NCBI GenBank assembly: GCA_015493215.1 | Contig: WGDP01000041.1 | Span: 1-46,837, forward strand | DNA from: Bacteroidales bacterium | Lineage (GTDB): Bacteria > Bacteroidota > Bacteroidia > Bacteroidales > F082 | Length of the DNA stretch: 46,837 bases | Direction: 5' to 3' | In this document: piece by piece, positions 1 through 46,837 of the stretch | How positions within the stretch are numbered: position 1 is the stretch's first letter | How the letters are laid out: each line of letters opens with the position of its first letter | Made by a program: the position numbers and the translations under genes | The notes under the pieces: model-generated | The model's database searches: none | Told to the model about the DNA's origin: nothing | The model's input: the letters and a program-made list of their open reading frames with translations, nothing else

Positions 1-1547
1 ACAGTATCAATGCGCAAAAACAAAACCGTAACCAGGATGGTAGCACCGGCCTGCAAATAAAATGCAACCTGTTCGAGCATAACTATCAGGATATTACGGT
101 AACATACAGTGGCACCCGCGCCGAAATCTACGGCATTGCCAAACACCAGGGAAGTACTGATACTGCCGTTACCGCTCCCGCCGGAAACCGCTTTAGCCAG
201 TTAAGTACATGGAGTTACAGCGACTTTAACAATGAAGGAAAGTATGTTTGGTATCATATGCCAAGGTCATCCTTTGCTTTGCAATATAAGATTGTCCCCA
301 AATATAGCGATACAACTAAAGTGAAACGTGCTTTTAATAATGGTATTTATCAATGGAATCCAACAGAAGGATGTCCTTCGCATTTAACAGGCAAAACAAA
401 AAGCCAGTTGGATGCATCTATTGAAGAAAATGAAGCAAGCCGTATCGTATATGCCGATTCGTTGGATAATCTTACCGATGATGGCAATACTACTTCGCTT
501 AACCTTGATGTGGTAACCAGCATGCCGCCCGAAACCATGCAACTGCGCAGCCAACTGCTCAATGCTTCGCCCTATTTGAGCGATACGGTAATGGTAAATG
601 CCGCCGAAAAGGAGGAGGTGCTGCCCAACAGCATTGTTACGGAAATTTTGGCTGAAAACCCGCAATCGGCCAAATCGGACAAGGTGATAGACAAACTGAA
701 CGAACGTATTACACCACCCAGCGATAATCAGATGGCGCAAATACATGCCAACGATACCGTACTGGGCGAAAAAGAGGCGCTGGAATCAAAAAAAGCCTAT
801 TATGCCTCCCGCAAGCAACAAAATGTTAACGATTTGGTACGGCTGAATATGAGCGATACAACAATTACCGCTGTTTACGACAGTATTGAAACTGCCCTTG
901 CCCATGTACAAACTCCCGAATCCTATTATTTACAAGCCTTTGCAAGATATAACAATGGAGATAGTACAGGGGTATTAAACAAACTTTCGGACGTAACCTC
1001 CAATTTCGATTTAAACAGTTGTGAAACCGATATACATTCCGCTTACGAAGATTATTTTGATGTTTTGCTTGCCTTGCAATCGAAAGGTAAAAACATAACC
1101 GATATTGATAGCACACAAAAGGAAGCTCTGTACAACATTGTGCAAAACTCCGGTGGTTTGGTTCAGGCACTTGCTCGCAACATACTAATAAAAACAGGTG
1201 ACATCGTTTACCACGAACCCTATATATTGCCCGATACCACTACAACCAAATCGGCAAAAGTAAAAGGTGGTTTTAACAAGCCTTTTTATAAAAGCGAAAG
1301 TTACTTTAAGTTTTACCCAAATCCTGCCAATAGTTATATGACGATAGAATACGAAATTCCGCTTAATGCAAATGATGCTGTTATTGAAATTGTATCTGTT
1401 AACGGTGTACAAATCGAAGCTATACGGTTAACTACCGGCTGGGGACAAAAAATAGTTGATTTGAGAAACTACAACCCGGGTACATACCTTATACGGCTTT
1501 ACATAAATGGCAAAGTTGTAGAGACAGGAAAAATTGTAAAGTATTAA
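1..1547 (+). CDS. Partial T9SS-secreted protein, N-terminus beyond window edge
   Basis: The ORF track begins this gene at an internal Met (258), but the frame is open back to base 3 without a stop, so the visible 514 codons are the C-terminal part of a larger protein whose start lies outside the window. Upstream of 258 the frame reads as ordinary protein (for example QIKCNLFEHNY). The last ~80 residues form a type IX secretion sorting domain: FYPNPANSYMTIEYEIP, then a beta-rich segment ending in GTYLIRLYINGKVVETGKIVKY. The middle is rich in Asn, Asp and Thr with no motif I recognise. It is presumably exported by Sec, carried over the outer membrane by T9SS and then anchored or released. The next gene starts 3 nt after its stop, so the two are probably co-transcribed. 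Its function is unknown. Confidence 0.8.
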   Translation, partial: SINAQKQNRNQDGSTGLQIKCNLFEHNYQDITVTYSGTRAEIYGIAKHQGSTDTAVTAPAGNRFSQLSTWSYSDFNNEGKYVWYHMPRSSFALQYKIVPKYSDTTKVKRAFNNGIYQWNPTEGCPSHLTGKTKSQLDASIEENEASRIVYADSLDNLTDDGNTTSLNLDVVTSMPPETMQLRSQLLNASPYLSDTVMVNAAEKEEVLPNSIVTEILAENPQSAKSDKVIDKLNERITPPSDNQMAQIHANDTVLGEKEALESKKAYYASRKQQNVNDLVRLNMSDTTITAVYDSIETALAHVQTPESYYLQAFARYNNGDSTGVLNKLSDVTSNFDLNSCETDIHSAYEDYFDVLLALQSKGKNITDIDSTQKEALYNIVQNSGGLVQALARNILIKTGDIVYHEPYILPDTTTTKSAKVKGGFNKPFYKSESYFKFYPNPANSYMTIEYEIPLNANDAVIEIVSVNGVQIEAIRLTTGWGQKIVDLRNYNPGTYLIRLYINGKVVETGKIVKY

Positions 1548-1550
1548 GGC

Positions 1551-3146
1551 ATGTATTACAGAAAACTTTTACAATTATTTTTATTTTTCCTCCCTTTGCT
1601 GTCTCTCGGGCAGCAAAGGTGGGAAACAATTATTTATGGTAGTTTTGGCGCTATAGGAAATACAATTACATATGATAGGGGAGAATTGATATCTGCAGCA
1701 TATGACGGTAACGGTACACACAAATCTATTATTTATAAACTTGACAGAAACGGTGATATACTATGGCATAAGTATCTGTTTTATGATGATTGGGCGGTTC
1801 CCGGTGGAATCAAACAGAACGAAAATGGAAAAATAATAGTTTACGGTACTACTAATAATGACGCAAACTTGGTAATGCTTGATGCCTGCGGTAGCTTTTT
1901 GTGGTGCAACAGGTATAATGAGAGCCAAAACTTTACAACAGATTTTACCGATGCTGTTTTTCTTGATAACGGCGATGTAATATTGCTAATGACAATAGAT
2001 TATAATGACGGAGTACATTTTGATATTGGTTTAATATCTTTTGATGCAGCAGGTAATTTATTGTGGGTACACCCCTTTAATATGATTCAAAAGTACCCAC
2101 GCCTTTATGGGATGATTTACACCTGGCATCTTGAAAAACACGATAACTTTTTAATGTTATCGGGGTTTGGATACTATTCCTATCCTGACAATCCTTATGT
2201 TGGTTTATTAAAACCGATGTTTGTTAAAACTGATGCAGATTTTAACGAAGAATGGTTGTTGCCTTATGGATTGGCAGATAGCAGTGTAAATGATACCATT
2301 TTGGGCGATGCTCGCGGGGTAGTTTCTTATGAAAACGGAGTGCTGCACGGGTGGGGCAGTTCAACCAAACCGCTACAAAGCTATTACACTTCAATATTGA
2401 TGAATTTTGACTCAGCGGGTAATGTAACCAATCATCATATTATTGAAAATGAAATGATAGACTCCACGGCAACGGAAAACTTTTTCCTGGATTTATGTAA
2501 ACGGGACGACACTACTTATTTTACTTCAATAAAATATGGGAATCAGGGATGGGAAAATCCATCAGGAGAGGTAATTATGGATACTGCCGGAAATGTTTAT
2601 CAAAGCCAGTCGCATACAGAAGCAAATTTGCAGGGAGGTAATTTTCCTTTGGAAAAAGATACGACCAATAATCAGTATTATTTGACATATTCCAATTATG
2701 ATTGGAACATCGTACTCTATAAATTCGATGCCGATTTAAACAGTGTGCCCATTGATACGGCATCTTATAACTACGACAGTTTGTGCGATAACCTGCCCAT
2801 AGCATCGGATACCATTTATGTAACCGGTTGCGGAGTAATTGTAAGCACGCCGGAGTTTCCAAGCCCTGCCGCCTACTATGCGGCCAAACAAAAGGTGGAT
2901 CTCACGGCTTACCCTAATCCCGTAAGTAGCGGCACGGTTTACTTTAAACTGAAATACACAAGATACCACAGCAATATGCAACTTACCGTGTACGATATAT
3001 CGGGCAGGCCAATGGCGAAAAGACCCATTGCCACCGGACAGAAGGAGGCAAAGCTGTCCGTTAACGGTTTTTCACCGGGGCTGTACGTGGCGGTGGTAAC
3101 CAACGGGAAAAAGGTGCTGGGGAAGAGGGCGTTTGCGGTGGAATAA
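1551..3146 (+). CDS. T9SS-secreted beta-propeller-like protein
   Basis: This is a 531-residue exported protein. The N-terminus MYYRKLLQLFLFFLPLLSLG is a signal peptide followed by Q-Q. The body contains several repeats of the form D-x-x-G-(D/N/S)-(I/L)-L-W, such as DRNGDILWHKY, DACGSFLWCNRY and DAAGNLLWVHPF. This pattern is typical of secreted beta-propeller proteins of the SBBP/delta-60 kind. The C-terminus (from about residue 455) is a T9SS sorting domain with YPNPVSSGTVYFKLKY and FSPGLYVAVVTNGKKV. The start ATG is 3 nt after the stop of the upstream T9SS protein, so they look like a pair. A nested palindrome overlaps its stop codon and may terminate transcription. The ligand or substrate is unknown. 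Confidence 0.85.
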   Translation: MYYRKLLQLFLFFLPLLSLGQQRWETIIYGSFGAIGNTITYDRGELISAAYDGNGTHKSIIYKLDRNGDILWHKYLFYDDWAVPGGIKQNENGKIIVYGTTNNDANLVMLDACGSFLWCNRYNESQNFTTDFTDAVFLDNGDVILLMTIDYNDGVHFDIGLISFDAAGNLLWVHPFNMIQKYPRLYGMIYTWHLEKHDNFLMLSGFGYYSYPDNPYVGLLKPMFVKTDADFNEEWLLPYGLADSSVNDTILGDARGVVSYENGVLHGWGSSTKPLQSYYTSILMNFDSAGNVTNHHIIENEMIDSTATENFFLDLCKRDDTTYFTSIKYGNQGWENPSGEVIMDTAGNVYQSQSHTEANLQGGNFPLEKDTTNNQYYLTYSNYDWNIVLYKFDADLNSVPIDTASYNYDSLCDNLPIASDTIYVTGCGVIVSTPEFPSPAAYYAAKQKVDLTAYPNPVSSGTVYFKLKYTRYHSNMQLTVYDISGRPMAKRPIATGQKEAKLSVNGFSPGLYVAVVTNGKKVLGKRAFAVE

Positions 3147-3210
3147 CCTTTCAGGTCGCCGCCTGCCGGAGGCAGGTAAATAGGCGTTGCGGGTGGTGTC
3201 CTGAAAGGTT
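3145..3210. repeat. Nested palindrome at the end of a gene
   Basis: An 11-bp perfect inverted repeat (AACCTTTCAGG at 3145-3155, CCTGAAAGGTT at 3200-3210) encloses a second palindrome CCTGCC-GGA-GGCAGG (3162-3176). The outer left arm overlaps the stop codon of the preceding gene. It can form a cruciform or RNA hairpin and may act as a transcription end. A related CCTGCC...GGCAGG core occurs again at 31336-31357, so it belongs to a dispersed short-repeat family. Confidence 0.7.
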
Positions 3211-3237
3211 GAGCATGGGGAATAAACAATGTTCAAA

Positions 3238-3310
3238 GAACAATGAGCAAGTACAACAGATTGAAACAAACCTGAAAATTGATTATTGTGTGTTGAATAT
3301 TGGAAATTAA
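3238..3310. repeat. Short intergenic repeat, left copy
   Basis: The block starts with GAACAATGAGCAAG, then GAAACAAAC, and ends with GTTGAATATTG...ATTAA. The same succession, with scattered changes, occurs at 4034-4110. The two copies lie on either side of the small gene at 3520-3996. Low-complexity CAATG/GAATATT units continue to about 3356. Confidence 0.6.
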
Positions 3311-3375
3311 TAACTTAAAAAATAAGCAATAAGCAATGTTCAATGAGCAATGAGCAAAGAAAAAGGTTATCCTGT

Positions 3376-3496
3376 TGTCATTTCGAACCATGCGGGGAGG
3401 AAATGAGCGAGGCGGTGAGAAATCTCCTTTTTATGCAAACTGAATATTCAGGGAGATTTCTCGTCGCTCCCCGGGGTCGCTTCCCTCGAAATGACA
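3376..3496. mobile_element. MITE-like 121-bp inverted-repeat element
   Basis: The terminal inverted repeats TGTCATTTCGA (3376-3386) and TCGAAATGACA (3486-3496) are perfect over 11 bp. Inside them a second perfect pair, GAGAAATCTCC (3417-3427) and GGAGATTTCTC (3452-3462), makes the element almost fully self-complementary. It carries no gene of its own. The ORF track runs a reading frame through it and extends the next gene falsely to 3343. A small non-autonomous element of this build is probably mobilised by a transposase elsewhere in the genome; that part is inference. Confidence 0.65.
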
Positions 3497-3519
3497 GAAT
3501 GAATAAAAATTTTAAAACC

Positions 3520-3996
3520 ATGAAAAAAACAATACTCCTCTTTCTCTTTTTGCCTTTGCTGGCTCTGTCACAAACAAAGCCTTCCGGTTGGCTTACGCCT
3601 TACGCCAATGCGGAGTTTAACAACGGGAAAATCATTTATACAATCATCAGCCCTCAACAGCACCTCGATGCCCGGCTGCTGCCGCTAATGCTGCCTCGCA
3701 ACCTTGTACAATTGCGCATGGATAACAGGCCGGTAACCGTATCGGGAAAATACATCGCCGAAAGCCAACAAAAAATCCGCGACTACCTCAACACCGAGCC
3801 GGTAAACCTGCGCAGTGCCAAACAAAAAAATGAGTATCTTCGCCTCTCGGCCATGGTTGTGCTCTGGGATTTAAAGCTGTCGTCATTCTGCCAAAACAAC
3901 CTGAAACAGATGGCACAGTCGGAGGACAAGCAGCTAAAACGGAATGCCGAAACGGTGCTGAAGGTATTGGCGGTGTTTGAGGAGAACAGGAAGTGA
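3520..3996 (+). CDS. Small exported protein of unknown function
   Basis: I take the start at the ATG of MKKTILLFLFLPLLALSQ (3520). The upstream 59 residues of the ORF-track version are translated from the MITE-like repeat and are not credible. This gives 158 residues with a clear signal peptide cleaved near ALSQ-T. The mature part is helical and basic/polar, with segments such as ESQQKIRDYLNTEP and KRNAETVLKVLAVFEENRK; the C-terminal half could be HEAT-like, but I recognise no family. There is no T9SS domain and no lipobox. The gene stands alone between two copies of a short repeat, so it has little informative context. Confidence 0.7.
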   Translation: MKKTILLFLFLPLLALSQTKPSGWLTPYANAEFNNGKIIYTIISPQQHLDARLLPLMLPRNLVQLRMDNRPVTVSGKYIAESQQKIRDYLNTEPVNLRSAKQKNEYLRLSAMVVLWDLKLSSFCQNNLKQMAQSEDKQLKRNAETVLKVLAVFEENRK

Positions 3997-4033
3997 TTTA
4001 TGGGTGATGATTTAGCAATAAGCAATATTCAAT

Positions 4034-4110
4034 AAACAATGAGCAAGTTTAAAAGCACGAAACAAACAAATTTGAGCATTGAAAATTGAGCGTTGAATAT
4101 TGAATATTAA
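4034..4110. repeat. Short intergenic repeat, right copy
   Basis: This block has the same order of words as 3238-3310: AACAATGAGCAAG, GAAACAAAC, GTTGAATATTGAATATTAA. The copies are imperfect and in direct orientation, flanking the 158-residue gene. Confidence 0.6.
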
Positions 4111-4137
4111 CCATTTAACAAACAAGTGTTTATTGTT

Positions 4138-4176
4138 CCCCGATAATTATCAGGATTGCTTCGGGGCTTGCGCCCC
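4138..4176. repeat. Overlapping hairpins downstream of TonB receptor gene
   Basis: CCCCGA (4138-4143) can pair with TCGGGG (4161-4166). Alternatively GGGGC (4163-4167) can pair with GCCCC (4172-4176), so the two stems exclude each other. The region lies 35 nt past the stop of the minus-strand TonB receptor gene. No U-run follows directly, so a terminator role is only possible. The rest of 3997-4211 shows only low-complexity repeats. Confidence 0.4.
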
Positions 4177-4211
4177 TCGCAAATTAGCGGCTTCGTTTTT
4201 TAGTTTGCGGC

Positions 4212-6623
4212 TTAAAACTTAAAACTATACGAAACATAGGGCATGCCGGGGAAAAGGCTTACCTGCTTTAGCACCTTATCCGGTTTGCCGGTTCCGTTGT
4301 AATGGTCGTAATCGTAATCCACAAAAATAAAGAAATAGTTTTGGCGGAAATAGGCATTGTAAAGCCCTACGCTCCAGGTGCGCTCGCCCCATTTTTTCTT
4401 TTTATGGAAATTAACCCCGAGGTCGAGGCGGTGATAGCTTGGCGTGCGGTAGTTGTTGCGTTCCTGCACATTATCAACGTACTGATAATAGGGCTGCATG
4501 CCACCCGGCCCTCCTACGCCTGCATAGCCTCCTGCACTGTTGTCGATGGTAATGTATTTATCGTACGGCAGGGTAATGGCGGCACCGGTTCCAAACACCC
4601 AGGTGGCGCCAAAGTCAATTTTGTCACTTAGCTTGTAGGTGGCTACAATTGAAAGGTCGTGCCGCCTGTCGTAATGATAGGGAAATTTATCGGGGCTGAC
4701 CTCTTCAAACTTTCGCCACGACCACGACAGGGTGTATCCTATCCAGCCGGTTAATTTACCCATATCTTTTCGTATCAAAAGCTCGGCACCATAGCTCCAA
4801 CCGTTTCCAACCGTAATCATCTCCTGCCAGTTGTTGTCCGATGTAAGGTACGATGCACCGGGTTTGTACGAAATAACATCCTCAAGCCACTTATAATATC
4901 CTTCGAGGCTTATTTCAAACATATCGTTCAGGTTATACACGCCACCCAATGCCACCTGCTGCGATTTCATGGGCTTGATGGTATCGGTTACCGGAACCCA
5001 CAAATCGGTAGGCAGGCCAATTGAAGTATTGGTTAACAAATGCACATACTGCGCCATGGTTGCGTACGAAGCCTTAAGCGACAGCTTTTTAGAAGCAATT
5101 ACCCGCAAAGCCGCACGGGGCTGCAACGATTTATAAAAGGTGTTTTTTACATAAAAGCCCGAAGCATGTAAACCGAGATTCATTTTAACGTAGCTGCCAA
5201 GGGAGAAGTCATCTTCAACATAGGCGTCAATTTCGTTGGCATAAATTTTATTGTTTCCAAAGGTTGTGTCAACCGAGGCATAATCCGACCCCTCCTGATT
5301 GCTAAACGAATAGGCATTTACACCGGGATTAAAGGTGTGATAAATGTTGCTGACTCCAAAGCGGATATATTGATTTGTGGTGGGCACAAAATCAAAATCG
5401 GCAGCGGCAGCCAGGTCATCAATCCCCGAAAAATAATCAAAGGCCAGTTTTTCGTGATAATCAGGTGTTGTGTTATCGCTTTTTTCACCTACCAAAAAAT
5501 TATACCGGCTGTAGGAGCCTCTGAAATTGGCAAAGAGTTTTTTGTTAAACACATAATTCCATCGTAAGGCAGTGGTAATATTTCCCCATCGCAGTTTAAA
5601 ATTATCTTTGGTTTTATAATCAATCGATTCGTATTTGCTGTTGGCGTATGCCTTATCGTTTCCCATGTAAGCACTCAGGTAAATGCGGCTTTTTTCGGAA
5701 AAGCGCCAATTTATTTTCCCGTTTAAATCGTAAAAATAATAACCACCAAAAAAGTTATCGCTGTTGCCTGCCATTTTGTTGGCTATAAGTTGTATGGGGT
5801 ACGATAAGATATCAATATAAGTCCGCCGTGCCGAAACAATAAACGACGATTTGTTTTTTACCACAGGCCCTTCGAGGGTTATTTTTGAAGCGATAAGCCC
5901 TACGGTTCCCTGCACTTTAAAAGCTTTGCTGTTTCCCTCTTTCATTCTGATATCCAGCACCGAAGAGAGTCTGCCGCCATATCTGGCCGGAAAACCTCCT
6001 TTTACCAGTGTTACCGAATTGAGGGCATCGGCATTGAACACCGAAAAGAAGCCGAACAGGTGGTTGGCATTATATACCGGAACGCCATCTAACAAAATAA
6101 GGTTTTCGTCGGGGCCGCCGCCACGCACGTAAATACCACTGGTGCCTTCGGTTCCCGACTGTACGCCGGGCAACAGCTGAATGGTTTTCATAATATCGAC
6201 CTCGCCAAAAAATACGGGTAATTTTTTAAGGGTTTTAAGCGGAAGCTCGGTAATACTCATTTGTGAGCTTTCGAGGTGGTGCTCAATGCCATTGGCTTTA
6301 ACTTCAACTTCTTCCAGCTCAATGGTAGGTTTTAGCTCCACATTAATAACCGTGTCGGCAGTCAGGTTAAAGGTGAGGTTAAGCGGCTGATATCCCACAA
6401 AGGAGTAAACCACCGTAACCATGCCTTTTGGCTGCGTGAGGCTGTAAAACCCGTAGTTGTTGGTTACACATCCAGCATAGGTTTGTTTGTTGTAAACGTT
6501 GGCACCCAATAGTTTTTCGCCGTTGGAAGCATCATTAACAAATCCGGTAACGGTAAATTTTTGAGCATGTCCGGCTGCCGCACCTAACATGATGGCAAGC
6601 AGAATTATAATAAACTTTTTCAT
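4212..6623 (-). CDS. TonB-dependent outer-membrane receptor
   Basis: This 803-residue protein has a signal peptide (MKKFIIILLAIMLGAAAGHAQ). A carboxypeptidase-regulatory-like beta-sandwich follows (about 22-105: TVTGFVNDASNGEKLLGANV). Next come a plug domain (about 125-230, with GGGPDENLILLDGVPVYN and VTLVKGGFPARYGGRLSSVL) and a C-terminal beta-barrel ending in an aromatic residue (SYSFKF). It lacks the SusC signature block and has no STN domain, so it is a plain TonB receptor. The ATG overlaps the stop of the upstream DUF4249 lipoprotein gene by 4 nt, and a GGAGG lies just upstream. DUF4249 proteins commonly accompany such receptors as surface lipoproteins. The ligand cannot be read from the sequence. 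Confidence 0.92.
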   Translation of the reverse strand: MKKFIIILLAIMLGAAAGHAQKFTVTGFVNDASNGEKLLGANVYNKQTYAGCVTNNYGFYSLTQPKGMVTVVYSFVGYQPLNLTFNLTADTVINVELKPTIELEEVEVKANGIEHHLESSQMSITELPLKTLKKLPVFFGEVDIMKTIQLLPGVQSGTEGTSGIYVRGGGPDENLILLDGVPVYNANHLFGFFSVFNADALNSVTLVKGGFPARYGGRLSSVLDIRMKEGNSKAFKVQGTVGLIASKITLEGPVVKNKSSFIVSARRTYIDILSYPIQLIANKMAGNSDNFFGGYYFYDLNGKINWRFSEKSRIYLSAYMGNDKAYANSKYESIDYKTKDNFKLRWGNITTALRWNYVFNKKLFANFRGSYSRYNFLVGEKSDNTTPDYHEKLAFDYFSGIDDLAAAADFDFVPTTNQYIRFGVSNIYHTFNPGVNAYSFSNQEGSDYASVDTTFGNNKIYANEIDAYVEDDFSLGSYVKMNLGLHASGFYVKNTFYKSLQPRAALRVIASKKLSLKASYATMAQYVHLLTNTSIGLPTDLWVPVTDTIKPMKSQQVALGGVYNLNDMFEISLEGYYKWLEDVISYKPGASYLTSDNNWQEMITVGNGWSYGAELLIRKDMGKLTGWIGYTLSWSWRKFEEVSPDKFPYHYDRRHDLSIVATYKLSDKIDFGATWVFGTGAAITLPYDKYITIDNSAGGYAGVGGPGGMQPYYQYVDNVQERNNYRTPSYHRLDLGVNFHKKKKWGERTWSVGLYNAYFRQNYFFIFVDYDYDHYNGTGKPDKVLKQVSLFPGMPYVSYSFKF

Positions 6624-7576
6624 GGTTTACCTCCTTCCCCTTCACCAGTGGAAACAGTGTAGCTAACCGATATGGTATCGCTGTTATAAGCTCCGAGGAT
6701 ACCATAACCGTTGTCAACATTTGAATAAATAACCACAGGCTCCGAAAAGGGGTTATCGCTTCCGCCTGTTTCCCAATAAACCCCCAGCGATTTCAGATAG
6801 GTAAAGTAACTTTTGGTTATGGATTTCAGGTGAAACTCGAATTTATAGGTTTGTTTATCGTCTGTTGCCATTTTGTTGTAGCCATAATAAGCATACAAAA
6901 AGATAAATTTAAAGGTTACCTGTTTGCCGTCAGTTAGTTTATCGCTCCAAAGGAGGCTGCTGCCCGATTGGCTATCGAAAAATCGTTCGTTTTCGTCGGT
7001 GGGCCATACAGAAGATTGGGGGTCAACATAAACCAGACTGTCGTTGTAATAATTATACAATACACAACTTAACTGATAGTAATTGGCAACTCCGGGGGGG
7101 TCGTTGTAAGTAATTTCTCCAAAAAAGTTTGTTATATTATTTCCGTATTCATCGGTGGTAAAAACAGAGGAGGTATCCAGCGAAACAATGGGTACTTTTG
7201 GAGGGATGGAGGCAACACTTTCGATGTCGTGATATGTTCCATACGAAACGGTAACTTTATACTGTTTACCGGTTTGAGGGTAAAATCCGGGGTTGCTATA
7301 AAATCCGTATCCGGTATTTTGCAGCTGATACAAAAGGTTATCACCTTCAAAAAGCAGCACCTTGGCACTGTCGATAAAGGGCAGGTTGTCAGCCGATTCA
7401 TCTTCAAAAATGTTAGAGGTATGACTAACATTTACAGTGAAAACGCTGTCGGGAGTAATGGCTGCATTGAGCACCAGTTTTGTTTCTTTGGTTTTAAGCT
7501 CATCGTTAAGGATTTTTACGCAGCCTGAAAGCATGATATAGCTTAAAAAGAGGAGCGAAAGAACTATTTTTTTCAT
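6620..7576 (-). CDS. DUF4249-type lipoprotein, partner of TonB receptor
   Basis: This 318-residue protein has the lipoprotein signal MKKIVLSLLFLSYIMLSGC, with Cys19 as the acylated residue. The following sequence (KETKLVLNAAITPDSVFTVNVSHT, then DSAKVLLFEGD and GKQYKVTVSYG) fits the Bacteroidota DUF4249 family, which has an Ig-like N-terminal half. It is the first gene of a two-gene minus-strand operon. Its TGA overlaps the ATG of the TonB receptor (ATGA), which implies translational coupling. By analogy with SusCD-like pairs it probably sits on the cell surface and helps the receptor take in a ligand. The specificity is unknown. Confidence 0.85.
   Translation of the reverse strand: MKKIVLSLLFLSYIMLSGCVKILNDELKTKETKLVLNAAITPDSVFTVNVSHTSNIFEDESADNLPFIDSAKVLLFEGDNLLYQLQNTGYGFYSNPGFYPQTGKQYKVTVSYGTYHDIESVASIPPKVPIVSLDTSSVFTTDEYGNNITNFFGEITYNDPPGVANYYQLSCVLYNYYNDSLVYVDPQSSVWPTDENERFFDSQSGSSLLWSDKLTDGKQVTFKFIFLYAYYGYNKMATDDKQTYKFEFHLKSITKSYFTYLKSLGVYWETGGSDNPFSEPVVIYSNVDNGYGILGAYNSDTISVSYTVSTGEGEGGKP
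6630..6634 (-). promoter_or_regulatory. Strong Shine-Dalgarno site for the TonB receptor
   Basis: On the minus strand the sequence GGAGGTAAACCATG gives a full GGAGG six bases before the receptor start. Such strong sites are uncommon in Bacteroidota, where many genes lack a clear one. It lies inside the last codons of the DUF4249 gene and supports the overlapping ATGA start. Confidence 0.6.
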
Positions 7577-7636
7577 AAAAAGGGTTAATGTGGTTAAAGG
7601 TATGACACCATAATTGTTGAATGGTTGTATGTATTA

Positions 7637-9817
7637 TTATTTTACGCGTGTAACTTTTACAACACCTTTTATTTTTCCAAGGCGATGAATCAGGCTGTTT
7701 AAATAATCGACCGACTTAATCATTACCGTAACGCGGCCGTCGAATTGTTTTCCCTTTGTTTCAAAGTTGATGGAACGCATGTTTATGTTCAAATCGTTGG
7801 AAATAGTGGAGGTTATCTCACCCACCAGCCCCAGCTCATCTTTACCCTGAATGCGGATAACGGCATTTTTATAAATATCTTCGTTGGTGTCGAGCCATTT
7901 TATGGGCAGTACGCGGTAGGGATATCGTTCCAACAATCGTTTGGCGTTGGGGCAATCGTAGCGATGGATTGATATTTTACCCTGAGTTGTAACAAAGCCA
8001 AAAACGCGGTCGCCCAAAATAGGGTTGCAACATTTTGAAAAATAGTAGTTTACATTCTTCAGGTTGTCGCCCACCCAAAGCACCTCTTTTTCTTCTTCTC
8101 TGTCGCGATTTGCAACGGTGCTGCCGGTTTCTGTTGATTGTTCTCTCTCCCTGACTGTACCGGCCTTTTTATCCTCTTCGTCTGTTTTTTCGAAAATCAC
8201 TTTTTTAATGATGGAAACATCCAGTTTGTTGGTTGCCACCAGATAATAGAGGTCGATGGCAGTATCGAGCTTAAAGTGTTTTACCAAAAGGTTGATAAGG
8301 TCGTCGGTACTTTTTACTTTCCAGTTTTTAAATTTTCGCAACAGCAACGATTTGCCCGATTCTGCTTCCTGATATTTTTCTTCTTTAAGCTGACGTTTGA
8401 TGCGGTTTCGTGCCCGGTCGGTTACCACATAGGCTAACCAGTCGATTTTAGGTTTTTGCCTGTTGGAGGTCATAATGCTGATTTTGTCGCCGTTTTTAAG
8501 CACGTAGCGAATGGGTACGGCAACATTGTTTACTTTGGCACCATTGCAGTGCGCTCCCACATCGGAATGAATATCGTAGGCAAAATCGAGTACGGTAGCT
8601 CCGGCAACAAATTGCTTGAGGTCGCCCTTGGGGGTAAACACAAACACTTTATCGGTTTTTTTGTTGCCAACTTTATAAACCGCTTTATCGGAAGTTTTAC
8701 TTTTTTCCAGTGCGCCACGCACCTGCGTAAGCCAGTTGTCAGCATCTTTGGCTTTGTGGTTTTCTTTGTAAATCCAGTGCGCTGCCTGGCCTCGTTCCGC
8801 TTCATCATCCATACGTTTGGTACGTATCTGAACCTCTACCCATCGTCCGCTATGGCCTTTAACCGTTGTGTGTAACGATTCGTATCCGCTCTCTTTGGGT
8901 TGCGAAATCCAATCGCGAAGCCTTTTGGGGTTCGGCTGGTAAATATCGGTAACAATGGAGTAGGTTCGCCAGCAAATCTCCTGTTCCTTTTTAGGTTTTG
9001 TATCCACAATAATGCGTATGGCAAAAAGGTCGAATATTTCATCGAGGCCAACATTTTGACGGTTAATTTTTGCCCAAATAGAGGGTATCGACTTGGTGCG
9101 ATACTTTAACTCATAGCGAATGCCTGCTTTGATTAATTCGCGCTCAACAGGCTTTAAGAAATCCTGAATATAAACCTCGCGCTTGGTTTTGGTTTCTTTA
9201 AGTTTGTTTTTTATATCGTTGTAAATATCAGGACTTTCGTAGAGCATCACGTGCTCTTCCATTTCGGTTTTTACGTTATAAAGCCCCAGCCGGTGTGCAA
9301 TGGGAATATAAATATACTTTGTTTCGTTAATGACTTTTGTAAATCGCTCCGGGGATGATTCATCGGGGTTTCGCAGGTCGTACAGGCGGTGTGCCATTTT
9401 AACCAAAATAACCCTGATATCGTCAACGATGGATAGAAACATGCTCCTGAAGGTTTCCGACTGGAATGAAACGCGCTGTGTTTGTAATTCCGATATTTTG
9501 TTAAAGCCTTCAACAATTACCCTGACTTCGTGGCCAAAGGCGTTTTCCATTTTTTCGTACGGATATTCATCGGATGAAATGCCATGCATTAATGCCGCCA
9601 TAGCCGAATTGGCGCCCAGCCCTATTTCTTTAATTACAATGTGGGCAATTTCGAGGTAGTGTTTAAATTTTTCGTCGGATGGGTTAAGATGATGTGATTC
9701 CCAAACCCGGTTAAAAGCCTTTGAAATCAATTGCTTTTCTTTATCGTTAAAGGGTTTTACTTCGTTATGCAATAAGCTATTCAGCGCCTGTTTCGATACT
9801 GTATCCGGTTTTTTCAT
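7637..9817 (-). CDS. relA: Long RelA/SpoT homologue with degenerate hydrolase site
   Basis: This is a (p)ppGpp synthetase of the long RSH family. I place the start at MKKPDTVSKQ (9817, 726 aa), which has AGAGGTG just upstream, instead of the 31-residue extension in the ORF track. Domains in order: a degenerate HD hydrolase domain (about 20-180), a synthetase (about 220-380; DEIFDLFAIRII, GYESLHTTV, VEVQIRT, AAHWIYKE), TGS (about 410-475; VFVFTPKGDLKQF), a Cys/His zinc-finger-like region (KCCNPILGD, HRYDCPNA) and ACT (about 655-726). The hydrolase residues are changed: the usual His-Asp is HG (78-79), the usual ADRLHN is AHRLYD, and the VVEDT stretch is ISSDE. The protein is therefore expected to make but not degrade (p)ppGpp. 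Many Bacteroidota carry a second, bifunctional copy elsewhere. Confidence 0.93.
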   Translation of the reverse strand: MKKPDTVSKQALNSLLHNEVKPFNDKEKQLISKAFNRVWESHHLNPSDEKFKHYLEIAHIVIKEIGLGANSAMAALMHGISSDEYPYEKMENAFGHEVRVIVEGFNKISELQTQRVSFQSETFRSMFLSIVDDIRVILVKMAHRLYDLRNPDESSPERFTKVINETKYIYIPIAHRLGLYNVKTEMEEHVMLYESPDIYNDIKNKLKETKTKREVYIQDFLKPVERELIKAGIRYELKYRTKSIPSIWAKINRQNVGLDEIFDLFAIRIIVDTKPKKEQEICWRTYSIVTDIYQPNPKRLRDWISQPKESGYESLHTTVKGHSGRWVEVQIRTKRMDDEAERGQAAHWIYKENHKAKDADNWLTQVRGALEKSKTSDKAVYKVGNKKTDKVFVFTPKGDLKQFVAGATVLDFAYDIHSDVGAHCNGAKVNNVAVPIRYVLKNGDKISIMTSNRQKPKIDWLAYVVTDRARNRIKRQLKEEKYQEAESGKSLLLRKFKNWKVKSTDDLINLLVKHFKLDTAIDLYYLVATNKLDVSIIKKVIFEKTDEEDKKAGTVREREQSTETGSTVANRDREEEKEVLWVGDNLKNVNYYFSKCCNPILGDRVFGFVTTQGKISIHRYDCPNAKRLLERYPYRVLPIKWLDTNEDIYKNAVIRIQGKDELGLVGEITSTISNDLNINMRSINFETKGKQFDGRVTVMIKSVDYLNSLIHRLGKIKGVVKVTRVK

Positions 9818-9908
9818 GTACGTTTCACCTCTCATATAAAATCGTTTATAAAAATAACGAATTATTGCAAACCAACAATGGCTCGTCATTATTATCTTAT
9901 CATAACGC

Positions 9909-9946
9909 AAAAAAGCAGTGTCTCATATTTGGGAGCACTGCTTTTT
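9909..9946 (-). terminator. Rho-independent terminator after floA
   Basis: On the minus strand, AGCAGTG...CACTGCT forms a stem extended by GGGAG/CTC pairing and is followed by a run of six T. It lies 22 nt past the floA stop and before the relA homologue, so it closes the clpS-nfeD-floA operon. The plus strand also ends in five T, so it may work both ways. Confidence 0.8.
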
Positions 9947-9968
9947 ACAATTTATTTATAAAATATTA

Positions 9969-10961
9969 TTACTTACGGTCTTCGCTTCCTTCAATATTAG
10001 GGTCTTTGGCTATGGAATCGCGCATGCGTGTATCTGCCTGTATGTTTCTGTATTTTTGATAATCCATGATGCCGAGGTTACCACTTCTGAATGCTTCGGC
10101 AATGGCCATGGGAATTTGAGCTTCGGCCTGAATAACGTTGGCGCGGGCTTCCTGGGCTTTGGCCTTCATCTCCTGCTCGTGGGCAACAGCCATTGCCCTG
10201 CGCTCTTCGGCTTTGGCCTGTGCAATGTTTTTGTCGGCGTTGGCCTGATCCATTTGCAGCACAGCCCCGATGTTTTTACCAATGTCGATGTCGGCAATAT
10301 CAATGGAAAGTATCTCGAAAGCGGTTCCCGAGTCGAGGCCTTTTTCCAATACCACTTTTGAAATGCTGTCGGGATTTTCGAGCACCGCTTTGTGCGATTT
10401 TGCCGAACCGATGGAAGATACAATACCTTCGCCAACACGCGCCAGCACAGTTTCTTCGCCGGCACCCCCTACCAACTGTTTTATGTTGGCTCGCACGGTA
10501 ACCCTGGCCATGGCAATAAGCTGGATACCATCTTTGGCCACGGCAGCCACCTTTTTGGTGTCAATCACCTTTGGGTTAACCGACATTTGAACAGCCTCCA
10601 GCACATCGCGGCCGGCAAGGTCGATGGCGGTGGCAGTTTTAAAGTCAAGGTTCATGTTGGCTTTATCTGCTGATATAAGTGCATTTACCACCTGTTGCAC
10701 GTGTCCTCCGGCCAGATAATGCGCTTCGAGGTTTCCACGGTCGAGGTTAATACCCGCCTTGGCTGCCGTAATCATGCTGTTTACAATAAGGCCCGGCGGA
10801 ACTTTACGCCACCGCATGATGATTAGCTGTACAAGTGATATCCGCACATCGTTTACCAGAGCATTAAACCACAGCCCCACAGGGATGAAGTAAAAAAGCA
10901 CCCAGATAAGAAAAAGGGCTCCTATGCCCATGGCAATTATTAAATAGGCATTTGTATCCAT
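9969..10961 (-). CDS. floA: Flotillin-like protein FloA
   Basis: This 330-residue protein matches the FloA/YqfA flotillin-like family over its whole length. It has an N-terminal membrane hairpin (about 5-30: [23 protein letters not shown]), an SPFH region (about 35-210, with [16 protein letters not shown] and [18 protein letters not shown]) and an Ala/Glu/Gln-rich coiled segment (about 235-290, [20 protein letters not shown]). The family assembles in membrane microdomains and is thought to organise signalling and membrane fluidity. It starts 3 nt after the nfeD stop, the usual NfeD-flotillin pairing. The family's normal length is about 330, so this copy looks intact. Confidence 0.93.
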
Positions 10962-10964
10962 AAT

Positions 10965-11432
10965 TTATTGTTTTAAAGATTTAATGTAAATTTTATTGTT
11001 ATCAATTTTAATAATTTCAATGTCGGTGTTTGGGTCGATAAAGTCGGTACGGGCATCAACCTCCACAAAATTACCGTTAAATTCAGCCTTGCCCATGGGT
11101 GCGCATCTTGAAATTGTTTTTCCCACATCTCCCACTTTTAAGCCGGCCTGCTCCATGGTGTTTACCTTGCCGTCGATGGTTGAAACAAGCGCTGCTTTTT
11201 TCCATGTTTTCGACCTGATACCCAACCAGATAGCGATTACGTTAACGGCAATGGTAACCAATAGCACAATGTTACCCGACGAGGTTCCGAGATGAGCGTA
11301 AGCAACCCAAACTCCGGCTACAATGGCACCAAATCCGGCTATGCCTGCAAACCCGGTACCGGGAATTACCAACACTTCGAGCAGCAGCAATGCAATACCC
11401 ACAACAATTAATACAATTACAAGCCACAACAT
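10965..11432 (-). CDS. NfeD-like membrane protein
   Basis: This 155-residue protein begins with a strongly hydrophobic hairpin (LWLVIVLIVVGIALLLLEVLVIPGTGFAGIAGFGAIVAGVWVAYAHL). A third hydrophobic span follows (NIVLLVTIAVNVIAIWLGI). The C-terminus is a small OB-fold typical of NfeD: VGDVGKTISRCAPMGKAEFNG, FVEVDARTDFI and IEIIKIDNNKIYIKSL. It is the short form without the ClpP-like protease domain. It lies between clpS (1-nt gap) and floA (3-nt gap). NfeD proteins of this class work with flotillins, so the pair probably shares a membrane role. Confidence 0.9.
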   Translation of the reverse strand: MLWLVIVLIVVGIALLLLEVLVIPGTGFAGIAGFGAIVAGVWVAYAHLGTSSGNIVLLVTIAVNVIAIWLGIRSKTWKKAALVSTIDGKVNTMEQAGLKVGDVGKTISRCAPMGKAEFNGNFVEVDARTDFIDPNTDIEIIKIDNNKIYIKSLKQ

Positions 11433-11433
11433 A

Positions 11434-11709
11434 TCAGCTGATCTCCACGGTTAATTTACGATTGGTCATTTCGGTGTAAATGGGTTTAAGTTCATCAAAC
11501 GAGCCGCTTTTTACAGGGCATTTGCCTTTAAAATGAGCGATAAGGGCACAGGTTTCGGCTTGCATATAGTCGTGACTGCAAACTTCAACAAGGCTTTCGA
11601 TAACAAAGTCAAACGAATTTACATCATCATTCCATAAAATGAGTTTTTTAATATCCTCATCTTGTGTAACTTCTTCAATATTCGGGAATTTTTTCTCTTG
11701 AACTGACAC
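11434..11709 (-). CDS. clpS: ClpS-type adaptor of the Clp protease
   Basis: This 91-residue protein has the ClpS core: LILWNDDVNSFDFVIESLVEVCSHDYMQAETCALIAHFKGKC, with the ligand-binding Asn-Asp-Asp and the Cys/His-containing helices. ClpS delivers substrates with destabilising N-terminal residues to ClpAP/ClpCP. The start is GTG at 11709; no in-frame ATG lies close upstream, and the first downstream ATG would remove the core. It is the first gene of the clpS-nfeD-floA operon. It faces the Nudix gene head to head, and a -7-like motif on the minus strand (TAACTTTG) lies 26 nt upstream of the start. Confidence 0.88.
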   Translation of the reverse strand: MSVQEKKFPNIEEVTQDEDIKKLILWNDDVNSFDFVIESLVEVCSHDYMQAETCALIAHFKGKCPVKSGSFDELKPIYTEMTNRKLTVEIS

Positions 11710-11734
11710 GGTTTATTTTTTTTAAAATCGAATC

Positions 11735-11772
11735 CAAAGTTACATTTCTTTTTGGTAATATACTTACTTTTG
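11735..11772. promoter_or_regulatory. Divergent -7 motifs between clpS and Nudix gene
   Basis: TAACTTTG lies on the minus strand (11735-11742) upstream of clpS, and TACTTTTG on the plus strand (11765-11772) upstream of the Nudix gene. Both fit the Bacteroidota -7 consensus TAnnTTTG at sensible distances from the starts. Neither has a convincing -33 TTTG at the usual spacing, so these are probable rather than proven promoters. Confidence 0.45.
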
Positions 11773-11801
11773 AAAACATTTTTACACTGACATACAATTT
11801 A

Positions 11802-12434
11802 ATGGGTTTAATATTTTCCGATTTTATAAAAAGGCTTGCCGAAAACCTGCGCAATCCGCTGCCCGGTTTTGATGTCCAATATCAAATGGCACCGGTAACA
11901 CGTGTTGAACAGTTGGTTTATAACAACAACGATATTCCGCCAAAAAACAGCGCTGTTTTAGCATTGTTGTATCCCGAAAAGGATGAAACCGTGCTGGTGC
12001 TTATGAAACGAGCCACTGATCATTCGGTTCACAGCGGCCAAATTTCATTTCCGGGCGGACAGGCTGAACCTTATGACAAAAGTGATGAAGCCACCGCATT
12101 GCGCGAAACCGAAGAGGAGTTGGGTATCGACAGCAGCCGGGTTCATGTTTTGGGGAAACTTACCCCGGTTTATATTTCGCCCTCCAATTTTAATGTTATC
12201 CCTTTTGTGGGATATGTGGATGAAAAACCGGCTTTTAAACCCAACGAAGAGGTAAAAAAGGTAATAACCGTTGCCCTGTGGGAGTTGATGAAACCCAATG
12301 CAAAGCAAATACGAAAAGTAACCACAAAATATGTTACCGCGTTGGAGGTGCCTTGTTTTATTGTTGACGGCGAAATTCTTTGGGGTGCCACGGCCATGAT
12401 GATTAATGAGTTGCTGGAACTGGCAAAAAAATAA
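11802..12434 (+). CDS. Nudix hydrolase, CoA pyrophosphatase type
   Basis: This 210-residue protein carries a complete Nudix box (GGQAEPYDKSDEATALRE followed by TEEELGI). Immediately before it is the segment VLMKRATDHSVHSGQISFPG, which matches the UPF0035/CoAse signature that precedes the box in CoA-pyrophosphatases. The likely reaction is hydrolysis of coenzyme A or acyl-CoA to phosphopantetheine and 3',5'-ADP in the cytoplasm. Length and domain order are normal for the family. The gene is followed after 4 nt by a DUF2141 gene, so they may share a transcript although their roles seem unrelated. Confidence 0.88.
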   Translation: MGLIFSDFIKRLAENLRNPLPGFDVQYQMAPVTRVEQLVYNNNDIPPKNSAVLALLYPEKDETVLVLMKRATDHSVHSGQISFPGGQAEPYDKSDEATALRETEEELGIDSSRVHVLGKLTPVYISPSNFNVIPFVGYVDEKPAFKPNEEVKKVITVALWELMKPNAKQIRKVTTKYVTALEVPCFIVDGEILWGATAMMINELLELAKK

Positions 12435-12438
12435 AACA

Positions 12439-12900
12439 ATGAAAAGAGTTTTTTTTACGGCTGTTTTTTTGATGCTGCTATCGATACCTTCTGCGTTTGC
12501 ACAACCGGAAGCAACTGTAAACGTAGTAATTGACAGTATAGTGCAGCCCGACGGGAAAGTGCACGTTGCTGTTTTTAATGGTAAAGAAAATTATAAAAAC
12601 AGTGTTCCTTTTAAAACCGCTGTAAAAAATATTTCGGGCAATCGGGCTACCGTATCTTTTAAATTACCTGTTAATCATTATTATGCCATTGCTCTGTTTC
12701 AGGATTTGAATGGCAACGATTCGTTGGATAAACGAGGTAGTATGAAAATTCCTGTTGAACCGTTTGGGTTTTCAAACAACAAAACCGGCACATTCGGCCC
12801 ACCTGCTTACCATAAGATATCATTTTATGTGGCTTCGGATACCACTTTGGTTATTGATATTATTACCGGAGAGAACAGTTTTCTGATAAAAAACCATTAG
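12439..12900 (+). CDS. Exported DUF2141 protein
   Basis: I start the gene at MKRVFFTAVF (12439), 4 nt past the Nudix stop; the ORF-track extension overlaps the Nudix gene from a non-ATG start. This gives 153 residues with signal peptide MKRVFFTAVFLMLLSIPSAFAQ. The mature part has the DUF2141 layout: VNVVIDSIVQPDGKVHVAVF, the Gly/Asn-rich middle ALFQDLNGNDSLDKR, and the final beta strands TLVIDIITGE. The DLNGN-D stretch is the family hallmark and may bind a metal. It is expected in the periplasm. The function of the family is not known. Confidence 0.82.
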   Translation: MKRVFFTAVFLMLLSIPSAFAQPEATVNVVIDSIVQPDGKVHVAVFNGKENYKNSVPFKTAVKNISGNRATVSFKLPVNHYYAIALFQDLNGNDSLDKRGSMKIPVEPFGFSNNKTGTFGPPAYHKISFYVASDTTLVIDIITGENSFLIKNH

Positions 12901-12985
12901 CAAATTAGTGGTTGATATAAATTATCAGCAAGGTTGTGCTTTTCAAACTCGTTTTTTCCGGTTTTTATCATTGGCTTAAAAAACC

Positions 12986-12993
12986 TATTTTTG
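12986..12993 (+). promoter_or_regulatory. -7 promoter motif upstream of ECF sigma gene
   Basis: TATTTTTG fits TAnnTTTG and lies 25 nt before the proposed TTG start of the sigma gene. TTG at 12971 is too close for the usual -33 position, so only the -7 half is clear. Confidence 0.4.
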
Positions 12994-13018
12994 CTAACAC
13001 TGAAAACAGATAGGATTT

Positions 13019-13579
13019 TTGGCCGAAAAAGAACATATTAGCGATTTACAATTAATGGAGCAGATACGAAAAGGGAATGTCCATGCTCTGGAAATTCTTT
13101 TTGACCGTTATTATGAACCGCTTTGTAATTTTTCGTTTTTATTGCTAAAATCTGCCGACCATTCCGAAGAGTTGGTGTCGGATGTTTTTATCAGAATCTG
13201 GCAAAATCGTGAAAAACACACCAAAGTAACTTATGTAAAAGCCTATTTGTATAGAAGTGTGCGTAATGCTGTCATTTCCTATTTACGAAAAAACAAGCCT
13301 GAGTTTAACGACATCTCAAACCATGAGAATTTGTTGAAAATGGAAGTAACTCCCGAAACTTTAATGGTTCGCCAGGATTTAAGAAAAGCTGTTGGTGCCA
13401 TGATTGACGCCATGCCCTTAAAAACGGGATTGGTTTTCAGGTTGCACAAGGTAGATGGTTTAAGTTATAAAGAAATTGCCTCTACCCTGGAGCTTTCGGT
13501 TAAAACCATCGAAAACCACATGGGAAAAGCCCTTCGGTTTGTAAGGGACTTACATGCAAAGAATCCCGATTATTTTTAG
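13019..13579 (+). CDS. ECF RNA polymerase sigma factor
   Basis: This 186-residue sigma-70 factor of the ECF class has region 2 at about 10-80 (ALEILFDRYYEPLCNFSFLLLKS, then HSEELVSDVFIRIWQNR). Region 4 is at about 120-180 (GLVFRLHKVDGLSYKEIASTLELSVKTIENHMGKAL), whose helix-turn-helix is complete. The start is TTG at 13019, with AGGA a few bases upstream; the alternative is ATG at residue 13, which keeps both domains. The Bacteroidota pattern is ECF sigma + FecR + SusC/SusD, but here the FecR gene lies about 7.6 kb away on the other strand. The sigma may still serve that FecR/SusC system. It converges with the next gene, the stops being 8 nt apart. Confidence 0.9.
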   Translation: MAEKEHISDLQLMEQIRKGNVHALEILFDRYYEPLCNFSFLLLKSADHSEELVSDVFIRIWQNREKHTKVTYVKAYLYRSVRNAVISYLRKNKPEFNDISNHENLLKMEVTPETLMVRQDLRKAVGAMIDAMPLKTGLVFRLHKVDGLSYKEIASTLELSVKTIENHMGKALRFVRDLHAKNPDYF

Positions 13580-13587
13580 CCAACATT

Positions 13588-14712
13588 TTATTGACTAAGC
13601 CCGTTTAACCCGTTGAGCACTTTTTTAAGTACGGCTTTGGTGGCTTCATCCTTTTCTGACATATAGGCTGCTCTTATATCAGGTAACGCTGCCGTATATT
13701 CGGTTTCCAGTAAATATTGCGCTGCATGCTGACGTACTTTAGGCGATGTGTGACGTAGCAATCCAATGGACCAGCGAATGGATGGCCTTGAATAAATGGA
13801 ATGCAAATTGTCGATGGCTTTAATAACTTCGTCATCATTTTTTGAGAAGAGTTTCCAAAAATTCTCTTTTTCAAAGGCAATTACATCGGGTGTATAAAAC
13901 TCTTCCTTTGAATAAATTTGCGGCCTTACCACATTTTTTTTGTAACCTACCAGGCGTTTGCCGGCAACGTATCGAGCCATTCTTGGTACTATCCATCGCA
14001 TGCCCGGTGTTGCCTCGGGATGGCCTACCGAAGCAATAATTTTGCCTTCACCGTAATCAGCGGTAAAAAAGGCGGGTTTGCCGGGTGTTACATTTTTAGG
14101 GTATCCTTTTTTATGCGATATGTCGCTGGTTAATGTTGCTAAAACCGTAATGGGCGCTCCCTCCGGAATATCGTACATGGGGCCGTCGTAATATTGATAA
14201 AAAGCGGTGTCCACTTTTTTAAGCTCCGGAAATATCTTTTTGCCGGCTTTATTTATTTTAAAACCTATTAATGCTCTGCCGCGGTCGTAGTGGTCGCGAA
14301 TATCGGGTGCAGGAAACAGCTCCAGACTTGGGTAGCCCGGTGTGGTTGAAAACAGGTAGCCTCCGGCGCAAATGCCAACCAGTCCTTTGTGTTTTTTTTC
14401 GGCAAAGGCTTTTACCTTTTCAGCACCTTCCAATCCCAGGTTGTTGTACTCTTTACTGGCACTGCCACCCGGAAAAATGAGCACATCCAATTTGTCCAGT
14501 GCGCCGTTCATAATATCAACAGCCGATATTTTATGGGGGTAAATTCCCTTGTCAATTTTAAGGGCTTCCATGGTTTCGATAACACAAACGGGACTTGCTC
14601 CGTTGCCGTCAAATACACCTACCTGAATTTTTTTTCCCGAACGGCGCTGACCAAAAGTAGTGGTTGCTATTAATACAGCCAGTAAAAGCGTAAAAAAGTA
14701 TTTTGTTTTCAT
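13588..14712 (-). CDS. Exported amidotransferase-like (BPL_N) protein with HEAT-like tail
   Basis: This 374-residue protein has signal peptide MKTKYFFTLLLAVLIATTTFG. Residues about 28-260 form a class-I glutamine-amidotransferase-like fold of the BPL_N type (VGVFDGNGAS, DVLIFPGGSASKEY, nucleophile elbow GICAGGYLFS with Cys115, and a late GHPEATPG). The remaining ~90 residues (SIRWSIGLLRHTSPKVRQHAAQYLLETE...) look like HEAT-like helical repeats. An exported protein with a nucleophile Cys suggests hydrolase activity in the envelope, but the substrate is unknown. It lies 350 nt past the end of the protease-SusCD operon on the same strand and probably has its own promoter. Confidence 0.8.
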   Translation of the reverse strand: MKTKYFFTLLLAVLIATTTFGQRRSGKKIQVGVFDGNGASPVCVIETMEALKIDKGIYPHKISAVDIMNGALDKLDVLIFPGGSASKEYNNLGLEGAEKVKAFAEKKHKGLVGICAGGYLFSTTPGYPSLELFPAPDIRDHYDRGRALIGFKINKAGKKIFPELKKVDTAFYQYYDGPMYDIPEGAPITVLATLTSDISHKKGYPKNVTPGKPAFFTADYGEGKIIASVGHPEATPGMRWIVPRMARYVAGKRLVGYKKNVVRPQIYSKEEFYTPDVIAFEKENFWKLFSKNDDEVIKAIDNLHSIYSRPSIRWSIGLLRHTSPKVRQHAAQYLLETEYTAALPDIRAAYMSEKDEATKAVLKKVLNGLNGLSQ

Positions 14713-14791
14713 ATGTGTTTAATTTTTATTTCTTGAAGTTAATTTATATTTATATGTTCTTTTTAATACCTTATTGACAGCAGGACTTTAT

Positions 14792-14989
14792 TGTCATACT
14801 GAGCGAAGTCGAAGTATGACCTCTCAGCACAATATTGATGATTATACTCTCCTGCCCTAATATGGTTCGATACAACACTCCTAACGTCGTGTCACCCACC
14901 ATGATTCTTTCGCTACAACACCCTAATGTCATGCTTCGACTTCGCTCAGCATGACTCATCAGCACACTTCGACTACGCTCAGTGTGACA
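14792..14989. repeat. Cluster of short inverted repeats (GCTTCGAC/CGCTCAGC family)
   Basis: Three hairpins of the same family sit in this gap. GTCATACT...AGTATGAC is at 14793-14820, GTCATGCT...AGCATGAC at 14928-14955, and CACACT...AGTGTG at 14963-14986. Each has a loop containing TTCGACT(T/A)CGCTC or its complement. The first is inverted relative to the other two. Such units are dispersed intergenic repeats; no gene is visible in 14713-15062. Confidence 0.65.
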
Positions 14990-15062
14990 CCCGTTTTTCT
15001 TTCGGCAAAAGTAAATATCAAGTTAAATAAAACAACAACCTCAACCGTTAAAAAAACAAAAC

Positions 15063-16280
15063 TTATAATCCGAAAAGTTGGCTGTAGGTTATCTGAATTT
15101 GTTTGTCGGCACTATCGTAAAAAGCTTTTATCTTTTTTGAATCGTAACCATCCCGGCGCATTTCATTTAACAAATTATGGCCCTGCGCAATAAGGCTGTC
15201 ATCCAAAGGTTTCAGCTTTTGAACGATTCCGGTACCGTTGGCGTTGAGTAGCGCATTGACATTGATGTAATGTTTGGCGTTTTTACCCCAGTTGTAGCAA
15301 TAAACCTGCTTTTTTAAGGTTAAAGCTTTGTGGCAAAGTGGCGAGTCTTTTATGGAATCGTTGTAGGTAACAACCTCCGGCAGATCATTGTGTTTGGTTA
15401 TCCATACGGGAATGGCAACCGAAGCCAACGGCCAGCCGACAATAGACCACATGGTGGTAAGGCGGGCATCTTCACCGGGTTTAACCCCTTCTACCACACA
15501 GGATGAAGAGCTGCCTCTTCTGGGAATAAAATCTTCGAACCAAACAAACTTTTTGTGATTTTCAGGGATGTTTTTGTATTCCCACAGGTTGTCTTCGGTT
15601 AAGGAGTTGGTAAGATTTCTCGACAGTCCCTGCAAAATATCTTCGGCAACAATACCACCGCTTTTAACAGCCATATCCAATACCTTGTTGGCAGTAACAT
15701 ACCGTATGTAGCCGGCGCCGTTTTTGGGCGTGCCGCTAAATGAATAGTTAGACCTTACAATATATCCCTTGGGCGCAGTTGACGGGTCGTTGGCATCAAA
15801 TTTTACAACTTTAAAGTTGCTTAGCTCAAAATAGGCAGCCCCTCCGTTTCCATCGATAACACCAAAATTGGCTTCAAGACGGGTGGGTTTCGGCATATCG
15901 TTCAGCATCTTTTCAAAGTCGTCAATGGTGGCGCAGGTTTGCAAAGCCTGTTTCATAACCCGGCCTTCCAACCCCGACTGTTTAATGGTGTCGTTGTTCA
16001 GGTTGTAACTGGCAGAGTTCATAATGGCAAAACCGGTGCTGTTGTAGCCAATCCAAATGCTTTTTCCGGTTTTGTCCTTTGAGTTCACCAATCCGGCATA
16101 ATCGTATTTGCCATCGTGGAATACCATAATTTTATTGTTAACAGCCCAGGTATCACGATTTTTCCAAAGCAAAGGGCGCCCGTCGCGGGTATATTTTCCT
16201 GATATTACAGCCGTGGTGCAGGCATACGAAGCGGCTATTGATACGATTGCCAACAGGGTAAGAAGAAATATTTTTTTCAT
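15063..16280 (-). CDS. Exported Ntn-type amide hydrolase (C45/acyltransferase-like)
   Basis: This 405-residue protein has signal peptide MKKIFLLTLLAIVSIAASYA directly followed by Cys21-Thr-Thr. Ntn hydrolases of the C45/C69/choloylglycine group use an N-terminal Cys as nucleophile, and here signal peptidase cleavage would itself expose it. Supporting motifs are CTTAVISGKYTRDGRPLLWK-NRD, GYNSTGFAIMNSASYN, NFGVIDGNGGAAYFE and YIVRSNYSFSG. The expected reaction is hydrolysis (or acyl transfer) of an amide bond, perhaps of a peptide or acylated amino acid, in the periplasm. SYAC is a poor lipobox, so a lipoprotein is less likely. It is the last gene of the five-gene operon, 19 nt after the SusD stop. 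Confidence 0.8.
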   Translation of the reverse strand: MKKIFLLTLLAIVSIAASYACTTAVISGKYTRDGRPLLWKNRDTWAVNNKIMVFHDGKYDYAGLVNSKDKTGKSIWIGYNSTGFAIMNSASYNLNNDTIKQSGLEGRVMKQALQTCATIDDFEKMLNDMPKPTRLEANFGVIDGNGGAAYFELSNFKVVKFDANDPSTAPKGYIVRSNYSFSGTPKNGAGYIRYVTANKVLDMAVKSGGIVAEDILQGLSRNLTNSLTEDNLWEYKNIPENHKKFVWFEDFIPRRGSSSSCVVEGVKPGEDARLTTMWSIVGWPLASVAIPVWITKHNDLPEVVTYNDSIKDSPLCHKALTLKKQVYCYNWGKNAKHYINVNALLNANGTGIVQKLKPLDDSLIAQGHNLLNEMRRDGYDSKKIKAFYDSADKQIQITYSQLFGL

Positions 16281-16299
16281 TTAAAATAATTTAAAACGA

Positions 16300-17784
16300 T
16301 TAATTTTTATTGGGGAACCATCCTCCGTTGGAGGTGTTTATACCATCGGCATTTTCAACACCGCCAAAGGTATAAAGCGGCATATTCATCACCATCAGCT
16401 CTTTAGCAGGTATGGGGAAATGCAGCGGGGTTCCGGGTTGCAGCATATTCCGGCGCCTCATATCGAAAAAGGCAATACCAAATCCGGTTTGAATTAACTC
16501 AATGTCGCGCTCGTAAAAAATAGCTTTTAAAAGGTTTTTGATATTGGTATTTGAACTAAGCGGTGGTAACAATCCACGTTGGGTACGACTGCCATTGTTG
16601 ACAATGTTTATGGCTTCGGCCAGGTTACCTAAACGGGCATTGGCTTCGGCTTTGATAAGGTCGTTTTCAGCTACTATAAAATCGTTGACCTCGCCAATAC
16701 GGGTTGAAATGGCATAGGGATAGCGGGTGTATTCGTAGTTTGAAAAATGGTAATATCCTCTTTCGGGTTTCATGTTGTTAACCGAGTTGTAGGTGAAATC
16801 GGTTTGCAGACGATGATCGTCCGATTGCGGTTTTGGCGGGTTATGGCCGTTGTCGGGGAAGCGCCATGGATAACGACTATCCATAAGATTAATTATCCGG
16901 CAATCGATACGTGCCCATCCCGGACGGACGGTGTAAATACGAAACCAGCTAATCCATGTGGTGTTATCCATGTAGGGCGACAAGGGGCGCTCAATGCCAT
17001 TGTTGGCGTAATTTAAAACGCGTCCCCAGTCGGTTTGGTCGTTTTCAGCTTTGTTGCGGGGCATGTAAACCAAAAAACGAGCGGCAAACGAGCTTGCCAA
17101 CTGAGCCAGCTCCGATGAAGAGTAACTTGACCCGTTAATCCAGTCATCGGGAACTGTAAAGGAGCTGCTATTGCAAATTTCAATACATTTATCCAGCGAC
17201 TTCAATGCCTCCTGAGTACCTTCCTGATAGGTTGATATAGGGATGTCGGTTTCAGGCGAATTTTCGTTAACAATAAAAACCTTGTCGTAAACCATACTCA
17301 GGTAGCCCATGGTAATACCGTGAACAAAATAGGTAAACGCTCTGGTTAAGTCGGTTTTGTCGGATCCGTTAATATCAATTTCCATTCCTTTGTTAAGTGC
17401 CTTTAAAACATTGGCGGTTTGATTAAGGGTGGCATACATATCGGAATAGTAGGTTTCAAAAATGTAGGCATAGGTATAGGAAGTTGTGTTGTTAAACGGA
17501 ATTCTCGGCTCCATGGAAAGATGATACATGCCGCTGTTGGCCCATGAGCAGGTTCCCTGATCGGCGGCAACCCACATGCCCATTCTTGGCGAAATGCTTG
17601 AGTTATTGGCCATAAACCAGTTGTAAAACGAACTTTTTGCTATGCTATATACGTTTCCCTGATCGGAAAAAACAATGTCTTTATTGGGTTTGTTTTTATA
17701 ATCCACATCCAACTCTTTTGTGCAAGAGGTAAATCCAACGGTAAACAAAAACAATGTTAATGCTATGATATATTTTATTTTCAT
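16300..17784 (-). CDS. SusD/RagB-family surface lipoprotein
   Basis: This 494-residue lipoprotein has signal MKIKYIIALTLFLFTVGFTSC (Cys21). The body is helical with the typical late SusD block (DFIVAENDLIKAEANARLGNLAEAI-type segment, then NLLKAIFYERDIELIQTGFG and FDMRRRNMLQPGTPLHFPIP). SusD proteins bind the ligand at the cell surface as the lid of the SusC channel. It starts 12 nt after the SusC stop. The neighbouring genes encode a secreted protease and an amide hydrolase and no glycoside hydrolase, so the ligand is more likely a peptide than a glycan, as known for RagAB; that is inference. Confidence 0.93.
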   Translation of the reverse strand: MKIKYIIALTLFLFTVGFTSCTKELDVDYKNKPNKDIVFSDQGNVYSIAKSSFYNWFMANNSSISPRMGMWVAADQGTCSWANSGMYHLSMEPRIPFNNTTSYTYAYIFETYYSDMYATLNQTANVLKALNKGMEIDINGSDKTDLTRAFTYFVHGITMGYLSMVYDKVFIVNENSPETDIPISTYQEGTQEALKSLDKCIEICNSSSFTVPDDWINGSSYSSSELAQLASSFAARFLVYMPRNKAENDQTDWGRVLNYANNGIERPLSPYMDNTTWISWFRIYTVRPGWARIDCRIINLMDSRYPWRFPDNGHNPPKPQSDDHRLQTDFTYNSVNNMKPERGYYHFSNYEYTRYPYAISTRIGEVNDFIVAENDLIKAEANARLGNLAEAINIVNNGSRTQRGLLPPLSSNTNIKNLLKAIFYERDIELIQTGFGIAFFDMRRRNMLQPGTPLHFPIPAKELMVMNMPLYTFGGVENADGINTSNGGWFPNKN

Positions 17785-17796
17785 GTTGAAATTGTT

Positions 17797-20700
17797 TTAA
17801 AAGTTTAATGTTAATGAACCTGTAATAACCCTGTAGTTGGGATAGCCGAAATTATCAACCGGATAGTTGGTCAGGTCGCTGCCCGAAGCCACTTCGGGGT
17901 CGTATCCTTTGTATTTGGTAAAGGTTAAAAGGTTGCGCGATTGAACCCCGATTTTGAACCCTTTGACAAAACCCAGTTTCAGATTTTTAAGCTGGTTACG
18001 GCTCAGGGAGTAGTAAAGCGAAAGCTCACGCAGCTTAACATAGGAACCGTCTTCGATGAAATAGGAGTTGATGCCCGTGCCATCGTAAAAGTTGTTGTAA
18101 TAGTTGATGGTTTTCTTTTCCGAATTTGGTTTGCCGTATTGATCGAACACCAAATCGCGTTGGTCGCGGAAGGTATATTGGCGGGTGTAGTTGTAAATAT
18201 CGCCACCTTTTTTCCATGAGAAAAGAAAATACAAGTCGAAGTTGTAAATTTTAAACGAGTTACCCAGCGACAGGTTAAAGTCGGGATTTCCATCACCAAT
18301 TTGTACTTTGTCGCCCAACCCGTCGCCATCGAGGTCAACTTTAATGGCCAGCTCGTCAGTGGTACTCTGGCTGCCTTTGGGGACTACATATCCGTCGGAG
18401 TTCACCTCGTAATCATCAATGGTTTTTCCTTCGGGAAGTTGTTTTGCCATCTGATCGAGGGTTCGCACCCAGTCGTAACCGTACATAATGCCAAAGGTTT
18501 CGCCGCTTTTAATGTAAAAGGCATGTCGCGGGCCGGTGGTATATTCGGGGATATCGATGCTAATCACTTTTTGTCTGATGCGGTCGAAATTGATGTTCAT
18601 GTTCCAGCTAAAGTGTTTTGCTGAAAAAAAGCGTCCGTTTAAGGAGGCTTCCCACACCTTTGCACCCATTGTTCCTACATTTTGCCATTGGTTGGGGAAA
18701 CCCAAATGCGAAGGCAATGGTGCCAGCGCGAAGGCGCCGTCGGTTACCGATTGCGAGTAGGTTCCTTCAAACGAAAAGATGCTCAAAAAGTCAACGTTTA
18801 ATCCTATTTCTATTTCAGTGGTTTCGGAAGGCCTCAAATCTTTATTGCCGAGGTTTCCCGGAATAACGTTTCCATTGGTAACATTGTAGGTTTCGTATTG
18901 ATACGAAAATCCCGGGCGCTGCCCGGAGGTTCCGATGGAAGCTCGTACTTTTAACTCATCAATTCCATTAATGGTGACGTCCTCACTAATGCGGTAACCC
19001 AACGAAAACCGGTAATAGGGATTCCAGCGTACGTTTGGCCCGAAAAGAGACGAAGCATCGTAGCGGAAAAGTGCCGAAACCAGATATTTATCTTTGTAAT
19101 CGGCATCTAAAATACCAAAGTAGTTGATGGCTACAATTTTGCCTTCGTACGAATCCATGCTTGCTTTGGTGGGGTCGGTATTACCCAGTTGCGGAACACC
19201 GGTTACCACAAAATCTTTTCCCAAAACCCAATAATCGTTGTAAGAAGAGCTTTCGTACAGATAGCTAAGCTTTAGCTTTGCGGTAAAGTCGCCAAACTGT
19301 TTGTTAAGGTTTGCCGTAAACTGAAAGTTGTTGTTCATTTCGGCATAGTTGCTTTTATAAAGCGAACCCCCGATGGTTTGACCGTTTCCGGCGAGGTATC
19401 CTTTGGGGGTATAGGTGTTCCAATATTTGCTACGAAATTCATAAGTATATTTTGCATTCACCGAAATCCATGTAAAGGGATTCCAGGTACCGATAACGTT
19501 GCCTATCAAACTGGTTCTTTTAGCCAGTTTATCCCTGTAGTATAACGGATAGAGTGGGTTTTCGGCCACGCTCCAGGGGTCCGGTAAAATTTTGTAAGGC
19601 GTTCCATCATCGTTGGGAGCTTCCAAATCCACATCAGGCGAAACAAAAAGTAAATCGTTGAACGATTTGTAAGAGCCGGGATTGTTGGATTTGGTAAATA
19701 TCATCAGGTTTGATGTGGAGAGTTTTAATTTAGGCGACAGATGATAATCGAGGTTTACCCGTAAGTTGTTACGGGTATATCCACCCGTTGAAAACACAAT
19801 GCCCTGCTGGCGGTTACGCTCGTAAGAAATTAAAAAGTTAACTCCTTTTTTACTTCCGGCAGCCGAAAGGTAGTTGTTGGTATAAACTCCGTTGTGAAAG
19901 AATTTTTTTTGATGGTCGATAAGCCGGGCGTAAGGCTGGTCGGCCCAGGCACTGTCGGTTACTTTCCTGTTTCCTATTAAAATATTACCGAGCGAATCGT
20001 ACAATACTCCTTTGTATTTTGTGTAATCGGTATGCTCTTCCCAGTCGTCGGCCAGCTTATACGGATGGTGGGTGGCCTGTTGAATATAATGGGGAATTTG
20101 CTGAATACCATATTCGGTTCTAAAGGTAAAGCTGGTTTTATTGTCTGTATTTTTACCGCGTTTGGTGGTAATTACAATTACGCCGTTCCCTGCCCGCGAA
20201 CCGTACAGAGCAGCAGCGGCCGCGCCTTTTACAACTTCCAGCGATTCGATGTCGTTAACATTAATGTCGGCGAGGTTTGTGTTCGTAATAATACCGTCCA
20301 GAACAATCATGGGAGCCTGATTTCCCAACAGCGATGTGGAGCCTCTCAGCCTGATGGCGGCTCCCGAGCCGGGGAGGCCTCCTGCCTGAACTACCGTAAC
20401 ACCGGCTACTTTGCCTTGCAGTGCCTGTACCGTTGATGGTGCCGGGCCACTGTTTAATTTATCATCACCTACTTTGGTAACACTGATGGTCAGGTTTTTT
20501 TTGGGAGTATTGGCTGCCACTCCGGCCACAATTACCTCGTCCAAACCAAAGGCATCCTCTTTCATCGAAACATCAATTTTTGACTTGTTGCCAATTTTAA
20601 CTGTTTCGGTACGCATACCCATAAACGAAAACTCCAGCACTTTATCGTTATCGCCAACGGTTATTTGATAATGGCCATCCAAATCGGTTATGGTACCGTT

Positions 20701-21165
20701 GGTGGTTCCTTTTACCAAAACAGTAGCCCCTGTAATGGGCGTGTTATCAGACTGAAATGTAACCATTCCGCTGATAACACGTCCCTGATGCTGTTTTTGC
20801 TTTATGGTATCATCAACAGCCGGGGTTGCGTTTTTAACCGGTGAAGCACTTATTACATAATAATCGCTTCGCAGTTTACGATATTTTAAGTCGGTGCCTT
20901 TAACCAGTAAATCAAGTGCCTTTTCGATGGAAGGGCTGTTGATTATTTTTTCCGATGATTCAACTTTTACAGTTTCGGAAGCCTGCACATCAATGGTAAT
21001 GGATACATCAAACTGATTTTCGAGGCTGCTTACCACCTTTTGAAGTGTTTCAGCCTGACTGTTTGGTTGTTGTGCCGGAAATCCTAAACCTGTTTTTGGA
21101 AAAACGGTTAAAAATAAAGACAAAAAAATGGCCGTAAACGCAAGTGTAACAACTTTTGTTTTCAT
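17797..21165 (-). CDS. SusC/RagA-family TonB-dependent transporter with STN domain
   Basis: This 1122-residue outer-membrane importer starts with a signal peptide. Then come an STN domain (about 40-105: LQKVVSSLENQFDVSITIDV, ALDLLVKGTDLKYR), a carboxypeptidase-regulatory-like domain (about 130-210: VISGMVTFQSDNTPITGATV), the plug (about 225-335) with the SusC signature (SLEVVKGAAAAALYGSRAGN-GVIVITTKRG), and a beta-barrel ending in TGSLTLNF. The STN domain is the part that talks to FecR anti-sigma factors, and FecR is the gene just upstream (25-nt gap). This pump is therefore expected both to import its ligand and to signal its presence to an ECF sigma factor. SusD follows after 12 nt. Confidence 0.95.
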   Translation of the reverse strand: MKTKVVTLAFTAIFLSLFLTVFPKTGLGFPAQQPNSQAETLQKVVSSLENQFDVSITIDVQASETVKVESSEKIINSPSIEKALDLLVKGTDLKYRKLRSDYYVISASPVKNATPAVDDTIKQKQHQGRVISGMVTFQSDNTPITGATVLVKGTTNGTITDLDGHYQITVGDNDKVLEFSFMGMRTETVKIGNKSKIDVSMKEDAFGLDEVIVAGVAANTPKKNLTISVTKVGDDKLNSGPAPSTVQALQGKVAGVTVVQAGGLPGSGAAIRLRGSTSLLGNQAPMIVLDGIITNTNLADINVNDIESLEVVKGAAAAALYGSRAGNGVIVITTKRGKNTDNKTSFTFRTEYGIQQIPHYIQQATHHPYKLADDWEEHTDYTKYKGVLYDSLGNILIGNRKVTDSAWADQPYARLIDHQKKFFHNGVYTNNYLSAAGSKKGVNFLISYERNRQQGIVFSTGGYTRNNLRVNLDYHLSPKLKLSTSNLMIFTKSNNPGSYKSFNDLLFVSPDVDLEAPNDDGTPYKILPDPWSVAENPLYPLYYRDKLAKRTSLIGNVIGTWNPFTWISVNAKYTYEFRSKYWNTYTPKGYLAGNGQTIGGSLYKSNYAEMNNNFQFTANLNKQFGDFTAKLKLSYLYESSSYNDYWVLGKDFVVTGVPQLGNTDPTKASMDSYEGKIVAINYFGILDADYKDKYLVSALFRYDASSLFGPNVRWNPYYRFSLGYRISEDVTINGIDELKVRASIGTSGQRPGFSYQYETYNVTNGNVIPGNLGNKDLRPSETTEIEIGLNVDFLSIFSFEGTYSQSVTDGAFALAPLPSHLGFPNQWQNVGTMGAKVWEASLNGRFFSAKHFSWNMNINFDRIRQKVISIDIPEYTTGPRHAFYIKSGETFGIMYGYDWVRTLDQMAKQLPEGKTIDDYEVNSDGYVVPKGSQSTTDELAIKVDLDGDGLGDKVQIGDGNPDFNLSLGNSFKIYNFDLYFLFSWKKGGDIYNYTRQYTFRDQRDLVFDQYGKPNSEKKTINYYNNFYDGTGINSYFIEDGSYVKLRELSLYYSLSRNQLKNLKLGFVKGFKIGVQSRNLLTFTKYKGYDPEVASGSDLTNYPVDNFGYPNYRVITGSLTLNF

Positions 21166-21190
21166 ATTGCTTTATTGGTAAGTGAATAAT

Positions 21191-22117
21191 TTAATTTGAT
21201 TCAATATTTGTTTGAAGAATTTGTGATAACGCCTTTATTATCAACTCCTCATCGTCGGTGGGTGCCGAGCCGAAAAGTTTCCGGTTTAGCATTGATTTAT
21301 CGGTAATGTTAACTTCAACACCGTAGCTGTCGTCGAGAAACTGAACCACCTCTTTAACGGTACAATTGTTAAAGTGCACCTTGTTTGCTTTCCATGAAGC
21401 GTAGAGCGAAGGATTTATCCGGTTATGAAATAGTTCTCCTTTTTTATCAATAATAACCTGCTCGCCGGGTTTGGTGATAACAAATTTACGTTTTGAAATT
21501 TCTGATTCAACCCTGACTTTTCCTTCGGTAAGAAAAACCTGCGTATGACTGTTGAGTTCGTTAACGGTAAACCGCGTACCAAGAACAGTAACTGTTATTT
21601 CGCCGGCATATACATTAAAGGGGTGAGCGGCATCTTTGGTAACATGAAAAAAGGCTCTTCCACTCATGTTTACTTTACGCTTAAAGCTTCCCCATAAATT
21701 TGTTTCGTAACTCAGGGTGGCATTTTTATCAAGGATAACCTGCGTTCCATCGGGAAGGGTAACTGTTTTTAATTGAGCGGTACTGTTTTCAATATTTACC
21801 GGCTGTATGCGTACCGAAAAATAGTAGGCGGCACCAACCAATAGCAGCCCTGTAAAAAGAGCAGCAACTTTTAGCCAGATGTTCAGATTACGGGTTTTAA
21901 CTGATTGGCCTTCAGTGTTAATGGCTTCCAGCATTTTTTGTTTGGCTTTTTTGGTGTCAAACTTTTTGGTTTCAAAAACCGTTTGATGAAAAGCCTTTTC
22001 CCAGGCGGCAAATTCGGCAGCGTGGTGCTTACGAAATGTTTCTGCCTGCACTATCTCTTCGGCAGATGCTTCACCTGCAAAATAGTTGGCCAGTATATTT
22101 TCGATGGGTGTTTTCAC
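21191..22117 (-). CDS. FecR-family anti-sigma factor
   Basis: This 308-residue inner-membrane regulator has an N-terminal cytoplasmic sigma-binding part (about 1-80), one transmembrane helix (about 84-104, LKVAALFTGLLLVGAAYYFSV), a periplasmic FecR domain (about 120-215; LPDGTQVILDKNATLSYETN, RAFFHVTKDAAHPFNVYAGE) and a C-terminal DUF4974-like domain (VHFNNCTVKEVVQFLDDSYG). The start is GTG at 22117, 4 nt after the stop of the C10 protease gene. It probably relays ligand binding by the SusC STN domain to an ECF sigma factor. No sigma gene is adjacent; the only one in the window is at 13019-13579. Confidence 0.92.
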   Translation of the reverse strand: MKTPIENILANYFAGEASAEEIVQAETFRKHHAAEFAAWEKAFHQTVFETKKFDTKKAKQKMLEAINTEGQSVKTRNLNIWLKVAALFTGLLLVGAAYYFSVRIQPVNIENSTAQLKTVTLPDGTQVILDKNATLSYETNLWGSFKRKVNMSGRAFFHVTKDAAHPFNVYAGEITVTVLGTRFTVNELNSHTQVFLTEGKVRVESEISKRKFVITKPGEQVIIDKKGELFHNRINPSLYASWKANKVHFNNCTVKEVVQFLDDSYGVEVNITDKSMLNRKLFGSAPTDDEELIIKALSQILQTNIESN

Positions 22118-22121
22118 AGTG

Positions 22122-23753
22122 CTAATTTTTAATGGTTTTAACAGTAAATGAATGGTTGTTGCCGGTAACGCGGATAAAGTACAACCCCTTATTCCAGCTA
22201 TCGGTGTTAAACCTGATTTGTTTTTCAGAGGTAACCACTCTGTTTTCTATTTGTTTTCCGGTGAGGTTGAAAACTGTTATCCGGGTATCTTTTTCAGTAA
22301 CAGCGTTAAATGCCAGGGTCAACTCATTGTTAAATGGGTTTGGAAAAACGGTTAACTGCCTCAAAGGGTTGTCGGCAATGCCAACATACTTGCGTTTAAG
22401 GGGTACTTCGGTGCTCCAGCTGTTTTGATACCATTTTCCGTTGGTTTTTGCACGCACCCTGAATTTATACTCTTTTTCAGGGTCAACCACCAAATGAATG
22501 GAGGTGTCGGTGGAGGCATCGGACATGGTAACCCAACTGCCGTTGTTTACACTTTTTTGTACCTGAAACGCTTGTGCTTCGGCTTTTTCGGGGTAGCTCC
22601 ATTTTAAATCGAACTCAATGGAATCGGACCAAATCTCAGGTTCTTCAATCATTGGTTCGGGAATGATGTTCATGGCTCCTCCCACAATGGAGGTGTAGCT
22701 GCCGGCATTGAAGCTCCCACGTATTTTATACCATCCGTTGGAAGCGCCCCACCAGCCCATGTTAAGGTGATAAAAAGTTCCGTCGTCGTCAATTTTAAGT
22801 CCGTCGCAAACCACCGAATGTCCGCCACCCGAATTGTTTTCAACGGCCAGCACCACTGGTTTTTTGTAAACCATGTTGCTGTCGAGCAGCGACCAAAATG
22901 TGGAAGAGCTGCGGGAGCGATACAAGGCTGTAAACCTGAAATGTTGAGCCAGCGCACCCGGTATCCGGTTTACATTGGAAGTGGAGCCGTTGCTTTCAAA
23001 ATCCATTCGCAACGAAACGGCACAATGGTAAACAATTTCTCCGGCAGCTTCACGCTGTTCGATGGTCGAATATTTTGCGCGGTATCTTTCCAGCGCTAAC
23101 GGCCACGCATACTGAGTAGTATCGTAATCTACCGTGTAGGTTCCCCTGCTGCTTCCCGAGTTATCGGTATATGTATAGGTTCCAACTCCTTTGGGCGGCC
23201 ATGTGTAATGATGCAAAATGGTAGCCTGCGAAACGGCAACACATCCGGCGGCATAATGGTTTGGTGTAAACAGATTGGTAACATTTATTAAACGTCCTTC
23301 GGCATCATGGCAATTAACCTGACCCCACATGGTGTGAACATAAGGGCCGTAAATAACTGCTGTTTGCCTACCAATAGTGTTCTCGCCAATCCGGTTCAGG
23401 TCGTTGTAGGCAATCTCTTTTAACAGTGAAAAACCAATTTCTTTTTTAAACGAATCGTTAAGAGCAAAATTACTTTCAAACGAATAGGCTAACACGGGAC
23501 TTTGCTCATTAACCGATGAAACAACCACAAAGCCCTGCGGTTTCAACGAAAACAGGTAAACGCTCTCGGGGGCATTGTTAGGGTTAAAAAGCACCTGCTG
23601 CTTTACAACAGAATAAGTTTCGCCTTTTTGAGCTGTAATAAACTGTTGCGCAATTGTTTCAGCACGGTTGCGGCCAATGTTTTGTGCCGATATGTTAAAA
23701 TGAACTCCCGAAAGAATTAAAAGAAAAAGAAATATGTTTTTTACTGTTTTCAT
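22122..23753 (-). CDS. T9SS-secreted C10 (streptopain-like) cysteine protease
   Basis: This protein has 543 residues from ATG 23753; the ORF track adds one TTG codon. A signal peptide (MKTVKNIFLFLLILSGVHFN) is followed by a Spi-like pro-domain (about 25-130; AETIAQQFITAQKG, GFVVVSSVNEQSPVLAYS). The catalytic domain has Cys171 in HYAAGCVAVSQATILHHY and His312 in GGGHSVVCDGL, with a later WGGASNGWYKI loop. These are the C10 features. Then come a fibronectin-III-like segment (about 385-460) and a T9SS sorting domain (VFPNPFNNELTLAFN...GLYFIRV). It is made as a zymogen and exported to the cell surface. It heads the operon with FecR, SusC, SusD and the Ntn hydrolase, so it likely supplies peptides to the SusCD pump. 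Confidence 0.93.
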   Translation of the reverse strand: MKTVKNIFLFLLILSGVHFNISAQNIGRNRAETIAQQFITAQKGETYSVVKQQVLFNPNNAPESVYLFSLKPQGFVVVSSVNEQSPVLAYSFESNFALNDSFKKEIGFSLLKEIAYNDLNRIGENTIGRQTAVIYGPYVHTMWGQVNCHDAEGRLINVTNLFTPNHYAAGCVAVSQATILHHYTWPPKGVGTYTYTDNSGSSRGTYTVDYDTTQYAWPLALERYRAKYSTIEQREAAGEIVYHCAVSLRMDFESNGSTSNVNRIPGALAQHFRFTALYRSRSSSTFWSLLDSNMVYKKPVVLAVENNSGGGHSVVCDGLKIDDDGTFYHLNMGWWGASNGWYKIRGSFNAGSYTSIVGGAMNIIPEPMIEEPEIWSDSIEFDLKWSYPEKAEAQAFQVQKSVNNGSWVTMSDASTDTSIHLVVDPEKEYKFRVRAKTNGKWYQNSWSTEVPLKRKYVGIADNPLRQLTVFPNPFNNELTLAFNAVTEKDTRITVFNLTGKQIENRVVTSEKQIRFNTDSWNKGLYFIRVTGNNHSFTVKTIKN

Positions 23754-23770
23754 CAAAAGATTTTAAAATT

Positions 23771-23821
23771 GAAGTTGTTTAATGTTGCTTTAAAAAAATA
23801 AAAGTAACATTAAACAACTTC
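23771..23821 (-). terminator. Long AT-rich hairpin between gene ends
   Basis: GAAGTTGTTTAATGTTGC (23771-23788) pairs with GTAACATTAAACAACTTC (23804-23821) over 18 bp with one mismatch; the loop is A/T only. It lies 10 nt past the stop of the minus-strand two-module gene and just upstream of the protease operon. A terminator is likely, but there is no clean U-run, so an operator or attenuator for the operon is also possible. Confidence 0.55.
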
Positions 23822-23830
23822 GTAATACAA

Positions 23831-25897
23831 TTATTTAAAAATAACTTTTCCGGTGAAGGGTTTGTTATTAACTTTCAAAGTATAAAAATATACTCCGGTG
23901 CTGAGGTTTAAATTTGATTTTGATATTTGAGTCGTGTGGCTACCTGCAATCTGACTGCCGAGATTTTGGCTGAAAACCAATTTTCCGGTTACATCAATAA
24001 CCTGAAGCTGAACATCAGCATTGTTATTGAGGGTATAGTTAATGTTTACCAGATTTGTTGCAGGGTTGGGATATACGTTAACCATTGTACTGTTGGCAGG
24101 GGTTTCGTCAATGCCGGTATTGTTTTTAAACCAGGTTAATACCTCATCAAAAATGGTTTCGGTATTTTCTCTTGTGTCGATACGGGCGGTTTCGAAAGCC
24201 CATGTCATAACGTAACCTGCACCGGTTTTGTTAACAAGGCCACAAGTTTTTCCATACAAAGGGTAACCGTCAGGCCCCATGTTGTACATGGCTGTTGCAT
24301 TAGGGGCAATGTCAAAGGCATCTGCATACCAAAGTCCTTCGGCATACACCCAATGAACGGGTGTGAATGTTACAATGCCATTTCCGGGAGCAGCATCTAA
24401 CTGTAACAGGTTAATTTCATCATCATCTACATGAGACTGGCCAACGTAAGTTTTAATTCCCATATAATCGTAAATAAACTGTCCTGATGAAAAGTCAATG
24501 GGAGCGGCCACAACATCATACATAAAATCAAGCCCTTGCAGCCAAACATCACCGCCATTGTCGATGTACTGAATGAGGCTTTGGTTAAATTTATAATTAT
24601 TGGTATCGCTCACATCCCACAGGTTAAGGTTTGCGCCGTCATCACCGGTGTACCAGATTACCAATTGATATTTACTTAGTGTTATGAAATCGGGAGCTTT
24701 ACCGGTTTCAACGGCGTTATAAATATCGTAAGTATATCCTAAATCCATTAGCGTTGTGTCGATAACAAGATAACGATCAAGGCCTATGGGGTTGGCATTA
24801 TCGTTAACCAGAAGAATATTGTAAAGTCCGGGGGTTACACCTTGGTTTGAGATGGTTATCTCCGTTGAATCGGTAATTCCTGAGCCGTCGGCGGCGGTGG
24901 CTTTAACCCAAACCGTTCCGTTTCCGATACCTGATCCGGCAGCTGTTAACAGCCCTTCGCCATCAATGGTTGCGTAAGCGGTTCCGGGTGTAACCGACCA
25001 CAATACAGCTTTGTTTGAAGCATCTTCGGGTAATATGTCGGCAACCATTTGAAGGGTTCCTTCGTTTTCGGTGATGGTGTTGACATCATTTTCACCGTGT
25101 ACATTAATGTTTTCAACATAAATAATGGTTCCCGAGCCAAACTGGTCAAAATAATCAAGGCCTTCTTTAAAAAACTCGGTGGTATTGGGAGTGGTGTCAA
25201 TACGGGCGGTTTCAAAGGTACAAGTTAGCACTTTGCCATCTCCTTTTTCGTTGTAAATTACCGAATAATAATCGTAAAAATCATATCCTTCGGGACCCAT
25301 ACGATAAACAGGAGTAGCTGTTGCGGTGGTGGTAAGGGCATCAACATAATACATATATTCGTAGGCAAATTTAATAGTGCTCATGGTAAAGATACCGTTA
25401 TCGGGCATCACATCCAGTTCCGCAACGCCATCTGAATAGAGTCCGTCATCAATGTGCGACTGGGCATAATATTGTGCGATACCAAAATAGTCGTACATCA
25501 TATCACCTGAAACAAAATCCAATGGTACCTCTTTGTAACGGTCGTGTAGAAAATCGAGTCCCTGCAACCAAAACATGCCGCCATTATCAATATATTGTTT
25601 TATTGATTCATTGTCAGTGTCATCACCATTCCAAAAGTGTAGGCCGGCACCATCGTTTCCGGTGTACCACATAACGAGGTCAAATCCCTGCATCAGGGTT
25701 AACGATGGGGAGCTGCCTTCCGATGCGGCATCATAAAAGGTATATTCATACCCGGCATCGGTAATGGCCTGTTTGATAACATCAACCCTGTCGGGGGCAT
25801 AACCATTGTCGTTAACCAATAAAATACTCAGGCTGTATGCATGAACAGAAATCAGCATAAAAGCAGCCAATGCAATAAAAGTGAAAAATTTCTTCAT
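23831..25897 (-). CDS. T9SS-secreted protein with two copies of a ~340-aa module
   Basis: I start at MKKFFTFIALAAFMLISVHA (25897, 688 aa); the 21 residues added in the ORF track precede the signal peptide. The protein has two copies of a module starting with ILLVNDN (about residues 26 and 361). Each runs through a (V/I)(I/M)WYTG(N/D)DGA...LxxWD/NG, QYIDNGG-x-x-WLQGLDF, YDYxGI, GPxGY and FETARIDT. Between them is a bacterial Ig-like (Big_2) linker ([36 protein letters not shown]). A T9SS domain (VYPNPATNLVNINY) ends it. The module looks like a flavodoxin/ThuA-like alpha-beta domain, as often found in secreted Bacteroidota proteins; no catalytic set is evident. It is a paralogue of the next gene. 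Confidence 0.88.
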   Translation of the reverse strand: MKKFFTFIALAAFMLISVHAYSLSILLVNDNGYAPDRVDVIKQAITDAGYEYTFYDAASEGSSPSLTLMQGFDLVMWYTGNDGAGLHFWNGDDTDNESIKQYIDNGGMFWLQGLDFLHDRYKEVPLDFVSGDMMYDYFGIAQYYAQSHIDDGLYSDGVAELDVMPDNGIFTMSTIKFAYEYMYYVDALTTTATATPVYRMGPEGYDFYDYYSVIYNEKGDGKVLTCTFETARIDTTPNTTEFFKEGLDYFDQFGSGTIIYVENINVHGENDVNTITENEGTLQMVADILPEDASNKAVLWSVTPGTAYATIDGEGLLTAAGSGIGNGTVWVKATAADGSGITDSTEITISNQGVTPGLYNILLVNDNANPIGLDRYLVIDTTLMDLGYTYDIYNAVETGKAPDFITLSKYQLVIWYTGDDGANLNLWDVSDTNNYKFNQSLIQYIDNGGDVWLQGLDFMYDVVAAPIDFSSGQFIYDYMGIKTYVGQSHVDDDEINLLQLDAAPGNGIVTFTPVHWVYAEGLWYADAFDIAPNATAMYNMGPDGYPLYGKTCGLVNKTGAGYVMTWAFETARIDTRENTETIFDEVLTWFKNNTGIDETPANSTMVNVYPNPATNLVNINYTLNNNADVQLQVIDVTGKLVFSQNLGSQIAGSHTTQISKSNLNLSTGVYFYTLKVNNKPFTGKVIFK

Positions 25898-26037
25898 AAT
25901 CTTTTTGTTTAAGTTTAATTCAATAATCCTTGCGGTATCCTTTTTAACTATAGACGCCAAAATAGCACCTCAACCCTTACAAACATTACAAAAACATTTG
26001 AGTAAAATTTTAATTTTACGGTAAACTGTCAATAAAC

Positions 26038-26077
26038 AAAAAAAAATCGGGGATGCAAAAATAATTACTTCCCCGAT
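26038..26077 (-). terminator. Rho-independent terminator of the five-module gene
   Basis: On the minus strand ATCGGGGA and TCCCCGAT form an 8-bp GC-rich stem with a 16-nt loop, followed by nine T. It starts 30 nt past the stop of the 1699-residue gene. It separates that gene from its two-module paralogue, so the two are probably transcribed separately. Confidence 0.85.
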
Positions 26078-26107
26078 AGTTAAAAAGCCGGTTAATGATA
26101 AACGGGC

Positions 26108-29100
26108 TTATTGTTTAATAATTTTTCCTGAAGCAACTCCGTTTTCAGAAGTAATTTTATACAAATAAAGTCCTCTTGCGAGAGAAGCTGTGTTTATTCT
26201 GAATCCTTCGCTGCTAAAAGACAACATCTTTTGTAAAACTTTAATACCCTGCAAATTATAAAGTTCAAATTCAGCTCTCGAAGCTTTGTTAATTTGGGGT
26301 TTAACAATCAGGTAATCGGTTGAGGGGTTTGGGTAAACCGTAAATGAGTTATTGGCTTCGGCAAGTTCGTCAACGCCGGTGGTGGTTCGGTAAAACTCAA
26401 TTACTTCGCGAAACAGCTCTTCGGTATTGGCACGGGTATCGATGCGGGCTGTTTCAACGGTAAATGTCATCACACTTCCGGTATTGACCCAGGTGTCAAT
26501 TCCTGTAAAGTAGTTTGAAAAAACATAGTCGGAAGGCCCCATACTGTAAATGGTGTGAACTCCCGGTGCAGGTTGCAGGGCATCGGCATACCACAAGGTG
26601 GCATAAACCCATTGCACAGGAGTAAGGGTACAGATACCGTTGTTGGGAACAGCATCCATTTCCGACAGTCCCAGTCCGCCATCATCGGCATACGACTGTG
26701 CGTGATACTCTTCGATACCCATATAATCGTATATAAATTGTCCGGGAGTGAATGTGTCGGGAGCTTCGCCAACAATGTCATACAAAAAGTCAAGTCCCTG
26801 AACCCACACATGGCCGCCGTTGTTAACAAAATTGATTAACGGTGCGTTGAATTTAAAATCGGTGCTGTCGCTAACATCCCAAAGCTTAAGATCCACTCCG
26901 TCGTTACCGGTGTACCAAATCACCATATTGTAGTTTTCAAGCAGCGCTGTATCGGGATAGGTTCCGGTTACATCGGTATTGTAAACATCATAGGTGTAGC
27001 CGAGGTTCATCAAAACAGTGTCCAGCTCCAGATATCTGTCGGCACCGTAGTTGTTATCGTTAACCAGCAAAATGGTGAAATCGGTTCCGGCACCCTGATT
27101 TGAAATGGTAATCATGGTTGAATCGGAGACTCCCGAACCATCGTTGGCAGTAGCTTTCACCCAAACGGTTCCGTTGCCGGCAGGTGTTCCGGTGGCTTGC
27201 AGTAATCCGTCAGCGGTAATGGTGGCAGTGGCAGTTCCGTCAATCACACTCCAGGTTACACTGTTATCGGGAGCATACATGGGGAATACGTCGGCTTCCA
27301 TTTGTAAGGCTCCTCCGTCTTCGGTGATGGTGGAATCGCCGTTTTCGCTGTAAACATAAATGCTGTCAACGTAAATATCGTTGTACAGATAGTATTCAAA
27401 ATAGGAGAGTCCCTGACTGATTAATGTGTCGGTATTATCTTGTGTGTCGATGCGGGCAGTTTCAACGGCAAAGTTCATTACGATTCCCTTTTTAGTAGCT
27501 GTCCCGTCATATTTGTAAATACCAGAATAATAGTCACTAAACACATACGAGTCGGGACCCATCATGTAGCTTCCGCGGGCTTCATCGGTTTTTGCCAATG
27601 CATCGGCGTACCAAAGTTCGGAATAGGTCCAAAGTACGGGACTTAACCCGAAAATGCCATTGTTCACCACCGTATCCATTTCGGGCAAACCGGCACCACC
27701 GTCATCGGCATGCGATTGTGCGTGATATTCGGCAATACCCATGTAATCGTAAATAAATTGTCCGGCCTGAAAGGTTGTTGGTGTATTTGCAATATCATAC
27801 AGGTAATCCAATCCCTGCACCCAGACAATGCCACCGTTATCAACATATTGTTTTAGGGGTGCATTAAACTGAATGTTTGTCGAATCGGAAGTATCCCACA
27901 AAAATAAATCAACGCCATCGTTTCCGGTGTACCAAATTACGGCCGACGCACGTGCCAATGTAGCTGAATCGGGATAGGTTCCGGTGCTTACAGTGTTAAA
28001 AACCGTATAGCTGTAACCCAGGTTGATAAGTGATGTTTCGATAACCTGATAACGGGTTGGGTCGTTGTCGTTATCGTTTACCAGCAGTACTTCAAAGCTG
28101 TTTCCGCCCCCCTGATTGGTAATAATTACCATCATGGAGTCGGCCACTCCCGAGCCGTCAACGGCGGTGGCTTTTGCCCAAACGGTACCGTTTCCGGAGG
28201 GTGTTCCGGTGGCCTGTAACAAGCCGTTACTGCTAATGGTGGCGGTAGTGGTGCCGTCAACCACACTCCAGTCAACATCGTTGTCGGGTGCAAACAACGG
28301 AAAAACATCAGCTTCCATTTGAAGGGTTCCGCCGTTTACATTGATAATGTTGTTTCCGCTTTCGCTGTAAACATTGATGCTGTCAACAAAAATGTTGTTG
28401 TTTAAGTAGTACTCAAAGTAGGTAAGTCCCTGATTGATTAATGTATCGGTATTATCCTGCGTATCAATGCGGGCGGTTTCAACGGCAAAGTTCATTACAA
28501 TACCCTGTTTTGCAGCCGGGCCGGCATAATTGTACAAGCCACAATAATAGTCGCTAAAGGTATAACTGTCAGGCCCCATCAGATAGCTTCCCCGTGCTTC
28601 GTCGGTTTTTGCCAGGGCATCGGCATACCAAAGTTCGGAATAGGTCCAAAAAACAGGATTTAAACTGAAAATACCATTGTTGGCAACGGTATCCATTTCA
28701 GTTAGTCCGGCACCGCCATCATCGGCATGCGACTGGGCATGATATTCGGCAATACCCATGTAATCGTAAACAAACTGCCCGATGGTAAATGAGTCGGGGG
28801 CAAGGCCATATACATCATACATATAATCTAACCCTTGCAGCCAAACTATTCCGCCATCATCAATGTACTGTTTTAAGGGTGCATTAAAAGCAAAGTTTGA
28901 AGAGTCGGAAACATCCCACAAATACAAATCGGCACCATCGTTACCGGTGTACCAAATTACCACCGAGTAGTCGGCAAGTGTGGTCGAATCCGGGTAGTTG
29001 TTGGTGGTAACGGTATTGTAAACATCGTAATTATATCCCAAATCGATTAACGATGTTTCTATTTTTTGATATCTCGTGGTACCGTTGTTGTTATCGTTAA

Positions 29101-31207
29101 CCAACAATACATGAAAATCAGTAGCAGTTCCCTGATTTGAAATTGTAATCAGGAGTGAGTCGGCCACGCCCGAACCATCCACGGCAGTGGCTTTTGCCCA
29201 TACCGTTCCGTTTCCGGCCGGAGTTCCGGTGGCTTGTAGTAATCCGTCGGCAGTGATAGTGGCGGTGGCGGTTCCATCAACCACACTCCAGGTTACGCCA
29301 TTTTCGGGTGCATACAACGGTAAAACATCGGCATGCATCTGAAGGGTTCCTCCGTCGGATGTGATGGTGGTAACACCGTTTTCGCCGGAAACGGTTATGC
29401 TGCTTACCAGTACATCGTTGTTGGCATAGTAGTTAAAATAGGAGAGGCCCTGATTGATAAGTGTATCGGTATTGTCCTGTGTGTCGAGCCGGGCTGTTTC
29501 CACGGTAAATGTCATTATGATTCCCTTTTTCGAAGCGGTTCCCACATAGTTGTACAGTCCGCAATAATAATTGCTAAACATGTAACTGTCAGGCCCCATG
29601 TGATAAACCGTGCGTGCATCATCGGTTTTTGCCAGCGCATCGGCATACCAAAGTTGCGAGTAGGTCCAAATTACCGGGTTTAAAGTAAAAATGCCATTGT
29701 TAAAAGTGGTATCCATTTCATCAAGTCCTGTCCCACTGTCGTCGGCATGCGATTGTGCATGGTATTCGGCAATACCCATGTAATCGTAAATAAACTGCCC
29801 TGCTGACATGGTATCGGGTGCAGAACCGTAGATGTCATATAAAAAGTCCAGTCCCTGAAGCCAGACGATTCCGCCATTGTCAACATATTGTTTTAAAGGC
29901 GCATTAAAGCTAAAATCGGAAGAGTCGGAAACGTCCCATAATTTAAGATTTGTTCCATCGTTTCCGGTGTACCAGATTACCGTTTGGTAATTGGATAACC
30001 GTGTTGAGTCGGGAAAGGTATCGGTGGCAATGGTGTTATACACATCGAAGGTGTAGCCGAGATTTTCGAGCGATGTTTCTATTTTTTGGTAGCGGGATGC
30101 ATCGTTGTTGTTATCGTTTACCAGCAAAACATAGTAGTTGGAAGTTGTTCCCTGATTGGAGATGGTAATTTCAACCGAGTCGGCAACGCCCGATCCGTCA
30201 ACAGCCTGTGCTTTCACCCAAACGGTTCCGTTTCCGGCGGGAGTGCCGGTGGCATACAACATTCCCGAATCGCTAATGGTGGCAGTAGCTGTTCCGTTGA
30301 TAACACTCCATGTAACCGATTGGTTTGTTGCATTGGCAGGCTGTATATCGGCGTGCATTTGCAGCGAATCGCCATCAACGGTAATGGTAGTGGCGTTGCC
30401 ATCGCCGTAAACCGAAATGGAAGTTACTAAAATGGTTGGATTGGTAAACTGCTCGAAATAGGTTAACCCTTCACCAAAATAGGTATCGGTGTTAGCCTGA
30501 GTATCAATTTTTGCTGTTTCGGTAGCAATGGTAAGTACTTTGCCGGTTCCTTTTTCGAGGTAAACGCTGTTATAGTAGCTGTCGAACACATATCCGGCAG
30601 GTCCCATGCGATAAATTGAATCGGCATCGGGTGACGGAACCAGTGCATCGGCATACCACATGGTTGACCAAACCCATTCCATGGGCGTAAAAGTAAAAAT
30701 AGGATTTCCGGGTACCACGTCAAGTTGCGAAACACCGGTGGCTCCATCGTCGGAATGCGATTGCGCATGATACTCCTGAATGCCAAGGTAATCATAAACA
30801 AAATCGCCGGCGCTAAAGGTGTCGGGTGCCTGGCCGTAACGATCGTATAAGAAGTCGAGACCCTGGAGCCAAAACATGCCGCCATTGTCGATATAATCTT
30901 TAATGTCCTGATTGTCGCTGTCGGTACCATTCCAAAAGTAAAGTCCCACGCCATCGTTTCCGGTGTACCAGATAACCAAATCAAAATTACTCATATACGA
31001 ATAACTCGGGCTGCCCCCCTGTGCAGAAGGATCGTAATCGGTGTAATTATATCCGTTGTCGGTGAGTGCGGTTTGAATAACCGAAATTCGTGATGGTGTA
31101 TAATTATTGTCATTTACCAATAATATGGACATCTGCCCGTAACTAAAGGCGGTGCCAAACAATAAAAACCCCAACATCAATGCAAAAGACCGTAACTGTT
31201 TTTTCAT
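26108..31207 (-). CDS. T9SS-secreted protein with five copies of a ~340-aa module
   Basis: This 1699-residue protein has signal peptide [24 protein letters not shown]. Five modules begin with (I/V)LLVNDN at about residues 28, 361, 701, 1040 and 1379. Each repeats VIWYTGNDG, (Y/F)xDNGGxVW(L/V)QGLD, [19 protein letters not shown], MGPxxY and (V/F)(E/A)VETARIDT. The modules are joined by four Big_2 Ig-like linkers ([18 protein letters not shown]), and the chain ends in a T9SS domain ([14 protein letters not shown]). Modules 2-4 are the closest to one another. The module is probably an alpha/beta ThuA-like fold; whether it binds a ligand, adheres or is enzymatic is not visible. The strictly regular architecture suggests a surface fibre or multivalent binder (inference). 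A terminator follows. Confidence 0.9.
26711..30790 (-). repeat. Tandem ~1.02-kb intragenic DNA repeats
   Basis: The same stretch encoding YMGI(A/E)EYHAQSH lies at about 26711, 27731, 28748, 29768 and 30776. That gives steps of 1020, 1017, 1020 and 1008 bases. Copies 2-4 share long runs, such as GGCAATACCCATGTAATCGT, so DNA-level similarity is high and copy number could change by recombination or collapse in assembly. Confidence 0.85.
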
Positions 31208-31335
31208 AACATGTGTTTTAATTTAACTGAAAAGAACAAAAACCAACGTAGTTTTATAGTTAAATGACGCACATTGAAGTAAACAACCCCCGATAAATTT
31301 ATGTAATCCGATGACTTTTATCCACGAATTACACG

Positions 31336-31357
31336 CCTGCCTGACCGGACGGGCAGG
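31336..31357. repeat. Short REP-like palindrome
   Basis: CCTGCC (31336-31341) and GGCAGG (31352-31357) flank a short loop. The same core appears at 3162-3176, so it belongs to a dispersed intergenic family. Apart from this palindrome I see nothing in 31208-31518. Confidence 0.5.
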
Positions 31358-31518
31358 AATTTTATTGTGCCGTAAGCACGAAAAATTCATGCAATTAATA
31401 TTAATTTCATGAGTAAAGCCATGTAATTCATTGAAATGAAAAATCTCTTTTGAGTTAACGAAGAGATAAAATTGTTGTACATTGCAAACATAAAACTGGT
31501 ATTAACGATTTTTTATTT

Positions 31519-31641
31519 ATGCGTATTAAAATAACATTTGAACTTACCGCACCTGACGAGGTTATAGCCGTAGGGCTTGATGCCGGTTTTGGTGCCATGA
31601 GCAGTTTAGGGTTTGGTTTTTGTGATACATTTCAGAAGTGA
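31519..31641 (+). pseudogene. Internally deleted cas6 relic
   Basis: A 41-codon open frame reads MRIKITFELT followed by PDEVIAVGLDAGFGAMSSLG and FGFCDTFQK. The start resembles the N-terminus of Cas6 (the intact copy at 32176 begins MRIKVNLELN). The rest aligns with its C-terminal glycine-rich segment (PKEVLQLVYDTGIGVRRSQG then FGM): the P-EV, D-G-G and GFG positions agree. About 200 middle residues are missing. The frame is intact across the junction, so it is either a deletion relic of a second cas6 or, less likely, a real micro-protein. It lies 535 nt upstream of the intact cas6. Confidence 0.6.
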
Positions 31642-31725
31642 TTTTTATTGACTTATAATGGCTAAGTGGGATAGTAGATATACCGATTCATTTTTGTTTA
31701 TAGAGACAGCAAATCAGAAAAAGTA

Positions 31726-32088
31726 ATGGGGCATAAAAATTATGTATATCAATGTTTTGCGTTTGATAATCGTATTAAACAATACTTCTATCCGGGAGAG
31801 GATTTTGAGCGGTTTAAAAAAGAGATGGATATGGAGGAGAGGCTGGTACTGGCTTTAGAAATGTTTTTTGACGAAGAAGCCTTTATGCCGGCATTGGTGC
31901 ATAAAATAGAAGAGCTGCTTGGCGAGGGGAATTTTATCTACGATTTTTGGGAATTCGGTGACGATGATTTTTCGCTGTATTGGTATATAAAAAAGAGTGT
32001 TTACCACGAGAAGATGAAACTCATCCGGCAGTGGGTAAAATTTGAGGAGTTGGAGGAGTTTGTTTGGTTTGAGGAGTTGGACGCGTGA
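31726..32088 (+). CDS. Small acidic protein of unknown function
   Basis: This 120-residue soluble protein has no signal peptide. It is rich in acidic and aromatic residues (FFDEEAFMPALVHKIEELLG, YDFWEFGDDDFSLYWYIKK, FEELEEFVWFEELDA). It is predicted helical and contains no motif I recognise. It lies just upstream of the cas operon on the same strand, but a good promoter sits between it and cas6, so it need not belong to the operon. The gene starts at ATG 31726 with no clear Shine-Dalgarno site. It may be an orphan accessory protein; a phage or defence origin is possible but unsupported. Confidence 0.6.
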   Translation: MGHKNYVYQCFAFDNRIKQYFYPGEDFERFKKEMDMEERLVLALEMFFDEEAFMPALVHKIEELLGEGNFIYDFWEFGDDDFSLYWYIKKSVYHEKMKLIRQWVKFEELEEFVWFEELDA

Positions 32089-32105
32089 TAAGTTATTAAC
32101 ATGTG

Positions 32106-32136
32106 TTTGATTGTAGGTTAAATATGACTAAGTTTG
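32106..32136 (+). promoter_or_regulatory. Promoter of the cas effector operon
   Basis: TTTG (32106-32109), 19 nt, then TAAGTTTG (32129-32136): an exact match to the Bacteroidota housekeeping consensus TTTG-N19-TAnnTTTG. Transcription would start near 32143, about 33 nt before the cas6 ATG, which has AGGAGA upstream. Confidence 0.75.
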
Positions 32137-32175
32137 TGGGAATAATAAGAAACATTTAATTATGAGGAGATTGAT

Positions 32176-32895
32176 ATGAGGATAAAAGTTAATTTAGAGT
32201 TAAATACTGACTGGCTTACAAAAGATTACAGGGTAATATTTATGTCATTTTTAAAAAAAATATTGGAATCGTATGATAACACTATTTTAACAAACCTTTA
32301 CGGCACAAAAGAAGAACCGAGAAAAATTAACAAACCATTTACTTTTCATGTCAAGTTTCCTGAATTTAAAAAGTTTGAAGGAAATAAAATTATTTGCGGA
32401 GAAAAGGCTGTTTTTTATTTCTCGACAAATGAGGAAATATTAGCAACAAGCTTTTATAACAGTCTTAAAGAATCTAAGCATTTCACCATAGGGGAAAATT
32501 CATTTATTGAATTTAAGGTTAAAAATATTTGGATAAAACCTTTAAAAATTTTTTCAGAAGAAAAAAGTGTTTTTAAAACTTTGGCTCCAGTGCTTGTTAA
32601 TAAAAAAGGAGACAATCTACATTACCTATCGCCTGTGGACAAAGATTTTTACCAGTCTTTTCTTGATATTATCTTGTTACAGGCAAAAGCCTTTAATATT
32701 GATATAGCTCCTAAAGATATTGAAATTGAGATATATAAAATGAAAAAACTCCCGTTAACCCATTATCGTCAAACCATGACAGCCTGGTTAGGTGAGTTTA
32801 TTTTAAAAGCTCCAAAAGAAGTTTTACAATTGGTTTATGATACAGGCATTGGGGTGAGGCGTTCACAGGGTTTTGGAATGCTGGAAAAAATATAA
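32176..32895 (+). CDS. cas6: CRISPR endoribonuclease Cas6
   Basis: This 239-residue protein has the two-ferredoxin layout of Cas6 and ends in the glycine-rich loop DTGIGVRRSQGFGMLEKI, the family hallmark. Cas6 cuts the CRISPR transcript inside each repeat. The repeats here end in ATTGAAAC, the usual 8-nt 5' handle left by type I-A/I-B Cas6 enzymes. The start ATG is preceded by AGGAGA and lies about 33 nt after the predicted transcription start. It is the first gene of the effector operon; cas8 follows after 4 nt. Base composition is very AT-rich, like the rest of the effector operon. The catalytic His cannot be placed with certainty. Confidence 0.9.
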   Translation: MRIKVNLELNTDWLTKDYRVIFMSFLKKILESYDNTILTNLYGTKEEPRKINKPFTFHVKFPEFKKFEGNKIICGEKAVFYFSTNEEILATSFYNSLKESKHFTIGENSFIEFKVKNIWIKPLKIFSEEKSVFKTLAPVLVNKKGDNLHYLSPVDKDFYQSFLDIILLQAKAFNIDIAPKDIEIEIYKMKKLPLTHYRQTMTAWLGEFILKAPKEVLQLVYDTGIGVRRSQGFGMLEKI

Positions 32896-32899
32896 CGAA

Positions 32900-34087
32900 A
32901 TGGAACAAAAACAACATATAGAACAATTACAATTGGATTTCAGTAACAATTCTGATACTGACAATGGTTATATTGAATTATTTCCGGGAAATTGGTTGTA
33001 TAATGCTGGTGTAATTGGGTTTATTTATGTTTTAGAAAAATGTGGAATAGAAAATATAGATGAATTATTAATAATTGACGGTTCTTTTGCTGGAAATATT
33101 CAAGTATGTTTAAATCGAAAAGTTGAACATAAAAATACAAAGATTCCTAAATTAATCTGGAAATGGCTTGAATTAAGTCGAAGAGAATTAAAAAAAGATG
33201 TTGAAAAAATTGAAGATCCGGTTCATGAGATTTGGGGCACATTATTTAATGTTTATTACAGAGGATTCTTTAACGCAAATACTAAAGATTTATATCAAAA
33301 ATCTAAAAGTTCAGACTCACTATTAAATCAATTATTAGGTTTTTTTTCAGGTTTTAATAAATATGATGAAAATGCACTTACATGTTCATTTTGTAATAGG
33401 AAAAATATATCAAATTATAAAAATACTTTTTCGAACGAGCATTTTAGTGGACTTGGTGGTAGCGGAGGTGATAGGGGTATGCCAAATTCTTTTTGGAATA
33501 ATGACAAAAATTTAGGAACTCATATTTGTGATACTTGTAGTTTTATATTACTTCAAAAGCACTTTGCATTTGCTAATGTTTCAGGTAACACAAAAGTATT
33601 TATCAATGCCCCTTCATTTAAATTGATGTATCAACTTAACCGAATCGTTAATGAAGTTTATATTAACAACTTAAATAATAGAGCATTATTAGCAACATCA
33701 ATAATTGAATTAGCCTCAAATACTAATCTGCTATTTAGTCAATGGACGTCAATGAATATTGAAATAATTGAGGTTAAAGATAAAGTCAGGTTTTTTTCTT
33801 TGCCTTATTCAACCATTAAACTAATTTCTAATAGAAAAATCGCAGAACTGTTAAGCAATATTGGTGAATTTTCAGTTTTAAATGCTATTTTAGAAAAAAA
33901 CTACAACAAAATATCGGATATCGGATATAAATTATTAAAAGTTGGGACAAAAGATATAACGAACAAAAGTGATAATGATTTAGTAAATAGCCTTTTGTAT
34001 CAAAAACGGAATAAAGAAAATATACTTCTTACAGCAAATAAATTGTTTAATTTATATGCATTAATACAGGATCGAATTAAAAAATAA
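32900..34087 (+). CDS. cas8: Cas8-family large subunit with two CXXC motifs (Cst1-like)
   Basis: I start at ATG 32900 (MEQKQHIEQL, 395 aa), 4 nt past the cas6 stop; the ORF-track start is a TTG inside cas6. The N-terminal segment GNWLYNAGVIGFIYVLEKCG is typical of the Cst1/Cas8 family of type I-B systems. Two CXXC pairs (CSFC at 162/165, CDTC at 210/213) make a probable zinc site, as in the CXXC-CXXC Cas8 proteins. The protein should be the Cascade subunit that recognises the PAM and contacts Cas3. At 395 residues it is shorter than many Cas8b proteins. The separate 160-residue gene that follows may supply the small-subunit part. Confidence 0.82.
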   Translation: MEQKQHIEQLQLDFSNNSDTDNGYIELFPGNWLYNAGVIGFIYVLEKCGIENIDELLIIDGSFAGNIQVCLNRKVEHKNTKIPKLIWKWLELSRRELKKDVEKIEDPVHEIWGTLFNVYYRGFFNANTKDLYQKSKSSDSLLNQLLGFFSGFNKYDENALTCSFCNRKNISNYKNTFSNEHFSGLGGSGGDRGMPNSFWNNDKNLGTHICDTCSFILLQKHFAFANVSGNTKVFINAPSFKLMYQLNRIVNEVYINNLNNRALLATSIIELASNTNLLFSQWTSMNIEIIEVKDKVRFFSLPYSTIKLISNRKIAELLSNIGEFSVLNAILEKNYNKISDIGYKLLKVGTKDITNKSDNDLVNSLLYQKRNKENILLTANKLFNLYALIQDRIKK

Positions 34088-34092
34088 GATTT

Positions 34093-34575
34093 ATGGAAGA
34101 AAATAATAAAAATCCGGTAAAACAATACATTGATGATTTAGAAAATAAAGTTAAATCGGGCGGAGCCACAGCAGAAGATTTTAAAAATGCTTTTGCCGAA
34201 TTGCAAAGAGCAAAATTAAAAATTCAACAGCTATTGGAATATAAAACTTTGGATAATAATGATATAAATAATAGTTATTATTCATTATACAAAAAGATAT
34301 CCGGTGAAAACTTCTCTGACTTGGTGGATAAATTGCATGAAATAGGTAGAAAAAATCCAAATAAAGGGTTAAAAGAAGCTTTTAAAAAGCAGAGTTATAG
34401 ACTATTAAGACAAATTAGAACCGGTAATCGTGATAAAGTTTTTTATGATTTTCTTCGAATATTTATTTCATCAGATGAAAAATTTGACAATGCTTTAGTA
34501 AGTGCATTCAAATATCCTGAGGATGAATCATTCAAAGTTTTAATCTATTCTTATTTAAGTGGAATAATTCAATAA
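34093..34575 (+). CDS. Unassigned helical Cas-operon protein, possible Cas11 small subunit
   Basis: This 160-residue protein is fully helical by eye, lysine-rich and soluble, with a coiled segment (about 8-60: YIDDLENKVKSGG, AFAELQRAKLKIQQLLEYK). A second helical part follows (about 85-160: KQSYRLLRQIRTGNRDKVFY). It sits 5 nt after cas8 and 15 nt before cas7, the position where a stand-alone small subunit would be encoded. I recognise no named family. Size, helicity, basic charge and location fit a Cas11-like subunit that binds crRNA/target in Cascade, split off from a short Cas8; this is inference. An alternative is an unrelated regulator. Confidence 0.55.
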   Translation: MEENNKNPVKQYIDDLENKVKSGGATAEDFKNAFAELQRAKLKIQQLLEYKTLDNNDINNSYYSLYKKISGENFSDLVDKLHEIGRKNPNKGLKEAFKKQSYRLLRQIRTGNRDKVFYDFLRIFISSDEKFDNALVSAFKYPEDESFKVLIYSYLSGIIQ

Positions 34576-34590
34576 CAAAATAATCAAATT

Positions 34591-36069
34591 ATGGGAAACA
34601 GTAAAATGGCTGCGGAAAATGTAACTATAACCTTAATTTTTGATGGTTCCGCATTAAACAGAGACGAAAAGATTGGAGGCAATATACTTTCAATTAAGAA
34701 ATTAACCTTTAAAGATGAAGAAAGGCCTTTTATAAGTAAAAATGCCATCCGACACTATTTGTTTACCACACTTATGCAAGCATTTAATTGGGAAGAAACC
34801 CCAATTTTAAAACAAGGTGATGGGAATAAACAAACATTACAATTAGATTTAACAAAAAGTAATATATTAAATTCTAATGAATTAGCATTATTTGGTTATA
34901 TGTTTACTAAAGCAAATGAATCGGCATTAACAAGAAAATCTCCCTTAGGAATAACCAAGGCTATCGGTCTCTTTCCTTACAAACAAGATATGGCTTTTTA
35001 TGCTAATCATGATTTTGTAAACAGAGTGAATAAACAAGGCAAAAATGCTACACCGAATCCTTTAAATAAAGAAGAATATAACGGGTTATTCAAATTATCT
35101 TTTACAATTGATAAAAAAATGTTAGCACAGGATGTCTGGATTGTGGATGAATTTTCATATTCAGAAAACCAGTTAAAAGTAGAAATTGCAAAGCCTCAGA
35201 CTTTTGTAATTAGAAATGTTGAAAAGAAATATGATGATAATGATGAATTTATTGGCTACATCACAAAGGAAGAAGAAAACAGTCCAAGTGAATTTGAAAT
35301 CAAAATCAATGATTTTACAGTTGAGTTACCCAAAAACATGGTAAACATTAGCAAGAATGTATTATCAATAAAGCCTGTATTTGCTTTTGATAGAAAGAAA
35401 AATAATAAAGATAAATATACAACTAAATTCAGTTTTAAAGTTATAGAGTATGAAGAAAATGGAGAATCTGCAAAGGAAAAATCCTATTCATTTGAGTGTA
35501 CATACGAGCCTTTATATGATGAAAAGGGAAAAACACTTACTTTAAAATCCGGTCATGAATCAATAATTGATGGATTTAAGTGTGACAATTACAATAAACA
35601 AAATAAAGTTAACAAATTCACTAATAACAATAATGATGTAATTGAAATAACTTCGCTTGCCGATTCAAATTTTGAAAAAGGGCCTTTTGAATTAAGATTT
35701 AAATTATCTGAGAATAAGGCAAATAATATCATTAAAAACCTTTTGGATTCTATTCACAACGGCCTTACAGCTCATTCAAGCGGCGAGTTAAATACTATTG
35801 TGCCATTATTCTTAATTGCCGGTAAAGTTAAAGTGCCATCCCCGGTATTTCATTCCTATATTGATGTAAGGAGTAAAAATAACGGTACTTACGAAGTTTT
35901 TGGAATCAATGATGCTTTGAAAAACAGGTGGTTGGAAGATTCCGTTTATATATTCGATTCGGAAAGGTTAAAAAGACAACCCCTTCTTAATAAAGATAAA
36001 AACATTGAGGAAAATTGGGATAATTTCTTGAATTTTTTAAATAACAATGACGACAATAATAATTCTTAA
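34591..36069 (+). CDS. cas7: Cas7 (Cst2/DevR family), enlarged
   Basis: This protein has 492 residues. The N-terminal part (NVTITLIFDGSALNRDEKIG, then ERPFISKNAIRHYLFTTLMQ) and the late part (AHSSGELNTIVPLFLIAG then KVKVPSP) match the Cst2/DevR branch of Cas7, which forms the crRNA-coating backbone of type I-B Cascade. Family members are usually about 300 residues. The excess lies in the middle (about 195-370), a charged, Asn/Lys/Glu-rich region with YITKEEENSPSEFEI and YDEKGKTLTLKSGHE. The start could also be Met6. It lies 15 nt after the 160-residue gene and 3 nt before the antitoxin gene. Confidence 0.85.
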   Translation: MGNSKMAAENVTITLIFDGSALNRDEKIGGNILSIKKLTFKDEERPFISKNAIRHYLFTTLMQAFNWEETPILKQGDGNKQTLQLDLTKSNILNSNELALFGYMFTKANESALTRKSPLGITKAIGLFPYKQDMAFYANHDFVNRVNKQGKNATPNPLNKEEYNGLFKLSFTIDKKMLAQDVWIVDEFSYSENQLKVEIAKPQTFVIRNVEKKYDDNDEFIGYITKEEENSPSEFEIKINDFTVELPKNMVNISKNVLSIKPVFAFDRKKNNKDKYTTKFSFKVIEYEENGESAKEKSYSFECTYEPLYDEKGKTLTLKSGHESIIDGFKCDNYNKQNKVNKFTNNNNDVIEITSLADSNFEKGPFELRFKLSENKANNIIKNLLDSIHNGLTAHSSGELNTIVPLFLIAGKVKVPSPVFHSYIDVRSKNNGTYEVFGINDALKNRWLEDSVYIFDSERLKRQPLLNKDKNIEENWDNFLNFLNNNDDNNNS

Positions 36070-36072
36070 AGT

Positions 36073-36273
36073 ATGAAAACAATAGTAATTACACCGGATA
36101 ACGAAAAGGAGTTCAACTTTTTAAATAAACTTCTTGAAAAATTAGGCTATTCTCACAAAATTATAAGTGAAGAAGAAAAAGAGGATATGGGTTTGTTACA
36201 ATTAATGCTTGAAGCACAAAACGATGACAACGTTGACGAAAAGGAAATACTAAATTTACTTGATGCATTATGA
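36073..36273 (+). CDS. Antitoxin of RelE-type pair inside the cas operon
   Basis: This 66-residue acidic protein (MKTIVITPDNEKEFNFLNKL, then EEEKEDMGLLQLMLEAQN) matches the form of small Bacteroidota antitoxins that precede RelE/ParE toxins: a short beta start, a helix and an acidic toxin-wrapping tail. It starts 3 nt after the cas7 stop. Its TGA overlaps the toxin ATG by 4 nt. There is no obvious own promoter in the 3-nt gap, so expression would follow cas7. The assignment rests mainly on size, charge and the toxin beside it. Confidence 0.75.
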   Translation: MKTIVITPDNEKEFNFLNKLLEKLGYSHKIISEEEKEDMGLLQLMLEAQNDDNVDEKEILNLLDAL

Positions 36274-36536
36274 AAATTGTCTATAAAAAATCCTTTGAGA
36301 AAGATATTAAAAAAATCAAAAGCAAATTGATTCGTCAGGAAATAAAAGATACTTTGATGCAGATAAAACGAGCGGAAAATATTTATGAAATATCCGGTGT
36401 CAAAAAATTAAAAGGACATAAAAATGCATACAGAGTCAGGATTGGGGATTACAGAATGGGGTTCTTTTTTACGGGCAATACGGCTACAATTGTGCGGTTT
36501 GTTGATAGAAAAGATATTTATAAAAGATTTCCGTAA
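36270..36536 (+). CDS. RelE/ParE-family toxin inside the cas operon
   Basis: This 88-residue basic protein has the RelE-superfamily layout: MKIVYKKSFEKDIKKIKSKL at the start, LKGHKNAYRVRIGDYRMGFF in the core, and VDRKDIYKRFP at the end. Relatives are ribosome-dependent mRNA endonucleases or gyrase poisons held in check by the antitoxin. The key basic/aromatic residues (Arg in YRVRIGDYR, terminal R-x-x-x-Y) are present, so the toxin looks intact. It overlaps the antitoxin by 4 nt and cas5 by 1 nt (TAATG). It is thus translationally locked into the effector operon between cas7 and cas5. Confidence 0.88.
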   Translation: MKIVYKKSFEKDIKKIKSKLIRQEIKDTLMQIKRAENIYEISGVKKLKGHKNAYRVRIGDYRMGFFFTGNTATIVRFVDRKDIYKRFP

Positions 36537-37333
36537 TGAATAACAGAGTTTTACGTATTAAGATATATCAACCGGCAGCTCATTTTCGAATGCCTTTTAC
36601 CTACCAGCGAAGACATACTTATCCGCTACCACCCTATTCTACAGTGTTTGGAATGCTAATCAATCTTCTTGGTATAAACAACCAAAATAACGATTTATTC
36701 AAAAAAATTATAAAATGCAAGCTATCTGTTTCCGGAAGGTTTGAAACAAAACATACCGAGTATGTATGGTTTCGTAATTTAAGTAAAAAAAGTCATGAAA
36801 AATATTTCGGTAGTTTATCAATAAGAGAAAAAAACGGGCAAATTGAGCATATCGGTGGTCAAAGCCCTATTAAAATTGATGTGCTTGAAAATATGAGTGT
36901 TACTATCCACATTGCTTCATCAGACAAGCCATTTTTAAATTACTTATTCGAATATCTTCAAAATCCGCTTGATCGTCTTGAAGTAATCCATCTTGGAAGA
37001 GCTGAAGACTGGGTAGTTTTTGAAGACATTAGCTTTGTAGAATTACAAACAACAAGTGCCCATAAAAATTATGGACGTTTTTTCTGGATACCAAAAGATA
37101 TTTGGATTCAGAAAAATAACATAAATTTCGACTTTGGGACTATTGAGGGATTATTATACAATTTGCCGGTTTTTTCTACTATTAAAAATTACGAAAACAC
37201 TTTTAACAGAAACGGACAACGTGATTTCAAATACCTCAGGGTAAAATTAAATGATGGTGCGATACGTGGTTTTGATTACCTTTCCGATGATGAAGCACCG
37301 GTATTTTTTGCAGATATTCAAAAGTCCAAATAA
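36536..37333 (+). CDS. cas5: Cas5 (Cas5t-like) Cascade subunit
   Basis: This 265-residue protein has the N-terminal Cas5 signature (LRIKIYQPAAHFRMPFTYQR followed by RHTYPLPPYSTVFGMLINLL). Cas5 caps the 5' handle of the crRNA in Cascade. The later SIREKNGQIEHIGGQSPI and VIHLGRAEDWVVFEDI segments fit the Cas5t branch that accompanies Cst1/Cst2. Its ATG overlaps the toxin stop by one base, so its translation may depend on the toxin gene being translated. Cas3 follows after 8 nt. The protein seems full length. Confidence 0.87.
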   Translation: MNNRVLRIKIYQPAAHFRMPFTYQRRHTYPLPPYSTVFGMLINLLGINNQNNDLFKKIIKCKLSVSGRFETKHTEYVWFRNLSKKSHEKYFGSLSIREKNGQIEHIGGQSPIKIDVLENMSVTIHIASSDKPFLNYLFEYLQNPLDRLEVIHLGRAEDWVVFEDISFVELQTTSAHKNYGRFFWIPKDIWIQKNNINFDFGTIEGLLYNLPVFSTIKNYENTFNRNGQRDFKYLRVKLNDGAIRGFDYLSDDEAPVFFADIQKSK

Positions 37334-37341
37334 AAACAATT

Positions 37342-39990
37342 ATGGAAATCTGGGGAAAAAGTAAAACCAACAAAGGTGATGTTATTACTCTTCAAGAGCA
37401 CATCAATGATGTATTACTGGTTTTGGAACATTATAAAATGAACATTAAAAGTGAAAATGTTTTCAGGCTTACGGAATTGGCTGTAAAATACCATGATTTG
37501 GGAAAAGTATTACCCTATTTTCAAATAAAAACATTGGGAAATAAAAACTATGAACCTTTTGATGTTTACGCAATTATTCCCCATTCCCTGCTTTCCGTAT
37601 TACTTATTAACGGAAACCATCTAAGTAAAGAAATAAACAAGATTGTTGGCGAAGACATAGGACTTGTTTATCAAAATATTGTTTTGTCAGCTATAGCTTA
37701 TCATCACTGGCGCGAAAGTTTTTACGATATTATTGAAGGGTTTAGCGATGTGTTCGAGAATTTTCTGGAACTAGTTAATAACATTTCCAAATGGAATAAA
37801 ATAATTTCAAATTTAAATGAGCTTGGAAAAAGTATAAAAGGAATTGATCCGGATTCTTTACAAATCAATTCGGATATTTTACTTGGACTTACAAACGGTA
37901 TAAAATTTTCCGATTATTTTACCCCGCCTTATCAATTATACCGTTTGCCCGACAGAGTAAAAATCAATCAAAAGAAACTAAACGACTGGGTGCTTATTAG
38001 TGGATTTACAATGCTTTCCGACCATTATGCTTCATTTGTCGAACAAGAATATAATGAATCAGAAAAAAAACAGTATCTAAAAATAACCTATAAAAAACCT
38101 GAAAGTTTTGATGTAGTTAAAAACAAGTTTATTAAAATCTTAAAAGACAAAACAGGGGAATTGATAGATGAAAAAAACATCTGGCAAATTAATAAAGTTG
38201 ATACTTTCCGGAATAATAATACAATTCTGTTAGCCCCTACCGGTATGGGGAAAACAGAATTTGCATTTTTATGGTCGGCCGGTAAAAAGTTTTTTTATAC
38301 CCTGCCTCTTCGTTCGGCTGTAAACCAAATTTACGATAGAACCAAAAACATTTTTGGAGCCGAAAACAGTGGAATACTACATTCTGATGCCGATATATAC
38401 ATCTATGGCGATGGCGGCGAATCGGAATCAATGAAAATTTACGATTTTTCACGGCAATTGACAATGGCTGCAAATATATCAACCGGCGATCAATTCTTTC
38501 CTTATGCTTTACGCCCCCCGGCTTATGAAAAAATATTTGCCAAATTTTCTTACTCCAACCTAATTATTGATGAGATTCAGGCTTATGATCCTAAAGCAGC
38601 CGCAATCGTTGTGAAGTTTACGGAACACATTGTCCAAATGGGAAGCAGGTTTTTATTAATGACAGCAACATTGCCTGACTTTATTAGAGATGAAATAAAT
38701 AAAAGAATAGGAATTGATAATATTAAAACTTTAGATCTTTTTGAAAGTGACCCAAATTTAAAAACATTTGAAAAACATAAGCTTAACATTCTTGTTGACA
38801 ATTTTACCGATAAAAAACTATCATACAATCAGGAAATTATCAATAAAATTACAGAAAAGGCCAAAGAAAATAGCGGACAAAGAGTATTGGTGGTTCTGAA
38901 TACTATTAAACAGGCACAACAGGTTTATGGTGATATTTTAAAAACAAAAGACAATACTTTAAATGTTAAGCTTTTTCATTCAAGATATTCTTTTGAACAT
39001 CGTAAAAAAATTGAGAATGAACTAATGGATTTTATGGGAAATACGCCGGAAAGCAGGAACGATAAAAAGCCTAAAATTCTAATAGCCACTCAGGTTGTGG
39101 AAGCTTCTCTCGATTTGGATGCAGATTACCTGTTCACCGAATTGGCACCATGGGATTCCTTAATTCAGCGTATGGGTAGAGTTCTAAGAGAGTTACGCCC
39201 AAATACTAAAAACATTGATAAAATAATAAAAATTAGATACAACACCGATAATCTTCCTGATAATGTGTTTGTTTTGATTTACGATGGAAAGAATAGCAAA
39301 GGGAAAACCATTTATGAATCAGGAGCAAATTATGTATATAGCAAAGATATTCTTAACAACGCATTATATCTTTTAGAAAGGCGCACCGGTGATGTGGAAA
39401 AAGAGAAGCTGCTTAAAACCTCTATAAATTATACTTTCAAGTCCTCAGGCGAATTTAAAAAGTATAAAAAGTCAGGTTTTTTGTTAAATGAAAATTTGAA
39501 AAATATCTTAGTAAGAAAAAATTATGAAGGGCTTGACAACGAAAGTAACTATTTGAAACGGTTTTATGATATGTTAGAAATATTGGATGCCGGTTTTATG
39601 TCTGAAAGAAAATCGGAGGCACAACATATTTTTAGGGAAATTAATAGTGTTGGGATTATTCCCGAATCCAGAAAAGATGAGTTTTTTAATGATATTAATA
39701 ATTTTGATTTTAACAAAAAGCACCCTTACACGCGTTTTAAAAAAGATATTATTTCTAAATTTGTAGTCAACGTTCAACGTTACAAAGTTGAAGAATTTCT
39801 TTACGATACAAATACCGTTGCAACGCAATTGTCCTTGAGCAGCGATTTCGTATCATTTAACGAAGAAGCTAAAGTAATGAAAAAACTGAAAAATTGGCTT
39901 TGGGGATATTATTTTGCAAACGTTGAATATTCTGAAAATAAAGGTTTGACAGGTATAATAAAAGAGGAATCAAACAATATGTTTCTGTAA
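37342..39990 (+). CDS. cas3: Cas3 HD nuclease-helicase
   Basis: This 882-residue fusion has an N-terminal HD nuclease (about 15-235: His20, HD at 51-52, His81, then the AIAYHHWRE motif). A superfamily 2 helicase follows, with Walker A APTGMGKT (298-305), motif II DEIQ (410-413), motif III LLMTATLP, and motifs V/VI in IATQVVEASLDLDAD and LIQRMGRVLRE. Cas3 is recruited by Cascade after target binding, then unwinds and degrades the DNA. All key motifs are present, so it appears active. It is the last gene of the effector operon; the next 490 nt carry no gene. Confidence 0.94.
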   Translation: MEIWGKSKTNKGDVITLQEHINDVLLVLEHYKMNIKSENVFRLTELAVKYHDLGKVLPYFQIKTLGNKNYEPFDVYAIIPHSLLSVLLINGNHLSKEINKIVGEDIGLVYQNIVLSAIAYHHWRESFYDIIEGFSDVFENFLELVNNISKWNKIISNLNELGKSIKGIDPDSLQINSDILLGLTNGIKFSDYFTPPYQLYRLPDRVKINQKKLNDWVLISGFTMLSDHYASFVEQEYNESEKKQYLKITYKKPESFDVVKNKFIKILKDKTGELIDEKNIWQINKVDTFRNNNTILLAPTGMGKTEFAFLWSAGKKFFYTLPLRSAVNQIYDRTKNIFGAENSGILHSDADIYIYGDGGESESMKIYDFSRQLTMAANISTGDQFFPYALRPPAYEKIFAKFSYSNLIIDEIQAYDPKAAAIVVKFTEHIVQMGSRFLLMTATLPDFIRDEINKRIGIDNIKTLDLFESDPNLKTFEKHKLNILVDNFTDKKLSYNQEIINKITEKAKENSGQRVLVVLNTIKQAQQVYGDILKTKDNTLNVKLFHSRYSFEHRKKIENELMDFMGNTPESRNDKKPKILIATQVVEASLDLDADYLFTELAPWDSLIQRMGRVLRELRPNTKNIDKIIKIRYNTDNLPDNVFVLIYDGKNSKGKTIYESGANYVYSKDILNNALYLLERRTGDVEKEKLLKTSINYTFKSSGEFKKYKKSGFLLNENLKNILVRKNYEGLDNESNYLKRFYDMLEILDAGFMSERKSEAQHIFREINSVGIIPESRKDEFFNDINNFDFNKKHPYTRFKKDIISKFVVNVQRYKVEEFLYDTNTVATQLSLSSDFVSFNEEAKVMKKLKNWLWGYYFANVEYSENKGLTGIIKEESNNMFL

Positions 39991-40094
39991 TAACATTAAA
40001 TCTGACATCAAAATTCCTAAAAACCCCAGATTTTCTAAAACTTTAATAAAAAATTGCACTATGCATTGTGTATCTGTCAATTAACCAACACCCC

Positions 40095-40160
40095 ATGTTT
40101 ATCTTTCGTTTCACCATAATTGCCGTTTCACCTTGGTAAGATAAAACGAAGGGTAAACAT
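40095..40160. repeat. Imperfect inverted repeat downstream of cas3
   Basis: ATGTTTATCTTTCGTTT (40095-40111) pairs with AAACGAAGGGTAAACAT (40144-40160) over 17 bp with two wobble-type mismatches. It lies about 105 nt past the cas3 stop and may be a transcription end or the trace of an inserted element. Confidence 0.45.
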
Positions 40161-40290
40161 TTGTAAAAAAAGAAAAAACCTCTCGTTTTGATGAAAGCAG
40201 AAGAAAATGGTGCTAAAATTTCTGGCACGTAAATTATTTCCGGCAATATGGATTATCTTATTGTGGGTTAGTTATATACATCGGTTTTTA

Positions 40291-40352
40291 AATAATGTTT
40301 TGAGTAACGCAACTTTTATTATCTGGTGGAAAAACTTACACAAAACATTATT
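40291..40352. repeat. 12-bp perfect inverted repeat upstream of abiEi
   Basis: AATAATGTTTTG (40291-40302) and CAAAACATTATT (40341-40352) are exact complements, 38 nt apart. They lie upstream of the abiEi promoter. AbiEi-type proteins bind inverted repeats near their own promoter, so this could be an operator (inference). Together with the repeat at 40095 it is the only structure seen in 39991-40421. Confidence 0.45.
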
Positions 40353-40421
40353 CAAATATTTATATAGGTTGATTTCTTTCGTGTAAAACCGGTTGTTCTG
40401 ATTGATTTGAATAAGTTTTTC

Positions 40422-40452
40422 TTGCATATAATAATTTTATGTATTACTTTTG
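40422..40452 (+). promoter_or_regulatory. Promoter of abiEi and downstream genes
   Basis: TTG (40422-40424), 20 nt, then TACTTTTG (40445-40452) fits the Bacteroidota consensus closely. The start of transcription would be near 40459, some 23 nt before the abiEi ATG. It could also drive the coiled-coil gene and perhaps cas4-cas1-cas2. Confidence 0.65.
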
Positions 40453-40481
40453 CTATTAAATCCAAACTATGACCTAATTTT

Positions 40482-41246
40482 ATGAGAGATTTGCAATATA
40501 GATTTTTAGAAATGCTTGATGAATTCGGCTATGATATTTTTAATCTGAAAATGATTAAAGACACCGGATATTTTTCGGCCAAACGAATAAGCTATGCTTT
40601 AAAATCTTTAACAAAATCAGGAATGCTAATAAAAATCGAACAAGGGAAATATGTCAGAAGCAATTTTAACAATGAATTTGTAATAGGTAATTTTTTAGCT
40701 CCTGATGGTGGAATCGGTTATTGGTCTGCATTAAATTCCTATGGTTTAACCGAACAATTTCCGAATGTAATATTTATCCAGACATCAAAAAGAAAAGGCG
40801 AAATAGTTTTTAGAAACCTGCGCTACAAATTTGTCAAGGTTGCTCCCCGTAAACTAAAGGGTTATAAAAAAATTGGAATTGGCAACCACAGTTACAGGAT
40901 GAGTGATTTGGAAAAGACCATTGTTGATTGCTTTGATTTGCCTCAACATGCCGGCTGGTATCACGAAACAATCAAAGCATTTAATAATGCCAAGCTGAAT
41001 CCCAACAAATTAATCAGGTATTGCAAAATAATCAATAATACATCTGCTACCAAACGTATGGGATATTTAAGTGAATTATTAGGAAAAAAGGAAATGGCAT
41101 CATTTATACAATATGCACAAAGTGCAATAAAGCAATCTTATTCGCTATTTGAAATCAGTGGAGAAACCGATGGGCAATATGACAACAGATGGAAGTTGGT
41201 TATAAATATGCCTATTGAGGAAATTATTGAAATTGCAAATTCATGA
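40482..41246 (+). CDS. abiEi: AbiEi-family antitoxin/transcriptional regulator, orphan
   Basis: This 254-residue protein has an N-terminal winged helix (about 1-60: LKMIKDTGYFSAKRISYALK then SLTKSGMLIKIEQGKYVR). A larger AbiEi-like domain follows (GYWSALNSYGLTEQ, FVKVAPRK, MSDLEKTIVDCFDLPQHAG, MGYLSELLG). AbiEi is the antitoxin and self-repressor of the type IV AbiE abortive-infection system; its partner AbiEii is a nucleotidyltransferase toxin. Here the ATGA overlap expected for the toxin start is present, but only the two ends of the toxin gene remain. The regulator is therefore an orphan. It lies between cas3 and cas4 with its own promoter. Confidence 0.82.
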   Translation: MRDLQYRFLEMLDEFGYDIFNLKMIKDTGYFSAKRISYALKSLTKSGMLIKIEQGKYVRSNFNNEFVIGNFLAPDGGIGYWSALNSYGLTEQFPNVIFIQTSKRKGEIVFRNLRYKFVKVAPRKLKGYKKIGIGNHSYRMSDLEKTIVDCFDLPQHAGWYHETIKAFNNAKLNPNKLIRYCKIINNTSATKRMGYLSELLGKKEMASFIQYAQSAIKQSYSLFEISGETDGQYDNRWKLVINMPIEEIIEIANS

Positions 41247-41376
41247 CAAACAAAGAAAAAACAAACGTGCCTGGAAAAGTAGTTTAAGCCATCATTTACC
41301 CTCCGGCAAGCTTCCTGAAATTGATTCGGTTTACGATGAGTTGAAAAGTTTTATAGAATCTATATTAAAAAAATAA
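41243..41376 (+). pseudogene. Deletion scar of the abiEii toxin gene
   Basis: An ATG overlapping the abiEi stop (ATGA) opens MTNKEKTNVP, the usual start of AbiEii proteins (MNKEKTNV...), but that frame stops at codon 15. In another frame the sequence ends in RAWKSSLSHHLPSGKLPEID, then VYDELKSFIESILKK and stop at 41376. This resembles an AbiEii C-terminus (W-x-x-x-L...LP...Y-x-x-L-x-x-F). The whole nucleotidyltransferase core, some 200 or more codons, is missing. I read this as an internal deletion leaving about 9 N-terminal and 38 C-terminal codons. Confidence 0.65.
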
Positions 41377-41400
41377 TCAATAATTTTAAAACAGTATAAA

Positions 41401-42411
41401 ATGGAAGAAATCACCAACAAAAACACAAAAGCACAAATTCTTGAAGCGTATGAAAAGCTTCTGAAACAGGTAAAAGAGGCCAAAGCCGAAAAACCGAAAC
41501 AGGTGCAACAGGAAAAACAGGAACGGGAAACCGTTAAAAAAGTTGAAAAGGTTACTGATAAAGCCATTGTTGACGAAATAGGAAACCTAAAAACCAATCT
41601 TGCCAAAAGTCTTGATAAAGTTGAGGATTCGCTGTTGGCTGAGTTTGAAAAGCTTAAAGAGCTAAAGGAGGCCATTGAAGTGGAAAAGAAAAACCTGAAA
41701 GAACTTTATGATCTGTCGGTTACCACCGATTCGCTAGCGGCCATGCTACTGGCACAAAAAGAACAGAAGGAAGCTTTTGAAAAAGAAATGAAAGAGCAGA
41801 AAGAAGTATTCGAACAGGAAATGGCCGATAAACATACACAATGGAAATTGGAAAAAGAGCGGCTGGAACGCGAAGAAAAAGAGTATCAGGAAGAGCTAAA
41901 GAAAAAGCGCAAGCGCGAAGAGGAAGAATACCAATATGCCTTAAAAATAACCCGTCAGAAAGAGGCCGATGCCTATGCCGCCAAAAAAGCAAAATTGGAA
42001 ACTGAATTGGAAGAAAAGCGTGCCGCCTTTGAAAAAGAGATTGCCGAAAGAGAAGCCAATGTTTCCAAAGCCGAAAAAGAGTTGGCCGAATTGAGGGCAA
42101 AAGCCGAAAACTTTCCAAAAGAACTGGAAAAAGCCGTTGCCGACAAAGAAAAAGAGATTACAAAGCAACTTGCTTCCAAATTTGAATTTGAAAGCAAACT
42201 GGCCGAAAAACAAAACGAGGGTGAGCTGCGACTAAAAGGGCAAACCATTGAAGCTTTAAAAGAGAAAATTGCCGAAATGCAAAAACAAATCAAAGAGCTG
42301 AGCGAAAAAGCCAACCTCGCTGAGAAAAATGTGAAAGATATAGCAGTAAAAGCCATCGAAAGCAGTTCTAAAATCCAGGTGTTTCCGGCTAAAGAAAACG
42401 ATAAGGAATAG
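41401..42411 (+). CDS. Long coiled-coil protein of unknown function in the cas locus
   Basis: This 336-residue soluble protein is almost wholly coiled coil. Residues about 5-60 are Lys/Glu/Gln-rich and 60-110 carry leucine heptads (LDKVEDSLLAEFEKLKELKE). A short break (SVTTDSLAAMLLAQ) precedes an unbroken charged helix from about 125 to 330 (EFESKLAEKQNEGELRLKGQ; LKEKIAEMQKQIKELSEKAN). It has no signal peptide, membrane segment or nucleotide-binding motif. It starts 24 nt after the abiEii scar and is followed after 45 nt by an unknown helical gene. Coiled-coil proteins of this kind may be structural or SMC-like scaffold parts; the role beside cas4-cas1-cas2 is open. Confidence 0.75.
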   Translation: MEEITNKNTKAQILEAYEKLLKQVKEAKAEKPKQVQQEKQERETVKKVEKVTDKAIVDEIGNLKTNLAKSLDKVEDSLLAEFEKLKELKEAIEVEKKNLKELYDLSVTTDSLAAMLLAQKEQKEAFEKEMKEQKEVFEQEMADKHTQWKLEKERLEREEKEYQEELKKKRKREEEEYQYALKITRQKEADAYAAKKAKLETELEEKRAAFEKEIAEREANVSKAEKELAELRAKAENFPKELEKAVADKEKEITKQLASKFEFESKLAEKQNEGELRLKGQTIEALKEKIAEMQKQIKELSEKANLAEKNVKDIAVKAIESSSKIQVFPAKENDKE

Positions 42412-42456
42412 TAAAAACAAGTTCAAATGCTAAATTAAAACTTTAAAAATTTTCCC

Positions 42457-43476
42457 ATGCCTGCCAAACAACCCTTAAAACTTACCGAACTGCGTGCCCT
42501 GATAAAAAAGCACGACCGCAAAGACTTGGAATTTATTATTGCACAATTGTACAAGATGATTCCAAAAGATAAAAAAATTGATAATGATGTAGCCTCATTA
42601 ATTGAAAATCCGGAGAAGTTTGCGAATAGCTCCAAAACCTCAAAAAAAGGTAAAGCAATGCGGCCTTTCAGCGAAGTGGAAAAAGAAGTTTTGTTTTTTG
42701 AAGCCAATGCCTATGAACAAAACTATATGATACCAAACCGGAGTATTAAAAAAGCCGACAGGCCCAAATGGCGTTTTGTGGTTAAAAGGCTGTACAAAGA
42801 GCTGAATGAGTATGCCAAACAGGAAGACTACATCAAAAAAACTGCCGACAACCTGCTTAAACTATACGAAGTGCTTACCTATGCCTGCGGTTACTATCTG
42901 TTTAATGCTTACGATGCGTTTGAATCGGTGGGTATTGCACAAGAAACATTCTTTCAATCGGTTGTTGATAAATATAATAAAACACAGGAGAGAGAAGCAT
43001 TTATTTCAAAGTCTATTGATATCATGTTCGACAACTTTTTGAACCGTTACACCCTTTATTCAGATTTGATGTGGGTATTTTTGGAATATGTTCAAACACC
43101 TGATATGCTTTATCTTACCATTGATATTTCCCGGCAAAAACGACAAAAACTGGCAAAAAGTGAAAAAACGACAAAAGGCGACTATGAATATGAGGTAGAA
43201 AAAAAGCTTAATAATTACACCGAGTTGATTTTCAGGTGTTATGCCGGTCTGTATGAATTTGATAATGCCCTTAACGATTATCAAAAATATGCCATTGAAA
43301 GAGAGGAAGAGGTAAAGTTATATATTCTTATCAGCCTTTTATTCGATTATGAAAAGAAAGACTTGATTTTGAAACTTATTATTGAAAATGAGAAGAAAAT
43401 GGCACTAAGAGAACGCCTGATTAAACTGAAAAATTATATTTTGGAAAAAGATGAATTACCAAAGTATATGTATTAG
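42457..43476 (+). CDS. Helical protein of unknown function upstream of cas4
   Basis: This 339-residue protein is soluble and largely helical. The first ~55 residues (LKLTELRALIKKHDRKDLEF, IIAQLYKMIPKDKK) have an L-x-x-L-x-x-x-(D/E)L-x-x-x-I-x-x-LY pattern reminiscent of DUF6155-type N-termini, which is a weak match. Residues about 75-339 form a helical repeat-like domain (TADNLLKLYEVLTYACGYYL, DLMWVFLEYVQTPDML, ALNDYQKYAIEREEEVKLYI). There are no catalytic motifs. It lies between the coiled-coil gene and cas4 (11 nt before cas4), so it is probably co-transcribed with the adaptation genes. It and the coiled-coil protein look like a two-gene unit. Confidence 0.72.
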   Translation: MPAKQPLKLTELRALIKKHDRKDLEFIIAQLYKMIPKDKKIDNDVASLIENPEKFANSSKTSKKGKAMRPFSEVEKEVLFFEANAYEQNYMIPNRSIKKADRPKWRFVVKRLYKELNEYAKQEDYIKKTADNLLKLYEVLTYACGYYLFNAYDAFESVGIAQETFFQSVVDKYNKTQEREAFISKSIDIMFDNFLNRYTLYSDLMWVFLEYVQTPDMLYLTIDISRQKRQKLAKSEKTTKGDYEYEVEKKLNNYTELIFRCYAGLYEFDNALNDYQKYAIEREEEVKLYILISLLFDYEKKDLILKLIIENEKKMALRERLIKLKNYILEKDELPKYMY

Positions 43477-43487
43477 TAACTGTACAA

Positions 43488-44006
43488 ATGCAAATAACCG
43501 GTACCCATATCAACTATTATTTTGTTTGCAAGCGCAAACTGTGGCTTTTTGCCAACAACATTCAAATGGAGCACACCAGCAGCCGGGTTTCAGAGGGTAA
43601 TCTTATTCATGAAACCACCTATCAGCAACGCACATCAAAATACGAAGAGGTTGCCATTGGTGGTATTAAAGTTGATTATTACGATGCAAAAAACAAAGTA
43701 ATTCACGAAGTTAAAAAGTCAAATAAAATTGAAACGGCTCACATTTGGCAGCTAAAATATTATCTGTTTGTTTTTGAAAAAGCCGGTATTGAAGGAGTAA
43801 CAGGCAAACTTGAATATCCCAAATTGCGTCAAACCGAGGAGGTGATTCTAAGCAATCGGGATGTTGAAGAACTGCAAGATGTTATAAACGAGATTAAAAA
43901 TATAATAACATCGGAAACATGCCCCGGAGTTCTTAACGCTACAATTTGCAAACGATGCAGCTATTATGACTTTTGCTTTAGCGGAGAAGCCGAACAGGAT
44001 GAATAA
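43488..44006 (+). CDS. cas4: Cas4 spacer-processing nuclease
   Basis: This 172-residue RecB-like nuclease has the four cluster-binding cysteines, Cys14 (VCKRKLWLF) and Cys154/157/163 (ICKRCSYYDFC). The nuclease residues His41, Asp63 (VDYYD), Glu74 and Lys76 (HEVKKS) and the QLKYYL motif are also visible. Cas4 trims pre-spacers and helps choose those next to a proper PAM together with Cas1-Cas2. It is short but complete for the Cas4 of type I-B loci. It starts the adaptation module cas4-cas1-cas2 and follows the unknown helical gene by 11 nt. Confidence 0.93.
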   Translation: MQITGTHINYYFVCKRKLWLFANNIQMEHTSSRVSEGNLIHETTYQQRTSKYEEVAIGGIKVDYYDAKNKVIHEVKKSNKIETAHIWQLKYYLFVFEKAGIEGVTGKLEYPKLRQTEEVILSNRDVEELQDVINEIKNIITSETCPGVLNATICKRCSYYDFCFSGEAEQDE

Positions 44007-44043
44007 ATTTAACAACTAAACACAGACTTTAAAATTAATAAGC

Positions 44044-45051
44044 ATGTCAAAAAAAACCTATTACCTGTTCAACCCCGGTCGCTTGTCACGCAAGGACAAT
44101 ACGCTTAAATTCACTCCTGTTGACCAAAATGGGATTGAAGGAAAGCCACGTTATCTGCCTGTTGAGCAAGTTGACCAGTTATACTGTTTTGGCACCATTG
44201 ATGCCAACTCGTCCATGTACAACTTTCTTGGAAAAAACGAAATTGCTGTCCATTTTTTCGACTACTACGAAAACTACACCGGATCGTTTTTATCAAAAGA
44301 TTACCTTTTATCGGGCAAAATGCTCATTAAACAATCGGCACATTACTCATCCCTTAAAAAGCGAATAAAAATTGCCAGAGCGTTTATCGAAGGAGCAAGT
44401 TACAACATTTTAAAAAACCTTAAATATTATCAAAACCGCGGCAAAGAACTTGAAAGCTATATTACTCAAATAGAAACTTATCGCAAAAGCATAAGCAGCA
44501 TTAACCGGATTGATAAATTAATGGGTATTGAAGGAAACATCCGGATGACCTATTACAAGGCTTTCGATATTATTTTGAACGGACTTAAAATGGAAGGGCG
44601 AAGCATGCAGCCTCCGCAAAACGAAGTAAATGCCCTTATTTCGTTTGGTAACATGATGTGTTATGCGCAGGTTTTAAGAAGCATACATCAAACGCAATTA
44701 AACCCTGTTATCAGTTTTTTACACAGCCCCGGCGAACGACGATATTCGCTGGCACTCGATTTATCCGAAATATTTAAACCCTTACTTGTTGACCGGGTAA
44801 TATTTAAAGTGCTAAACAAAAACATGCTTACTGCCAACGATTTTGATTCAAAAATCGGGCGTATAGTAATGAAAGAAAAGGGTAAGAAAAAATTTATTGA
44901 AACCTTTGAGCAGCGCCTTTCCGAAACCATTATGCACCGTACACTCGAAAGGAAAGTGAGTTATAAACATTTAATAAAGCTGGAAGCCTATAAGTTACAA
45001 AAGCACCTTTTGGATATAGAAGAATACAAGCCATTTAAAATGTGGTGGTAA
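44044..45051 (+). CDS. cas1: Cas1 spacer integrase
   Basis: This 335-residue protein has the type I-B Cas1 layout: an N-terminal beta domain ([38 protein letters not shown]) and a helical catalytic domain. The metal ligands Glu163 ([12 protein letters not shown]), His227 ([19 protein letters not shown]) and Asp239/Glu242 are present. With Cas2 it inserts new spacers at the leader end of the array. It lies 37 nt after cas4 and 13 nt before cas2. Its base composition is noticeably richer in GC than that of the cas6-cas3 operon. Confidence 0.95.
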
Positions 45052-45064
45052 AAGAGTAATAATT

Positions 45065-45328
45065 ATGTATGTAATATTGGTTTACGACATTGGCGAAAAG
45101 CGGGTAGGCAAAATGCTCAAATTGTGCCGAAAATATTTAAACTGGATTCAGAACTCGGTATTTGAAGGCGAGTTAACCGAAATTCAGCTAAAACGGCTTA
45201 AATTTGAAGCCTCTGAGATTATGAAAAAAGAAGAAGACAGTTTAATTATTTTTAAAACAAGGCAGGAAAAATGGCTTGAAAAAGAGGTGATTGGTGAAGA
45301 AAAAAACACGCTGGATCAATTTTTATAG
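45065..45328 (+). CDS. cas2: Cas2 adaptation subunit
   Basis: This 87-residue protein has the Cas2 ferredoxin fold start MYVILVYDIGEKRVGKMLKL with the conserved Asp8, then the NSVFEGELTEIQLKRLK segment seen in all Cas2 proteins. It forms the bridge between two Cas1 dimers in the integrase. Length is normal for the family. It is the last cas gene; the CRISPR leader begins right after its stop. Confidence 0.95.
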   Translation: MYVILVYDIGEKRVGKMLKLCRKYLNWIQNSVFEGELTEIQLKRLKFEASEIMKKEEDSLIIFKTRQEKWLEKEVIGEEKNTLDQFL

Positions 45329-45548
45329 TTGTCGGAAAGCATAAGCAAGCCTTTACGTTTATGCGTTTTCAGGCAAGAAACAACCAATATCGCTCTTTGA
45401 CATCTTGTATCTCAGCTACTTATGTTAAGTTGTCGTAGAAGCAGCAAAATAGTATTATTCCACATCGACGAGAAAAGCCACCAAAAAGACTTGGCAGTTT
45501 CAGGATAAGTTATTGAAAAACAAGTTATCTTTGTCGTTAGCTTAACGG
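45329..45548 (+). promoter_or_regulatory. CRISPR leader with -7 promoter motif
   Basis: This is the 220-nt gap between cas2 and the first repeat. It ends in an AT-rich stretch with a TAnnTTTG motif, TATCTTTG at 45526-45533, which would start transcription within about 10 nt of the first repeat, toward the array. No clear -33 TTTG lies at the standard distance. GATAAGTTATTG...CAAGTTATC forms a small imperfect hairpin just before it. The position next to cas1-cas2 makes this the end where new spacers are added. Confidence 0.7.
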
Positions 45549-46837
45549 CTATCAATCGCACCAAACCGGAATTGAAACAACATCAGGAAATAGTTATCAG
45601 TCATTTTGGCAATTCTATCAATCGCACCAAACCGGAATTGAAACTCCTAATAGCTTAATTGTTAGATTTTTCATAATCTTCTATCAATCGCACCAAACCG
45701 GAATTGAAACTCTGGTGTTGGATTTCTTTAATATCGGCACCGGCACTATCAATCGCACCAAACCGGAATTGAAACCCGTTAAGTACGATAAGTATTACAA
45801 CACCGTGCTGCCCTATCAATCGCACCAAACCGGAATTGAAACTTCCGGGTTTGTTAAATCTTCTATTACCTGAAACAGGCTATCAATCGCACCAAACCGG
45901 AATTGAAACTTAATAAATTAACCGGCGATTTCCCCGAATAATCGCACCTATCAATCGCACCAAACCGGAATTGAAACCTATTCATATTTGCTTTATTCAG
46001 CAAAATATCACGTTCCTATCAATCGCACCAAACCGGAATTGAAACTGAAGAAAGCCGACCTGGTAAAATTGCGTGACCAGCCTATCAATCGCACCAAACC
46101 GGAATTGAAACAACATTATCCGGCATAATTTTGTCAAGTTTTTTATACTATCAATCGCACCAAACCGGAATTGAAACAACATTGACTACATTGTTCGTAA
46201 TATGAATTCATTCTATCAATCGCACCAAACCGGAATTGAAACATCTGTCAAACCTGCACCAAATAATGTTTTTGTTTGCTATCAATCGCACCAAACCGGA
46301 ATTGAAACTATAATTTTAAAAACAAGCAAAAATAGTAAAATATGCTATCAATCGCACCAAACCGGAATTGAAACTATTGATGATGATGGATTAGGTATAT
46401 GAGTAGCAGAACTATCAATCGCACCAAACCGGAATTGAAACTATTTTGTCACTGCAAATTATTTCAGCATATCTAAACTATCAATCGCACCAAACCGGAA
46501 TTGAAACTGGTTGAAGATGAAAAAGGCAACATCGTTGGCAGCGCTATCAATCGCACCAAACCGGAATTGAAACTGTTGATGAAGTTTTTTTCATTCTGCG
46601 TTGCATGGCTATCAATCGCACCAAACCGGAATTGAAACCAATTAGAAATAAATGTATTTAACTTTTTTGTTATCCTATCAATCGCACCAAACCGGAATTG
46701 AAACTTGCAAAACATTAAGCATTGCGTATGCTTTGGGTACTATCAATCGCACCAAACCGGAATTGAAACCAATTAGAAATAAATGTATTTAACTTTTTTG
46801 TTATCCTATCAATCGCACCAAACCGGAATTGAAACAA
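45549..46837 (+). CRISPR. CRISPR array: 20 repeats, 19 spacers, runs to the window edge
   Basis: The repeat is 30 bp, beginning CTATCAATCGCACC and ending CGGAATTGAAAC. Twenty copies start at 45549, 45615, 45681, 45746, 45813, 45880, 45948, 46016, 46082, 46148, 46213, 46279, 46345, 46412, 46478, 46544, 46609, 46675, 46740 and 46806. I see no difference between copies. Spacers are 35-38 nt. The ATTGAAAC end fits the 8-nt 5' handle of type I-A/I-B crRNAs, so transcription is on the plus strand, away from cas2. Spacers 17 and 19 are identical. The last two bases of the window begin a further spacer, so the array is longer. ORF-track entries here are artefacts. Confidence 0.98.

Follow-up and report, generated by a model that had tools for sequence, protein, structure and literature searches.

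The AbiEi antitoxin encoded within a type I-B CRISPR-Cas locus of a Bacteroidales bacterium is intact, and the AbiEii toxin gene that follows it has been reduced to its last 43 codons. The whole stretch of DNA analysed here (contig C41, 46,837 nucleotides), called the window, belongs to a draft genome of 3.9 Mb in 355 contigs, and its relatives are Bacteroidota. We judge the chances to be even that AbiEi persists as the autorepressor of an abiEi-...-cas4-cas1-cas2 transcript, a proposal that supposes a shared promoter, binding of AbiEi in front of its own gene and selection on the resulting control. The AbiE type IV toxin-antitoxin operon lies within the type I-B cas locus, with the interference genes on one side and cas4-cas1-cas2 on the other; according to this proposal, a deletion that spared only the start codon and the last 43 codons of the toxin inactivated it. 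AbiEi would have been kept as a DNA-binding protein that represses its own promoter, which would also feed a downstream gene for a 339-aa protein and cas4-cas1-cas2; by binding an inverted repeat at 40095-40160, the repressor would hold that transcript down. The antitoxin may thus now serve mainly to control the CRISPR genes for acquiring immunity to new viruses.

The AbiE operon and its toxin remnant

The type I-B CRISPR-Cas locus occupies the window from 32176 to its end, all genes being on the + strand in the order cas6, cas8-like, cas7 (Cst2/DevR), cas5t, cas3, abiEi, toxin remnant, two further genes, cas4-cas1-cas2 and array. The interference module (32176-39990), delimited from open reading frames and NCBIfam matches (TIGR01877, TIGR02585, TIGR01895 and TIGR01587/TIGR01596), comprises cas6 (32176-32895), a cas8-like gene labelled from its position alone (32873-34087), an open reading frame at 34093-34575, cas7 (34591-36069), cas5t (36536-37333) and cas3 (37342-39990). 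The adaptation module (43488-45328) is composed of cas4 (43488-44006; TIGR00372), a subtype I-B cas1 (44044-45051; TIGR03641) and cas2 (45065-45328; TIGR01573). A repeat scan found the CRISPR array, with about 20 repeats, from approximately 45400 to the contig end at 46837. The cas6, cas7, cas5t, cas3, cas4, cas1 and cas2 matches and the array together place the locus in type I-B.

A gene for a 336-aa coiled-coil-like protein (41401-42411, + strand) and the gene for the 339-aa protein (42457-43476, + strand) lie between the toxin remnant and cas4; neither product matched a Pfam family above cut-off, and the 336-aa protein had no PADLOC match either. A relative of the coiled-coil-like gene is found beyond cas6 in another locus (L146). 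A RelB/ParE-like toxin-antitoxin pair (36073-36536; ParE_toxin PF05016, E=1.4e-6) is located between cas7 and cas5, so that this cas locus had two toxin-antitoxin modules, that pair and AbiE. A relB-like fragment also adjoins abiE in the cas locus L148.

The abiEi gene (40482-41246, + strand) encodes a type IV antitoxin/repressor of 254 aa that consists of a wHTH, a C-terminal domain and an extra tail past about residue 200. It matches the PADLOC AbiEi family PDLC02267 over residues 5-252 (E=3.6e-79), and its Pfam AbiEi_1 score is 17.6 bits, under the cut-off of 22.2. Since a sequence-profile search of the PDB gave no match, folds were compared: the AlphaFold model (pLDDT 90.9, with a low-confidence stretch at about 210-230) has as its best solved Foldseek matches the AbiEi of Streptococcus agalactiae (6y8q, E=4.6e-9) and Rv2827c (1zel). 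The nearest relatives align along the whole length at 51-64% identity, L140 being the nearest (64%); in the class-level sample the identities are just 37-51%. Family match, full-length alignment and predicted fold bear out the preliminary description, in which AbiEi was held to be intact.

What is left of abiEii (41245-41376, + strand) is its last 43 codons, DKQRKNKRAW...SFIESILKK, and a stop. The remnant is 48% identical to residues 242-283 of the complete AbiEii of genome G145 (E=2.7e-7 in a search of the whole own genome), and it aligns with positions 222-259 of the 260 of the PADLOC AbiEii family (E=7.1e-6). The nucleotidyltransferase core motifs (FKGGTCLxK / GGTxL.K and SEDLDF), present in all complete relatives, are gone from 41243-41376, so the earlier statement that the toxin core is missing is confirmed. 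The complete relatives pass Pfam AbiEii (DUF1814 nucleotidyltransferase). The window toxin is without about 240 of its 284 residues, so there is no complete AbiE system, and 41245-41376 is classed by sequence as a remnant of AbiEii and not as a member of the toxin family. No closer copy of the toxin is present elsewhere in the own genome, which holds just diverged paralogues on contigs C224, C20 and C283.

The preliminary description also recognised two toxin ends in different frames. The C-terminal end and the difference in frame were upheld; the N-terminal piece, MTNKEKTNVP, was rejected as an AbiEii fragment, being mostly, perhaps wholly, remnant DNA read out of frame. In the nearest intact relatives, this C-terminal part of AbiEii is ...PDKQKANNRAW in L140 and ...NKQKYRKNKRAW in L043; the wider stretch is FVNPDKQKANNRAWQSSL in L140, FVNKQKYRKNKRAWDKSL in L043 and DKQRKNKRAWKSSL in the window from 41245. 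From that position the window DNA, GAC AAA CAA AGA AAA AAC AAA CGT GCC TGG (DKQRKNKRAW), continues the segment of the relatives, and ATG ACA AAC AAA GAA AAA ACA AAC GTG is therefore a reading of it in another frame. The open reading frame that starts at the toxin's ATG (41243-41287, + strand) is out of frame with the remnant and has 14 codons, MTNKEKTNVPGKVV, before its stop. There is no gap between the two ends: the start codon abuts the 43-codon C-terminus, joined out of frame. Judged from the alignment, the toxin start contributes just ATG(A) with certainty, and another 0-5 codons are ambiguous because both ends look alike at the junction, where the toxin start of several relatives, MTYKE, resembles the C-terminal piece. 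This likeness is in keeping with a deletion whose endpoints lay in short similar sequences.

A second species with the same junction

A second species of the same genus (G004) carries the same deletion. Its abiEi is split over two contigs, whose ends overlap within the gene over about 50 identical nt. The second of these contigs (L035) runs through the same junction into the remnant, which is directly followed by the conserved 339-aa gene (dN/dS 0.146) and then by cas4, cas1, cas2 and an array; the 336-aa gene is missing at this place. The preliminary description had allowed for an assembly error behind which the full toxin would be present, and the draft state of the genome gives that idea some ground. 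However, G004 has the junction too, with other substitutions around it, and no contig of the genome holds a closer toxin copy, which rules out an assembly or binning artefact for practical purposes.

The interference modules of the two species are different, G004 having the order cas6-cas5-cas3-cas8-cas7, and the next outward gene is the same in both. Different modules between common flanks indicate that the interference module has been exchanged up to the abiEi edge (window 31726-39990, L034 960-7338); the outer gene and the abiEi-cas4-cas1-cas2 side are common to both species, and the deletion is shared with the adaptation side.

When the two toxin-less species are compared, residues 1-175 of AbiEi show a dN/dS of 0.051 (28.5 synonymous and 6.5 nonsynonymous changes, dS about 0.3), about as low as those of cas1 (0.047) and cas2 (0.046), and residues 176-193 show 0.08. 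These values point to strong purifying selection on residues 1-175 and argue for retention of the antitoxin. A one-base frameshift near codon 195 removes the tail of the G004 protein. Past this point dN/dS rises to 0.35 and the codon-position bias is lost; tail dN is 6.25 times core dN, a higher ratio than in 60 of 61 other close pairs (median 1.25), which suggests that the frameshift is probably real. The AbiEi structure from S. agalactiae comprises about 195 residues and the window model is of low confidence at about 210-230, so G004 has lost just the tail beyond the known AbiEi core. In S. agalactiae, a truncated AbiEi failed to repress (PMC3985639).

The frameshift and the relaxed tail count against retention, and they favour the main rival explanation, passive decay, in which the toxin, being harmless to lose, disappears before the antitoxin, so that the window and G004 would represent successive stages and AbiEi would be without a job. 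The loss of the tail in G004, which is further along, fits ongoing decay, though the lost part lies beyond the known core. The low dN/dS of residues 1-175, on the other hand, is not expected of a mere passenger if the deletion predates the split of the species. We regard passive decay as a real possibility, although a rather doubtful one.

The constraint on the remnant itself bears on that condition. Of its 19 changes between the two species (41245-41373 against L035 287-415), 14 affect the third position of a codon (binomial p=0.0004), first and second positions being depleted; its dS, 0.73, is higher than that of AbiEi residues 1-175. Either the remnant is still translated, or part of its divergence predates the deletion, for instance if the deletion happened more than once. 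On the second view AbiEi would owe part of its constraint to the time spent with the toxin, and its low dN/dS would say less about its present role; such protein-like constraint on the remnant, expected if much of the divergence predates the deletion, is thus another point against retention. The former would mean that the 43 codons are still useful, for example as a small protein, the toxin gene having been reshaped and not lost. The codon-position pattern agrees with this idea. However, the remnant frame has no ATG, its possible starts are TTG codons alone, which overlap the end of abiEi, and the same pattern would arise from divergence older than the deletion or from a deletion that recurred at a short direct repeat. 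A translated remnant is therefore considered very unlikely.

Candidate operator and promoter elements upstream of abiEi

The AbiEi of S. agalactiae represses its own promoter by binding inverted repeats (PMC3985639), and this autoregulation speaks for a similar role here. The intergenic region 39990-40482 was scanned for inverted repeats and promoters. The putative AbiEi operator (40095-40160, + strand) is an inverted repeat, ATGTTTATCTTTCGTTT...AAACGAAGGGTAAACAT, with half-sites 42 bp apart; a degenerate -7-like element, CATAATTG, stands 8 nt after the left half-site. The repeat lies in an 86-bp island (40082-40167) that is 90.7% identical to G004 and has non-homologous DNA on either side, the cas module to the left having been exchanged between the species and the DNA to the right being different. 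Its pattern, ACCTTT-N42-AAAGGT, is exact in G004 and has one mismatch per half-site in the window, where the repeat is single-copy in the own genome. It is also the best inverted repeat upstream of the G004 gene, above all of 100 shuffles. Conservation of this operator-like island between unrelated flanks argues for the retention of AbiEi as a repressor and is unexpected under passive decay, again if the deletion is older than the species.

The ACCTTT/AAAGGT half-sites occur in 14 other abiE loci, with a spacing of N41-43 in nearly all, and several loci carry a Bacteroidota -7 element between them. When arm complementarity was required and one mismatch per half-site was allowed, 14 of 92 upstream regions carried the pattern; shuffled sequences had it in 12 of 900 cases, and gene interiors in none of 92. 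The half-site was not found in the closest complete relatives (L042-L047 and L140), indicating that the operator sequence varies within the clade. The geometry is similar to that of the S. agalactiae repeat, TGTTGCTTTTA-N27-TAAAAGCAACA (PMC3985639).

A promoter-like element of the Bacteroidota -33/-7 type, TTG-N20-TACTTTTG, is present closer to the gene (40422-40452, + strand; TACTTTTG at 40445-40452). It is conserved in G004, as is the stretch 40428-40482, and both species have TAnnTTTG at -37. The 100 bp proximal to abiEi hold no inverted repeat beyond chance, and none clearly overlaps this promoter. The putative operator stands about 320 bp from abiEi in the window and about 180 bp in G004, farther than in relatives. 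The distance, the degenerate -7 element and the lack of a clear repeat over the proximal promoter weigh against the retained repressor. No terminator-like site was found on the + strand from 39990 to 43490, and a common transcript from abiEi to cas4-cas1-cas2 is proposed on these grounds.

The preliminary description had suggested 40291-40482 as the region to test for AbiEi binding. An operator there was rejected: the region is mostly unconserved in G004, the strong repeat in it is specific to the window, and the likely operator is the one at 40095-40160. The repeat in question, TTTAAATAATGTTTTGAGTAA-N28-TTACACAAAACATTATTCAAA (40287-40356, + strand; none of 100 shuffles as good), has 21-bp arms and a 28-bp spacer, that is, the geometry of an AbiE operator with a different sequence. 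A hydrophobic open reading frame of 59 codons (40207-40386) overlaps it.

AbiEi could also have been kept as a free-standing antitoxin against AbiEii toxins from mobile elements or from elsewhere in the genome. The C-terminal domain of the AbiE antitoxin alone protects, and it acts without binding the toxin (PMC3985639); besides, the same genome holds another AbiE pair, on contig C224. However, the AbiEi of that pair is just 30% identical to that of the window and has its own toxin, and the conservation of the operator-like island and the position in a cas locus would be left unexplained. This explanation is regarded as improbable.

Toxin loss and AbiE in other cas loci

The GTDB collection and 393 genomes of the order were scanned, yielding about 100 further loci. 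Where at least 900 bp of sequence followed abiEi, 3 of 20 loci embedded in cas loci and 7 of 57 others have a broken toxin or none (Fisher p=0.71), so that no enrichment in cas loci is seen. The seven include L152, a distant AbiEi that has no toxin near it. In-frame deletions of the AbiEii core in L102 and L078, also outside cas loci, leave short open frames beside an intact AbiEi, and L102 keeps little beyond the toxin C-terminus, as in the window. Loss of the toxin alone thus recurs in unrelated lineages, inside and outside cas loci, and is not special to CRISPR, as passive decay would have it; other bacteria, too, commonly carry orphan antitoxins (PMC7192599). Since broken toxins are about as common elsewhere, toxin loss alone is no proof of co-option, a point against the retained repressor. 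In its favour, a second and independent toxin loss is found in G523 (L150 9148-9549), where an intact AbiEi lies next to cas4 and a toxin start of about 19 codons is fused to the tail of an unrelated ATP-binding (HATPase_c_4-like) protein. The suggestion of the preliminary description that AbiEi was kept to regulate the downstream genes therefore stands in part: low dN/dS and a putative operator conserved in both species agree with it, while the toxin loss is no sign of it and the G004 frameshift speaks against it.

The AbiE operon is embedded in about two dozen cas loci, on the cas strand and mostly between cas7 and cas5 or before cas4. For instance, the order is cas8-cas7-abiEi-abiEii-cas5-cas3-cas4 in G145 and cas7-...-abiEi-abiEii-...-cas4-cas1 in G162; in both, as in L140, the toxin whose core the window lost is intact. 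A culturable relative, Anaerophaga thermohalophila DSM 12881 (L064/L067), also has the complete pair. Either cas5-cas3-cas4-cas1-cas2 or cas4-cas1-cas2 follows the pair in the same direction, and in the cas5 arrangement the gaps behind abiEii are short, which again favours a regulatory role. In the unselected sample of the order (393 genomes), 14 of 19 loci, the window left out, have cas genes in the stretch examined. In the AbiEi tree the window falls into a supported group of 17, 15 of them in cas loci, and the cas-locus label changes 5 times compared with 20.7 in shuffles; one member comes from Ignavibacteria (L061).

AbiEi might even be a dedicated repressor of CRISPR adaptation, its core and operator being maintained in the two species only for cas4-cas1-cas2. 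In the intact clade AbiEi would do the same job, with the toxin also making loss of the locus costly. This stronger version is put forward tentatively.

Earlier work has described AbiE itself, orphan antitoxins and toxin-antitoxin modules linked to CRISPR (CreTA). Neither abiE inside cas operons nor toxin-less members in cas loci that keep antitoxin and presumed operator are described in the open-access literature searched. The window system shares with the AbiE of S. agalactiae (Dy et al. 2014, PMC3985639) the antitoxin family and fold, the antitoxin-toxin gene order with overlapping or adjoining ends and an operator-like repeat. Unlike it, the toxin consists of its last 43 codons, the operon is in a type I-B cas locus, the putative operator is distant and AbiEi has a 50-residue tail beyond the solved core. 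Like CreTA, it is a toxin-antitoxin module within a type I cas locus; CreTA, however, is made of small RNAs and its repression depends on Cascade (PMC10097628, PMC9458426), whereas here both partners are or were proteins and the antitoxin is proposed to be its own repressor. It has an antitoxin without toxin, like the orphan antitoxins described, for example, in Klebsiella (PMC7192599), but the remnant still adjoins it, G004 has the junction as well, and the presumed operator has been conserved.

An AbiE clade that is co-directional in type I cas operons across Bacteroidota would make AbiEi a candidate regulator of cas genes, and AbiE embedded in this way would be a protein counterpart to the RNA guards CreTA. 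The complete pair, the toxin-less form and the toxin-less form with a trimmed antitoxin constitute a natural series in which regulatory and toxic roles are separable. In the nearest relative, L140 (9498-11968), an N-terminal cas4 fragment lies directly before abiEi and a further cas4 after abiEii, a layout suggestive of either an insertion of abiE into cas4 or a duplication of cas4 around it.
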